Shown in pieces: positions 1-64,000 of a stretch of DNA of 64,000 nt. Position 1 is the first letter of the stretch; every line of letters starts with the position of its first letter. The notes beneath the pieces are model-generated. The model did no database searches, had not been told where the DNA came from, and saw only the letters and a program-made list of their open reading frames with translations. The position numbers were made by a program, and so were the translations under genes. This DNA is from Polytrichum commune. Its lineage: Eukaryota > Streptophyta > Polytrichopsida > Polytrichales > Polytrichaceae. The DNA is taken from positions 29,483,666 to 29,547,665 of the forward strand of contig OX485807.1 of assembly GCA_950295325.1 (NCBI GenBank), given 5' to 3'.

Positions 1-521
1 GGTGTTATATACACAAAATTCTAGGATTAGAAAAAGTTTTTCAAAATTTCCAAAGCCGGTGCCAAACCAGATTGTCTGTGGAGACTGCTGCCTGAGAAAC
101 TGAGCATGTGTCTGCACAGTGGATGAAACCCCAACAATCTAAAAAGAATGGCACCTAAGGAGATCATTTGAGTCAACCTGTACAATAGGGTACAAAATCC
201 AAGCAGAGGTTTTTAGTCACCTCTGAAGAGGTCCACCTCTTCCCAATCTTCGTACCTGAACCCTCGTCGTAAAAGTACCCTCCTTCATTTTTTCGAAGTG
301 CACCAACTCTCGCAAATCCTTCAACTAACATTTCCCTCAAAAACCATATTCTGTATTCAACTTCCTTCAAAAAGATTGAACCCCAGTGACAAAGCGCTTA
401 TTCGTAGTGCGATGAAATTTCCAGAAATTACATCGTACAACCCATATAAAGAAGTGGGGCTGCCATTTCTGAGATCTTTTGTTGCTTTATTTCTGGTGAC
501 TCATCATTATGCTGATGATAC
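1..521. other. Downstream flank of the PIRL gene
   Basis: This stretch lies 3' of the minus-strand PIRL stop codon and probably holds its 3' UTR and terminator region. I see no coding exon, RNA gene or clear transposon end in it. The short ORFs here show no recognisable motif. Confidence 0.4.
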
Positions 522-3500
522 CTAAAGCTGTTGTTCAAGGTAGGAATCATCATCTGTGGCTTTTGGAGTTTTGGGCTGTGAAGTTGGCGACTGTGGCCAC
601 GCATTACCGCCAAAAATACTTGAGATGCCGCCAATTTGCACCTTGCTCAACCAGTTGTTCAAAACTGGTAACCAGCCCACCCCAGCGTCTGGGGTTTGAG
701 TCGCACCTGGAAAAGTTGCACTTCGAGAGAAGCTCTTTTCCTTTTCGGGTTTTAAGCTCTCGGTCCAAAGCATGGCCATGTGTGCCATAACTGCCTCAAA
801 ACCCTGCTCAACAACTTCCAATGGCGGCACCACGAGTGGATTTTCATCAAGTTTCAGTTTTGTCAAGTTTGTGAGCCGACCCATAGAAAGTGGGAGTTCG
901 TGAATCTGGTTAAAACTTAGGTCAAGCTCTGTGAGCGACACCAAATCGCCAATCGAGTCTGGGAGAGCGACAAAGTCATGGAAATTACTGCTGACATCGA
1001 GCAGTGCGAGGTTTGTGAGGTTGCCAATTGTGGCAGGTAGACCACGAAGTTTGTTGAAGTGAACATCAAGTACTCGCAACGAACGAAGCTCGCCAATCGA
1101 TGGTGGTAGGCTCGTTATCTTGTTCAACTGTAAGCAGAGCGTTTGCAGGTTGATCATTTGAAAGCCAAAGTCGGATGGCCACAATTCCACCTGGTTGAAA
1201 TTTGCAATGAGCTCCACTAGAGCACTGAAAGACCCACAAAATCACAACTATTAGAGTATAGATACAGCAATTTTAAACTTCCTGATGAATGTTCATATCT
1301 GAAAGTGCGTTTACACACAACTACTGCGGGTGGCTGAGTTGCAGTTTGGGCCCACCTTAAACACAACTAAGATTGTATTTTTGTTGACATGCAACTACTC
1401 TCAAGTAATTGTAAAGTGGATTTGACCTCAATGATCACCCCTCCTATTGATGCAATCTGTGGAGTAGAAACAAACAATTTCTGGATTCTAGTGGAAAGTG
1501 TCTTAGGAGTAATTGCCTCCTTCATAATTTTCTTCTCCCATGCTTTGGCCTAAAATTCTCGCCCAGTGCCACATGGTAACTACAAACAACATAGAACCAG
1601 AGAAAGTTTGAAACTACGACCATCGCCATTACTCCCAACTACACCTTGTATCATAGTTGGGCAAGGTAGAATAGTTGTGGTTGTGGTTGTCATCAATGCA
1701 CCTTATCCCTCCTTATATAACCCTCAAAAAATAAAATCAAAGGAAGTTTGAAACTACAAACACCAATCACCGAAATGGTGGTTGTGTGTAAATGCCCCTT
1801 CGTTCTCCTTTGATATCTAAAACGTACACCGAGAAAGATTTGGGGTTTTCCATAATATTACTAAATAGAATAATATGCTCTGCAAATAAGCAAGGAAGTG
1901 ACTGAAAGTGTAGACTTGCGACACAAGTGACAGACCTGAAAATAAAATATATTTTATGTGTAAATAGAAACATTGTGATGAAGACAAGTCTTTTGCTGTA
2001 CCTGCAGTGTCCAAGACTCGCAGGAAACACCCGAAGCAGGTTTTTGGAGACGTCAATTGATTTTAGATTTTTGAGAAAGCCAATGGAGTCAGGAAGCGCC
2101 TTCAGTTGATTATGTTGTAAATCAAGCCTCTCCAGGTTCACAAGACCAGCTATGGAATCTGGTATCAACTGTCACAAAAACCAAAATTAGGCGATTCCTG
2201 TTAGTATAATTTGAGAAGAAGGGTTAAGGTATATGCGCCTTATTTGGTCACTTCTTATTCAGACACCTATGTTTGAGTGGTATATGGCAAGGCTTGTAAT
2301 AACAAATGGACACACAAATCATGCCTGTCTCGTGAAACTCAGATGCATGTAACTTGATATGACAATCTTTGAGATTCACAATTGCTAGCTGGATGAGGCA
2401 ATTCCTGATCAGACCCAACCAATGAGAACTAGAGAGAGTTATTCCTCGACTCCAATGAGTTGTTCAAGTGATTGAATATATAGACACCATTCTAGGTTCA
2501 ATTATTCACATCACAATTGAGATAAAGACTACATGATCACTTAAAAGAGAGCATCTTCTCTTTGACCTATGATAACTTTTGCATCTTGTGAAACTCTGAT
2601 TCTGAAACTTGAAATAACAATGATCCTTGTGATTCTCTTTGTCATTCACAATTGCTAACTAGATGGGGCAATTCCCAATTATATCGAACCGCCATAAATG
2701 AATACAGAGTTGGAAGTGCCCACAATAGGACCACGTACCTAAATTCTTTTCTTGCTAGGAAAGAAATGCCATGAGAACCACAGAGAGTTATTTTTTCTCA
2801 CCTCCAATGAGTTGTTGGACAAGTTTAAGGAGACGAGTGACGTTATTCTACCAAACGATTCCGGCAGGTGCATCAAAAACTGGCCACTGAGATTAAGACT
2901 GTCAAGCTGCCCCTCAAGTGCTTCCTGGAGTTTTGATGACACGTCATTGTCGGTTTTCTCCACAACATCTGCAGGAACTTCCACAGGCATATCCTCGATG
3001 CCCTCTAGTGCAAATTCCGCCTGCTTAAGCTCCTCCTCATATTTTATGTGAAGCTCATCTAATTCAATCAAGGCTTCATATGGCTCTTTTGCCTTTGCTG
3101 CAGAAATCTGAAATGCCTGCACCTAAAGCCCACATTAAAGCCATAAATAAGTCTTCCTAGATTTCTTCCTCAAAATACAGATACCATCCTAGATTTCTTA
3201 CACAAGTTGTTAACTGACACAATGATGTGTATAACGCATTTAAGTTATCCTCCTGCAAGGCAATTATGCCATTTGAGAACCTCAAAGTATGCATAACATA
3301 ACTCAGCTGATGAGCTATGTCCATGGGCCCCCGCAGTAGATTCAAGAATAAAGACTCCAGATGCAGGAATCCCACTGCTTCAGACTGAATGTGAAGTCAG
3401 GGTAGCTGAACACAGCTGAACATCAGCTGAGTAATGTTATGTGGTGAGAGATATTGAGGTAAGCAAAACCTAATGAAATTTCACAAGGTGCAAGAAAAAA

Positions 3501-5169
3501 GGTCATGGCAAAATTCATAATCGACATGCCTACAACAATTTACTCCAAGCACACAGCAACCTTAACAACAGTAATAGGTAATTCACACTGCACCATCTGC
3601 TGAAGAAAACAAATTTCCCAATCACCAACTTCTGTGAAACCCATCCCTACATGTGAGCATAAGGTATGTGGGCTTCTTAATTGAACACCTATTCTTGAGT
3701 GGTGTATGGCAAGGTTTGTACTCAAGAAGAGACACCAAAAAGACAAGTGTTACAAACAGGATTGAGCTATGTGCTTAAAATATAGACACTAGGTTTAATA
3801 GTGAATACCATCACAATTGGGAGGGCCTACGTGACCACATCAATAGAAAGGAGAACCTTCACTTTGACCTCTTCTTATAACTTTTGTGTGTCATAAAAGT
3901 CCAATTCTGAAACTTGAAATGACAAATCTTTGTGATTCATTGCACTTACTAATTGCTAACCGGATGAGACAATTTTGGATCCAAACCAACACCCAAAATT
4001 GTCTGTGGAGTTGGAAGTGCCCACAATAAGGGACACATACCTTACTCAAACAAAGACACATGTTACACAGAGATTGGACTATGTGCTCAAAACATAGACA
4101 CCGTTCTAAGTTCAATGTGAACATCATCACAGTTGGGAGGGCCTAATTTAAGACCATTTAAAAGTGAAAACAAAACCTTCGATTCGACCTCTTCCTATCA
4201 CTTTTGTGTCTCATGAAACTCTGATTCTGAAACTTGAATCAACAATCTTCGTGGTTCATTGCAATTGCTAGCCTCAGATGGGACAATTTCTGATCCACAT
4301 CCGACACCCACAATTGTCCATGGAGTTGGAAGAACAGACACCCAAAAAAACCCATGTTACGAGAAGATTGGACTATGTGCACAAAACATATAAACATCAT
4401 TCTAACTTTAATAGTGAACATCGTTGCAATTGGGAGGGCCTACTTGACCACTTATAAATTTTGCATCTCGTGAACCCCAATTCTTGTAATTCATCACAAT
4501 TGCTAACAGATTGAGACAATTTCCAATCCAACCTAACACCCAAAATCGTCCATGGAGTTGGAAGTGCCCACAATTGGGCCTCATACCTACTCACAACAAA
4601 GACACGTGTTACGCCAAGATTTGACTATGTACTCAAAATATAGACACCGTTATAGTTTCAATAGTGAACATCATCACAATTGGGAGGGCCTATGTGACCA
4701 CTTAAAGAGAAAACAGAATCTTCACTTTGACCTCTTCTCACAACTTTTGCATTTGTGAAACTCCAATTCCTTATTCATCGCAATTGCTAACCGGGTGAGA
4801 CAATTTCCAATCCAATTCCCATCCAAAATTGGAAGTGCCCATAATTGGACCACACACAATCCTTACTCCAAACTAAAACAGAAACAAAAGCAAAAAAGTG
4901 CACAAACCAACCTGGTCCGCACTCCAATTCTCAATATCTTCACCAGGAGGACAGGGTGCTGCAGAAATGTTGGCCAACTGGTCTTTCAAGCACGCTTCGA
5001 TGTTGGCAATTGCCTTGCGAGCTTCCTCAACTTCAACTGCATCTGGGCGAGGCCCTAGCTCCCTCAACTTAGCCCTCACATCTGCCACTTTTGCGACTTC
5101 TCTTGGAATTGGTGATGCTTCTTCCACCTTTATGCAAAACCCTCCGCCCTCCATCTCTGCATGTTCCAT
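522..5169 (-). CDS. Plant intracellular Ras-group-related LRR protein (PIRL)
   Basis: PIRLs are cytoplasmic leucine-rich-repeat proteins specific to plants; Arabidopsis members act in pollen and gametophyte development, probably as scaffolds. The model has four exons: 4912-5169, 2802-3122, 2002-2168 and 522-1224. They join in phase (0, 0, 2) into 482 aa. The N-terminal part (aa 1-150) holds the PIRL signature LRELGPRPDAVEVEEAR and a charged helical stretch. About ten 23-residue LRRs of the LxxLxLxxNxLxxLPxxIGxL type cover aa 159-383, ending with the family motif ENPLVVPPLEVVEQG. A Ser/Pro-rich tail follows. The start is the first ATG after an in-frame TGA near 5205. It gives a shorter N-terminus than many PIRLs, so an upstream exon is possible. 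Donors are GTTGGT, GTGAGA and GTACAG. All three introns carry repeat insertions. Confidence 0.93.
1306..1799. mobile_element. Harbinger-like miniature element in PIRL intron 3 (family G)
   Basis: The ends are imperfect inverted repeats: GCGTTTACACACAACTA at the left and, read inward from the right, GGGGCATTTACACACAACCA. A homologous stretch in the same orientation lies at about 33230-33565 in a ThrE intron. There is no coding capacity. The terminal sequence resembles PIF/Harbinger (Tourist) miniature elements, but I could not define a clean target-site duplication. The boundaries are uncertain by a few bases. Confidence 0.55.
2225..2755. repeat. Diverged family-B repeat in PIRL intron 2
   Basis: The left edge starts TAAGGTATATGCGCC and the body contains the GACAATCTTTGAGATTCAC, CAATTGCTAGCTGGATGAGG and GGAAGTGCCCACAATAGGAC blocks shared with the array in PIRL intron 1. 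It appears to hold two partial units. It extends up to, but not into, exon 2, which ends at 2802. Confidence 0.5.
3661..4870. repeat. Tandem array of family-B units in PIRL intron 1
   Basis: About four partial copies of a roughly 280-bp unit follow each other, starting near 3661, 4045, 4335 and 4600. Shared blocks are GACACGTGTTAC, GAACATCATCACAATTGGGA, CTTCACTTTGACCTCTTC, CAATTGCTAACCGGATGAG and CATGGAGTTGGAAGTGCCCA. The first unit (3661-4044) looks complete: it begins TAAGGTATGTGGGC and ends with the inverse, CATACCTTA. This suggests a miniature transposon that was later amplified or nested. Non-coding. Confidence 0.65.
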
Positions 5170-5286
5170 CAGAATTGCCGATTCTAATTCTAACACAGTA
5201 AATCAGGGCTATTCTCCAAGCATCGTGCAACACAATTCGAAGCACTCATAACCCTAGGTCTCTTTACAACCTAGAACCTTTCCCAC

Positions 5287-5315
5287 TTCTCTCTCTCTCT
5301 CCCTCTCTCTCTCTG
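5287..5315. repeat. CT-rich microsatellite upstream of PIRL
   Basis: A (CT)n tract lies about 120-145 bp upstream of the PIRL start codon. CT/GA tracts are common in plant 5' UTRs and core promoters, so it may mark the PIRL leader, but this is inference from position only. Confidence 0.6.
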
Positions 5316-7850
5316 TGTTTTTGCTACTTCTGCATTTCCAAACCTCTGATTCTAAAGTAAGAGGCTTAAAAGAAGCTTCTAAAATCCTTTTTGATAAAGA
5401 TAAAGGTTAACTTGCGTTAGCGCTACTACTGTAGTGTACTGCTTAAATAAGTTGGGCGACCATTTTAGGGCTTCCTAGTTTTCCAACGTCCTTACAAAAC
5501 CTTCAGAGTTTGAAGTTTGGGTATGTGGGTGTTATTGGTTCAATTTTTAACGTTCTCCAACATCTGCCAATTAGATTTACACAACAAAACTCGTGTTGCA
5601 TTAGTAAAACTATGATGAAACATCTGTAAAAATTGGATTGGACATCAGACCTCCCCTGATTGGTTTTTTAATTGGATGCATAGGTCCTCCCAATCGTGTT
5701 CACTATTGAGTGTAGAGTAGTTATTAATATTTGAAGACATAGCCCGATCTCTTTCAAACATGTGACTTTTCCATGTTTGCTCTTTGATCCTCACCGAATC
5801 ACATTTCAATCAAATGTAGGGGTCCGATTAAAAAAAATGGGCCATTTAAGACCTATCTATCTTTGGACAAATTGGTTCAATGTATGACCTATATAGGTGC
5901 TCACACAATTTCTACAAGCCTTGTCATTGCAATTCTAAACCCTTCAAGGACACATGGTCCTAACATATATATATGGCCATATACACAATTTCTATGAGCT
6001 TCACAATTTCTATGAACTCTACACGTTCCATCAAGGTTCATGTTTTATATAATTATGGGTTTGAAACCTTATTTTATATATTGGCATATGTACGTCAAGG
6101 AAAGAATAAAAACACGTTCATACTTGACATTGATTGTCAGAGTCTAACATATATATGTATTGGCATCCAAGGGCAGCCATGTTGCATATTTGAACTGAAA
6201 TCTTCAATAACATCAAGGCATCCAATTGATCAAAAGGTGCACTTGAAGAATAATTTAAGTTTAGATAAGGTCACTTTGACATAAATTGGCTAAATGTGGA
6301 ATGGTTTAGCTCATACATACATTTATGTGCATGGAGAGGCCTAGCATGGACCACTTGGACGCTTATTGATTAAAGTCTTTACAAGCTATGCCCTAGAGCA
6401 TAGGCTCCCCAATTTATTTCTTTTTTTTTTGCCCTTAAGTTTGTTCTTGGATGAATGTATGCAGATAAATGTGGGAACTAGATAACTAAATGTGGGAACT
6501 AGATAACTAAATGTGGATAAATGTGGATGAACTAAGTTAGTTTTAGATAACTAGAACTTCATGTAAGAAACTAGATAGAGCTATCTAGAACCTAAGTTGA
6601 CTCCCATTATTAAGATAAGGCATGGGGGGAGCTATAGACCACGACTACAACACGACAACTTCAACCATCATCAACTCATCCAAGGGACAAAGCTTTATGT
6701 GCATGGCACCTTTGTTTATGTTTTATGTACAAGGTTGATGGGTCTTCACTGGATACTTTTTCCAGCTAGACCACCTCTCCTAGAATGTTGAAACATGCGA
6801 CTAGAATGAGATGGTTAGCAAATCCAAGAATCTCATACATGTTTGCTATTCCAAAGTTCTATTCTCACTAGCCATAAAGGATCGTGTTATGATTAACGAT
6901 TCACCACAACACGATTTTGGAACTACCATTCACTTCTAGCATCAATGAAGTCAGATACAAGAATAGCTTTTGAAATGCCATCTTCTGACCGCATGTGAGA
7001 ATAGAACACTGACGCCTAAAAATCACGGGACTCATCGAATATTCGATGACATTAAGATCTGCATAGAAATCATAAAATAAACCAGAAAGACCTAATTTCT
7101 CCAGATTCAGACACCCAATTGACAAACAACTCCGTATGATTGCTCAACAAGCAAGGGCTCGATTCAGAACCACTTTACAAAATTTACACTTCATTAGCTG
7201 TTAACAATCTGAGGAATTTGGGAGGAACTCCATCGGAGTCACCCAATGCACTATTAGAGTTCTGCTTGATCACATTCGTGCCTATGTTCTAATTCAAGAA
7301 TCAAAATTGAGCCCGAGTTACTTCACAGGATTCGCATGTTCTTGACCGCATCTTGCAAGAAGCATTTCAAAACATCTAGTGAGCAAAATGGGAGAAGATC
7401 AATTGTTGATAAATAGGTTGCCTGAAACATCTCCTTTTGACTTAGAATGTTGTAAAGCGACCCCATCTCTCTGTTTGCCCTTAGTTTCTTAGGGTAGGTT
7501 GCTTGTGACCTACCACTAGGGGTTTTGCGAAGGCCACACGGCCACCATGTTGTCACATGCTGTCATGTTTTCAGGCTCGACTTGCAAGAAATCTTTAAGC
7601 TCGACCCCACTTGTTTGGGGTTTTTTTTCACTTATGGTTAAACACTGTGCGGGTCGAAGAATTGGTGTTGGAAGGTGGTGGGATTCGAAGGTTGTACGAG
7701 AACCGGCAACCCAAAGAAACAACACGCGAAGAGCCTGGGTGGATTCCGTTTGAATGAGCATTTTTTATCCCTCTCCTTTATCCGCCTCCGTATGGCGTGA
7801 TCTTCACCCAATGAAATAACCACGCATGAGTTCTTTAGAAGATTGTGAGA
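5316..7850. other. Intergenic region between PIRL and phospholipase D
   Basis: This 2.5-kb gap separates the 5' side of PIRL from the 3' end of the phospholipase D gene. It holds an inverted family-B fragment at about 5645-5860, an exact 21-bp tandem repeat at about 6467-6520, and a family-B terminal piece at about 6737-6830. The last few hundred bases probably include the phospholipase D 3' UTR. I see no further gene. Confidence 0.5.
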
Positions 7851-10800
7851 TCAAACGGTCAAGATCCGCGGGTACGTAGGTTTGTCTGCTCCCAAAACCT
7901 GTCCGTTGGAGTCCGGGAAATGCTCATGCCCCGGGATGCTTTCGATGCTCCCGCCTTCTTTGATCACATAAGGGTACCTCATCAAGTGCCCTTGCATGTC
8001 CACAATGGGTTCGGGTCTCGAATACTCCTCCCAATACCGGCTCGCGAGCTCGTTCACTCTCTTCATGCACTCTTGTGTCCACGGCCGGTCGAAAACCTCC
8101 TCTTGATACCCCAAGTGCTCGAACCAAGTGGAAACCCTAAACCCGTGCACGGATCCCCGTGGAATTCCGTCGGCCGAGTGGGCCATCGTGTGGTGTGGTT
8201 GGAACGCGCCCATGGCCATCTCCGTGTCTCGGCCTCCATCCATTGATCTTTGGTTGATGTTTGCGGAGCCAATTATAAGATACTCATCATCGACTGCAAA
8301 AAAGAACGAAAGAAACAAAGAAAAAATGACAATTCTTAGTGGGTTTCAGGTTCATGAGGAATTGGGAAGACTCTGGATAGTATTGGAACTCGATTCATTA
8401 GTACTAGTACCCCCTCTCTTCCTGCGCCAAAGAGATTTTTAGCGCAAGAAAACAAGAAATGGAAAAAATGATCCTCATGACAACAATGACATATTCCCCG
8501 GCAAACTTGTGATGATGATGACACTCATATGAGTGTTGCTACGATTAACCCACATACTTGGGAGCCATTTTTCTTACTCTCTACGGGCCGCTATTCATAT
8601 GTTGGTTGAAGTTCACCAGCAAGTGACACTTTCTCCCCACGGTTCACATGAATAACTAAACCAAGAACCAAATCGAGATTGTTGTTCGCTATTGAAAGTA
8701 GAGGTGAAGTAGAGGTGAAGTAGAGGATAGTTCCGCATGAAATAAACTGAAACTCGGTTGTACGAGTTCCACACGATCATGAATCCCACAACACTCATTC
8801 TAAGTGCAACGTAAAAAGCTCAATAGCACTCGTTGAGGCAACTCGGGCACTTACCAACCATCATCTTGGCATGGCAATAAACCATGAACCGCCGATTCAC
8901 TTGCGACTTGTGGTAATCCGTGCCCACTTTCGGCCGTTGCGGCGGAACATACTCATTCAGCTTCACCGTCTCCCGGTTCCCTAAGCAGTAGAAGCTCAAG
9001 TAATCCGTCATATCCTCGTGCTCCCGGCCCGTGTCTTGCAAAGCTTTGTGAACAATTTTATACATCATTTCCAACGTCTTCCTATGATACAACATGATGT
9101 CCTGACCGGACAGGCTTGTGGGGGCCCCGTCCGGCCACAATGGGTTCACCACAAACACACTAAACTCCTCGCCCGCACGGATTTTACTCGCGATTTTGAG
9201 GGCAATCTCGAGGGGGATTAATTGCGCCGCCGATTCGTCCCTGAACCCCGGCTCCCACATGTGGGAGCTTCCGAGGAAATACTGATTCTCAATGTACAGG
9301 AAGCGTTTTGCGCGCCGGATCGCTTGGATGTATGCGTCTTGGATGCTCCTTTCCGTCACATTGCCTGCCGCCTGCCGGGCCAGCCCGGCATTGAAGACCT
9401 CCACCTGGTCATTCAGATTTATTTACTTGTTTATTGTTAATTCAGTTACTGTAGAAAGTCCAAGATTCGAAACTAATTTCATGCCCCGATCACACCAAAC
9501 TTTCCGTCCCGTTCCAACTGTGAAATTACTGGGGATTATGTTCCAAAATAGATGTTGGTCCACCACATTTCACACTGTTACAGCCGGAGATGCCGACGGA
9601 TGGTGTCTGAACTGGCCGGTGTGATCAGCCCCTCAGTCTTTCCCCATCACCCTTCAGGATTTATTGCAGGTCTATTTCGGGTACTTGATGTTTTCATGAA
9701 CACCCAGATTTGAGTGTTGCGTGGTTAGGTCTGGCTCTAAGAAAGCACATCCAAAAGACGTGAGTTTTGAAGAGACATCTGTCTACATGCTCAGAATTTG
9801 TTAACCAATCAAGACTCAATAGTGAACATAATTGGGAGGAGCCATGTGACCGAGTAATGGCTCCATGGCTGTCACCTTCCAGAATTCACATCAATGCACG
9901 GCGGGCTCCCAATTTCTCTGCGATTGAACTGGGGCTTCTCCATCCACATTCACGGATCAGCCAAATTTTATAGTTCACGAACTGGAGTTTTGCCAGTTTC
10001 ACAACAGATCAGACAATATTTTATAGTTGCACATATTGGAGTTTTATCTCATAACGAACAGCACAAAGTAACCATTTAAGACACATCTACCTTACTGAAA
10101 TTATTATTATTATTCACAGTTATAATCACACTTATATTCACACTTTTTCTTTGAAAACCTTGAAAAACGTGAAAAACACACACACTTACTGACCTGGTCG
10201 TGTGGCAGGCCCACCCCGGATGTCTCGTCCAGCGACCGGAACAGCTGGGCGTGCCACGTTTCGGGGTCGTCCTCCTCCGTGACAGGCGTCGGCGGGCAAA
10301 AAACTTCTCGGTCATCAATCGACACCAACAAATGCTCCCTCATTTTCCCGGCTTGCTTTAGCCACCGTTGCCGGAAATTTTCGTGGACGTCCCACGCTAC
10401 TTCACCTTCGAGCCGGGAATAGCAATCGTGCCAAGGCTCCCGGGGCCCGCCCATCGCCAGTGTGGCGCCCGGAATGCTTCCTTGGTGGAAATCGTTCTTG
10501 AACAAAGTATCTAGGTGTTGGAAAATTGGGTGGGCCGGGTAGCAATACCGGCCGTCGCATAGGTCAATTCCACCTTGAAATGCGAGAATTCGGCGAGGCG
10601 CGGAATGCAATGAGGGTATTGTTGCCGGTGCGTCCATGCAAACCACCTTCTGGTGATGCGTGAAAATAAAACCGGTGACGAGCTTGAACTCCTTCGCTTT
10701 TGGGTTACGGGGACACAACAGACAGTGCACCTATACAAAAAGAAAAAAACCAATTAATCCCAAAGTTGTTAGTAAGGGATATTAAGAATCTGTAAGTTTT

Positions 10801-13800
10801 TCGTATGTGTTGATATCAAGTTGAGGCACCTGGTACTGCGAATTGGTTGATTTGTACGTGTTTTCAATATGTGTAGTATTAATTAAGGCATTCGTCGCTG
10901 CTTCTTTGATTACCTTTGAATTCAAGTTTGAAATTCTCTACAAACCATCAAACACCTTCAAAACCGATATCCTTTTTGGAAGTTGCGCGAAATTGGCACA
11001 CCTGATCTGATATACTTCTCTGGAATCCAATGAAATGTTGAATTTGACATATTTATGAGCTCCATGTTGATGATGTTCGGAGATTGGCTAAACTATGTAG
11101 CATCTTAAAAATAACATCCTAGAGTAGCACTGAAGGCATTCCTTAGCATTCATAGGATGTGAGCCTAAAACAGACACTTCTCTTAAATGGCCATTAATGT
11201 ATGATGCTCTTAGATTTGCATCCTAAAATGAAGAGGCATGCTACACTTTTAGAAGATTTTGACCACTTTACGACTGGAGTCCAGATTCTAGGCGTCAAGA
11301 TATAAGGTAGACATGCCTAATTGGGTTACTCATCTTTGATTGGACACCTATATATTGAGTGGCATGTGAGTAGGTGTGGCTCCAAGAACAGATACAAAAA
11401 AGACGTGTTCAAAAGAGGTTGAACGATGTGCTCAAAATATGATAACCATTCTGAACTCAGTAGTGAACATAATTGGGGGGGGTAACCTATATGACCATGC
11501 TATGACCATTTAATGCGCACGAGAATCTTCACTTTGAAGATGAGTAAGATAGTCATATGAGCTCTGAAAATTATGAGGAAGGCGACTACAGGCTCGATTT
11601 GGATTTGCTAACCATCTTGTACTAATCACGTGTTGCATATCCCACAAGCACAATTATCCAATTTCGAATATTTACAACAAAAGCCTTACCTTGGTGTGCC
11701 GAAAATATGCAAACGTGTCTTCATCGTGCGAGTTCATGATGCCATTTAGTAAATGCGAGTTGTCCGTCTTGTCGTCCCACACCAACATGAGCACGGTGAC
11801 GCCCTCGTTGGCTTTCCGAACAAGAAGCTCCCCTAGGGTTTCCCCCAAGTTTCCAGGCAAAGATTTGCCATCCTTGTCGCGGATGAGAGCGATGGTGACA
11901 TTTATCGACCATCCCGCGACATAAATGAAGTGTTTCGCATCGTCCATGGCATGGTACACGGTCTCCCACCCCTTCTCCGGGACGTAATTTTTCCCGTTGT
12001 CCAGCCGGATCTGCGGCTTAAAAGTTTCGTCAATGTGTGAGTTTTGGTACGGAGTCATCTTGCACCCTTTTCGCATCGGAAACAAGGTGTGCGAAACGCC
12101 CTCGAATGCTCCGCCGTCCACTCCGCCGTCCCAATACCTACAAACAGTTGGGTTCGAGGAATAAATCAATTCATGTTCAAGTCTTCAGGAATATTCCCCG
12201 GTCTCGTTTTAGAGGAATCGACTACATTAAACTTTGGTACAACACATAAAAACCAAAAGAAATCAACATGTACCCAATTGGTCTTGGCGTGTAGACCAAT
12301 TTCGTCCCAAATTCTCCCATTCCCTACCCAATACATAACATTGTTGAGCTCCTTATGCAACATCAGTAGTCATTGCAACAAGATTAATGCGCTAATTCTG
12401 TACGCAGTAAGGTCGAAACTAGCTTACCCGGGTTTATGATTAACCTAAATATGCTAGCTTTAGGCAAACATGGGTTACCATACCCGGGTCATAAGAATGT
12501 TGTTTTTACCTGTCTTTTGTGCAGTGCGTGAACCGGAGTATAATATGAAACTTGGCTAAGCCTTCGTGGTCGCCCTCGAGCTCGAACCACCCGTCAATCT
12601 TCTCTCCCTCTAAAAGCTCATCGGAGACGGGGATTTTAGCTGTCCCCATGTACACGCTGCCCGAGTACACAAACACGTTGATGGAGGCCACTTCGTGACC
12701 GCAGAAAATCCGGAACGACTCCTGCCATTTGACCACCTTCTTGCGGTTGACGGAGCGAGTGCGAGCCACCCGCACCGGGGGCAGCTCCACCGTGGCAATC
12801 ACGCCGCCGAGAAAATCATCAATTTTCTGCAAAAACCCCCCAACCCCGAATGTTTAAGCACGGATGGTTATATCCCAACTCTACAAATGGCGTCTCTCTA
12901 TCTCCCTGTCGATTGATCTTGATGCATTCGCACCGATATCGATCCTATGCCCTTCCATTTCTCAAGCACCGTAGTGTTTATGGTCGACTGCCTTAAATTA
13001 CGTGGGTGGATACACACTCCATTCCTCAAGCATCTAAGTTGTTACTTGGGAGTCATTTTCGGGCAACTTTCCGCGTTTCGACATGTCGTGCTTCACATGA
13101 TGAAATGGAACCCACAGTGAACCAACGACCCCTACAAGAAGCTTACTCCCTCATTACATCTGTGCACATAACAATCGCCTTCCATTGCTCGCGGAATCAA
13201 GTGTTAAGGTGACTACCTTACTTTACTTGTGCAGCTGCATTCGATTTCTCAAGCATCTAGGTGTTGCCGTAAGTAACCTACTTGGCACCTCCATTCTATT
13301 CTCAAGCAGCTAAGTGTTGCGGTAGCTCGCCGGCGCTCGCATTCCCTTGCTCAAGTATCTAAGTGTTAAGAGGGAGTTATCGCATACGAGCGTAGTACCC
13401 CTCATCCATCCAACATAGAAACTTGACCCCTGTTGGTTTGTGGCCGATTCATCTCAAAGGAATTGGACTAGACTAATTCACGGTCTTTGAAGCTAATTCC
13501 GGTGTCAAATCAACTAGACAGAGTAACCTCCGGGCTGCAAACTGTTTCAGAGCTTTTGTGTTGATGAATGAGAGGTACGCTCGTATGCCATAATTCCCTC
13601 TCTCCTTAACCCGTTTAAGAGACAGTTTCAATGGTTGCTACAGGCAATTATCCACATGTCAGTTCAACTTCACACACAAGTGCGAGCGGTTGCTCATCCT
13701 GCAGCTTCATTTAAGCTTGTGAATGCTTCCCAGGTATAAATGAACCGACGACCGATATGAGATTTGTTTTCCTCTCCTCTTCTCTTCTAGTGTCCCCGTT

Positions 13801-14142
13801 AACCCTCAAGAAACAAAATAGAAGTATGCTGTTTGTTGCGTCCCTTAATCTCTCAGGGAACTCGGGGCAGGAGTACAAAAGAACGGTGAGCAATAGATAG
13901 ATTGCGACTGAATTCAACAGGTTATATGTATATCTCAAGCAACTTACCCGGAACAGCTTGGGCATTCCACATGTCTGAACCTCGTCGAGAGTGATTTCCA
14001 GGATGCCATGGAGCAACCTCGGTGATGGAGCTTCGGCCGGCGGTTGCCCCGGAGGACCTGCCAGCCGTTTCTGCTTCTGTTTCGCAGGTACACATGCACA
14101 GAACTTCCGCATCGACGTCGCATAGCGGTGACGCCCACCCAT
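7851..14142 (-). CDS. Phospholipase D, C2/alpha-type
   Basis: Hydrolyses membrane phospholipids such as phosphatidylcholine to phosphatidic acid; in plants this class acts at membranes in stress and hormone signalling. Six exons: 13948-14142, 12510-12826, 11690-12137, 10194-10730, 8855-9404, 7851-8293, joining in phase into 829 aa (typical alpha forms are about 810). A C2 domain (aa 44-170, starting LLHGILEITLDEV) is followed by two catalytic HKD motifs: H346-K348-D353 (HQKVVCMD) and H677-K679-D684 (HAKMMVVD). The second is split by the last intron and restored exactly by splicing. IENQYFLGS and GSANINQRSMDG are also present. The C-terminus PRILTV differs slightly from the usual PPxLTT. A basic N-terminal extension of about 43 aa begins MGGRHR and contains CAC. 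Introns carry family-B pieces and a minisatellite. Alpha versus epsilon/delta assignment is not secure. Confidence 0.95.
9690..9860. repeat. Family-B fragment in a phospholipase D intron
   Basis: Contains the family blocks CTCAATAGTGAACATAATTG and GGGAGGAGCCATGTGACC. It lies within the 9405-10193 intron and does not touch the flanking exons. Confidence 0.5.
11306..11600. repeat. Family-B element in a phospholipase D intron
   Basis: Begins TAAGGTAGACATGCCTAATT, the usual left end of the long family-B copies, and continues with GGTGTGGCTCCAAGAACAGA and GAACATAATTGGGGGGGGTA. It is part of the 10731-11689 intron. The right end is eroded. Confidence 0.6.
12953..13375. repeat. Minisatellite in phospholipase D intron 1
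   Basis: A degenerate unit with core TTCTCAAGCATCTAAGTGTT recurs at about 12958, 13022, 13238, 13298 and 13350, with a weaker trace near 13190. Spacing is roughly 50-70 bp. It lies wholly between exon 1 (ends 13948) and exon 2 (starts 12826) of the minus-strand gene. Confidence 0.6.
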
Positions 14143-14171
14143 GGCTAACTAGCTTACTCCCTCCTCTAGCT

Positions 14172-14757
14172 GCCAGTGAGAATGTGAGCTTTGTTTCGAC
14201 TCAGCATCCGCAGCTTCCACAACTCTGCATCAAACCACGCAACCATGCCATCAATCAGACACGAAAACCGTGAAGAAAGTGTAGACTCAAACAGGGCCAT
14301 CTTCGATATTAGTGTGAGATGGGATGCTCGAGTGGTTAGTGCATTCTCGCAATACTTGATAATCTCCTTGAATTTCTGCTCACTTTTCTAGTGGATTGAG
14401 GGGTTCGTCTCCTCCCACTTCGCTTGAATGTTGCGAACTTCGAGAGTCTACTGTACTAAACCCTCTGGCCGGCAGTGAGAATCTGAGCTCTGTTTCGACT
14501 CAACATCCGCAGCTTCCACATCTCTGCACCAAACCACCCAAACATTCCATCAATCAGACACCAAAACCGTGAGGAAAGTGCAGAATCAAACAGGGTGATC
14601 GTCGATATTAGTGTGAGATGAGATTTTCGAGTAGTTAGTGCACACTCGCCGCACTCATAATAGCCCTGGGTTTCTGCTTGCTGTCTAGTGGATAGAGAGA
14701 TTTGTCTCCTCCCACTTTGCTGAAATATTGCGAGCTTCAAGAGTCTGCGCTCTACTT
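14172..14757. repeat. 299-bp tandem duplication upstream of phospholipase D
   Basis: Two copies, about 14172-14470 and 14471-14757, share long blocks such as CATCCGCAGCTTCCACA, CCATCAATCAGACAC and TCGATATTAGTGTGAGATG at a constant offset of 299 bp. The first copy begins only 30 bp upstream of the phospholipase D ATG, so the duplication covers its likely 5' UTR and promoter. A weaker third trace lies near 15100-15180. Confidence 0.75.
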
Positions 14758-17403
14758 CGGGAAGGAAGGAAAATCTTTGATGGCGCACAGAGGGGTGTCG
14801 AGAACCCGCTGTCTCAACATTTCCCTCCTGCCATTCTCCGTAGTATTGTAGTGCTAACTCGATGTGATTTGTGTTGTTGCTTCAATTGCTCATAAAACTA
14901 ACAACAGTTGATGGCAGGGCATCAATGGCCAGACAAATACCGACAGATGCGAAACCATGCGAACATACACAGCTCTAGCTTAGAAGAATTAGCCTTTTGA
15001 AGGCTCGCTTAGTAATTGTAGTGGTCATTAGAGACTATAGAGTGTCCACCACCTCGGCACTTAAACTGATAATGAGTTCTTGTGCTCTTCAGGCAGTCAC
15101 TTCCGAACAACTGATTCTAATAAGGAACAGCGCTCTGTTTCTGGAATGATTCGCAGCATCAACACGAAACCACCCAAACAATGCCTTCAAGACTAACTTA
15201 CCTTTCAAGTCAAACAGCTAAGCAGGAGTCGCTGGAAGAGTGAGTACTTAGGTGTTCACCCAATTCGTCATACCTCCACAAAAACTTACCGCAACCCGAT
15301 TGTTGTTACTTCCTCGGTGACAACAGGGACTCTACTTCTTCTCTTTTTAAGTTTCGTGGAATGAACTTGATGTCAATTCCGAAGCCTCTGTCTGTACAAC
15401 ACACAGGTGGCTTCTTCACGCGAGCATCACAAAAGGCAAAGAATTTTTTATTTTCCCAAGTGCAAGCTGCAAGCACTACTCATTCTATAAACAGCAGACC
15501 AGGTCCTGGCATTTTGCACACGAGGAGAGGTTTGCTTGCAGTTCCTCCAATATTCTCAACTATTCTCGACTGACATTCCATCTTCCTTTGCACAATCTCA
15601 CATGATCACTGCCAAAACCCAATAAACCGCGGCACCAACTTTCTGGTTGGAAGCAATTCTAGCCTGAGCTACACACTCGCCGAGGATTTCAATTCCTCCA
15701 TCTTTTCCCAACTGCCGTTCTTCCCAAAAATGCTGCAAACATTGACCAAACAGGAAAGAAAAACATAAAACGCCAAAATGACACTCGCCAACAGTACACA
15801 ACTACTTCAGCAACCAAATTGGTTACATAAACATAAACATGAACATGAACACACTTGTCGAGGTTTCCAAATCCTCCATTCCAAACTGCCATTCCTGCAG
15901 CACCCTAACCTTACTTACCGAAGATGCCACAAAACAATGTTGCCACCTTTGTCCAAAAAGATTCAAAATAAATAAATTAAATCAATACCGAATGATATTC
16001 ATCAACAGTACTACCTACCCTCTACATACCCAGTTTCTTAGTAACGAAGTGGTCGCCCGTGCAGTGCCCCCGGCGGGGTTCATCCCAGCGGGGTTCATCT
16101 ACAAATACATAAACATAAACTCAACTAACTTGTCTAGGTTCATTTTTCAATTCCTCCATTCCCAAGTGCCATTCAGATTGAGCTCATAGCCTACCTTACC
16201 TACAAAGATGCCGCAAAAGGTTGCCAACATTGACCAAACAGAAAGACACACCAAATGATCATCTTCGTCAAATCCAGTTCAACAAAAATATATAGGAGTC
16301 GTCGTCAACAGTCCCCACCTGCTCCAGAAAAACCTCCGAGCAGCCAAAACTTCTGCGAATCTCCTCCGATATTTGTCCACCCTCCCCTCTGCAACAGCCT
16401 TCCCCAAACTCATCAATTCCCCAAACTGAGTTCACAAACTCCACCTTAACTTAACAGCAATGACGGACGAAGCAAGCAGCTCCTCGTCAGCTTGTAAAGC
16501 AACACAAAAGTTACTTGAAAGGCCTGTTAGATCATCATCTGCCTAGACTCGGGCCTCCCTGACATGATTTCCTTGAACAATGTGCACCACCTTCACTCAA
16601 GCCACAAACTAGCCTCCACGTGTAGCTATTCTAAAGTAGATGGGCCTTAAATGGTTACTCTTTCCAACTAGCCCACGTCCCCTAGAATACGAAACACGCG
16701 ATAAGTACGAGACGGTTAACAAATCCAAGTTGATGCCGTACATCAATTTTAGAGCTCATTTGAAATATATTATTCATTACTAAAATGAAGATTTTGGTGC
16801 TCATTGAACGGTCATATTAGTCTCCCCCAATTATGTTGATTCTTGAGCTTAGAATGGTTATCATATTTTGAGCACATAGTCCAGTCTCTTTCAAACAGAT
16901 ATTTATTGGGAACGTGTTTTTGGAATCATACAAACCTCTCAAAATTTTTAGGTGTCCGATTAGGAAAAATAATAAATTAGGCACGTCTGCCTTATGGGCA
17001 TCATCATAACATGCAACAGAGATCCTTCCAACACATCATTTTTTTCCGGACCCACAAGGATGGATGTCTCCAATACCTTACGGCCAAGGCTAGACACCAA
17101 CACCTCCCCGAGCTAGCCCCCCACCAACATTACCAAGGTACTAATAAAAACCTATAACCCCGTATCTTTGTGGTTAAATTATCTCAAGTAGATCCTTCTA
17201 CACTAATTTTGGGTCTCTAATGCTAATTACATGAACCAAATTGTATAAAAAAAAAAAAAAAAAGAAACTCGCCATAATGTAAATTGACTCCATTTTTCAC
17301 CTTGGGTGATGTTGGTAATTGAGGGACCAACTCAAAGAGGGGTTGCGACAAAACCACCCGTACATTAATTCCTTGGAGACATGGCTACAATCGTCCAATA
17401 AAG
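14758..17403. other. Repeat-rich intergenic DNA upstream of phospholipase D
   Basis: At about 15670-16240 three diverged copies of a roughly 250-bp unit follow each other, sharing CATTGACCAAACAG, ACATAAACATAAAC and TTCCTCCATTCCCAA blocks. An inverted family-B copy covers about 16630-17005, and an A-run lies at about 17247-17264. A 67-codon minus-strand ORF at 15598-15801 overlaps one of the tandem units and its partners do not keep the frame, so I did not call a gene. Confidence 0.5.
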
Positions 17404-17608
17404 CAATGATCAGGGAGATTTTTTAGCATAATCGGTTGAGATCCTAGTGTTTTGCAAGTCTAACCGGTTACATGTTGACATCCTTCGGTTTTCCTTTATC
17501 AAATTAGGGTATATTCTATATATTCCTTTAAAACGATTGATAATTTTCCTGCACTCTTGAACTTCAACCGATTATTTCTCAAACTCAACCGGTTCTCCCC
17601 GATCATAG
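17404..17608. mobile_element. hAT-type miniature element (family D), complete copy
   Basis: Starts CAATGATCAGGGAGA and ends with the inverse of CTATGATCGGGGAGA. It is flanked by near-identical 8-bp sequences, CAATAAAG and CAACAAAG, the length made by hAT transposases. The 205-bp body has no coding capacity. Homologous copies lie near 18415, 19332, 20737, 34490, 38713 and 60920. Confidence 0.75.
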
Positions 17609-17821
17609 CAACAAAGAGCCAATGTATAAGTTGGTTCGCCCTCCACCTCTGTGAGGTGGATGTCTAGCCCTAGCCATGGCATGCAAGTGTATCAAAAAAT
17701 ACACAGGAGATTTCAGAGCCTTCCTTGGATGCCCCTTGCACCTACACAGGAGCTGCTTTGGATCCAGTGAGTCTTTTCTTTCAGTGCCTTGTCTTTACTT
17801 CACTCTTCTAGTTCCAGTTGA

Positions 17822-18410
17822 GGGCCACTTCACACACGAGCCAAGAGCCGTGACCTTGTAATGGTGAGGACCCTCGACTTTCATCCAAAGGCCGTACCAT
17901 GGGTGTGGGTGTTGGGAAAGCCATTTTATGTAGTCTTGGGCCCTCAAGCATAGTGTGAAGTGAGAATGAACCATGTTGCAGGACCATAGCATATTTTGTT
18001 GGCGGAAAAAGAGGGGAGGAATTGGTTTAATATAATATGTCTCAAACTTTATCAATTTAAGATAATTTTTTGGTGGTGTGTATATGTCCTGGAGTTTGTT
18101 CTGGAATCTGCCCTGCAACCTGTCTTGCTAGAAAAATCAAAAAAATCAAAAAATCATGGTCACCCGGAATTTGTGTCAGGCACACCTCTTGGAGGTGGGT
18201 CTAACGCAAATTCCGGTAGACCATGCACCTTTATCCACAACCCGCCATGTAGTACTCCACGTAGACTTTTCATCCGCGAACTTTTCTTTGGGCCTTTAGG
18301 CCTTCACCTCCTCGTGTGAAGTGAAGTTGGACGGTCTCCGCCTGTTTGACCAATGAGAGCTCTTACATTGCCGTGGTCATGGACCTTCAGCCTTGTGTGT
18401 GAAGTGACCC
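17822..18410. mobile_element. Foldback/Harbinger-like element (family C), copy 1
   Basis: Begins GGGCCACTTCACACACGAG and ends with a diverged inverse (GTGTGTGAAGTGACCC). It is flanked by TGA on both sides, a 3-bp target-site duplication as made by PIF/Harbinger elements. Other copies lie at 39946 and 62467. Interior blocks TCTTGGAGGTGGGTCTAACG and CATGTAGTACTCCACGTAGA are shared. No transposase ORF. Confidence 0.7.
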
Positions 18411-18414
18411 TGAG

Positions 18415-18590
18415 AGAGATAACCGATCAAAGTTCAAGACGTGAGGAAAATTACCCATTGTTTCAGAATAATCCATGGAATATACCTCACATTCAAACCA
18501 AAAGTTCACACAACATGTAACCAACCGACCAACTGGGTTTGGAAACACTGGGATCTTGACTGATTAATGCCCAAGACTCTCCCTCACCAC
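18415..18590. mobile_element. Family-D hAT miniature element, inverted copy
   Basis: Reads as the reverse of the 17404 copy: GATAACCGATCAAAGTTCAAG, ACATGTAACCAACCGACC, ACACTGGGATCTTGAC. It sits directly beside the right end of the family-C element. Confidence 0.55.
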
Positions 18591-20023
18591 TGTTTCTGAA
18601 CTTGATGAAGAAGCTCAATCGGGTTAGCGACAAAGGAGTGGTTTGAGTACTTCTTTGAAGTAAGTTAGCATATGCTTTAGTACTCAGAACAGCATGCATC
18701 GTCATTCTGTCATACAAAGCACGTGTGTGAAGTAGGTGGTGACGTATCGGCGACCCCGGGTGGCACCTCGTGCAAAATAATTCATAGCACATAATCCATC
18801 CATTTTATCCTTGTACATTCATACCAAAGAACAACTTTACATAACGTAGAATGGAGTGACGTCATGCACATTGAGACCATCCATAAAACGTAATGATAAT
18901 TTTGATTTGGAGATGTTTATGTATTATAATACATCAATAATTTGAAAATAATGTGGATTTTCTCTTGGACAGTGCGGGACAGGGAGTTCGTCCATAACTT
19001 GGTCTCCATCGGACTTGATTATAATTTAGATATCTACAAAAACTTGAAGATAATCATGATTGTTTTGGCTTTTAAGCCCTAACCCTAACTCTTTTCCCAA
19101 CTTTCTCTCGGTGGTTTCTCTCCCGCTTCTCTCTTTTGAAACTCTTGAATCCAAATAATTTGAAACATAATCTAGATTATATGTACGGTTATGTATACAT
19201 AATCTACGTCTTTGTGAATTTTTTGGACAAATCCCCTGTAATTATTTGTTCATGATCTGCAAAGTGAGTGTAGAGATCTTCCTGCAAGAGTTTGCACAAG
19301 AATATGCTTTGGAAATTGTGTGTCAAAGTCCAGAGAGATTTTTAAGCATAATCGGTCGAGATCCTAGTGCTTCCATGAAGTCCAACTGGTTACATGGTAC
19401 GACTTTTCCGTTTTCCCTTATTATTTTTGAGCTATATTCTATATGTTCCTCTAAACTGACGGGTTATTATTTTCCCCCAAAGTCCTCACCTTCAACCGGT
19501 TATTTCTAAAACTCAACCACTTCACCTGTAAGTAGCGGTCAGGTCTCAAGGAGATTTTCACTTATTTCCCAAGAATACTAACCGAATTTTCCTTGAATAC
19601 GCAGTAGAGAGCTTCGTAAAACGTATGAGGTATTAAGGCGAGAAATTGCAGTCTTTGAACTTCACACAACTAGGTTTCTAAAACCTTGAAGGACGACAAA
19701 TTCCAACTTTGAGCATCATGATGTACTTTCTCATACACTTAGGAAAAGAAGTTGTAACGTTGGGTACAAGCAACATTTCAAAAATATGATTCTTCCTAGA
19801 AACATTAACAAAGGTTTAGAGTTTGACCATAAACCTAATTAAGTCTCAATTTGGATAAAATGACAACTATCATGTAGAACAAGAGTGAATATTTTGGCTC
19901 AAACAATGTATACCAATTTTCAAAGATTGCTATTTGAAATCTTCCTCTCTCACAACTTTACTTGACTCTTGGACAAAGATGGGAAACAAAGCCGGGGGAA
20001 AAAAAAAAATGGTAGAGAGTTTG
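18591..20023. other. Intergenic stretch with a family-D copy
   Basis: A further family-D copy lies at about 19332-19550 (AGATTTTTAAGCATAATCGG, TTCAACCGGTTATTTCT). The rest shows no exon, RNA gene or further terminal repeat that I can recognise. Confidence 0.45.
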
Positions 20024-20027
20024 ATAG

Positions 20028-20993
20028 GACGTAAGGTAGACATTCCTAATTCGATTACTAGTCTTCTTCAAATACCTATATTTTAGTGCCATGTGGTCAG
20101 ATGTGGCTCCAAGAACAAATACCAACGAGACATCATGTGTTCAAAAGGGAGTGGGTGGGCTATAGCAGAGGTGCCTATTCCCTATCAAGACCCCCTCAAC
20201 AATCTATAGGGTAACAAAGTTTCGATTAGGTCGGGTTAAAACTTTGATCATGTTGGAACCAATAGTGCCATGACACGTGTCTTGGTTTTGAGTGCTAAAG
20301 TGAGGAGGAATAAGCGGTTATGCCAAACTCTAGATATTAATAATATGTTTGGGCCAACTTTATGGCTTCAAAAGTTCATAGTTTTTTCAATATAAAGAAT
20401 AAATTTACCAAAAAAAAATTGCAATCCTCCTAATTTTTATCTTCCTACATGGGGGGGCGGGGGCGGGGTGTATTGCCTCATACTTCTCCAAATCTAACGC
20501 ATCATCTCTTAAACGATTGGTTATGGATGCCTCTACTCAAATACAATAACCATTCTAGGCTCAGTAGTCAACACCATTGGGAGGGGGACCTATATGACCA
20601 TATGATGAACATCAGAATCTTCACTTTGACAATGAATAAGATTATCATACAAACTCTAAAAATTATGAAAAAAAATGACTACACCTCGACAATAAATGCG
20701 GAGCACCGACCACTAGTTACAAATGTCCCGGTTGAGTTTGAGAATAACTGATTGAAGCTCAAGACTTCATGAAAATCACTAATCATTTTTCAACCAAAAA
20801 AAAACCTATGAAATTCACCTCAAATCGTTAAGAAAACCGGAGAGTTCACAACATGTAACTGGTTGGACTTGAAAACACTAGGACTTTGACCGATTATGCC
20901 CAAAAACCTCGTACTAATCGTGTGCATCCTATTCTAGGAGAAGCTGTGGGCTAGTTGGAAAAGGTAACCATTCAAGACCCATCTACCTTATGA
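20028..20993. mobile_element. Long family-B element with a nested family-D copy
   Basis: Starts TAAGGTAGACATTCCTAATT and ends with the inverse sequence CCCATCTACCTTA, so it is a full-length copy of about 970 bp flanked by TA-like ends. It carries an inverted family-D element at about 20737-20915 inside it. No transposase-like ORF, so it is non-autonomous. The superfamily is unclear; TA-containing ends would suit Tc1/mariner. Confidence 0.6.
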
Positions 20994-21471
20994 AGTACTT
21001 TTGATAAGTGATTCGTGAGTTTCGGGCAGCTTGGATTTTTTTTTAAATAAATTAATACATAACCTTGAAGGACGGCCATTCCAATAACAGCAGCATGGTG
21101 ATGATGTCCTTTCTAGGAAACCGCAAAATTTTGTCAAAAGTTCATAACTTATGAGCAAGCCTGCATGCATGCATCACAAATGACACCATGTGTCCAAATG
21201 GCTGAGGAATTTGCATTGTCGACTCGTATGTGTGCTCAATTTGTCCCATGCATTTTGTTAAGTGCTTTGTTAGTGCTTTTTGTCTTTTGGAAATCTCCTT
21301 TACCCACAAACTCAAAATGCAAATCGATTGCTTGGAAATCCGGCCACTACACTAAACATTGTATTTACTTTTAGTGTACATGGTATTTTAAGTCATTGTG
21401 GTGGAGTGAAGAAACGCTGACCTTACTGGGATCAGCGTGATTGAAATGCCCGTCCGACCCATCCTTTGTAT

Positions 21472-21836
21472 TACCGTAACACCATAGCAGGTTCGTTCAT
21501 AAATAATTCCCAAAAAAAAAACGTAAAAAAACAGAAATTACAGGCAAAGAGAAACGAATAACTCTCAAACTATACTGTGATAAAAACGAAAAGACAGAAA
21601 ATCAGGATTAGGGTAATGACTTAGGTTAAAACAAGTTGGGCCGCCATAAATGGATGAAAAACACAATTAGGATGAAATTTCTGCACATCTTTCTCACCCT
21701 AAACACGAATGATTTTTAATCCAATAAATGAGAAGACGAATTTCAAAAAAAATAAAAATTGGAACGCGAACCTTATTTTTTCAAAAAAATTAAATATTAG
21801 TGCAGCAAGTGGCGAACCTGCTATGGTGTTACGGTA
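21472..21836. mobile_element. Miniature element with perfect 24-bp terminal inverted repeats
   Basis: The left end begins TACCGTAACACCATAGCAGG and the right end is its exact inverse over 24 bases. The 365-bp interior is A-rich and non-coding. No other copy was seen in the window. Ends in TA, so a TA target duplication is possible. Superfamily unassigned. Confidence 0.7.
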
Positions 21837-22594
21837 TGTCCATTGGGCATAATATCAATGGCACAGGACTACTAACCCCTCTTGGGATGGGCACCAGTGT
21901 TCAAGATCGAAGTCTTCAATGCCTTGCTAACGCGATTCGGCCCTTCAAAATATACCTCTTTCAAAATAGCCCTTCAAAATGCAACCCCAACTTGAAAATG
22001 AGGATATCACTTGAAGTCCTCAATATCATTTGCTTGCCACAAGAACCAACAAGTGTAGGGCATTGTCACTACAAGAAGTTAGATGGTTGATTCTTAATCC
22101 TTCACTTTGTACTAGAAACATGTACCATATCATTCATGCACAAGTTTAATATGTTTTTTTTGTGTTTCATTTCTATATTCTTGAATTGACATCTTGGATT
22201 TGAACTAGCCCTTCAACTGAAACGCTGAAAATTGAGAGCCCTTCAAAATGAAACTCATATGAGGGCTTCAATCTTGAACAATAGTGGGCACTATAGCAAC
22301 CAGGGTAACCAAAGTGACCATAAAAACTAAGTGGTTGGATAAACCTTTTGTATTGATGGGTTGGTGTGGTTGTGTTGTTATAGGGGTATATGATCATTTT
22401 TCTTCGTGGGATGGCCGCCGAGTCATGGGACTTCACAGTGGTTCATTGTATGTGAGGATTGTCATTTTGGTAACGTCTAGTTCACCCACTTTCACTTCAT
22501 CCATTTTTAGTTGGGTACGTTATTCTTCCTACCATTTTGTGATGGAATGTTCTCATGAATGATTGAATTTTGGATGAAAAATCACTTAATGAGT

Positions 22595-22705
22595 GACATT
22601 AGTTGCAACATTGAAATTTTTATAATGCCCGTATATTTTACAAGCAATGACAATTAATGTAGGCTTTACATTTAGTCCTGGCGATACAACACGCATGGTT
22701 TACGA
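22595..22705. repeat. Family-A fragment, inverted
   Basis: Shows the reverse of family-A blocks: GTTGCAACATTGAAATTTTT, TTTACAAGCAATGACAATTA and TTTACATTTAGTCC. Strongly diverged from the copies at 23450, 45661 and 57373. Confidence 0.5.
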
Positions 22706-23398
22706 TGAGTATCAAGCAAGACAAACAAAATGGTGACACTATATAAAACCTATACTATAGTAAAGATATTCACCCTTTAAACATAAAATTTTGCTTGATT
22801 TTGTCAAGATAGATAGCTAGATATAAATGGAGGCTCCTCGTGAGCTGCAAGAATGAATGGAAAGAGCCTCTTCATCCACATGCTACTTCTCCCTCTTGAT
22901 GAGGGTGGGCTCCATGTAAATATCCAATCGAAAACCATAAATAAAAGAAAAGAAAAAATAACGCCCGTACCTTGGTACCGGCATGAAACCATAAATAAAA
23001 AGGTATTGAAGGCAAAAGAGTTAAAAACTTTGAAACGGTGGAATTGTTCAAGGAGATATTGGGTCATGGTTGTGTACTATCATTTGTGCGTAAGTTAATT
23101 GGGACAACTATCCAAGTTAGTGTTTGTCGAGAAGAAGTCTATGGGCGATGAAAGCAGCTTTTGGCTTCTAGTGAGGCCACGTTGCCTGTGCATTCTCGAC
23201 CGTCGGATTTGACCGATGGAACCCTCCTCCCCTTATCTCCTCCGTTCCTGCTACCACTCATCCACTACTTGTGGGTCCAAATTTGAACCCCCCCCCCCTC
23301 TTGGCCGCTTAAGCAAAATGTGTTATTGAAGCTCATCCTTCATTACGACTTTTGCCTTGGGCATGTTTGATCAGTTGGTCTTTGTATGTCTAGGGTTT

Positions 23399-23449
23399 TG
23401 TTGTTGTTGTTGTTGGGGGGGGGGGTGGGGGGTGGGTGGGGGGGGGGGG
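23399..23449. repeat. (TTG)n followed by a long G-rich tract
   Basis: Several GTT repeats run into a tract of G-runs broken by single T bases. It ends exactly where the family-A copy at 23450 begins. The four or more G-runs could form a G-quadruplex. Confidence 0.7.
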
Positions 23450-23750
23450 TACACTAAATACGATAGTTAGTGTCACCAATTCTAATTGTCTTGCTCAATA
23501 CTAATTGTAAACCGCGGTGTAGTGTCACCAACACTAAAGGTTAACCCAACATTGTTTGTCATTCCTTGTAAAGTTTTTGGGGATTATAGGTTTGTAGTGT
23601 TGCAATTATTGTCACATACCAATTGATTTTTCATCCATATTTCAGTCATCCATGACAATCTTTCATCACAAGTTGCTGATAAGAGAAAGTAGGGTTTTGG
23701 CCAATGGATGAACTCGTCCATCGTCCATGACAATATTCGTTCATTTATTC
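23450..23750. mobile_element. Family-A dispersed repeat, copy 1
   Basis: Begins TACACTAAATACGATAGTTA and carries the family blocks AGTGTCACCAACACTAAA, TTTGTCATTCCTTGTAAAG, AGTGTTGCAATTA and CATCCATGACAAT. Closely related copies lie at 45661 and 57373, and diverged inverted pieces at 22595 and 24445. Short internal palindromes (ACTAAAT/ATTTAGT) occur at the left end. Non-coding; I cannot assign a known superfamily. Confidence 0.65.
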
Positions 23751-24154
23751 ATAAGAAGTGTCATCCAAGAAGTTACCATAGTGACATTAAATACCATATG
23801 ACACCAAACATCATATTTAGTGTAGTTAGTATTGTTTTCAAGTTGTCTTTAATTCAAGATGAAAGATGTGAGGGAGCAAATAGTACCATAGAGGGCTCTC
23901 TATTCCAACACAAATTAATTATTTTCCCCTCAGATTTTGCCATGTTTCATGCTCACATTTGTCACAACCCACTTATATCCCATATGAAAACTGCATTCCA
24001 ACACATGTAAAGATGAACAACGTGCCCCCTATAGTAGTAGTGTGGAATTTCTTTTGAGAAGTAAGAATTTTTGGGGAGGGCACATTCAATTGTTTGAAGA
24101 GGTTGTGTTGGAATATTATAAGAATGCACTCCTCCCCAATTTTGAAATATACTA

Positions 24155-24442
24155 CTCCCTCTGTCCCAAAATGATTGTCCTACCTACCAAGATTTTTTGT
24201 CCCAAAATGAACGTTTGGTTTATTTGCCCAGCTAGAAAATTGAGGTTCAAAGTCAAATATTTTCGTGCCAAACTTTCTATATCAAGAAGTCTTTCGAAAT
24301 CGCAACTTCCAGGGATGTTTTGGAGTAGTTGTTGTTTTCTATTTTAAGTGTTATACTTACAAACAACTACTCAATCAATGATCAATGGGTCTTAATCTCG
24401 GCAGAGTGAGAAACACAGACAATCATTTTGGGATGGAGGGAG
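24155..24442. mobile_element. Stowaway miniature transposon (Tc1/mariner type)
   Basis: The left terminal repeat CTCCCTCTGTCCCAAAATGA matches the inverse of the right end, CTCCCTCCATCCCAAAATGA, and TA flanks both sides. This is the classic angiosperm Stowaway signature. The 288-bp element has no coding capacity. Confidence 0.93.
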
Positions 24443-24444
24443 TA

Positions 24445-24515
24445 CAAGCTTGTAACATTGTAATTTTTTTATGCCCAAATTTATTTACAAGGAATGACAA
24501 ATAATGTTAAGTTTA
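24445..24515. repeat. Family-A fragment, inverted, next to gag remnant
   Basis: Contains TTTACAAGGAATGACAAATA and neighbouring family-A sequence in reverse. It lies between the Stowaway element and the point where the gag remnant stops, so its arrival may have truncated that element. Confidence 0.5.
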
Positions 24516-24953
24516 CTTAGGGAGGTGGGATGGCATGTCCACCGCCGCTAAGTTTTATGGAACCACAATTGGTAGACCTCTCGGCCTAACCAATGGGTCA
24601 ATGGGATCAACCGGTGGTATGGGCGTGTCTCCGCCTCCATCCTGAGCCATGGTAATTGGTGTATCTTCTACTATGTCCTTATTAATTCCTATTGAAATGC
24701 CTTCTCTAAGTGTATTAGTCTCTGATGATATCTCGTCACCCAACTTAGGAAGAGTTGCCTCGTTCTCAAGTTGAGCCTCTTCCTCTACTATTACTAACAA
24801 TGGACTAACATTAGGCTCCACATTCAAACAACTTTCTAATCTAACTCCAACTTCTTTCACAACTTCAGTAATCCTAGATGATCTCATTTTACGTGTGACC
24901 TTGTCTACTCCTAATTCCAACATTGGTTTTTGAGATCGAGTCTTACTTTGCAT
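24516..24953 (-). pseudogene. Ty3/gypsy-type gag remnant
   Basis: An N-terminal gag fragment begins MQSKTRSQKP and reaches PPVDPIDPLVRPRGLPIVVP, a sequence typical of the region before the capsid in plant Ty3 elements. An in-frame TAA at 24555-24557 (probably CAA mutated) interrupts it. The same frame then continues NLAAVDMPSHLPK, the expected capsid start, before homology ends at a family-A fragment. The rest of gag and all of pol are missing. Not functional. Confidence 0.75.
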
Positions 24954-25850
24954 TCCCCAAGGAATCGATCAATCCTTACTTGACCAAACATATCCCTCAC
25001 TATCTTCACTCATTAATGTTTCTTCTTATCTTGGTGTGATTTAAAATTGAGGAGGTGAAAAAAAGAACATGCAAGCCCACTTAAGTGAAAAATCCCAAAC
25101 AACGGATATGTATGTTTATGCCAATCCTCAGTTAAGCCAGAGAATTACCTCCGCACTCTTCCTCAAATTAGCATTCACCACAATACCAAGAGTGAGGGGC
25201 TGACCTTCGTCATGCATCACATCAAAGATTGAAGCATCACCCTCTTATTTCTAACATAAAGCGATGACTAGGGAATTACCCTCTACAACGGATAACGACA
25301 AAGACAAGTACAAAAATCCTTCCTTAATTAATTAACAATTTCACTTTGAAGAATGTCATACCTTAAGCAATTCGTTTCTCCCTGTACGTTAGCACTCGCC
25401 CTCGACCGTAACTCACTGTGACATCAACACAATAACTCTAACTAACAATTCTAATCTAAAACCTCAATTTAAAAATCCCCTAACTTGGAGACTCACCCAA
25501 AAGTGAGTGTCAAAGTTGACTCTTCCTAAAATCAATTATCCCTCTAAATTTTTTAATGAACTAAGTGCCCATACTATTAGTGTAAGATTCTTATGCCATC
25601 CCCAAAAGGGTTTAGGACATACCTTAGCCACGCTCCTTCCTCAAAATGAAATTGCATAAATTACAATGCAATTCATTCTAAGGAAAGAATTGAAATGCCA
25701 CTAATCTAATAAACACAAGAACTCAAAAACCAATGTGAAACACTTACCATACACCAAGTGCTCCTTCTTCTCTCTCAAGTTCGTGCTTCCAAGTTTTGAT
25801 CCTCTAATCCCGTTTCACTCCCGGTGGACGCACCATTTATGTCAGCCACA
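24954..25850 (-). mobile_element. 5' untranslated region of the Ty3-type remnant, with a primer-binding site
   Basis: Upstream of the gag start lies non-coding DNA ending in TGGTGCGTCCACCGGGAGTG on the minus strand (25816-25835). This looks like a primer-binding site complementary to the 3' end of a tRNA, and resembles that of tRNA-Gly(UCC). The 5' LTR should therefore lie at higher coordinates, but no second LTR is present to fix its limits. Confidence 0.5.
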
Positions 25851-27060
25851 AACCCCCACCCTTAGCGTCTTAGTCCAGGTGAGAGCCCATGACCCACATT
25901 TGCCATTGTAATTTTGATGGTTGGGAAAGTTCGCCACTCCCTTACTCCATAATGTAGATTTAACACACACACACAATTTTATTCAACAATGATCAAGTAA
26001 GTATTTAGAAAACATTGGTTATTCCACTGATCATCATGTCCCCACCTTCCAACACCACAATCTAACACCCACCCTTCATGGATGGGTTTTCTAATCCCTA
26101 ATGCCAATGTTAATTAACCCCTAGCACAACCTATGATCTAACTCCCAATAAATCAAATCCAACCATAACCTAGGTACTGGGCCCAACACCCACAACCCCT
26201 TAATTGCCTAACCACCGGTGTTGTCACCACATCAAGGAAGTTGCTCCTATGGCAGGTGGCACAGTCTGATGGTCTGTGGTCTGCCTTTCAGTGCCCGTCA
26301 CTATTAACCATCAGTTTCTAAGCCCTGCCTCCCTCATGTCGGTGAAACTAGCCGTCGATCTGAACCTCCTTCCCTGGAATCCCTTCGACTGCCCTTCAGC
26401 CCATTGGAGTCGGCTGCATTGCGCAACCAAGGCCGCAGCAGGCACAACTTCACCTCAGAGTTCACATTCCACTCCTCAACTTCTAATTCCCCCCTCTGCC
26501 CTCCGAATCTCTTGCGGCAGAGGCGAATTCTTGAGACTGAATGCACGCTATGAAGCTACAATGCACTCAATTCGGTGTCTTCACCTAACTGCCATGTGCA
26601 TACTTGAATTTGAGCAGTTCGCTCTCCCCTTCTACCACACCTGTGGAATTCTGGGCCACTCCATCTAGTCAATTTTGGTTGCCTCAAGATGGCCGAGTCT
26701 ATCACCCACATTTCACTTCACACACCCTTCCCCCATGGTGAGGATTCGGCTGCAAATGCAGCCTCCTGACTCCAACCCACCCAGCCTGAGTAGGCTCCGA
26801 AGATTTGTTCCCCGCACCCTGGCTCGGCCTTCAGCTTGGTTGGCTATCGAGGATTCCTGCCCCTGTAGCCTCACGGGCCATGTTCACCGCCTCCTTGGCA
26901 ACCATGTTGGAATACGTCGAGGAAGAGGAAGCAGACCAAGGATTGCCGCAGCTTGTCCACCTCCGAGCTTCGCCTGCCGCAATTTTCTAGGGTGTCTGGC
27001 CCCTAGTCCCAAAATGAACAGCCACCAAGCCTAAACCTACCACCTAGCACTCGGCTACAT
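25851..27060. other. Possible LTR of the Ty3-type element; GC-richer block
   Basis: This stretch follows the primer-binding site in the position of a 5' LTR. The 26240-27040 part is clearly richer in G and C than its surroundings and has ORFs in several frames without any recognisable motif. An LTR or an unrelated decayed gene are both possible. Confidence 0.3.
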
Positions 27061-30000
27061 GGCCCAGTTCATAATCCTAATAAGACATTCCCTAAGCTTT
27101 AATTCACTCCCGCTACCCCTTCACAAACTCACGGCACAACCACCTAGTCAATTGGACAAATTCTTTCTCTACTCTTAACTACAAAATACCAAATTCTAAC
27201 TTTAACGGTTGTGTCGCACCTTAACTCGGAACTCCACTTTTTTTTTATGGTTAAGAATAATTACTGAAAAATCCAATCCCAAATTCTGGTAAATTCAAGC
27301 GTAAAACACATGTGGGCACTTAATTTGGGCTCACACACCGCACCATCAACAAAACAAATGCAGATGGTCGCATTTGCAAGAGCTATGGACGGGACCATAA
27401 TTTTGAAGGTCACCATGATTCCACGCCCTGGATTTGGTTGCGTTATCATGTTGCAGTCCAAACCTGCACCTACTCAATCAATTTACCAACTCATAGTGAG
27501 TTCCCTGCCTGAGAGTAATTGCCTAGCCTTCAAGGATATGATATCAAAGTTTGGCCACAAACGAAATTCGTTCCTGCATTGTAAGCACCTCTATTTCATA
27601 TTTGTCAAGGTCTCTAATGTAGACCCCGAAGTTGACTTGTTCATTCACGCCCCTACATTTAACTTTAATGAGGTCAAACTCATCCTCGAAGGGGGCCTCT
27701 TGAGACAATCTACTTCCTAAAATTCCTCTTATCCTAGCACTACATTTTGTCCTAATGGATGTGGTCATTTCTGGATTTTATGTGAACTCATAATTGTTTG
27801 CTATAATAAATATAATCTCATGGATTATTTTTATTCTCTTCAAAATATTGTATTATAATATTCAATTGTGACATGTGTCTCTCTCCCGGTTGAACATTTC
27901 ATGTTCAAATTGGAGGTGCTTCCTATTCTATCAAATCTACTTCTGTATTGCCAACCTCCTAGATGTTTCATCATCCCTTTTTAATGGAGGTGGACTCAGT
28001 CGAAGCAAATCAACGTACGAAACTGTTTTATCCCTTATTCTATCCTTCAAAGGACGACGATGCGGCGATAATCCTTTCATTCTCTCGCGAAACGACAAAG
28101 GCCTCGAAAATTCACCTACCACCTTGACCTCCTTCTCCTTGTCGCTCGATTTCTCTTCATTCAACTCAACTGCATCATCTGCCTCACTATTCATGCACCT
28201 TGTGGCGTCCTTCTCCTGTACATCCGCTCGTCTCTTTTCATTTTTTACGTATTGTTTCTACTCCTCCTGTATCCTCCACCTCCATGTTTGTGTGGACTGC
28301 GAAAATGGAGTCAGCTCATAGTCACTATATTGATTTCTAGCACCTATGTCATTTTCCGGCGATGAATTAAAGGGAACATGGGGATCTCCTAGACTTCTAA
28401 TCTCTTTCTCCCATCCTAGGCTAGTGAATATGTCTCTCTCCTCTCCCATCGTGTGCATATGTTTCTACATTTGTATTGGATACGAGTTTAACTTATGTCC
28501 TCATATATATTCAGCTAAAGACAATCTCTTCGAGCACAAATAATAATTGTTGAAGTCCAAGCTCTAGAGTTGACTCACACATAGGACAAACACAAAAGTG
28601 ATGGAATAAAAACGAAGCAAGTCGGTTGCCCTTTGTATTTTGATTGACTCATTCTTCAATATACCAATCTCGATAAAATCATTTTCATTTAAACCCTTTT
28701 TGGGATCACCCTTGGTTTTAATCATATACTTATCTATTTTATCATAAATTTTACATCATTTTAGTACTTCCCGGTTTCCAAATTTACTGAAACCATTTCA
28801 AATTCAGGTCGTTTTAATTTATTTTTGGACCTGTACATTCCATGGAAATAGGTCATACATTTTTATTATTTTGGAAGATTCTAGGTATATTCGACCCTAT
28901 TTTAAAACGTTGCTAAATTTAATCTGGCAATTTCCTATTTTTACTTCTTCTCCGCTCTCCGCTCACCGCTCACATAGGAGTGTCGTCCCCCCTCAGGTGG
29001 GCTTACAGTAGGATCCATGTGAGCCAAGAACCTTGGGGGCCAAAACACCCATTGAATGGACCTTACTTTCAGACTTAGGATTGCAAGACCTACTTCTCAA
29101 ATTAGGAGTAGTATTTTCTTGAGTGAAGACCGTTGAGATTTGACAAGAAAACAATGCCACATTAGCACCACTTCAATTTTTCATACCTCAGACATGGGCC
29201 CTCATGTTACTCCTTGGGTCCAAAATTTTGTTGTCAACCAATAAGGATGCTCAATTTTTGAGTGTCTTTGATCTTGGACCACATTAAGGTCCTTGTACTT
29301 GGGGGTTCAACCCCCCCCCCCCCCTTAAGACTATAGGCTAAACCCTCATTTCATAGAATTTGATCATTATGGGTTAGAAAGTTCTTATATTGAACAAAAT
29401 ATGCTTTGATGGACTTATGAACTACTCAACATTGGACCAAAGCTTGTAGATCGTTTTCTCAAATTTTTGCTCTCAACCAAAAGGATTGCTTGATTTTGGA
29501 GTGTCTTTGGTCTTGGACCCTAGTGTTGTGAACCCACCCTTAAGTTATTAATATAAAGTGGCCCTAAGCCCTAGCCATGTTGGCAATTACACAAGTTTTC
29601 CTTTGAGTGTAAGTAATGCCCCCTTCCCATCCGACTTTAGCTTAGCCTAAAAGTTCATGCTAAAAACACGGCCTTCACACCATTAAAGCTATATAGTCCC
29701 GAGACAATTGACAAAGGGTGTGGCATGGTTTAAAGGTGGAGGTTTGAAGCCTCAAACACCAACCGTCCCATTGGTACCTAAGGTAGATGAGGCTAATGTG
29801 GACACCTCTAGCTTTGTGGAATCATCTAACCGATGGTTTCAAGCATTAGAAGCTTGAACATGTTAGCAATTTCAAATCAAGACCAAAGAATTTGAATTTG
29901 TTGAAACTGGAGTTGAGGTAGGTCTTGATCTATGCGCCGGAATCAAAGATACTTTACTTTCCAATGTGGTGTTATAGAGGGAACTCTTTTATCGTTCAAT

Positions 30001-31626
30001 GTTGTGTAAGTGGACAACATCATTAGCACATTTTTGCATGGGTCATTTGCCAATATAAACCAAGTTTATTGCCAAGTTTAATAGGTTGTGTCATGTCTCT
30101 AAAGTGGTCACAAGTAAGATAAAATGTTGATGAATTGTTTTTTCATTATAGAATACCCACAATGTAAGTTGGTTGGCACCTCACAACCACATGCCACCTC
30201 CTAATTTGCCCACCTCGGGCACAAAAATCAAGCGTGTCATAGCTTAGTGGATAGCACTCCTCATTATGAAGGATGGTGGGTGTAGTTTGACTTCTGCGAA
30301 GGTGACTAACCCAAATATCATGAAGGCGGCAGCTAAATCACCATGTATTACTCATGCATAGAATTAAAGCGACTGTATCGCTGATTAGGAGCCAAAAATA
30401 AGTGGTAGATTAAGGAATCTAACCAAATTAGCCTAATCTACCTTTGATATGAGGCAAGAATGTAGGACCTTTTAAAGTGTCGCCTCCGGCCCTTGTGATT
30501 GCTTGCTTTTAGTCTTAGCTACAAAAGCACGAGAAACTTCATTAACAAAAACCGATGGTAAAACAGATGAGTGGTAGGCATTCGGGGATGGGACATAAGC
30601 TATCCAACATGTCATTGCTTGGTAAATAAAACAATGTACGATGTGAAAGCCACTTCATTAAAACATACTCGAAAACCTCCAGAGCAAGTTCTTGTAGGTA
30701 CACCGGGATAGCCAAGTGCCTCCGCCATAGCCGAGAGACCTTTACCCGGGTTTTAGGAAAGACAATGGTTATTTGCATGCTAAATTGAGGTGGGGAGGGG
30801 GCATAAGCAACTTGTCCTACAAGCATGCTTATGCAAGTCTTTGCTTATTTCTTTGCATGCAACAACATCAAGGAATGAAGAGAAGTTGTGACCATGGTGG
30901 TCCTCCAACCCTAATCCCCACCCTAAGTTAACCATACATGCCTGCATCATGAGCGACATTCACAACAACGATGGCAGCTTCTCCTGCTCCTCCTCAATTT
31001 CTCATCAGAAGTTCTTACTTGACTTCTTCACATGTTTCATGTTATGTGGGATGATGGTGTTTGAGAATCGCAGCAGCAGCAGGGATGCCTTGGCAACATT
31101 CATAACATTGGAGGTGGATTTTTAATCTTCATGTTGTGACTTGCATTTTAGCATATTGTTGTGAGGAAGTGCCACATTGTCATAAAGAAGAAAAAAAAAA
31201 CAGGTCATCTCTGGATCCAGAATTTCGTCGAGCCTAGAAATGCACTGCAAAATGAGGAGTATATTTTCCAGCTTTTGTCAACGTTTTGAGGTTTGCAACT
31301 CAATTGGAATTTGTTGTTGCAGGGGGATGTTGAGCAAATGGTGGACGCATTTCACCTAGAATTGCAGTGAGGTAATGCTAAAATTGTCATGGAATTCTCA
31401 ATTGGGAATGATGAAGCTCCTTGTTATGTGATGACGTTGTGCACTCTTTGTCGTTGTCGCCATGCTTAAAGTGGCAGCTTAGCGTCTTGGATGAGTTCTC
31501 CATTTGTTTCTCCAAATAAGAAATTTAACCCTCACCAGCTGCCCTGGCAATCCCCTGAGTTTCCTGTTATCCTCAGAAACTGATAAGCAACGATGTTTTA
31601 TTTTGTGGGTCAAAATTGTCTCTGAT
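27061..31626. other. Gene-poor repeat DNA upstream of the ThrE-like gene
   Basis: Minus-strand ORFs at 27544-27768, 27937-28194 and 28258-28458 are charged and gag-like in flavour but have no motif I can name. Family-E blocks (CACATTAGCACCACTT, CTTGGGTCCAAAATTTTG, AGTGTCTTTGGTCTTGGACC) repeat at about 29140-29290 and 29430-29540, and again at 49880-50060. A run of C lies near 29311. No supportable gene. Confidence 0.4.
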
Positions 31627-32200
31627 CATTGCTATTGAGGTAATGTTGCACACATGGTCATTGGGTTAGTACTCCACTCTTAAGTTGGTTGTAAATGTCG
31701 AGTCAAGATTTTGCACATCCAAGGCTACTACCATGACCTTGTTAAGATATTGGGGGAGTTCGCCCTTTTGAGTATAGGCATGAAAGAGGTAAAGTTGGCA
31801 TGAATGAGCTGCATTTCCAACATTCAGCCTTAAACTCCGTGAGGAATGGCTCATTTTATTCTTGGGAATAAGGCGCATCAAGGGGTCTTACAATGTTTTG
31901 ATCTTTTAATGTTGTGACAGAAATTGTATGCAATTTGTGCCATTATCATTGCTATTGAGGTAATGTTGCACACATTGCCACTAGGTTGCTACTTCACTCA
32001 TTTGGTCTTATTTCAGAGTCAAGATATCGCACTGTGTGAAGCTACTATCATAAGCAAAACAATGTTAAGATAGTGTTGAGTTCACCCTTTTGAGTTTAGG
32101 CATGAATAGGGTTACACGGCACGAATGAGCTGTGTTTCTGAGGTTCAGCCTTGACTCGGTGAGGAATGGCCCATTTGATTCTTTGGCCATCAACGCTTCC
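31627..32200. repeat. 320-bp tandem duplication upstream of the ThrE-like gene
   Basis: Copies begin at 31627 and 31947 with the shared start CATTGCTATTGAGGTAATGT and share further blocks such as TTCACCCTTTTGAG/TTCGCCCTTTTGAG and GTGAGGAATGGC at the same offset. It lies 0.6-1.2 kb upstream of the ThrE-like start codon. Confidence 0.75.
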
Positions 32201-32233
32201 CTCCTATGGGGCCTTAATTAACAATGTTATGAA

Positions 32234-32609
32234 CAGTGTTGGTCTAGTATATGATAGGTGAATGCTTGGTATCAGTAATCGGCATCAATAATGGCGTCGA
32301 AGAACCTACCCATGGGTATCAACATTGGAATACCAGTCAAATATTGATATTTCGTGGGTGTGTCAAAGGTGAGAGAATGATTATTTACCGGAGTTATTGT
32401 TTGGGTGGATACCATTGTAAACCATATTGATACTTGGGCGAGTTCACCTGGGTATGAAGGTTATTGCATCTTGCATGGTGTATAGACCAGAATGGTATTG
32501 AAAACAAAAATACCGTCAAATACACATACCCTATTGGTATCAAAAAATGTGAAATCCCCATTATAGATACCCAAATGGTATAAAAAAAGATGATACCAGA
32601 CCAACACTG
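32234..32609. mobile_element. hAT-type miniature element (family F), upstream of the ThrE-like gene
   Basis: Ends CAGTGTTGGTCTAGTAT and its inverse ATACCAGACCAACACTG form terminal inverted repeats with the CAGTG start seen in hAT elements. Flanking 8-mers GTTATGAA and GCTATGAC agree at six positions. The 376-bp interior is rich in GGTATCAA/TTGATACC motifs. Related copies lie at 40449-40782 and 58971-59341. It ends 206 bp before the ThrE-like ATG. Confidence 0.75.
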
Positions 32610-32815
32610 GCTATGACCTTCTTATTCTGTGACCAAAATCTCATGCATATGTGACACATCTTAAGTATTAGGTGAGCTTTCTTTCATCTGTAGATTGAAT
32701 TTCCAGTATTATTGCATATGTGTGCTCATTGTGTTGAAGTTTTCGCATTTCATAACTTCATTACTTCAGGTTGGTGTTCTTCAACAAGGTAATTAATCTG
32801 AAGGCGTGTGTGGAG

Positions 32816-35800
32816 ATGCCATCAAACCTCAAGCAAAGGTTGCTAGAGAGATCAGGTAGCAAAATCCTAGGGAAGAAGGTAGATGGTCAGTCTAAGGTCC
32901 AATCTGCAGGTGCAAGAGGTTGTAGTGGGAGTAAAAAAGAAACATCAACAACACCTCATGGTTCATCAACAACAACCGAAGATGAGACAATGGGTAAATC
33001 CACCTTCCTACACTTTTAAAAGAAAAAAGGAAAAGTATGTATTGAGAATGAGCAACTGGAAACAAAAGGAAGGTCTTTCAAACTTCAAGTATGTTTGAAC
33101 ATTTCTTTATTAGTGTTGAGAATATATCAAAGAACTCACTTTCAACCACATCTATGATTTTTTTTTTTAAATTGTTTTACACAGAAGTACTACTTGGATT
33201 TGATCTCAATAGTCGTCCCTCTTCTTCGTTCAATCCTTGGAGTGAAGACAAAGAATTTATGGATTCTAGGCGAAAATTTGTCTTAGAGTAATTGCCTTCT
33301 ACAAATCCTCTCCCATGCTTTGGTCTTTCAATTCTCTTGTGGTGCCACATAGTAACTACAAACAAACTAGAACCAAAGAAAGTAAACTACAACCATTGCA
33401 AACACTCCCAACTACACCTTGTTGTAAGGTAGGCAAGGTAGAGTAGTTGTGGTTGTGATCATCATGAATGCACCTTATCCCTCCTTATTCTTCAAAAGTA
33501 GATCTACAGAAAGTCAACTACAACCATCAACCATCGGAATGGTGGGTTGTGTGTAAACGCCCCTTGAGTTCATTCAATGTGCAATTTTTTTTGGGTTGGA
33601 GCTTGTCCTCTTGATGGAGAGGAAAAAGGGCTGAATAATGTGTCTCTGGGCTTTGCACATGTTCCCAAGGAGCATATCCTAACCTTCCAAACCGTTGTCT
33701 AATTATTGCTCAGCTCAGAGGCTCTGAGGTATGAGGGCCTTACTCAATTACTTTCCTTAATCAGACACACATTCTTGAGTGGTATGTGGCTAGGAGTGGA
33801 TCTAAGGACAAACACCAAAAAGACATTGTGTGATTAAAAGAGATTGGACTGTGAGCTCAAAATTGTTTAACTACTCTAGGCTCAATAGTCAACATAATTG
33901 GGGGGGACCCAGATGACCACTTAATGAGCTCGAGAAACTTCACTTTCACATTGAATAAGATATTCATGTGAGCTCCAAGAATCATGAGGAAAATGGCTAC
34001 CGACATGATCCAGAATTGGCAATCGTCTCACACTATTGCGTGGGGCACATCATACAAGACGTGGGTGCAGAGCTAAAAGTGTCCATTTAAGGCCTGCTTT
34101 CCTTATGGCTTGCAGTGAATGGTTGTCACTCCTGGATGTGCTTATTTGTGAGAAATCTTTTGTGTGACAGAGCAAAAGGTGCAAAAGACGCAAGTGGGTA
34201 CATCCGCAAATCCAAGTATTGCGCAGCGGCGCCGTTTCATACTGCATTTAGCTGTAGCTCTTCACTCTTATGGCAGCTCGTCGTCCCGAACAGAGTATTT
34301 AATTGACAGAGCGGCGGATCGCCTCGATGTTGATACCAGCATTGCAGTGTTTCCAAACTTAGTCCTGCTATCATTCAATGGCGAAGGAAGCGAACTCAAC
34401 AGGCAAGCTCCACACTTAGATCCTTGTGTGATGTAGCTGGAAATGTTGTGGTAGTACAAAAGAAGAGATGACTCCAATGCATTGTCTGGGTAGATTTTTG
34501 GGCAAAATTCGTCGAGATCCAAGTATTTCCAAGTCCAACCAGTTACATGTTTATATCTTTTGGTTTTTCTTTATTAGTTTAAGGTGTATTCTGTAGATTC
34601 TATGAAGTGATCGGCAAGTTCCCTGATATCTTAAACCTATCCGGTAACTCAACCAGCCATCCTTGCAGTAGCAGTCGCATCTCCCTGTTCATAGCTCTGA
34701 TTTTGCCACCGGCATGAGTTATGGTCTCGCTTCACCTTCAAGCTAGTCTGATTCCAAATTTAATTCCGAAATGGTTATGATGTAAGGCGAGCTAGAGAAG
34801 TAAGAGTTATGGTGAAATAAGGACTAATATAGCCTAGACATGAGTGCAACTGTTGAGCTTGAACAAAGATTTCTGACCTGACTTAAGAGATGCCAAAATG
34901 GCTCTGGCTCTTGAAAATGTAAGGACCGCTGTTTGAATCAAAATGGCTTATTTTCTGCTTTGTCAAGGACGATGTCAATGCTGATTTGAGCGATGTTCTG
35001 GACAGTAAAGATTTACTACACGAAACAAGCAAACAGAGAAAGGAAAGGAGAATGGCACACAAGACTAAAAAACTTCGCTTTGATAGCAGGTGCAAGGTTT
35101 TTCTAAAGCCACATTCTGCAGATTTTCCATCTCTATTTATTTCAAATTGCAAGGTGGGTCTGCATTTGTCTGTTTACCTGCAACCAGTTCTTATTACTTA
35201 AAAAGCTGCCAAATGTCAGTATTTATTCTCTAGTAGTGGTCTCTAATAGTGGCATCCTAAATTTTGCATGCTAAGGACATTTTGGAATATGCAAAGGAAT
35301 AGTACATCAAGTTAGGATCACATGACCACTTCTGAAATCACCAATTATTATGCATTCTCAAGAAGACTCTCAAGATGTTAGTCACTTCATATTTATGTCC
35401 AATATTCCTAATTACTGGACCGCGTGTCTTCAGTTTCATAGTTTATAAGTTAAATTAAATGTTATCACAGGCAAGAAATACATATGTTGAAAGTGGAAAG
35501 TGATTTGGATGTGGACAAGCTCGGGCATGTCGATGAGCTTGCCAATTTGATTGGGAAGGATGGAGTGCCCTTTGTGTTTGCTGACTTGAGCCTAAAGGAA
35601 ATTGCAGTGGCACCCCCCGCATTCGGGAAGTGGTGGCGGCTTTTTGGATTTGCAGCGTCAGCATCTATGTCTGCCCCTCTTTTCTTTGACGGTACGTTTA
35701 TGTCGTTCCACTCCACATAAATCGTCTCTCACAACAATTACACTCATAATCGTCTTTCAAACCATATGAGCATAGTTACTATTATAATTATGTGCCCCTG

Positions 35801-38800
35801 TTATTGAGTCTTGTTGGTAATTGAAAGATGATATCAAATTGATTATTATCTATTTCAATGCGTTGATTATAGGTGTGTCCTAAACCGAACCTAATCACTG
35901 ATGCTCAAAACTTACTCATTTTAGGCAAGAATCTACAGGAGTCGCTTTTGTGGAAGGGCCACAATAAGGTGTAGTCACCTACTCATTTATGCTCTAAATC
36001 AAAGTGGTAAACATGCGCAACTCATCCAACGCATGATTTTCTGAATAAAACAAGGTGGAGGACGATAATTTGTCAGGCCTAAATAGTTGATTGATTTTGT
36101 TAATGGAGCACTTGGTGGCAGGCGGACCATGGGATGCCGTCTTCTCGTTCTTTCTTGGCCTTACTGTTGGCATTCTTGACTTAATTGCATCCAAGTTTAC
36201 CCGATTTGCTGCTGTGGTGGAATTCTGCGCTGCGTTAATTGTCTCTTTCTTAGCCCACTGCATTTCAGTGTACCTGAAAGCATATGGCTTGTGCTACTTT
36301 GCAATGACTCTTGGCGCGCTTGTGCAGCTTCTTCCAGGTACAAATTTGTAGGCTCTGTTCTCATTTTTCCCAGGTCCTGAATATTTCTGAATAGTAGTTC
36401 TCATTTCACCGAGACGATATTGTATCAAATGGAGGTCACTGACATGTGTCTCTTGTCCTTCAAAGGGTTTGCCTGCACATCATTCATCTAAACTGATGAT
36501 GGTAAATACTGTGGGCCACACTGTTGAGATTAGTTCCAGACTAAAAACGTGGGGATTGTATTGTGGGTCCACATTGTTTACCAACCCACTGGTTTTAACA
36601 TCAGAGGTCCATGTTATAAGGTACATCATTTCTATTGGATTGAAAATAACGTCCATTCTCAAGACTTCCAATTAGGAAAGGAGGTGGGCACAACAAGTGT
36701 ACTGAGAATTGCACACTACAAGGTTGCCTAGGGTAAGTCACACTAAACGTCTCCCCACATTATGTGCCATAATTAGTGGTCATCATTTTGATGCCAACAT
36801 TTTATTTACAAAATTATGGTTGATGGTGTGGTGAGAGTGGGGCGGAGCAGGGATGGCGCTTACATTAGGGGCGAGCGAGATGTTTGCAAAGGCACATGTG
36901 ACAGGCTCAGCCAGCATCATGTCTGGCTTATATTCGTCGATGCAACTTGGTTTTGGTCTTGCAACAGGAGAAAATCTAATGTGGTGGGATAGAGACCCTG
37001 TTTCCGCAACTTGCATTCCTACAGACTTTCCACATTGGTGGAACCTCATTTGGTAGGTGGTTTCATTATGTATGGTAGACAAGTGTAATTTGAATACTTT
37101 CTCGTAGGATATGAAACCCGCCATTAGTGCGAATCGATTCGCAATTCCAAATCATGCCCCTAGCCATGTGCCTCATAAGTTTTGGAGTTCATATGAGCAT
37201 CTTATTCATTATCAATGTGAAGATTCTCCTTCTCATCAAGTGGTCATATGGGTCTGCCTCAATGATGTTGACTATTGAGCCTAGAATGGTTAGCATATCT
37301 TGAGCACATAGCCCAATCTCTTTTGAACACATATCTTTTTTGGTTTACATTCTTAGATTCACACCTTACCACATACCGCTCAAATATGGGCGTCTAGATT
37401 ATTGCTACGTTTGACTCAACCACTCCTACCTCACTAGTTAAGCATATGTTAGCTTTTTGTAGTTTGAACCCTCTTTGACAAAGTGACAGATGAGGCCCCT
37501 TTTACACAAGAGCTTGATTTGTGAGCTCTAACTTGCAATTTTTTGTGAATTTGATACTTGGGAGTTGACAAATCTTTCATCCAAATCTCAAACTATTGAG
37601 ACCTGACCAATCTTCAAGCTCTTGATAGTTTGTGCAATTGTAAAATAGTGACGAAATTGAAACATCGAAGGGGGAATGATGCTAAACAAAGAAGTCTTCA
37701 TGACATGCCAAGGAATGCTTGGAAGGCCATTGGCTTGGGGCACACAAAATGAGGCTCACACTCTTGACATTCCTTAAGGTAGCTTAGGATTTAGACCAAG
37801 AGCTTGTTGTATTTGTTCCACTTGGGATCCATTAAGGTGGCATTTGAGCATTGTTAGTATGGTAAAAAGTTCAAGCTATCAAGTTGCAACTTCAAGTATA
37901 AAGTAGATCGGAGGGAACAAGCCTGCATAAGAGGCTCACCTGCCAATGAGAAGGCTCCCTTGTTTGAGCTCACAATCTTTAAGCTCACAACCTCCCGGTA
38001 GTGAGACAAAGACTGAGAGACTGGGATAAAAGATATGTAACGTAGATGTGTAATATTTGGAAAAAAATTCTCTTTGCACCCCACTTCTCGTAGGATATGA
38101 AACATGCAACTAGCAAATCCAAATCACGCCCATAGCCATCTGCCTCACAACTCGGAGCTCATATGGTTATTGTTATCATCATCAAGTGAAAATTCTCATG
38201 CTCATTAAGTGGCCATCTACATCCTCCCAATCATGTCAACTGTTGAACCTAAAGTGGTTAGCATTAGTTGTTGAACATATAGTCCAATCTCTTTCAAGCA
38301 CGTGTTTTTTTGGTATTATTTCTTAGATCTGCACCTAACCACACACCACTCAAATATAGGTGTCCAGATCATCGGTGTGTTGGAATTAAGCACGTCTTCT
38401 TTACAGGGAAACACACCAGATATTGACATCAACAATGTGGTGATGATACAGGTTTTTGGGGTACCTGGTTGCTTCCAACATATTACTCATGGCGCGCCTT
38501 GATCAGTGGCCGGGCATGACTTTGGTTGCATTAGTTGGATATTTGGTTTCCAATTTAACAGCTCATTACCTTTCCTCGAGTACCTGTTCAGCTGTATCTG
38601 CATTTGCTGTGGGCGTTGCAGGTTCAGTATCTTGATTTTTGTTTGCAAAGTCCTGTTTCTCGTTCCTCTTTAAATGTCCTCTTAATTGGAGTGTCTTGCG
38701 AGATGCTTAGAGCAGTGATTGGGGAGATTTTTGGGCATTATCGGTTGAGATCCTTCCTAGTGTTTTCAACTCCAACCAGTTACATGTTGATGACATCCTT

Positions 38801-41263
38801 CGGTTTTTCTCTATTAATTTGAGGTGTATTCCTTAAATTCCTCTAGAGTGAGCGGTAATTCTCCTGAAGTCTTGAACTTCAACCGCTTATTTCTCATACT
38901 CAGCTGATTCATCGGCAACCAATTGCTGGTTCTCCCCGATCATAGGCTTAGAGTATCTTGTGAGATGCTTAGAGTGTCTCCACTCATGGAGCCACAACCA
39001 GGCCTCTTGAGAGGCAAACTAGCATGGAATGTCCCACCCATAAGCTTCTATACTTTATATACTTTATATGTATCTAAAGGTGTCATTGTCCATTGATTTT
39101 GTCATAGAGGCACTCTCTTAGCTCATCAAGTATGGCGCATTGAAGGGTTCTCGAGAGAAGACGAACTCTGACATAATTGGCGGACAATGAAGTTTTGGGA
39201 TGTATGTGGACATTTGTTTGAGTGTGGCAAATTGATGTGGTCATGATAATTAGAGTGGTCTTCATGACTTGTCATGTTACAACAAATGTCCCATGCCAAA
39301 TGTCCCACCCCATCCCAGTGATTGCAAGATCTTTCACATGGGTTGGTGATGAAAAGTGTGTAGTCACATTAACATGCTCTGAACCAATAGAGAATTTCTA
39401 TATTCATTGGACGCTTCGAACTTTTTACGGCCAAAGTTGCGTCCTCATCCCAGCCGTAAGCCCATATATATATCTATCATAAATTCTCATCGGCCATCAA
39501 TTGTTAAGAGAGAAACAACCCTCTTAAAGCCATGCTCACTTGATTTTTAAAAGTAGGTAGGGACTTAGAGGATTGCTTCTCTCTAAATAGTTGATGGGCA
39601 ATAAAGATTTGGATAACACTTGGGCTTTGTGAATGGGAAGAGTATGCAAACTTTCTCCTCCAAACCTAGAAAGCCACTTTTAATTTCACAGTGGTTTTTT
39701 GTCTTAGTGCTATAAAGGGGACAGGGAGGGCAAAAGTGAAATAGGTAGATATTCCTGACTGAAGGTGGAAGTCATATTCATAGGCCATTATGTTGGCCTT
39801 ACAAACTCAATTAACCACAAGTTCACTTTCTGGGAGTGCAAGTTGTGTTTTCTTTGAAATTGTGAATCTTTCATGTTATTGATCTTTGACCATATGAGTC
39901 CACCAAACGAACTTTGACTTGACAATGGTGCAAAGGGTGTCCTAGGGCCACTTCACACACGAACCAAGAGCCGTGACCATGAAATTGTGAGAGCCCAAAA
40001 GAAAGTGTCCAAAGGCCGTCCCAAGACACCTCCAACATCTTGTAGTGTGGTCACAGACCCTCAAGTGTAGTGTGAAGTCACATGTGACCAGGCCCTCAAC
40101 CAAATGTTATTCCAATGAATCTTTATTCATGTGGGTCCTCACACATGATAAAACAGAATAAACCAACGGTTGTGAGCATTTGGAGTGCCATGTTCTCCCG
40201 GTTTTGTGTTAGGCCTACCTCCAAGAGGTGGTTTTTGAGAATAATCCAAGTGATCATCAAACATGATTCATTGGATGCCATGTAGGAATCCATGTAGACT
40301 TTACATCCACCTTGCATTCACATACTCCGTTGGTCCCTCAAGCGTAGTGTGAAGCGAACTTGGAATGGCTCCGCCATTTCTACTAGTGAGAGTGTTTGAA
40401 GTGTAATGATCATGGGATCTTAGTCTCGTGTGTGGAGCGGCCCTTAATTGGTGTTCGTCTGGCGAGGATTCCACATTTCTTTGATACCAGTAAGGTATGA
40501 TATTTGATAACATTTTCGTTTCTCATATCAGTCGGGGCTATATACCATTCACGAATCTTCAAACCTAGGGAAAATTGTTCCAATTATCAATTTGATAGAA
40601 AATGTGTTGACCAAAATGACAACTTGGATAATATAAGGATTCTCTTACCTTCTCATACCCATCAAATATCGAATTTTGACTGGCATCACAATGTTGATAA
40701 CTACAAGTAGGTTGTTTGATACCATTATTGATGTTGAGTATTGATACCATGCATTCACATGTCATATACCAGACCAACACTGGTTCTTAGCTTACTTTGA
40801 TGTTTGTTTCTATGACGAAGAAGTTGCAAGCCAAATTAGAAAGTTCTGGCATGTATAACCCTAATATATTTTTCTTCTTATTATTATTCTTCTCGATACC
40901 TCTACAGGTACGGCTTACTCCCATTTCACAAAAGAGTTGCCGTTGGTGATGGTGTTATCGGGCATCCTCCTTCTCGTTCCCGGAGGAATTGGAGTCCAAG
41001 GGGTGGCCGCAATGCTCAAGGGCGACGTGTCCTCCGGCATGGGCTTTGTATTTGATATGGTGGTTGTTTCATTGTCTCTCATTCTTGGGCTTCTTATAGC
41101 CAAGCTCGCACTCCCCCCCGCTTTACACTCGAGCCGATCGGGTGGCTATACGAAGAAAAACCTTCCCGAACTCATGGTTCAATCGTTTGTGGACACGCTT
41201 AGCGAAGACGCGGCCGAGGAGAGCGATGAGAGCGAGAGTGATCAAGAGGGTATGGCCATTTAA
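32816..41263 (+). CDS. Threonine/serine exporter (ThrE)-like membrane protein
   Basis: Homologous in plan to bacterial ThrE exporters and fungal Prm10-like proteins; the plant substrate is unknown. Seven exons: 32816-32993, 34171-34402, 35471-35691, 36122-36337, 36851-37052, 38452-38621, 40908-41263. They join in phase into 524 aa. The N-terminal 80 aa are hydrophilic and Ser/Thr-rich. The conserved cytosolic start is LHSYGSSSSRTE (aa 90-101), followed by VESDLDVDKLGHVDEL. Hydrophobic segments begin near aa 190, with the family blocks LPGMALTLGASE and VTGSASIMSG. The second membrane half follows, with LLLVPGGIGVQG. The tail is acidic (SEDAAEESDESESD). The start is the first ATG after an in-frame TAA. 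Exon 1 and its junction rest on phase and splice signals only. Intron 2 appears to be of the GC-AG type. Introns hold families D, G, C and F. Confidence 0.9.
33230..33565. repeat. Family-G element in ThrE-like intron 1
   Basis: Shares long blocks with the PIRL intron 3 copy: CTCCCATGCTTTGG, ACTCCCAACTACACCTTGT, ATGCACCTTATCCCTCCTTAT and the right end GGTTGTGTGTAAACGCCCC. The left end is eroded. Confidence 0.6.
33770..34000. repeat. Family-B element in ThrE-like intron 1
   Basis: Carries TTGAGTGGTATGTGGCTAGG, AAAGAGATTGGACTGTGAGC, GGCTCAATAGTCAACATAAT and GAATAAGATATTCATGTGAG. It stops before exon 2 at 34171. Confidence 0.6.
34403..35470 (+). other. Probable GC-AG intron of the ThrE-like gene
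   Basis: The frame needs a junction at AACAG|GCAAGC and TCACAG|GCAAGA. No GT donor nearby keeps both the conserved LLSFNGEG block and the reading phase. CAG|GCAAG fits the strong consensus of GC-AG introns, which are about 1% of plant introns. A decayed family-D element lies inside at about 34490-34715. Confidence 0.65.
37180..38320. repeat. Two inverted family-B copies in ThrE-like intron 5
   Basis: At about 37180-37400 and 38150-38370 the reverse of family-B blocks occurs: GTTGACTATTGAGCCTAGAA, GCACATAGCCCAATCTCTTT and ACCACACACCACTCAAATA. They lie in the intron between exon 5 (ends 37052) and exon 6 (starts 38452). Confidence 0.55.
38713..38945. mobile_element. hAT-type miniature element (family D) with exact 8-bp duplication
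   Basis: Starts CAGTGATTGGGGAGATTTTT and ends with the inverse of CTATGATCGGGGAGAACC. It is flanked on both sides by GCTTAGAG (38705-38712 and 38946-38953), an exact 8-bp target-site duplication as hAT transposases make. It lies in the last ThrE-like intron. 233 bp, non-coding. Confidence 0.85.
39946..40443. mobile_element. Foldback/Harbinger-like element (family C), copy 2
   Basis: Best-preserved copy: left end GGGCCACTTCACACACGAAC, right end the inverse of GGGCCGCTCCACACACGAG. Flanks are CTA and TTA. Each half is itself a foldback, since CTCAAGTGTAGTGTGAAGT near 40059 is an imperfect inverse of the terminus. It lies in the last ThrE-like intron. Confidence 0.7.
40449..40782. mobile_element. 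Family-F hAT-type element, inverted copy
   Basis: Ends ATACCAGACCAACACTGG and carries TTTGATACCATTATTGATG and GGTATGATATTTGATAAC. It sits a few bases from the family-C element and about 125 bp upstream of the last ThrE-like exon. Confidence 0.6.
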
Positions 41264-44020
41264 TCATACGATTCCTTGGCGGCTTTGTGATGTAAATTGC
41301 GAACAATCGGTTCAATCTTTGTAGCTCAAACATGGTGGTTAGATTCGAAAGTTTCTTGTTCCAAGTGCACGATTAAGGTATATGTGCCTATTGTGGGCGC
41401 TTCCAACTCTACATACCAATATGATCGTTGGATTAGGGAGCTGGAGAATGCATTCTATTAGCCTTTGTGAATGTGGGAGAATGTTGACGATAAATTTGTT
41501 ATCGGAATTTTTAGACTCCTAGGATCTCCGGTCAAAGCGCAGAGTGCATGATTTGTAGAGTGGTTGTGTGGGGATGCTCATTTTGAGGTTCACGTGTGTT
41601 TGGAATGGCACTTTACATGTGCCTGATGCAGGCGTCAGATTGTGTGAATTATCTATCACGTGTAAACGGATATGTCTTGTGTTTGAAACTTTTGTCTATG
41701 AGGAACTTGATGAAGACATGGAAGTGGTCTCAAAATGGCTATGAAATAAGACCTCACTACTTATACAATTGGATCCAGTTCCAAAGTGGTTGTGAATTTT
41801 TTCTAATCCTTGGCAACAAGTATCATGAACAAAAGTGCAAATGTTTGCTCCAAAGTTGTGTAAGTGTGCTTAAAATGGCATGATCACTTATCATAGACAC
41901 AATATCACACTATCACCAATGTATGTACCCTAAACTCTTATTAAAATCCTAAACTATCTAGTTTCACCAGGCAAGTGACTACACAAGGCACACATGCCTT
42001 GTAGGTTTGCCATTCACACAACCAAAAAGAAAAAGAAAAGACAATGTTGAGCCAGCGTTGGGCAATCCGACATGAATTTGAGCATGTTGGCCATACCATG
42101 CTCAAGAGTACCTTTGCATGCAAGGTGGTGTACATTGTCTACCTTGTGGTAGGTGGCTCTTGTTTTGTTTCATTCAACATAGTGAAGATCTCTTTCTAAG
42201 AAAACAAAGTCAATAATGACTCTTTCTATTGTAGGATAAACCATGTCTATGATTGTTTTACACGTTTCGATAATCGTATTCAAGGTTGAAAGTAAGAACA
42301 ATGCAGAACTTAAGGCCTCTTTACTCAAGAATCGTCCTAACTAAGATTCCGAGGTAAGATAATTGGTGGAGTCTGTGGCCACCGTCTCATGACTAGGAAA
42401 GTTAGTCTCCTTCCTCACGCAATCAAGCATGCTCAATGTTCACTTGATTTGGGTTGCAAAAAACACCGACAAAGTTTACGGAAAAATTGGTATGAAGATT
42501 CTCCACGTGTACTGAGTATATGTGTACATCTTCTCAATCTTTGACTCAACTCTGCTTTCATAACATGACTTGGATGGAGTCATAGATTATTTGTAGCATT
42601 CTTTCAAAGGCAATCCATGACATAGCATGTCCGTGTCACCTGCAAATCCATAGCATTGACCATCTCGAATCTCATTGATGTGTTATATCCTCATTAAACA
42701 TGAGCATGCTAATTATATATTGTAGCATGCTTGCTATCCCCACGACTTGGTAATCGCTACGTTTGATATCATACATGTGTTGCCCTGCTCTTCGTTGTAA
42801 CATAGTTCCTCATGCTACTACCTGATATGAAGCATGGCTCCCTGTGTATAATATCTGGTCCATAGCCAATTTTGGAACAGGTCTCATCAATGTATTGTGT
42901 CGCGATTGGCTTAGAACATGCTTAACATGTTGTAGCCAACACCCTTTGGACCAAGTAGGTGTTAGGTAGCAACGGCTATCATATGTCATTTGAATTTACT
43001 TCAGCGGGATTCCAACACAAGGACAAGAGTTTGTTGTCCTAGCATTTTCTCAAAAAACAATCCATGAAATTGCATGATGTCGGTGCCGCTTGCAAATCCA
43101 TAGCTAATTTTTATATAGGTTTTGTCGACATGTCACAATTGACTCAAAAAACACATAACACCCCGTCATCAACGCCCTTTGTACCATGTAGCACTTCGTT
43201 GTACATCTAAGTTAGTTTGGCCCACACTACTCATCACGGATGACCCACAAGAATAGTTTTGCACTCACTAGCTCACAACTAGAAAAAGTGACACTTGTTG
43301 TGATTGTTATATGACAGGTTGTGGAGGTCAGTTAATTAACATGGTGCCAACATCAATTTTAATTCGTCACACTAAATCATGTTTATAGTGTAGCTACCAC
43401 AAGTCATTAGCCCAAACAACTTGTTCCTATCATACGGCTATGTCCAATGTTAGTATGGAATTTCACACAGCTCATGTGAATGGAGTGCGACAAACTTCAA
43501 CTACAATTGTTAGCCATGCTCATCTAGTCCTTAGTGCTCACCATCTCAGTTCTCACTGATGTGTCGTGTCTTCATTGGACATGAACACAACGAATACATA
43601 CCGTAACAAACAATCCTCACGACATGGTGAATGCTACACTCAATATCATACAGGTGTCCCCCAGCTATGTACAATCCATCTTATCTTTGCCAAAGAGCAA
43701 ATTATGTCATTGTGAGGGGACTCTTACTTCTTGGTGTGGATATCATTTGCATCGCAAATCAAGCTAACCCTAAAACACCCACATGCATAATACGGAAAAG
43801 TTTAGCTCTATCAATCGCTATCACCTAGCCTATTTGCTCTCCTATTGTGCGTAGGAACCTTCGCAGTATTATGCATGGCATTATCTTCCATGCCCATTTC
43901 ATAAACTTTTCCTCCGTCTTATATTTCACGAGGTTTAAGATAACAAGCCATCAACTCACAACTCAAATAGAATTCTTGATTCTCTCTTGGAGAATTCCTT
44001 AATGCATTTGATTTGTGATT
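41264..44020. other. Downstream flank of the ThrE-like gene
   Basis: The start probably holds the ThrE-like 3' UTR. A family-B end fragment (TAAGGTATATGTGCCTATTG) occurs at 41375. From about 42600 to 43700 phrases such as GCAAATCCATAGC and CATTGATGTGT recur two or three times at 450-900 bp spacing, suggesting old duplicated sequence. No ORF with a recognisable motif. Confidence 0.4.
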
Positions 44021-44350
44021 TTCGTTTATCCAAAATGTGCAAAAGCTTCATTATAAAATTTGAATAAGAGTAAATTTTTTTTGAAATTTATAAAATTCAA
44101 CTCTTTGAAATTTATTGAAAATATATAATTGTTTTAAAATTATGTTGGATTTTAAAAAATAAAATTTGGAAATTTATTTTAAAAAATAACTATTTGAATT
44201 TTTAAATTGTTTGAATTGTATTTTTTGAATAAAATTTTAAAATCTATTAAGGAATAAATCTTTGAATTTTAAAAAGAATATTTTGAAATTTCTTATTGCA
44301 AATTTAAATTAATTTAAAAATTAAATGTTTGTAATTTGTTTTAAATTTTA
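44020..44350. other. Extremely A+T-rich tract beside the tRNA
   Basis: About 330 bp made almost only of A and T, rich in AAATTT and TTTTAAA words, with no ORF or exact repeat unit. It ends about 20 bp before the tRNA-Lys terminator. Confidence 0.7.
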
Positions 44351-44366
44351 AACGAAGTTGCTATTG

Positions 44367-44372
44367 AAAAAA
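44367..44372 (-). terminator. RNA polymerase III terminator of tRNA-Lys
   Basis: A run of six T on the minus strand starts two bases after the tRNA discriminator base, the normal spacing for a Pol III stop. Confidence 0.85.
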
Positions 44373-44373
44373 C

Positions 44374-44446
44374 CGCCGGCCGTGGGATTCGAACCCACGA
44401 CCACGTGGTTAAAAGCCACGCGCTCTACCAACTGAGCTAGGCCGGC
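44374..44446 (-). tRNA. tRNA-Lys (anticodon UUU)
   Basis: The 73-base sequence folds as a full cloverleaf: acceptor GCCGGCC/GGCCGGC, D-arm GCTCAGTTGGTAGAGC, anticodon stem CGTGG/CCACG around loop CTTTTAA with anticodon TTT, and T-arm GTGGG-TTCGAAT-CCCAC. The discriminator is G. There is no intron and no encoded CCA. The internal A box (TAGCTCAGTTGG) and B box (GGTTCGAATCC) are intact, so it should be transcribed. It differs from the typical plant tRNA-Lys(UUU) mainly in compensated acceptor-stem bases. Confidence 0.97.
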
Positions 44447-45660
44447 TTTCACATTGGTAATCGTTCATTTTTGTTATTTATTCCTTTTTTTGATAATCCT
44501 CTGATTAGGAGCTTTCTTACTGTGACATAAGAATGCGTGATAGTGAGACAGAGTTTTGAATGAACAACTTTATGAACGGTAGAGGGACAATATGTGAATA
44601 TTTCTCTAAGCTACACCAAACGTGTCAAGTTAGGTAGTGTGGATCAAAGTATTTGCAAAGATTGCATGCTATTTTCAACTAGGCAGGTTCGCCATGTATG
44701 AATTAAAGATTCTGTGTGATATAAACTACTGCATTGCCAAGTAAAGCACTTACAGTCCACATTAGTTTTGTTTCCCACATCTTTACGTGGCTAGATTTCG
44801 ATGTCAAGGATTGTCTTTGTGAAACTGAAACTGACTGCACCTGGTGGATGGCATTGACTCCTATCAGCAGCACACACAGAGGAAAGCCACTTAAACAGAA
44901 ATGAAAAGGTATCCCTGGATGAAACCTTACTCACATGTCTCTTCAAGAAATTAGTGTTTGGCATCGTCCTCCGTGCACATCCTGTTTCTCTCTGCTTGAT
45001 CTTCTGATCACTTCCTTCAAGCCATGCAGAGCTACAGATTCTCTTGATTTGAAGAAGAGATCAAGGAACTGCAATGCCATACAATGCACTAAAGCAACAC
45101 GCTACGGCTGGAAAGAGTTCAAGAGTATCCTGAGACCTATTCGCTTACCAAATGTACTTCTCAATGGCACTAGGCACCGTAACAATTCTCTGTTCCTGTA
45201 AATTCCACAATAGCTGAATTAGAATCAATTTTTTTTCTGAATCTAACTAACCACGCTTAAACACGAACTATCATCTCCGTCTCCGCCATTACTGTTGCTC
45301 TCAAGTAAGAATGATCGATCAAGACATCAGATTTTCTGCAGTAAACTATGGAACAGAGGTACACAAGAAGCTGACGAACAAGAGTCAAGGTTACCTCACA
45401 CATCATCGCTAGTACTTACCAAACTGCACAAAGCCAAAAGCACTACTGCGATCAGTGCTGCGGCAATCGCACACAACAATTGGTGCTCGAGCACTTGCTA
45501 CTCGACCCTAATAAATTCTGCATGGCAGCTTCCTAGAGAAGTTCGTCTCCTTCTATATCGCTTCATCCGCATTCTATATGGAGCTCATATATTCATTCAT
45601 CCATCACCTCATTCATTTATTCATCCATGCTTCCTGGTGGGACCAATTATGATGGATAAC
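44447..45660. other. Intergenic DNA 5' of the tRNA
   Basis: ORFs at 44935-45201 and 45295-45681 lack any recognisable domain or supporting splice structure. No terminal repeats found. I see nothing that can be called. Confidence 0.4.
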
Positions 45661-46060
45661 TACACTAAATATGATATTTAGTGTTACCACTTGCACTTGT
45701 CTTACTCAATACTAATTGTAAACCCCAATATAGTGTCACCAACACTAAATGCTAACCCAACATTATGTGTCATTCCTTGTAAAACTTTGGGGGATTATAC
45801 ATTTACAGTGTTGCAATTACTGTCACTTACCGAGTGATTTTTCATCCAAAATTCAATCATCCATGACAATATTTCATCACAAGTTGCTGACAAGAGAAGG
45901 AAGAGTTTTGGCCAATAGATGAACTCATCCATCATCCATGAAGAAGAAGAACTCCGGTCTCCGGAAGAGGCCGGAGTGAATAAAGTGTATGTTCGTAGAA
46001 CATCCTAGGCCATGCCTTATGGCAGTGGCGTTAGATGTCATCATCCATGACAACATTGTT
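45661..46060. mobile_element. Family-A dispersed repeat, copy 2, with an insertion
   Basis: Begins TACACTAAATATGATATTTA and follows the 23450 copy block by block (ACCAACACTAAATGCTAACC, ATGTGTCATTCCTTGTAAA, CAATTACTGTCACTTACC). Near its right end it is interrupted at 45942-46037 by a small retroposed insertion, after which the family-A text resumes with CATGACAACATTG. Confidence 0.7.
45942..46037 (-). mobile_element. 96-bp retroposed copy of the TTC-tailed element
   Basis: Flanked by a 12-bp duplication, CATCATCCATGA (45930-45941 and 46038-46049). Read on the minus strand it carries CGAACATACACTTTATTCAC, a stem-loop, and ends in (TTC)n. These are the 3'-end features of the non-LTR element at 47811. 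The uninterrupted family-A copy at 23715 shows the empty site. It is either an extreme 5' truncation or a very short SINE. Confidence 0.75.
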
Positions 46061-46966
46061 ATGCCAGTCTCATAGATCGACATAACATGACCAGATTTCG
46101 GAATAAGCTTGCCACGTGTCGATGTCACATTGATTGGACCCAAAAAAATATCCACGTGGAAATTTAGGGTTTCACTCAGCCCAAGTCTACAGTAGTTAAA
46201 TGTAATTTGAGGTGATTGGCCGGGGGTTCACTCATCAAAGTTCAAATGGTTAAGTTACATTATGGAAACTTAAGGTGTTAAAGACGGGCCCTCAGTCCTA
46301 CACTCCAAACAATGTGCTCTGGGTGTGAGGCTCTTGATGGATTAAGTGCTAATAGAGAATTAGAGTGACTTTCGGAATAAGTGTGAGTCTACATAGGGAT
46401 ACAATACAGTATTTATGAACAAATCGCCCTATCATAGGTTTGTGGTTAATTCCTCTATAAGTTCAACTTGGGGCTTAACAATCTCAAGCCTAAAGGTTGG
46501 CAAAGCTCAATCTTGGTTGCAAGTTTTCATATATTGTGAGTGTTGGACATTGGCATATGTATTTTTGAATAACTCAAAAACTATCAAATGTGGGCATCAA
46601 AGTTTCACATGCCCTCCTAATTGTTTTGGAACCAATCATTGCTCAATGCCCAACCATGGGACTTTCTAGAACATGGTGTCATGTGCTTGAAGCCATCGTG
46701 CCATTTTAATCCCTATTAAACCCTAACTTCCATAATGTCACTCCCTCTCTTATATCCCCAAACCCTAGGGAAACGAATGTGCTCAGTTCAAATCTCCCTC
46801 CTTATTGTCATATTTTCCTCTCATATATCATGGGTTCTGACATTAAAATGATCCACCAAATATTTCAACCACATGCTCAAACGCATCACGTTCTCATCAT
46901 TGTCAATATTATTGTTATTGCAATGTTGACTTTGTACGATTCCCCTAACGTCATACACTACACTAA

Positions 46967-47335
46967 GGGCCGGTTTACACTACGGTGGAGAAGTCCACCG
47001 GTCATGAAAAAAAGGGCGTTTCTCAATTGTGATTGGTTGAAAATGCAACTCTTGACCGGTGGGTGTTTAGGTGAAGAAAACAATGGTGGTGAACTTTTCT
47101 CATGGATGATAAAATGACATGGCCGCCTACATGGCGGCACTTTTTGGAGTTGGGCTACTCCGGAGGAGGAGTTTCTTGTCCGGCCTCAAGAGGCCGGAGA
47201 AGCCCAACTCAATAAAAATATTTTATTGCCTTTAATTCTTCTCCGGCACATCCACCATTTGCCCCATATAACCATGTCTTGGCCAAGCATTCTTGACCGA
47301 CCGGAGGCCTTCTCCACCGTAGTGTAAACCGGCCC
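46967..47335. mobile_element. Harbinger/Tourist-type miniature element
   Basis: Terminal inverted repeats of 27 bp match perfectly, beginning GGGCCGGTTTACACTACGG. TAA flanks both sides (46964-46966 and 47336-47338), the 3-bp TWA-type target duplication of PIF/Harbinger. The 369-bp body has no transposase. A second internal palindrome, CCGGCCTC-AAGAGGCCGG, lies near 47180. Confidence 0.88.
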
Positions 47336-47810
47336 TAAATCTCTATATCACTCGTCCATGTTAACATTGCAGAGCTCCTTAAATATCGAGTGCACTTTGA
47401 TTGCCATAGATGTGATATTAGGGAGGTTAGAGTGTTTATGGTACGAAGACATAGTTCGATTCTTGCATGCGCTTGTGTGTGCACATTGATTGGCCACTGT
47501 ACATTGGCTAGGGCTACATCTGTCCTTGGGCTGATATGATGTTCATCTTTCAAGTAGGTGAATTACAACCTAGGCACCTTGGATTGTATCGTTATTCTTG
47601 TACCCAATTTAGATGATTTGTACCCGCGTGTTTAATGTCACCCATGTATGACTAACTTAGAGCCCTTCCATATGCGACCTCGTAGTAGATGGAAATGATA
47701 AAGACATAACAAAGAGGATGACTTTGTATCAAGGCCCACTTGGAGTTATGTTGGTTATAAGATGGCAAAGAAGATGTAGTTGTGGCCATGTCCATATGGG
47801 GAATGGTCCA

Positions 47811-49414
47811 CCCCCCCGGATACTCCTGTCAACCCTAACAAAAAGTGGTCCAAATTAACTTACCCCGATACCCCCATACTCAATGTATCACCTATACCTC
47901 AACTACCGGACTACCAAACTAACTTACCATTGAAATACCATCCACAATTTAGTTATTACACCAATGGCTCATTCAAAGAACCCAAACTAATCTCTACCGG
48001 AGTATGGAGGAAAGAAATGGCAGGATATGGTATCTATAGCCCTAAAGGACTAAGTATAGCCGAAAGGCTATATGGACACCATAATATCCTCAGAGCAGAA
48101 ATGATGGCTATACATAAAACATTGTGAATTATCAACGACCAATATCCAAATGAGCCCGCATATATATTCACCGATAGCCTCAATGTCCTATACCTACTAA
48201 ACACACAAATCAAACACCCCACACTACACAATAGTCACCCAGACCAAGTCACACTTGCCTCCATGGTAAATTTACTCCAAAAACGCTCTCAACCAACTAC
48301 ATTATACAAAGTTAGAGCACATGTCAACATAGACGGCAACGAACAAGCAGATAAATTAGCAAAAGAAGGACTGGACCTTACCCATAGAAATGCCATACAC
48401 CCACACGAACACGCTCATGCCACACCTTACTACTATCAAAAAGACAAATGGCCCTCCATGATAGACATGCCAGACAAGGGCCCAATCATATTCCTAGAAA
48501 AACAAATCAAAAAATATGATAGAACAAACAACTTAGAAAACATGGCCGCACAAGCCCCTAATATTTGGAAATGGATAGGCAATGAACACATTGACAAGGA
48601 ACTTTCTAATGAATTCTAGAATAACCCTACTATTACGGACAAACAGAAGTCATGTCTTATCAAATTTCGTACAGGAACTTACATGGGCCAAGCCAGAAAA
48701 CAACTCTTCTTTGGTAGACAAAGATTCCCCACCATCACCTGTCCCATCTGTAACTCATACGAACCTGACACATGGCTACATGTACTACTCACATGTAGGC
48801 AACAACATATTCACTCTCTACACGTAAAAAGACATAACAAAGCAGTATGGGAAATAAGGAAATTACTAATCTCATCTGAAAAATCCCGATGCTACACCCT
48901 TATGAACGCTGGCACCTTTAATGACAACCCCCAAGAAAACACCGTCCCTAACTGGTTATTACCCTGCACATGTGGAACCCAAAGATGTCACTACAACTCC
49001 CGTTTTAAACCTGACATTCTTTGCGTTAAAGGACTACCATATCAAAATACACCCCCCACAAATGTAGACCAAACAATTACCATACAATTCATTGAATTCA
49101 CATACTGTAATGATAGATTTTCACCAGCAACTCTAGAAGCCAAAACTAACAAATACCAACCACTAATAGAAAGCATTGCTGCCCTAGGTTGGAAAACCGA
49201 CCCGCTTATTGTTATTACAGCAGGCGCCAGAGCCGCAACACACATCCCATCAATGAAACTATTGGAAGACAAATTTAAAATACCTATGTCATCCATCCGA
49301 AATACCTTCAAAAACATTAATACCATTGCGATACAATACGCCATGTCCATCTTGCTCCACAAAAGAAGACTTGAAAATCACCAACCTCTACCTCAAATAC
49401 AAGACCCCCCCTAA
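47811..49414 (+). pseudogene. Retrotransposon polyprotein C-terminus: RNase H, CCHC, RLE-like endonuclease
   Basis: One reading frame runs through the whole region, broken only by TGA at 48125-48127 and TAG at 48617-48619. RNase H: YTNGS (47957-47971), E in ILRAEMMAI, D in FTDSLNVL and D in GNEQADKLAKEG. The first catalytic Asp is Asn here (codon 47963-47965). A CX2CX9HX4C motif (CPIC...HVLLTC, from 48740) follows. Then FKPDILCVKG (PD at 49010-49015), IQFIEFTY (E at 49094-49096) and AKTNKYQPL resemble the PD-x(n)-D/E...K-x2-KY pattern of restriction-like endonucleases in R2-type elements. PD-to-E spacing (26 residues) is longer than usual. Extra cysteines (PCTCGTQRCH) precede it. The copy is inactive. 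The RNase H and CCHC calls are firm; the endonuclease call is inference. Confidence 0.75.
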
Positions 49415-49673
49415 ACTCCCTAGATCAAACTAAACAAAACAAACCCTATATTAAACCATCCCTTGGGTATAGTCTCCCTTTGTGTCATTAACCAATATTG
49501 GTTATTGGCTCTTATTTGTTACTGGTTACTTGTGACTATAGTGTCTACTCTCGAAAGGGGGAAGTAGTTCCTCACTTCTACTCTTATGTCCCGTGGACAT
49601 AGGTTTAGGGGTGGAACGAACAGACACTTCATTCACGTCGGTCCCCCTGGGGATCGAAGTTTCTTCTCTTCTC
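47811..49673 (+). mobile_element. 5'-truncated non-LTR retrotransposon with 14-bp target duplication
   Basis: The insert is bounded by an exact 14-bp repeat, TGGGGAATGGTCCA (47797-47810 and 49674-49687), which shows target-primed insertion. It lacks the 5' part: no apurinic endonuclease or reverse transcriptase remains. It keeps the C-terminal half of the polyprotein (to 49414) and about 260 bp of 3' UTR. The 3' UTR ends with a conserved box, a hairpin (49638-49657) and a TTC-rich tail (TTTCTTCTCTTCTC). Base usage is A/C-rich and G-poor, unlike the host genes. Two short relatives lie at 45942 and 61218. Confidence 0.88.
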
Positions 49674-50517
49674 TGGGGAATGGTCCAGTGACATCCCCAA
49701 ACATAGGAAGATTACCATGTGCATGAACAAGGATGCAAGTTACAATATTGCTATGTAGGGTCTCCTTCAATTCATTTAAGTGTGGGTTTACATGAGGGTT
49801 TAGGTGTCCCTCTTAAGAGAACTTACTTTGGAACTCAATATTGGACTCAATTTTTGGTTCCTCAAACTAGCACGAGTATTTTATTCTATTTTGAGTGGGG
49901 AAAGTGATGCCACATTAGCACCACTTTATTTTCTTCATTCCTTGAACGCATATCCTAATGTAAACTCCTTGGGTTCAAAATTTTGATGTTGACCAATGGG
50001 ATCACTCAGTTTTGAAGTTCCTTTAGTCTTGGTCCCTAGTTATAAACCCACCCTAAGAATACTAATGTTTCTAATAGAGTTACTTGTAAAATCCCTCAAA
50101 TGGGGACAAAACTTTGGGTTTTGATCCTTCTTTGAGAAATTTTTCTATTAAGAGCAATTGTTAGCTCGTCGTGTATCAAAGTCAATATTTGAAAATCAAG
50201 TGGAAACTTTTGGGACCCCCTCTTTGCACCTCTCAACCTTTGAAAAAACTTGAAGATCTAAAATACGGTATGCGCATGGGACACACTATCCTAAATCTTA
50301 GATTAGCCTAAGTCAAACTAGAAGTATGGCTTACAGGGTTTTAAACAACCTGACACCACTTCTTTGTGTATGATAATTGAAACATTAAAAAAATTGAGTG
50401 CCTTTGTATTAATTCTTGCAAACTCGGGGGTTTGGGACTAAACCCATGGTTTCATCAGCTTTACTTTACAAACAACTCCTAATGTGCATTTATTTAATTT
50501 CCATGTATGATTCTACC

Positions 50518-50548
<31 letters not shown>

Positions 50549-50879
50549 ACAACCAATGTGCTAACAAGACAATGCATTGGTTCTTCCCCAACAACCCTAC
50601 TTGGTGTGGCTAGGGCCAATGGTGAGCCTCCTAAACAACAAAATGATCCATTTGTGGATGACCTAGAGGCTAAGCAGACGTAGGCTAGGGCGCAAGCAAG
50701 GCAGGCGGGCACTCCATAGCCCATACGAGTCTTGTGTCTTGGGAGGAGAGACGGAGGGCCGCGATGGCGCCATTGCAACAACAATAGCAGCAGCGACACC
50801 ACCATAGCCACCATGCCAATACGACTATCGACTGTGTAAAAATCCCCACAACACCTACCTATCTGTTCTTTCCACGGTC
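49674..50879. other. Intergenic region and presumed pinin promoter
   Basis: Holds the second half of the target duplication, a family-E repeat at about 49880-50060 and a (TA)n microsatellite at about 50519-50545. The 280 bp before the pinin ATG should contain its promoter and 5' UTR. No other gene seen. Confidence 0.5.
50519..50545. repeat. (TA)n microsatellite
   Basis: About 13 uninterrupted TA units, roughly 335 bp upstream of the pinin start codon. Confidence 0.9.
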
Positions 50880-53800
50880 ATGGCCGCGGCCGACGTGCCA
50901 AAAACGGCCGAAGAGCTCCGCCGCGAGATTGAAGAGCTCCATCGCCAACAGCGGGAGGTAAGGGCGCACTCAACCCCAACCCCCCGCCAAACCCTAATTC
51001 CAGGGTTTCGCATTACACTCATAGAACAGACAGTCCTGAATTCGCCGTTCCCGTTGCGGCATTTTCGCCTCGCTCATCATTGCTGAAGTTGCAACAGGTC
51101 GCTCCACGTGTTTTCTAATTTGTGTGTGTTTAGCACGGTTTAGGATGTGTGTTGGCCACGGAGGGAGTTAATTATTAGGTTATAGAGTAGCTCGGTAACA
51201 GGGAGTAGAGGGAATTTCTGTAGAGGAGGGCGGGCGGCATGAATTTTGTTTTGTTTCGTTTTGCATTGATCAAAATAAACATATGCGGAATACATGAAAT
51301 AGCCGGTGATCATGCAGTGTTTTATATGGTCGAAGAGCACTGTTGATCTTCATAATCCATCGAGATGCAGCACCACGTGATATCCTTGGATCAGTGCAAA
51401 AATTAGGTCTTATCAGTTAAATTTGAGGTTCCGCCTTCTAGAGTTTTAAAGCCTTCTTGCAATTTCTTTCTTTTTACCTGGTCATGTGGTGGAAACATAC
51501 TGGAAGGGGAACCTCACAGGTTGTGGTGAATGGTTACGCATTCTCGTGTTCCTATAATTTCGAGGAAGTAGGATTTCGGCACAGTAGAAAATACCAGGTG
51601 TTCAGTTATGATCAATATAGGTGAGAAGTATGTCTGAGCTTACTAATGTATTGCAAGGCTGGCAGTTCGATCACTCCAAACATTTTTTCTCATGTAATTT
51701 AAAGTAGGTCTATCGGAGGTCTTGAAAAACAGTTGTTGTGGTGCATCTGGGTAGGAAGTTGAAGTTGGCCATTGAGGAGATCGCTCCAGTAGATTTACGA
51801 TGCTTCTGCGGTTGTAGTTACAGGTGGTTAAGGATCATAGTGAAACTAGACCTAGTGGTTCTCAAGATACTTCCCTTTCAGCTCATAAGATGAACTATGT
51901 TATAAATGCCCTCTTCGGGTTCACTTGATGTGGCAACCGTCATAGGTGCTGTTTATTACTGCGCCATGTTGACATTTGTGGGAACTGCATTCGGACAGAT
52001 ACTTTCTAATAGAAATTGGTTGTCTCGAACCAATTAAGTTCCAAGACCCCTATGAACAAAGACATTTTGAGTACACACCTTTATTGTCAAGCTTGTGGGT
52101 ATGCTTGGGGCTAATTTTTGTTAGTTATTGATGTGGTTTCTCAATTAAGTCTTCCAACATGTTGTGTTTGTCCACCCAAAGGGCATGTAGAAGGCATAAA
52201 TGTAATGTGATTTTGAATTTTGAATATGGTAGGATCTTAGGGTAGAACTACCCTTATGTGTGATATTGTGGTTTGGAGAATAGATTACTGAGCGTCTGCG
52301 AGATCCACGAGGACTTCGCAAGAATGGTCCACAAGGAGGCAACGTAAGAAATAATGATCCGAACTCCCAACAGCTTGGTCGCAATAACCCATTACGAGGA
52401 AACATCAGAAGGGTGAGTTACCCTGTAGTTTGCATTCTCCAGGACATATGTTCACAGATCTCACCAAATTGTGTCAGTGTTGTGTTATTGTTGACACCAT
52501 CCTGGGCTTTGATACGTGTGAGCAAGGTACTTGGAATAGCAGATTGTTATCCTGCTTCCATAGTGGCTTTATTTCTTTGACGTACAATGATACAAGGCTA
52601 TGTGAGTCCTTGTGACTACAGGGAGAAGCATTTGAGGTGGAAGATCAGCCTCCTCGGAAAAGGCGATTGTTGTCAGCAGTGGTGAAGGTGCGTCTACTAC
52701 ACAATCCTGTTTTGTGAGAGACTCAAGGTCTATGCTCACATTGAGAAATGAATTATGTTTTCAGGGTAGTAACATGTCCCCAGCTTATCTCGTATGTGTT
52801 CAAGTAGTTACTGGCAATGCAGACAAAATACAACCTAAGTTATGGGCGCTGGAATGAGGAGAATAAATTTAAAGTTCTCACTGTCTTTGGACTAAGTGAA
52901 GAAGAGCCTCACTTGCCTCCTCCAGGTGTGTATGATGTGAGTGTTCGTTGTTCTCACGACTTTTTCACACAGGTCTCGGAAGAGGAAAAGCCTTCTGAAC
53001 CAGAGAAGGAAAAGGAAGGTGTAGAGGAGATACAGCCTGATAAGGATGATGTTGATGAGGAAACAGATCTTGCAGATCGACGTCCAACTCTTCAACGCAA
53101 TTATAATGCGGATGATTCAAGACCCCTTACATCAGGAGATTCTCAAAGAAGAGGGAACAATGATCAAAATGCTCGCACAGCTAATAATGGTGGCCCTCAT
53201 ACAGGAGGTCCAGGTGGTCTACCTAAAAGGTTTCCTAGAGAACGAGGATTCCTTGTCCGTGTTAGCAACCCACCTGGTCAACAGGTATGTATACAGCTAT
53301 TCATATTTCAGACAGGCAGATAACAAAATCTATTGAATAATTTTTTACCGTGTTCTTCCTCCAATTAAATATCTTTCTGTGCAAGCATATCTTGGTGTCT
53401 AATGACATTCCTGCTTCTGTTTTGCACATTTAGTTCAAAGCCATTTCCTCATCATATGTTTTAGATCTTCAGGTACATGATATGTTCCTTAATTTTGTCT
53501 TCCTCAATGATAATGTAACGCAAGCCTTTGTTTTGGAGGGGTTTTGCAGAACCAAGATGCACAACCTGCTGAGCCATTACCCAGAGTTCTACCCAAGACA
53601 AGCGACCCGAATGTTGCAAAGCGGAATCGACGTATGTTTGGTGCTCTTTTAGGAACATTAGAGGTAATTTATCTGAAACATTACAATGGATTGAATATCA
53701 AGTCCTTGTTCATGTAAGAGAGCTCTGATACTGTATGCAAGAACGTTATCGAGAAAGCCTTTGGGTCAAGTGTTACTTGGAAAGCTCATTTTCATTGTGC

Positions 53801-55873
53801 CAAAATGATGACTGGTCCAGCAGGTCTTCTTTTGATTCAGTGTTCATCTATTCTGCAGAGTATCATTTTGGAGAGGTTTTCAGGTGATAGCAACTTTGAG
53901 AGACCTAATCTATGAGGAATTGAGTGCCCTGGATTCGTACTTCTCTCATCTTTCTCTCATCTGTTTTATTCTAACTAGAGCTTACCTGGGCTGGACAGAA
54001 ATTTAGGCAGGAAGACAAAAAATTATCAGGGTCAGAAGCATTTCAGCGTCGATCTGATCAGTTGAAACGGGTGGGTTCCATCCCTGGATAAATATTGTGT
54101 TTATTGGGCTCACTTTCACAGTTTCGTGATTTTTTTGTATCAACATAATTTCTTCAGTTGTCTCTTTATGTGTCTCTTCTTGATTGATATATCAGATGAG
54201 GCGGTAAAATTCACTTTCTTGTCTGTTTTTAGTAGTGAATCAAAGTGTTTGTCTTGAATGCCACTACTTTAAAAACCTATTGTATTTGAACCAGTGGTGT
54301 CATTACTATCAAGAAGCAACTTGTATGTAGATGTCTTGAGCAGGTTATCTGACTCATGTTTGGAGAGTCTTTCTAAAGTGCAAATCTTGAACCCTTTGTT
54401 GCTGGCAGGCAGAACAAAAAGCTCAAGAAGAAAGTGAACGCTTGCGCCAGCAGGAGCGTGAAGCAATGGCTGAGAAACGTCGCGTTGACCTGGTTTCTGT
54501 CTAATATTCTCTCTATTTTTGGAGTAGATTCAAGTTACAATTGCACTAATTAGAAGCTCCTTTGAATCCTCAGACATGCCTGTCTTTACAAGTGGGTTGA
54601 GCGGACCCTCGCACATATCTAACAGCAAGCATAACATGAAGCTACTTACATTTAGAAATGTTGAACCATGTTATTCTTAATGATCCTTGCATTTCTTTCA
54701 ACAGACTCTACGGGCAAAACTAGCAGCTGAAGCAGATGCAAAGCAACTGGAGTTACTGTTTCTGCAGTGGACAGAGCATCATACACGCCTTTGCACCTTC
54801 ATACAGTAAGTTCCTACTTTTACAAGAGCACAATGTCAGTTGACTGATTTACACCTAATTCTTTTTTTGAATAAAAGTGTGTGTTATATTCAGGTGTCAC
54901 TGCACACAACTGCATACTGGTGTATGTCCCTAGAAGCCTCATATTAGAGATTGATCCTTTAATTTACAAGTGAAACCATTCAGGGCTCTAGGAGGGATTT
55001 CAAATGAGACCTGATAAGTTCTATAGAGGTGCAGAGTCTGCAGGATATGTAAGGATAATATCTTGTGATTTAGAAATCTTTTGAACTAAATCTGGAATTT
55101 CTGCATGTGTATTTAAATGACAGAACAAAAGCAGGTCCTGCAATTTATTACTGCCCTGCAAAACCTTGTGAAGAGACTGATAAACTACTACAGGATGCTC
55201 AACAGGTAAATTCATTTTGCTGACATTATTGTAGCATTGACATCAGTTGTAAGACTTTCTATTGGTCAAGGAATCATTGTAAAGAATGTCTTTTATTTAA
55301 TGTCACAAGAATCTTGGGTGATGTTATTATAATTCTACCAATTACTTTCAGTTGGCATGTTGCCATTAGTCGCGTTTCAAAGTTTATGGGATAATCTACT
55401 CTGGGTTGAGTGTCCTGCCCTTATGCAATGAATGGTCCACATTGCAGGATCTTCAAGAGTGGACGATCAGAACACGAGAGGAGCTCACAGAATATCAAAA
55501 GCAAATCTCTGAAGTCAGCACAGCTAATTTGGATGCAGAGATTGAGAGATGGAAAAATGGGCCAAGTGGACGATCCAAAAACACAAGTGACACGATATTG
55601 GTTGAGGCAGATATGGAAAGTGATGTTGCCAATGATTCTAAGCAGCAACTAGTGGAGGGACTTGAAAGCGCTGAAGATGAGGATGATGAGGCTGGCCCTA
55701 CGCTTGTGGAAGAGGAGGATAGAGTGACCCTCTCGAACGTGGAGGTCAAGAAAGTGATGACAACTGTACAAGATGTAGAGCAAGAGGGGGTGTTGAATGG
55801 AGCTGAGAAGACGGATGGTGGGTTGAAGCAAATTCAGAACTATGGTCGCTTGGAGAAAATCAGAGATAGATGA
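50880..55873 (+). CDS. PNN: Pinin (Pinin/SDK/memA domain splicing-associated protein)
   Basis: Pinin is a nuclear-speckle protein linked to the exon junction complex and alternative splicing; in Arabidopsis it works with ACINUS. Ten exons: 50880-50957, 52284-52412, 52622-52687, 52973-53284, 53550-53663, 53999-54070, 54409-54492, 54705-54805, 55124-55205, 55448-55873. They join in phase into 487 aa. The N-terminal coiled coil spans exons 1-2 (ELRREIEELHRQQRE then ITERLRDPRGLRKNG). The signature RRMFGALLGTLEKFRQED (near aa 230) starts the Pinin/SDK/memA domain, followed by a charged helix, LLFLQWTEHH and EELTEYQKQI. The C-terminus is acidic and lacks the long SR-rich tail of animal pinin, as in other plants. 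Exon 7 ends at a weak donor (CTG|GTTTCT). Exon 1 uses the first ATG, in good context (TCATGGCC). Confidence 0.94.
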
Positions 55874-57365
55874 TGTTAACTTTGTGATAATAGAAGAACC
55901 ATTGCTCAACTGGGTTGCCCCAATTTTATGATTGTTGGTTAGGTCAACAATGGCTTTGCTCTTACAGGACTTAGACATGAGAGTTAGGTGCCTCGGTAGG
56001 GGTCATTTTTCGTGTGGTCATAGAATACAACTCCATGAGATTTCCTTCCAGGGCTCCAGATGTATAGTGGATTAAACTGTGAAAGATAAAGTATTGTCCT
56101 GCTTACAAATACCTCAAGTTTGATTTCAAGAACAATGAAGTGCAGAAGCTTCAAATAAGTAGTTTGTTTTTCACTCGATTGCCGATTTTGATTCCACAAT
56201 GTGCAAATTGACAATCTTCATAGGATCTGAGGGCTGATTTCCTTTTCATAGCAAAGCATGGGGTATGGGTTGCATAGGTGCTATCTGCTCAGTTTGCACG
56301 ACTCATCCAACTTAGTGACAAAGAAATTTGAGGTTTACACATTTCCTTATACATCTCAGTGTCAACCTCTGAAATAATTAAATGGTGAAGACCAGGTTGT
56401 ACTCATGTTTCAGAGTGTTAGTGGCAGAGCCTCTGACTAGAATAAGATGTAAAGCCTTTTATACTTCCAAAGACATTCATTTATTCATTAAGCTATTCAG
56501 GAGCTCAAAAGAGTATGGTCCCTAGATTGTAGATTGTCATGGAAGTGATTTGGACCATAGCTTGGGGAAAGACATTACTCTTCCTATTCCATCTTCAAGA
56601 ATCAAGGAACTTGAGTACATTATTAGTCAAATGGCAAGCTCTCATCAGTCAACACCTCGTTGTTGTTGCCTATTAAGATTCAATGGACAAGGTCCCACCC
56701 CCAATGGAATCAATCTTAGGATATCTGGATTTCCTAGATTTATTCCATTTTCATGGGGACCTGAATACGCTTTTTAAGAACGTTATGAGCATTTTCAAAG
56801 ACTAACAAGTCTAACAAATGTTCAAATTTTCCTTAAGATACAGCAGAAATGAATACCTTGGGTCACGTCTGGATAGTGACTCCTGCTTAGGAAAAACTGG
56901 TTCTAATTATTTCTGATTTAACAATATCTGAAAGAGTGCCATTACCTTCTTTGATTCAGACACAAACAGTGTCAGTTCCTTTTAAGGCCCCAAGTTCTTT
57001 CCAAAAATCATTTTGCTCCTCTGTGTCTTGTAATAAACTATCAGATCATCACGAACAGCAGAAGTGATTTAGAAACAGCTGATCTAAAAGGGAGAGTTGT
57101 CCTCTTCCGTTGCTGCGTCATTCCAGCCTCATGGTCATCTTCGTGAGTCACTCTCACATGTGTGGACCGTGTTTCCATCATGTTGGGAAATTTTGAAAGA
57201 ATCGAATCAGCAGTGCTTTCTTCTTGACTATCTGACACATCGCCACCTTCCGACCGAATGTGCATCAGACGACTCCGTGTTGTCAGTCTCCAAACCAGCT
57301 GGCTCCTTTTTCAATGTATGTCTGTCAGAATGATTGTCAGTCCTCTGTGGTTCCTCCTTGTTCCA
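55874..57365. other. Downstream flank of pinin
   Basis: The first few hundred bases probably hold the pinin 3' UTR. A minus-strand ORF at 57041-57265 is serine- and acid-rich (VSDSQEESTADSILSKF) and could be a low-complexity piece of the B3-like gene fragment further right, but no splice link is secure. Confidence 0.35.
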
Positions 57366-57372
57366 AGTAAAC

Positions 57373-57618
57373 TACACTAAATAAGATATTCAGTGTCACC
57401 AATTCTAATAGTCTTGCTCAATACTAAATGTAAACTGTAGTGTAGTGTCACCAACACTAAATGCTAACCCAACCTTATTTGTCATTCCTTGAAGTTTTTC
57501 TGGATGATTATAGATTTATGTTGCAATTACAGTCACTTACCAAGTGATTTTCCCTCCAAATTTCAATTATCCATGACAGTATTTCATCGCAAGTTGCTGA
57601 CAAGAGAAAGTAGGGTTT
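57373..57618. mobile_element. Family-A dispersed repeat, copy 3
   Basis: Begins TACACTAAATAAGATATTCA and matches the copies at 23450 and 45661 up to GAGAAAGTAGGGTTTTGG. It then stops abruptly where B3-like coding sequence (on the other strand) begins. The right-hand quarter present in the other copies is missing. Confidence 0.65.
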
Positions 57619-58811
57619 TGGAATGTAACCCTCCACATGCGGCCATCGCTGTTCTCAAGGGCGGCATCCCGCTGGAGCTCCTGGTAGTGCTCCTTCACGA
57701 ACGCTCCTGGTACAAACTGCCCACGCCACAAATCTCCTACACCAACAAGACTATCGTGTACAGACGATGAGAATCTTGAAATTTACATCGTGACTTTCCA
57801 ATAAATGTCGTGATAATTGCAGTATTTCTTATTTCCTTCTACTCTGTGTCACGTTAGAGTTATCCTTAAACTCAATGGGACGTTTCGTCGGGAGCTGGGC
57901 CCCTATGATTTCCCGTTGCCGATTGTTTTGCATACAGAATCAATAATGTCTGTCCACCCATTTTTGCACCTCATCGCATGCCCTAATAAGTTTGACATTC
58001 AATGAAGTGATATAGAATGTTCTTCGTTGAAACCTCCACACTACCTCTGAATATGAAACCAAAACCGTCGGAACATGGAGGGTGTTGTATGCAAGACAAC
58101 CAACTCCAACTCCAACTCCCGCCAGAAGTCCCTTTGAATTCTGTTATAAACTCTACGTACACGAAGCAAATTGTCCAACATAAGATCAATGATAATACAT
58201 GTGTTCGAGGATGATTACATTATACACCAGCTTTTAAATTTTTGTGATTGGAGCCCCATTGAAGCCCATCGTAGGAAACAGCACGTCAGTTGTCAACGCA
58301 TGAATCATACCTTGTTTCCTGCATATTTCTGTATAACTGCTTTTAGTGAATGACATACAGTACTGGAATCCAGTGGATTTAATGTCAAATTTGTTTATCA
58401 ACTTTGTGACATTCTTAGTTTCCACTGAGAGACAGTGTCATATTTGTGACATTATTGTGCTCAATGAGTTGACATAAACGCAGTCAAAATGCATCAGTGA
58501 TACGTACGTAGATGATATCAGGGCCGAACTCCACACCAGGAGTTTGAATCGAGATAATTGTCACTGAGATCTACATAATCTGGTGATACATAAGGTTCAC
58601 AAAGTGCAGTAGCTGATACCATGATTGATGTTCCTCTCGCATTCTCGTTCGAAGATGTCTTGGGAATCACTTTGACAAAGTAAGGTTTTTCTCGATGATT
58701 CGCCCGAGCCCTTGAAACCACTCCTGGCTGTGGAGATGGCCTGCCATATGTTTCAGATGCTCTCCACTGGTTCCTCCATTCATCTGTATACTTTTGAGTT
58801 GTTCTTCTCAT
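57615..58811 (-). pseudogene. Probable B3-domain gene fragment
   Basis: Two minus-strand pieces join in phase through consensus-like sites: 58620-58811 (64 codons, ATG at 58811, donor ATG|GTATCA) and from 57716 downward (acceptor GGGCAG). Across the junction the protein reads KPYFVKVIPKTS...GTSIM then FVPGAFVKEHYQEL and ENSDGRMWRVTF. This order matches the first half of a plant B3 DNA-binding domain (first strand, then the PxxFvxxh and dGRxWxV blocks). The second half of the domain is missing: the frame runs into the family-A repeat at 57618. The repeat may have broken the gene or may sit in an intron. If real, it would be a REM-like transcription-factor relative. Confidence 0.4.
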
Positions 58812-58970
58812 TCTGGACCTTCACATAGTTGCACCAAATTAAACCACGTGAGGGCTACTGAACTAAATTTGTTTCTGTACAAGTTGTAGCTCCACGCACT
58901 TTATTTTTTGGATCATTGAGCACGACTACGAAACTATCTGCAGCCACCGCGGGGGTCAGCGTCTCTAAAA

Positions 58971-59341
58971 CCTGGTTTGGACCAGTAAATAGATAAATTT
59001 ATGGTATCCATAATCAACATCAATAATTGGCATCAAAGAACCCACCGGTGGATATCAAAATTGCAATACCAGTCAAATACTGATATTTGGCGGCTATATT
59101 GTCAAGGTGAGAGAATCTTTGTATACTTGGGTTAATAACATTCTAAACCATATTTGATGCTTGGGGAGATTTAACCTAGGTATGAAACTTCTTGCATGGT
59201 ATATGAACCCGGATGATATCAAAAACAAGAATACCGTCGAATACGGTATCCATTCCCTGTTGGTATCAAAAAAATGTGAAATCCTCATTATAGATTCCCG
59301 GATGGTATGAAAAAGAACGATTCCAGTCCCACATTGATTTG
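58971..59341. mobile_element. Family-F hAT-type element, copy 3
   Basis: Follows the 32234 copy throughout: CATCAATAATTGGCATCAAA, AATACCAGTCAAATACTGAT, CATTATAGATTCCCGGATGG. The terminal repeats are decayed (TGGTTTGGACCAGTA at the left). Confidence 0.6.
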
Positions 59342-60270
59342 GACCCTCACTTGGTGTAACCATCAGCAAACAAAAAATCGTATCCACAGCAAGAACCGTC
59401 CACTCTGCCACCGATCAACTGCAGACAGGTCAACACATGCAACTTAAACTTATTGTAAAATAGATGAAAGCTTGATGCTTGTGATGTTATTGTTGCGCTC
59501 ACGCCTGCTGTCCCCATCACAACTCCGAATTAACCTCACTGCTACAAGTCACCTGCGCCGAAGAATTGATTAACCCCTTGCATTGACGTGTCCAAGGTCT
59601 ATATTCAAATTTTCATACCGGAGAGTTTCGGGAGACTCGAAGAGAAGCAGATGCAGATCGTCACGAGGACTCAATTGTGCAATTGTTACTCCAAGGTTTG
59701 GCACCCGGGACGGGCCACTAATCTCATAGAAGTAACTTTACCCTCACTTTGTACAATATAAGCAACCATGAAATCACATTCACAGGAAGAACCTTCCACT
59801 CCACCACCGAACTGCAGACGTGCCGTCACAATGCAAACTGGCCAACACTAAACTAAATAAACATTCAAGATTGGTACCTATTTACGACGTGGTTGTGGGA
59901 CTCCCCCTGCTGCTCCCCTCGCCACCAATTATTAGTCACGGCTCCAAATTCACCTCACCTGCCGCAAGTCACCTGTTCCTAAGAATCAAATCAAACAACT
60001 GCATTGACATGCCGAAGCGCTCTTTTATTTAATTCAGAAGGGCCGGAGAGTTGGTGAAGACTCGAAGAGAAGCAGATCACAAGCAGGACTGCAGAAATGC
60101 AATGAACAATGTCTCAAGCAAATTAGAATGTACTAGATGTCGAAGTGGTGAAGCTATGGAGAGAGATGAGCATCACCGAAAGCTAAAAATGTACAATCTC
60201 TGATGGCAGACTGTAATCGTCGATTGGCGAGGTTCAAATCTAATAAGCTGTATATTGTAGCCCTATATAT
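59342..60270. other. Intergenic stretch with a local duplication
   Basis: A diverged tandem duplication is visible: GAACCGTCCACTCTGCCACC near 59394 and GAACCTTCCACTCCACCACC near 59790 each precede CTGCAGAC, a block with CACCTG, and GACTCGAAGAGAAGCAGAT. The period is close to 400 bp. No gene. Confidence 0.5.
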
Positions 60271-60640
60271 TCTCAATCGTAGAATGTTAGATTGTGGGCA
60301 CTTCTTCCAACTCGATAGACAGCTTTGGCTGTTGGATTGGATCAGGAATTCTCTCTTCTGGTTAGCAATTGCGGATGATTACTAAGACGGTCGATTCGAG
60401 TTTCAGCATTGGAGTAGAGATGCAAAAGTTGCGAATACCAGGCAGAAGTGAACATTCTTTCTTTCTTTCTTTTTAGCTGGTCACATGTGCCTCTCAAATT
60501 GTGTTGACTATTGAATCTAGAAAGAGTATCTAATAGTCCATTTCATCAAAACGCATGTTTTTTTTTGTTTTTTCTTCTTCTTAATTAAGCACACCACTCA
60601 AATTATATATAGGAATCCAATTAATGATGAGGATTAATGT
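60270..60640. repeat. Family-B element, inverted
   Basis: Contains the reverse of family-B blocks (TGTGGGCACTTCTTCCAACTC, GGTTAGCAATTGC, TCAAATTGTGTTGACTATTGA) and a short (TTTC)n tract near 60453. Confidence 0.5.
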
Positions 60641-60919
60641 GGGCTACATTAATTGTTCATCCATGTTAACTTTCCAGCAGGAAATCAGCGTAAGCCATGA
60701 TAATTGCTTTTCCAGAGTATTAATGCATGTGATTATTTGATTGTGTTATTATTATCCTATTAACAAATAGTTGATGTGTTGGTTGGAATTATTCATGAAG
60801 ACTTAGAGAAAGACATGGGATATAGGACCCACATTAATTTCACCTTGACTAGAAATTTAGTGTGACCCATGCTAATTTTCCACCCACACTAATAAAACTA
60901 TTTAGTGTAGTTATAATTA

Positions 60920-61085
60920 TACCCGGTTGAAGTCCAAGACTTCAAGAAAATTGCCCATCGTTTTAGAGGAATCTATGAGATATACCTCGCATTAATGAAG
61001 GAAAGCCAAAGTATCACAACACGTAACTGGTTGGACTTGGAAACACTAGGATCTTGACCAATGTTGCCTAAAAATCTCCCCAAAC
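60920..61085. mobile_element. Family-D hAT miniature element, inverted copy
   Basis: Shows GTTGAAGTCCAAGACTTCAAG, CGTAACTGGTTGGACTTGG, ACACTAGGATCTTGACC and the end TAAAAATCTCCCCA, the reverse of the 38713 copy. Confidence 0.6.
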
Positions 61086-61217
61086 ATTGACTTGGGACGA
61101 TGGCCATTCATCGCAAACTGATCTAACTTAGCTTAGATTCGCTGTGAAGGACAAGACTTATTGTAGTACGAAGGTTCTTTAATTATTTTGAGTTTGTTGA
61201 TGTACTCTATTTCTCTC

Positions 61218-61284
61218 TTGGATCGAACAAACACTTAATTCACGTCGGTCTCCTCCGGAGACCGAAGTTTTTCTTCTTCTTCTT
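61218..61284 (+). mobile_element. 67-bp retroposed copy of the TTC-tailed element
   Basis: Flanked by an exact 11-bp duplication, CTATTTCTCTC (61207-61217 and 61285-61295). The insert carries CGAACAAACACTTAATTCAC, a 9-bp perfect stem-loop (61245-61265) and a (TTC)n tail. It matches the 3' end of the element at 47811 for its whole length. Confidence 0.75.
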
Positions 61285-61599
61285 CTATTTCTCTCCCTAA
61301 AGCACACTAAATTAACATCACTCATGGGGTGATAGTACGTTATGCTCAAGTCGTGCACTTGATAACTCCTAAGTGTACCACAAGTACTCTTAACTTATAC
61401 CACTTAAAAATTCAGGTCCAAGACCATTGGAGGTTCAATACCGTAGTAGTTTAACACAACGATTGCTTAAAGAGAACACTACATGAATTGCACTTTGTTA
61501 CCTTGGGTTCTCTTCCACTAACATGAATTTCAAATCTATCAATATGGATTGAAAATCTAGTATAGTGGTAGATCACATAACCATCTAGTGGAAGAGGAC

Positions 61600-61800
61600 C
61601 AGTGGTAAGGAATCGCGTTCCCTATAGTGGAAGGAGAAGCTTCGCTTTTTTTTCTAGAAACTCGTGAAACTTTATATGAGAATCTTTGTAATTTGCAATT
61701 CTTGACCAAATGAGGCATGGGCGTGATCCGGGTTTAACAACTAAAGTTGTTCATGGAGTTGGAAGTATCCCCAAAAGGACCATATTATACTTCAGTGTCC
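61600..61800. repeat. Family-B fragment
   Basis: Contains TGAGAATCTTTGTAATTTGC, GTTCATGGAGTTGGAAGTAT and GGACCATATTATAC, diverged forms of the PIRL intron 1 unit. Confidence 0.4.
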
Positions 61801-62049
61801 TCTATTGAGTATGGTTCCAAAATTGCTTTCGATTCATACACGTTTGCACGTTGCAATGAAAGTGTGTACAATATGACTATTTGGTTATCACATGAACTAA
61901 TGATGACGTAGCTCGGGGTTCACGATGTCCTTGTAAACTCATCCATCGTGGATGAAGAGGCTCTAGTTAAAAACAAGTTCCCCCTACACATTGAGTGCCC
62001 CAGTAAACCAATTTAGGGCCATTGATTCCATTTCCGAAGCCTAAATTGC

Positions 62050-62418
62050 CTAAGGTAGATGTACCTAATTCCAACACAACAATAATTTGGACACTTATAC
62101 TTGAGTGGTACATATGTGGTTAGGTGTGGATATAAGAACAGACACCGAATGACAAAGACGTGTGTTCCAAAGAGATTGGACCACGTGCTCAAATACGCTA
62201 ATCATTCTAGGCTCGATAATATGACAAACTTGTCGAGCACGAGAATCTTCAATTTAATAACGAATAAGATATTCATCATGAGCTTCAAAAATCATGAAAC
62301 AAATGGCTACGAACACAGTTTGGATTTGTTATTTATCTTATACTAATTGCGAGATTTATATTGTATGAGAAGTGGGGTGCGGGGAGAAAAATATCCAAAT
62401 AACATAAGTCTACCTTAG
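62050..62418. mobile_element. Family-B element with intact ends
   Basis: Starts CTAAGGTAGATGTACCTAA and ends with the inverse, AGTCTACCTTAG. The interior carries TTGAGTGGTACATATGTGG, AAAGAGATTGGACCACGTGC and GAATAAGATATTCATCATGA. The 369-bp copy is one of the few in the window with both ends kept. Confidence 0.65.
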
Positions 62419-62466
62419 AAATAGAAATTATCAGGCTGTAAAATAGGTCCTGATGGACGAGTTTAA

Positions 62467-62960
62467 GGGCCACTTCACACACGAGATTGAGAGCCCATGA
62501 CCATTGCACTTCAAGCACTCTCATTGGTGGAAAAGGCAGAGCCGGTGCAAGTTTGCTTCACACTACACTTGAGGGACCAAAGGAGTATGCGAATGCAAGA
62601 TGGATGTCAAGTCTACATGGATTCCTACATGGCATCAAACGGATCACGTTTCATGGTTACTTGGACTATTCTCAAAAACCACCTCTTGGAGGCAGGCCTA
62701 ACACAAAACCGGGAGACCATGGCACTCCAAACGCTCACAATCGTTGATTTACTCTATTTTATCATGTGTGAGGACCCGCATGAATAAACATTCATTGAAA
62801 TAGCATTTGGTTGAGGGCCCGGTCACATATGACTTCACAGTACACTTGAGGGTCCGTGACCACACTACATGATTTTGGAGGTGTGTTGGATGGCCTTTGG
62901 ACAATTTCTTTTGGGCTCTCACAATTTCATGGTCACGGCTCTTGGCTCGTGTGTGACGTT
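62467..62960. mobile_element. Foldback/Harbinger-like element (family C), copy 3
   Basis: Inverted relative to the 39946 copy. Starts GGGCCACTTCACACACGAG and shares CCTACATGGCATCAAACGG, AGGCCTAACACAAAACCGGG and CATGGTCACGGCTCTTGGC. The right end is decayed after CTCGTGTGTGACG. Confidence 0.65.
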
Positions 62961-64000
62961 TCCAAATCCTTGTCCCGGATGACTCGTCATGGTACTTTGT
63001 CCTTGTACTTAGCTGATGCAGTATTGGATGCACCAGAAGGAAAAAACAAGAAACCTGTATCAAGTCATACATTAGTTAGACCTAAGGTAGACCCAAAAGT
63101 GGCCCCTAGTGTGCTTCTTTTTGAACTATTTGGCTTTCATCTAATGATGGATGAAACCATCCCGGCGCCACATCACCTCCAATTTTGAACCCAAAGTTTG
63201 TCGTTATGGGCATTCATAACATTACACAACTTCTTGGCTGCATTATGTGGGATCAAGTATCACATGAGCATGATTCTCCTTTAATTCTAAGGTTCCTTGT
63301 TTATAGGGAGCACTTAGGTTGTGTACTATGAACTTTTCGACAAGTAGTTGTAAATCATTAGCATTTTTCAATCGCAACATTTTGTTTGGAAAGAGAGCAT
63401 CATGTAGTTGCTTAGTAATGTTATGCTCTCATCATGCAACTATATATGAGCAGTTTGGCCTTTTCAAATCATGCTCGTAGTCACTCATCTCATGAGTTTT
63501 GGGTTCATATGAATATCTTCTTCATTAATATCAAAGTGAAGAATCTTGTGCTCATTAAATAGGCATATATGGATCCATGTAATACAATTTTTTTGGGCCA
63601 TAGCGTTTTAGCAAGTAGGAAAATACTCAACACGTGATAAGTTAAATGAAATAGTAGATGAAAGACGTTTTAGAGTGAGTTAGTAAGGTTTTAGTATGGG
63701 ACATGTAGTTTTGCAAGGTTGTAACTACTTGCAGGCTCGACATGATAAGAAGACTATTGCCTAAGGACAACAACACTTCTCATTACATATGCTAAGGCCA
63801 TAGCCACATAGAGACGAGCTATAAGCAAGAGAGCTAGAGTTAGATAGATAGACAAAGAATTAGAGCAAGTGGCAATGCTGCATGTGATAGGGGAATGCAC
63901 ACAAACAAAAGGAAACAACAATTAGAGGTTTTTTTAGTAAGGCTTGTTAGTCGTGTGATTGATAAATGTGAATGATCATAATTTGTATGTGAACTTGATG
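62961..64000. other. Right-hand end of window, no gene
   Basis: An inverted family-B piece occurs at about 63470-63620. The ORF at 62856-63188 overlaps the family-C copy and has no motif. Nothing else is recognisable. Confidence 0.4.

Follow-up and report, generated by a model that had tools for sequence, protein, structure and literature searches.

The window, that is, the whole 64,000-nucleotide stretch of Polytrichum commune DNA analysed here, holds an insert that is very probably a dead remnant, from the 3' part, of an autonomous non-LTR retrotransposon that has the two-nuclease layout of the Dualen/RandI type, in this case in a bryophyte. In its longer relatives in the host genome an ORF1 precedes an ORF2 that encodes, in order, a leader, a 2A-like peptide, an apurinic-type endonuclease (APE), a reverse transcriptase (RT), a PCIF1-like domain, an RNase H domain, zinc motifs and a putative restriction-like endonuclease (RLE); all of these domains stand in order in intact frames in four loci (L009, L017, L018 and L025). 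A preliminary description, made from the letters of the window alone, had proposed a little-known plant lineage of non-LTR elements, and this reading is supported by the land-plant host and by the pairing of RNase H with an RLE-like C-terminus. A plastid contig of the same assembly (408 Mb, seven large contigs) encodes psaB; among the best 60 of its 83 PDB matches the top three are 8htu, 6l35 and 7ksq (1698-1702 bits), followed by one at 1665 and the others at 1628 or below. Two publications (PMC11629750, PMC10005731) identify 7KSQ and 8HTU as photosystem I of Physcomitrium patens, and this sequence evidence thus points to a bryophyte, most probably a moss.

The window copy and its relatives

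Because a 14-bp direct repeat abuts both ends of the insert, its limits can be placed exactly at 47811-49673. The features of this copy, and of two smaller insertions in the window, are as follows.

47811-49673, + strand: non-LTR retrotransposon copy, very probably of the two-nuclease kind, 5'-truncated and inactivated; 1,863 bp, bounded by target-site duplications (TSDs), with related copies in the host genome
47797-47810, no strand: left TSD copy, 14 bp, TGGGGAATGGTCCA, direct repeat
49674-49687, no strand: right TSD copy, 14 bp, direct repeat
47813-49414, + strand: ORF2, 3' part, beginning past the PCIF1-like domain and running to the stop, with two internal stops
47951-48372, + strand: RNase H domain, placed by alignment and, on its second part, by Pfam PF00075; outer limits approximate; one internal stop
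48740-48796, + strand: CX2CX9HX4C zinc-finger motif, from the alignment of copies; its H..L..C...RHNK part is also in R2Bm
48964-48990, + strand: Cys cluster, the second of the copy, C-x-C...C-x-C, immediately ahead of the PD motif; its last Cys is Tyr in the window copy
49004-49380, + strand: putative RLE, limits approximate, from invariant residues, dN/dS and the strand/helix order in a low-confidence model
49538-49663, + strand: conserved 3'-terminal RNA fold, with outer stem, two hairpins, CATTCAC and terminal hairpin
49664-49673, + strand: short-repeat 3' tail, TTCTCTTCTC, adjoining the terminal hairpin
45942-46038, - strand: second insertion, of the same superfamily, a 97-bp 3' tail only, with a 12-bp TSD, TCATGGATGATG (46039-46050 / 45930-45941); RNA model E=4.1e-9
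61218-61283, + strand: third insertion, a 66-bp 3' tail only, with a 12-bp TSD, TCTATTTCTCTC (61206-61217 / 61284-61295); RNA model E=7e-8

The preliminary description had seen at 47811-49673 one frame with RNase H blocks, a CX2CX9HX4C motif and FKPDIL...IEFTY...KTNKY. This frame is real, as borne out by a PF00075 match at 48128-48616 (E=3e-6; 27.9 bits, cut-off 25.8) and by the invariant residues and low dN/dS given below. The RLE motifs of the window copy are FKPDIL from 49004 (PD at 49010-49015), IEFTY from 49091 (E at 49094-49096) and KTNKY at 49142-49156. The copy itself is dead, since the frame contains two internal stops, TGA at 48125-48127 and TAG at 48617-48619, and the first catalytic Asp of its RNase H has changed to Asn (codon 47963-47965, YTNGS); in the alignment, YTDGS is kept at this site in L009, L013, L015 and L017-L020.

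Two other features of the window lie on the 5' side of the insert: a tRNA-Lys (TTT) gene at 44374-44446 (- strand), and, at 46967-47335, an element of 369 bp that has TAA on both sides and perfect terminal inverted repeats of 27 bp, GGGCCGGTTTACACTACGGTGGAGAAG, and which we take to resemble a Harbinger-type MITE.

The RLE of the window has at least 145 scored matches in the host genome, 80-100% identical (5,360 candidates at first look), and a second lineage (lineage B), which by domain is 42-59% identical to L009, has at least 150. The search for longer copies with their RT, which the preliminary description had proposed, was successful, and the copies recovered carry APE, RT, PCIF1-like, RNase H and RLE regions. 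Open ORF2 frames extend over 2,625 codons in L009, L010 and L011, 2,919 in L017, 2,924 in L018 and 2,422 in L025, the last being the intact member of lineage B beside the broken L026 and L027. The longer copies closest to the window subfamily, L032 and L033 (RLE 93.5% identical to that of the window), contain 2A, APE, RT, PCIF1-like domain, RNase H and RLE in order, with frameshifts or stops; L012, of the window subfamily itself, begins at the RT and has neither APE nor 2A.

The family has moved recently, since L009 and L011 share 99.55% identity across 11,869 bp. The L011 insertion is complete, at 11,965 bp, and is flanked by a 12-bp TSD. Among the loci tested, plausible TSDs were found only for L011, for the window copy (L001) and, weakly (9 bp), for L008; none was found for the near-complete L009 and L010, nor for most others. 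The insertions seen sit in unlike sequences, with no evidence of rDNA targeting. No relatives outside the host were found in the phage, viral-contig and genome-contig collections searched, and the plasmid collection gave just one weak bacterial RT (28.8% identity).

Several observations concern the 5' side and the subfamilies. The complete copies L009 and L011 have on their 5' side an 18/54-bp tandem repeat, GGCAGCTTCCCTCAATTC (L029 1587-1769, L031 1621-1803). The ORF1 C-termini of L018 (3-776) and L009 (8502-9869, - strand) are strongly different, although their ORF2 share about 90% identity in most domains, a contrast that points to an exchange of ORF1; by eye, a short QCLN...FG...V.F.PH stretch is common to both. 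A mosaic origin from two subfamilies is suggested for L019 by its dS against L009, which is 0.15-0.22 in RNase H and RLE and 0.54-0.67 in the upstream parts. We also considered joining of ORF1 to ORF2 by frameshifting, and dropped this idea because, by frame positions, L009 would need a -1 shift and L018 a +1 shift.

The nuclease regions and the domains between them

An APE upstream of the RT was found in the longer copies, including L032 and L033 of the window subfamily. Its Pfam scores exceed the cut-off in L017 (25.5 bits vs 24.5) and in L025 (32.2 bits vs 27.4), and L009 has no APE match in Pfam at E<=10. The APE profile matches exonuclease III with E=1.9e-4, the alignment covering the first 42 positions only, and in hhalign it matches the APEs of the host's own L1 elements with a probability of 98.1 (E=6.8e-14, 238 columns); as a control, the RLE profile against the same L1 APE set gave a probability of 0.2. 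The preliminary description had likened the CCHC finger followed by PD-D/E...KxxKY to the R2-type layout, in which RNase H is lacking. The layout is not R2 plus RNase H, because the longer copies carry the APE upstream of the RT. The Dualen/RandI elements, which the preliminary description had named as carriers of two endonucleases, have the two-nuclease layout that is predicted for these copies.

The C-terminal region comprises 230 conserved residues with PD, E and KxxKY. In an alignment that spans two lineages with nine rows (identity to its first row, 46-95%), the residues C9, C12, H22, C27, P99, D100, E127, T129, K143, K146 and Y147 are invariant in every row. Pfam gave no match to the RLE in the window copy, L009, L017 or L025. 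Against PDB at E<=10, the RLE profile found only R2Bm (two chains, E=1.3), in an alignment that spans H..L..C...RHNK.V, in the finger and directly after it, and lies outside the PD...K part; an earlier RLE alignment had given an unrelated synthase as its sole PDB match (E=0.61). The preliminary description had looked to structure prediction for a PD-(D/E)XK fold, and this was not obtained: AlphaFold2 models of the two ORF2 halves, APE with RT and PCIF1-like with RNase H and RLE, had mean pLDDT values of 38.6 and 38.2. In the weak model of the latter half, the order is strand (PDILC), strand (IEFTY), helix (KNNKY), strand and helices, at pLDDT of about 50-60, and with low confidence this is the order that a PD-(D/E)XK core would show. 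In the R2 nuclease the catalytic Lys is placed in a helix. The assignment as an RLE is a putative one, supported by the invariant motif residues, the predicted secondary-structure order, the R2-like finger and purifying selection.

Could this region be a former nuclease, now used for DNA binding only, so that the APE does all of the cutting? The fold and activity of the RLE are read from sequence, and the R2 RLE was matched only outside its catalytic part, as such a history would allow. On the other hand, the putative catalytic residues are invariant in 9/9 rows, whereas the NPPF motif of the neighbouring PCIF1-like domain has been lost in 8/8 families, and we consider loss of the nuclease function quite unlikely.

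Selection was estimated as dN/dS by the Nei-Gojobori method; dS exceeds 1 in most pairs, and those values are thus uncertain, the sound pair being L009-L018 (dS 0.44-0.70). Across pairs, dN/dS lies at 0.07-0.19 in the APE (6 pairs), 0.05-0.08 in the RT (5 pairs), 0.07-0.18 in the PCIF1-like domain (7 pairs), 0.05-0.17 in RNase H (8 pairs) and 0.07-0.12 in the RLE region (7 of 8 pairs, namely those in which dS was estimable). For L009-L018 the values are 0.07, 0.07, 0.11, 0.06 and 0.09 in the same order. Judged by these ratios, both nuclease domains are under purifying selection. The RNase H domain is also plain in Pfam (PF00075), with E=7.3e-13 in L009, 1.5e-14 in L017 and 2e-16 in L025.

The RTs of the family form a clade outside the L1 elements of the host. 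In an unrooted tree of 13 rows, made of two-nuclease, host L1 and R2 rows only, each kind forms a group of its own: the seven two-nuclease rows with support of 100/100, the three rows of host L1 with 100/100 and those of R2, also three, with 90/91. The preliminary description had named placement outside L1/RTE as support for its claim, and as evidence against it full-length copies with a normal APE, a place inside L1 or I and no predicted PD-(D/E)XK fold; of these, the APE is present, and the tree excludes a place inside L1. When the L009 sequence alone served as query, three R2 proteins scored 106-109 bits, R2Bm 70-74, 8c8j 61 and human L1 58-59. With the RT profile, the R2 proteins scored 133.6, 114.6 and 114.1 bits, L1 ORF2p 88-89 and R2Bm 80 and 76, that is, the profile ranks R2Bm below L1.

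These scores bear on two other origins. The first is a plant L1 (or I-group) element of the ordinary kind, equipped with APE, RT and RNase H, the C-terminus of which would be the usual zinc region. The presence of APE and RNase H, as plant L1 can have, agrees with this, as does the higher profile score of L1 ORF2p (88-89 bits) than of R2Bm (80). However, two other R2 proteins score best with the profile (133.6 and 114.6 bits), the RT clade stands apart from the host L1 rows at 100/100 in the tree of two-nuclease, host L1 and R2 rows, and the host L1 element L028 ends in Pfam zf-RVT, in contrast to the 230 conserved residues of this family with their dN/dS of 0.07-0.12; we regard an ordinary L1 as highly improbable. 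The second is an RLE element of the R2 type in which RNase H and APE were acquired independently of Dualen. The RHNK finger common with R2Bm and the single-sequence RT scores, nearest to R2 proteins (109 bits, as against 59 for L1), would fit such an origin, which we nevertheless think unlikely, the combination of APE with RNase H and RLE being the Dualen layout in the consulted portions of two publications (PMC4640811, PMC3636483). We retain the Dualen/RandI-type layout as our reading of the family.

Between RT and RNase H lies the PCIF1-like domain. Pfam PF12237 is above its cut-off in L009 (E=3.5e-10), in L017 (E=2.9e-12) and at 150 scored places in the host genome; in L025 the match is under the cut-off (26.7 bits vs 31.1). 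The only PDB entries matched by the domain profile at E<=1 are two of PCIF1, with E=0.0078 (6irx, zebrafish-type) and 0.33. NPPF is the catalytic motif of the PCIF1 methyltransferase, and in all eight families it is replaced by AHPH, AHPP or AFPT, even though purifying selection acts on the domain. The domain is most likely a non-catalytic module that would bind the RNA cap or RNA.

The 2A-like peptide and the 3' end

Searched with a DNA pattern for GDIxxNPGPM, the host genome gave 268 exact matches, and with the reversed pattern as control it gave none. Among the 100 matches listed, the residue at the Glu position is Glu in 81, His in 13, Lys in 5 and Arg in 1; the peptide has been kept while its codons drifted, since the 60 DNA strings of these 100 matches give only 12 peptides. 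The core (D/G/C/N)(V/I)ExNPGP is exact in five of the eight families (L009, L017, L019, L025 and L027), the Glu being replaced in L018, L020 and L026. It is preceded by a Leu-rich hexapeptide, whose last two residues are (S/C)G in six of the eight. By its core and its upstream context, both as in functional 2A peptides, this is a predicted 2A (StopGo)-like peptide. Of 19 APE matches picked near a 2A, nine are on the plus strand, and eight of these begin 666-675 bp past the 2A; of the ten on the minus strand, nine lie 1121-1186 bp from it, measured to the far end. The leader before the 2A is weakly constrained (pN/pS 0.74 and 0.70), and the length of its open frame may owe much to the A+C-rich strand.

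All of the 3' ends examined in lineages A and B have an outer stem round two hairpins, ATTCA, a terminal hairpin and short repeats, and the tails after the terminal hairpin are (TTCTC)n, (TATC)n, (CTT)n or (TTTTC)n-like. In nine lineage-A ends, tested against a structure that was drawn from one of the nine, standard pairs make up 94.6% of pair cells, as against 31-48% when the structure is slid. The covariation score is 0.210 vs 0.156 in shuffles, with 0/500 shuffles as high; two of the five measures, double-change pairs (113/500 shuffles as high) and pair types (493/500), were not above shuffles. An RNA model of lineage A finds L027 (E=3.3e-5) and L025 (E=4.1e-4) of lineage B, and gave no match in lineage-B L026 or in four L1-type loci. 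Its matches from E=0.018 up look like noise, one of them being on the opposite strand. The lineage-A tail pattern occurs 286 times in the host genome, with a control of 0.

It should be mentioned that the window has a further weak match to the 3' fold at 21411-21485 (- strand, E=0.031), with a TGATC...GATCA-like hairpin and CAATCACGCTGATC, perhaps the tail of a more distant relative. In the 3' UTRs of L009, L010, L011, L017, L018 and L019, about 70-250 bases past the ORF2 stop, there is a block with a GGGTTCGATTTC-like B-box on the opposite strand that by eye resembles an antisense tRNA-derived SINE; the window subfamily, L020 and L025-L027 showed no such block. In six loci, this block included, ARAGORN detected no tRNA, and in five loci Rfam gave nothing at the gathering score.

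Proposed mechanism and known systems

Target-primed reverse transcription is established for R2 and L1. In the family described here, ribosomes would pass the leader, skip one bond at the 2A and release a replicase starting with the Pro of NPGP, which may then bind the 3' fold of its own RNA. One nuclease would nick the target, the RT would start copying the RNA at this nick, the short 3' repeat lying beside the priming site, and RNase H would remove the RNA. The other nuclease, or the same one, would cut the second strand 12-14 bp away and so give rise to the TSDs, and an early stop of copying would leave 5'-truncated pieces such as the three in the window. The 12-14-bp duplications imply staggered cuts on the two strands, which the two nucleases could share or one could make.

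It is possible, though rather doubtful as a whole, that the family represents an ancient and separate clade of land-plant LINEs with two nucleases, in which both APE and RLE would be needed, each for one target strand, the replicase would be freed by the 2A, and a former cap methyltransferase, now a cap-binding module, would tie the replicase to its own capped RNA and favour full-length insertion. The family is material for asking which nuclease makes which cut.

The PCIF1-like domain resembles the cap-specific adenosine N6-methyltransferase PCIF1/CAPAM in its PF12237 and 6irx profile matches, and differs from it in the loss of NPPF and in its place between RT and RNase H. R2 elements (R2Bm, R2Tg) are alike in RT similarity, in the CCHC-RHNK finger, in the C-terminal RLE motif and, presumably, in copying primed from a nicked target. 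We know of no APE or RNase H in R2 elements, unlike the present family, which has both.

The plant L1 and RTE LINEs share with the family 5' truncation, TSDs and an APE that precedes the RT, and some of them also RNase H. The family is unlike them in that its RT falls outside the host L1 clade, a putative RLE, a 2A-like peptide and a PCIF1-like domain are present, and its 3' end is structured and carries short repeats, not poly(A). L1 and RTE are the only LINEs given for plants in the part consulted of a 2022 review (PMC9033089), and no two-nuclease LINE of land plants is named in the literature searched, a scope that excludes Repbase and subscription papers.

With regard to the 2A-like peptide, non-LTR elements bearing such peptides are reportedly APE-only, to judge by the title of Odon 2013. 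The 2A-bearing elements of trypanosomes and animals, as presented in the consulted part of PMC4981915, are alike in having D(V/I)ExNPGP in an ORF, and this family differs from them in its predicted two nucleases and land-plant host. Its Leu-rich hexapeptide, mostly ending in (S/C)G, resembles two motif classes in the accessible portion of PMC12846837, where Leu-rich 2A upstream motifs end in (A/S/C)G. The family would offer a natural 2A peptide in plants, and that 2026 survey, in the same portion, found no natural 2A use by plant viruses.

The Dualen/RandI group of green algae was reportedly described by Kojima and Fujiwara in 2005. Dualen carries a cysteine protease, and is not known to have a 2A-like peptide or a PCIF1-like domain. 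Pfam gave no cysteine protease in L009 (E<=10) or in L017 and L025 (E<=0.01), a search that distant ones could escape. Dualen/RandI is, in the consulted portions of PMC4640811 and PMC3636483, the one published kind in which APE and RLE occur together, along with RT and RNase H. In a 2013 table (PMC3747384, consulted in part) RandI is placed in green algae only, and 8/8 of these families end in short 3' repeats instead of poly(A). Set beside these published descriptions, the predicted two-nuclease layout of our family is that of Dualen/RandI, with APE and RLE in one element, RT, RNase H and a short-repeat 3' end, a likeness by layout; the family differs in its land-plant host. As an abundant and recently active land-plant element, with both predicted nucleases under selection, it would extend the only known kind that links the RLE-only and the APE-only groups.
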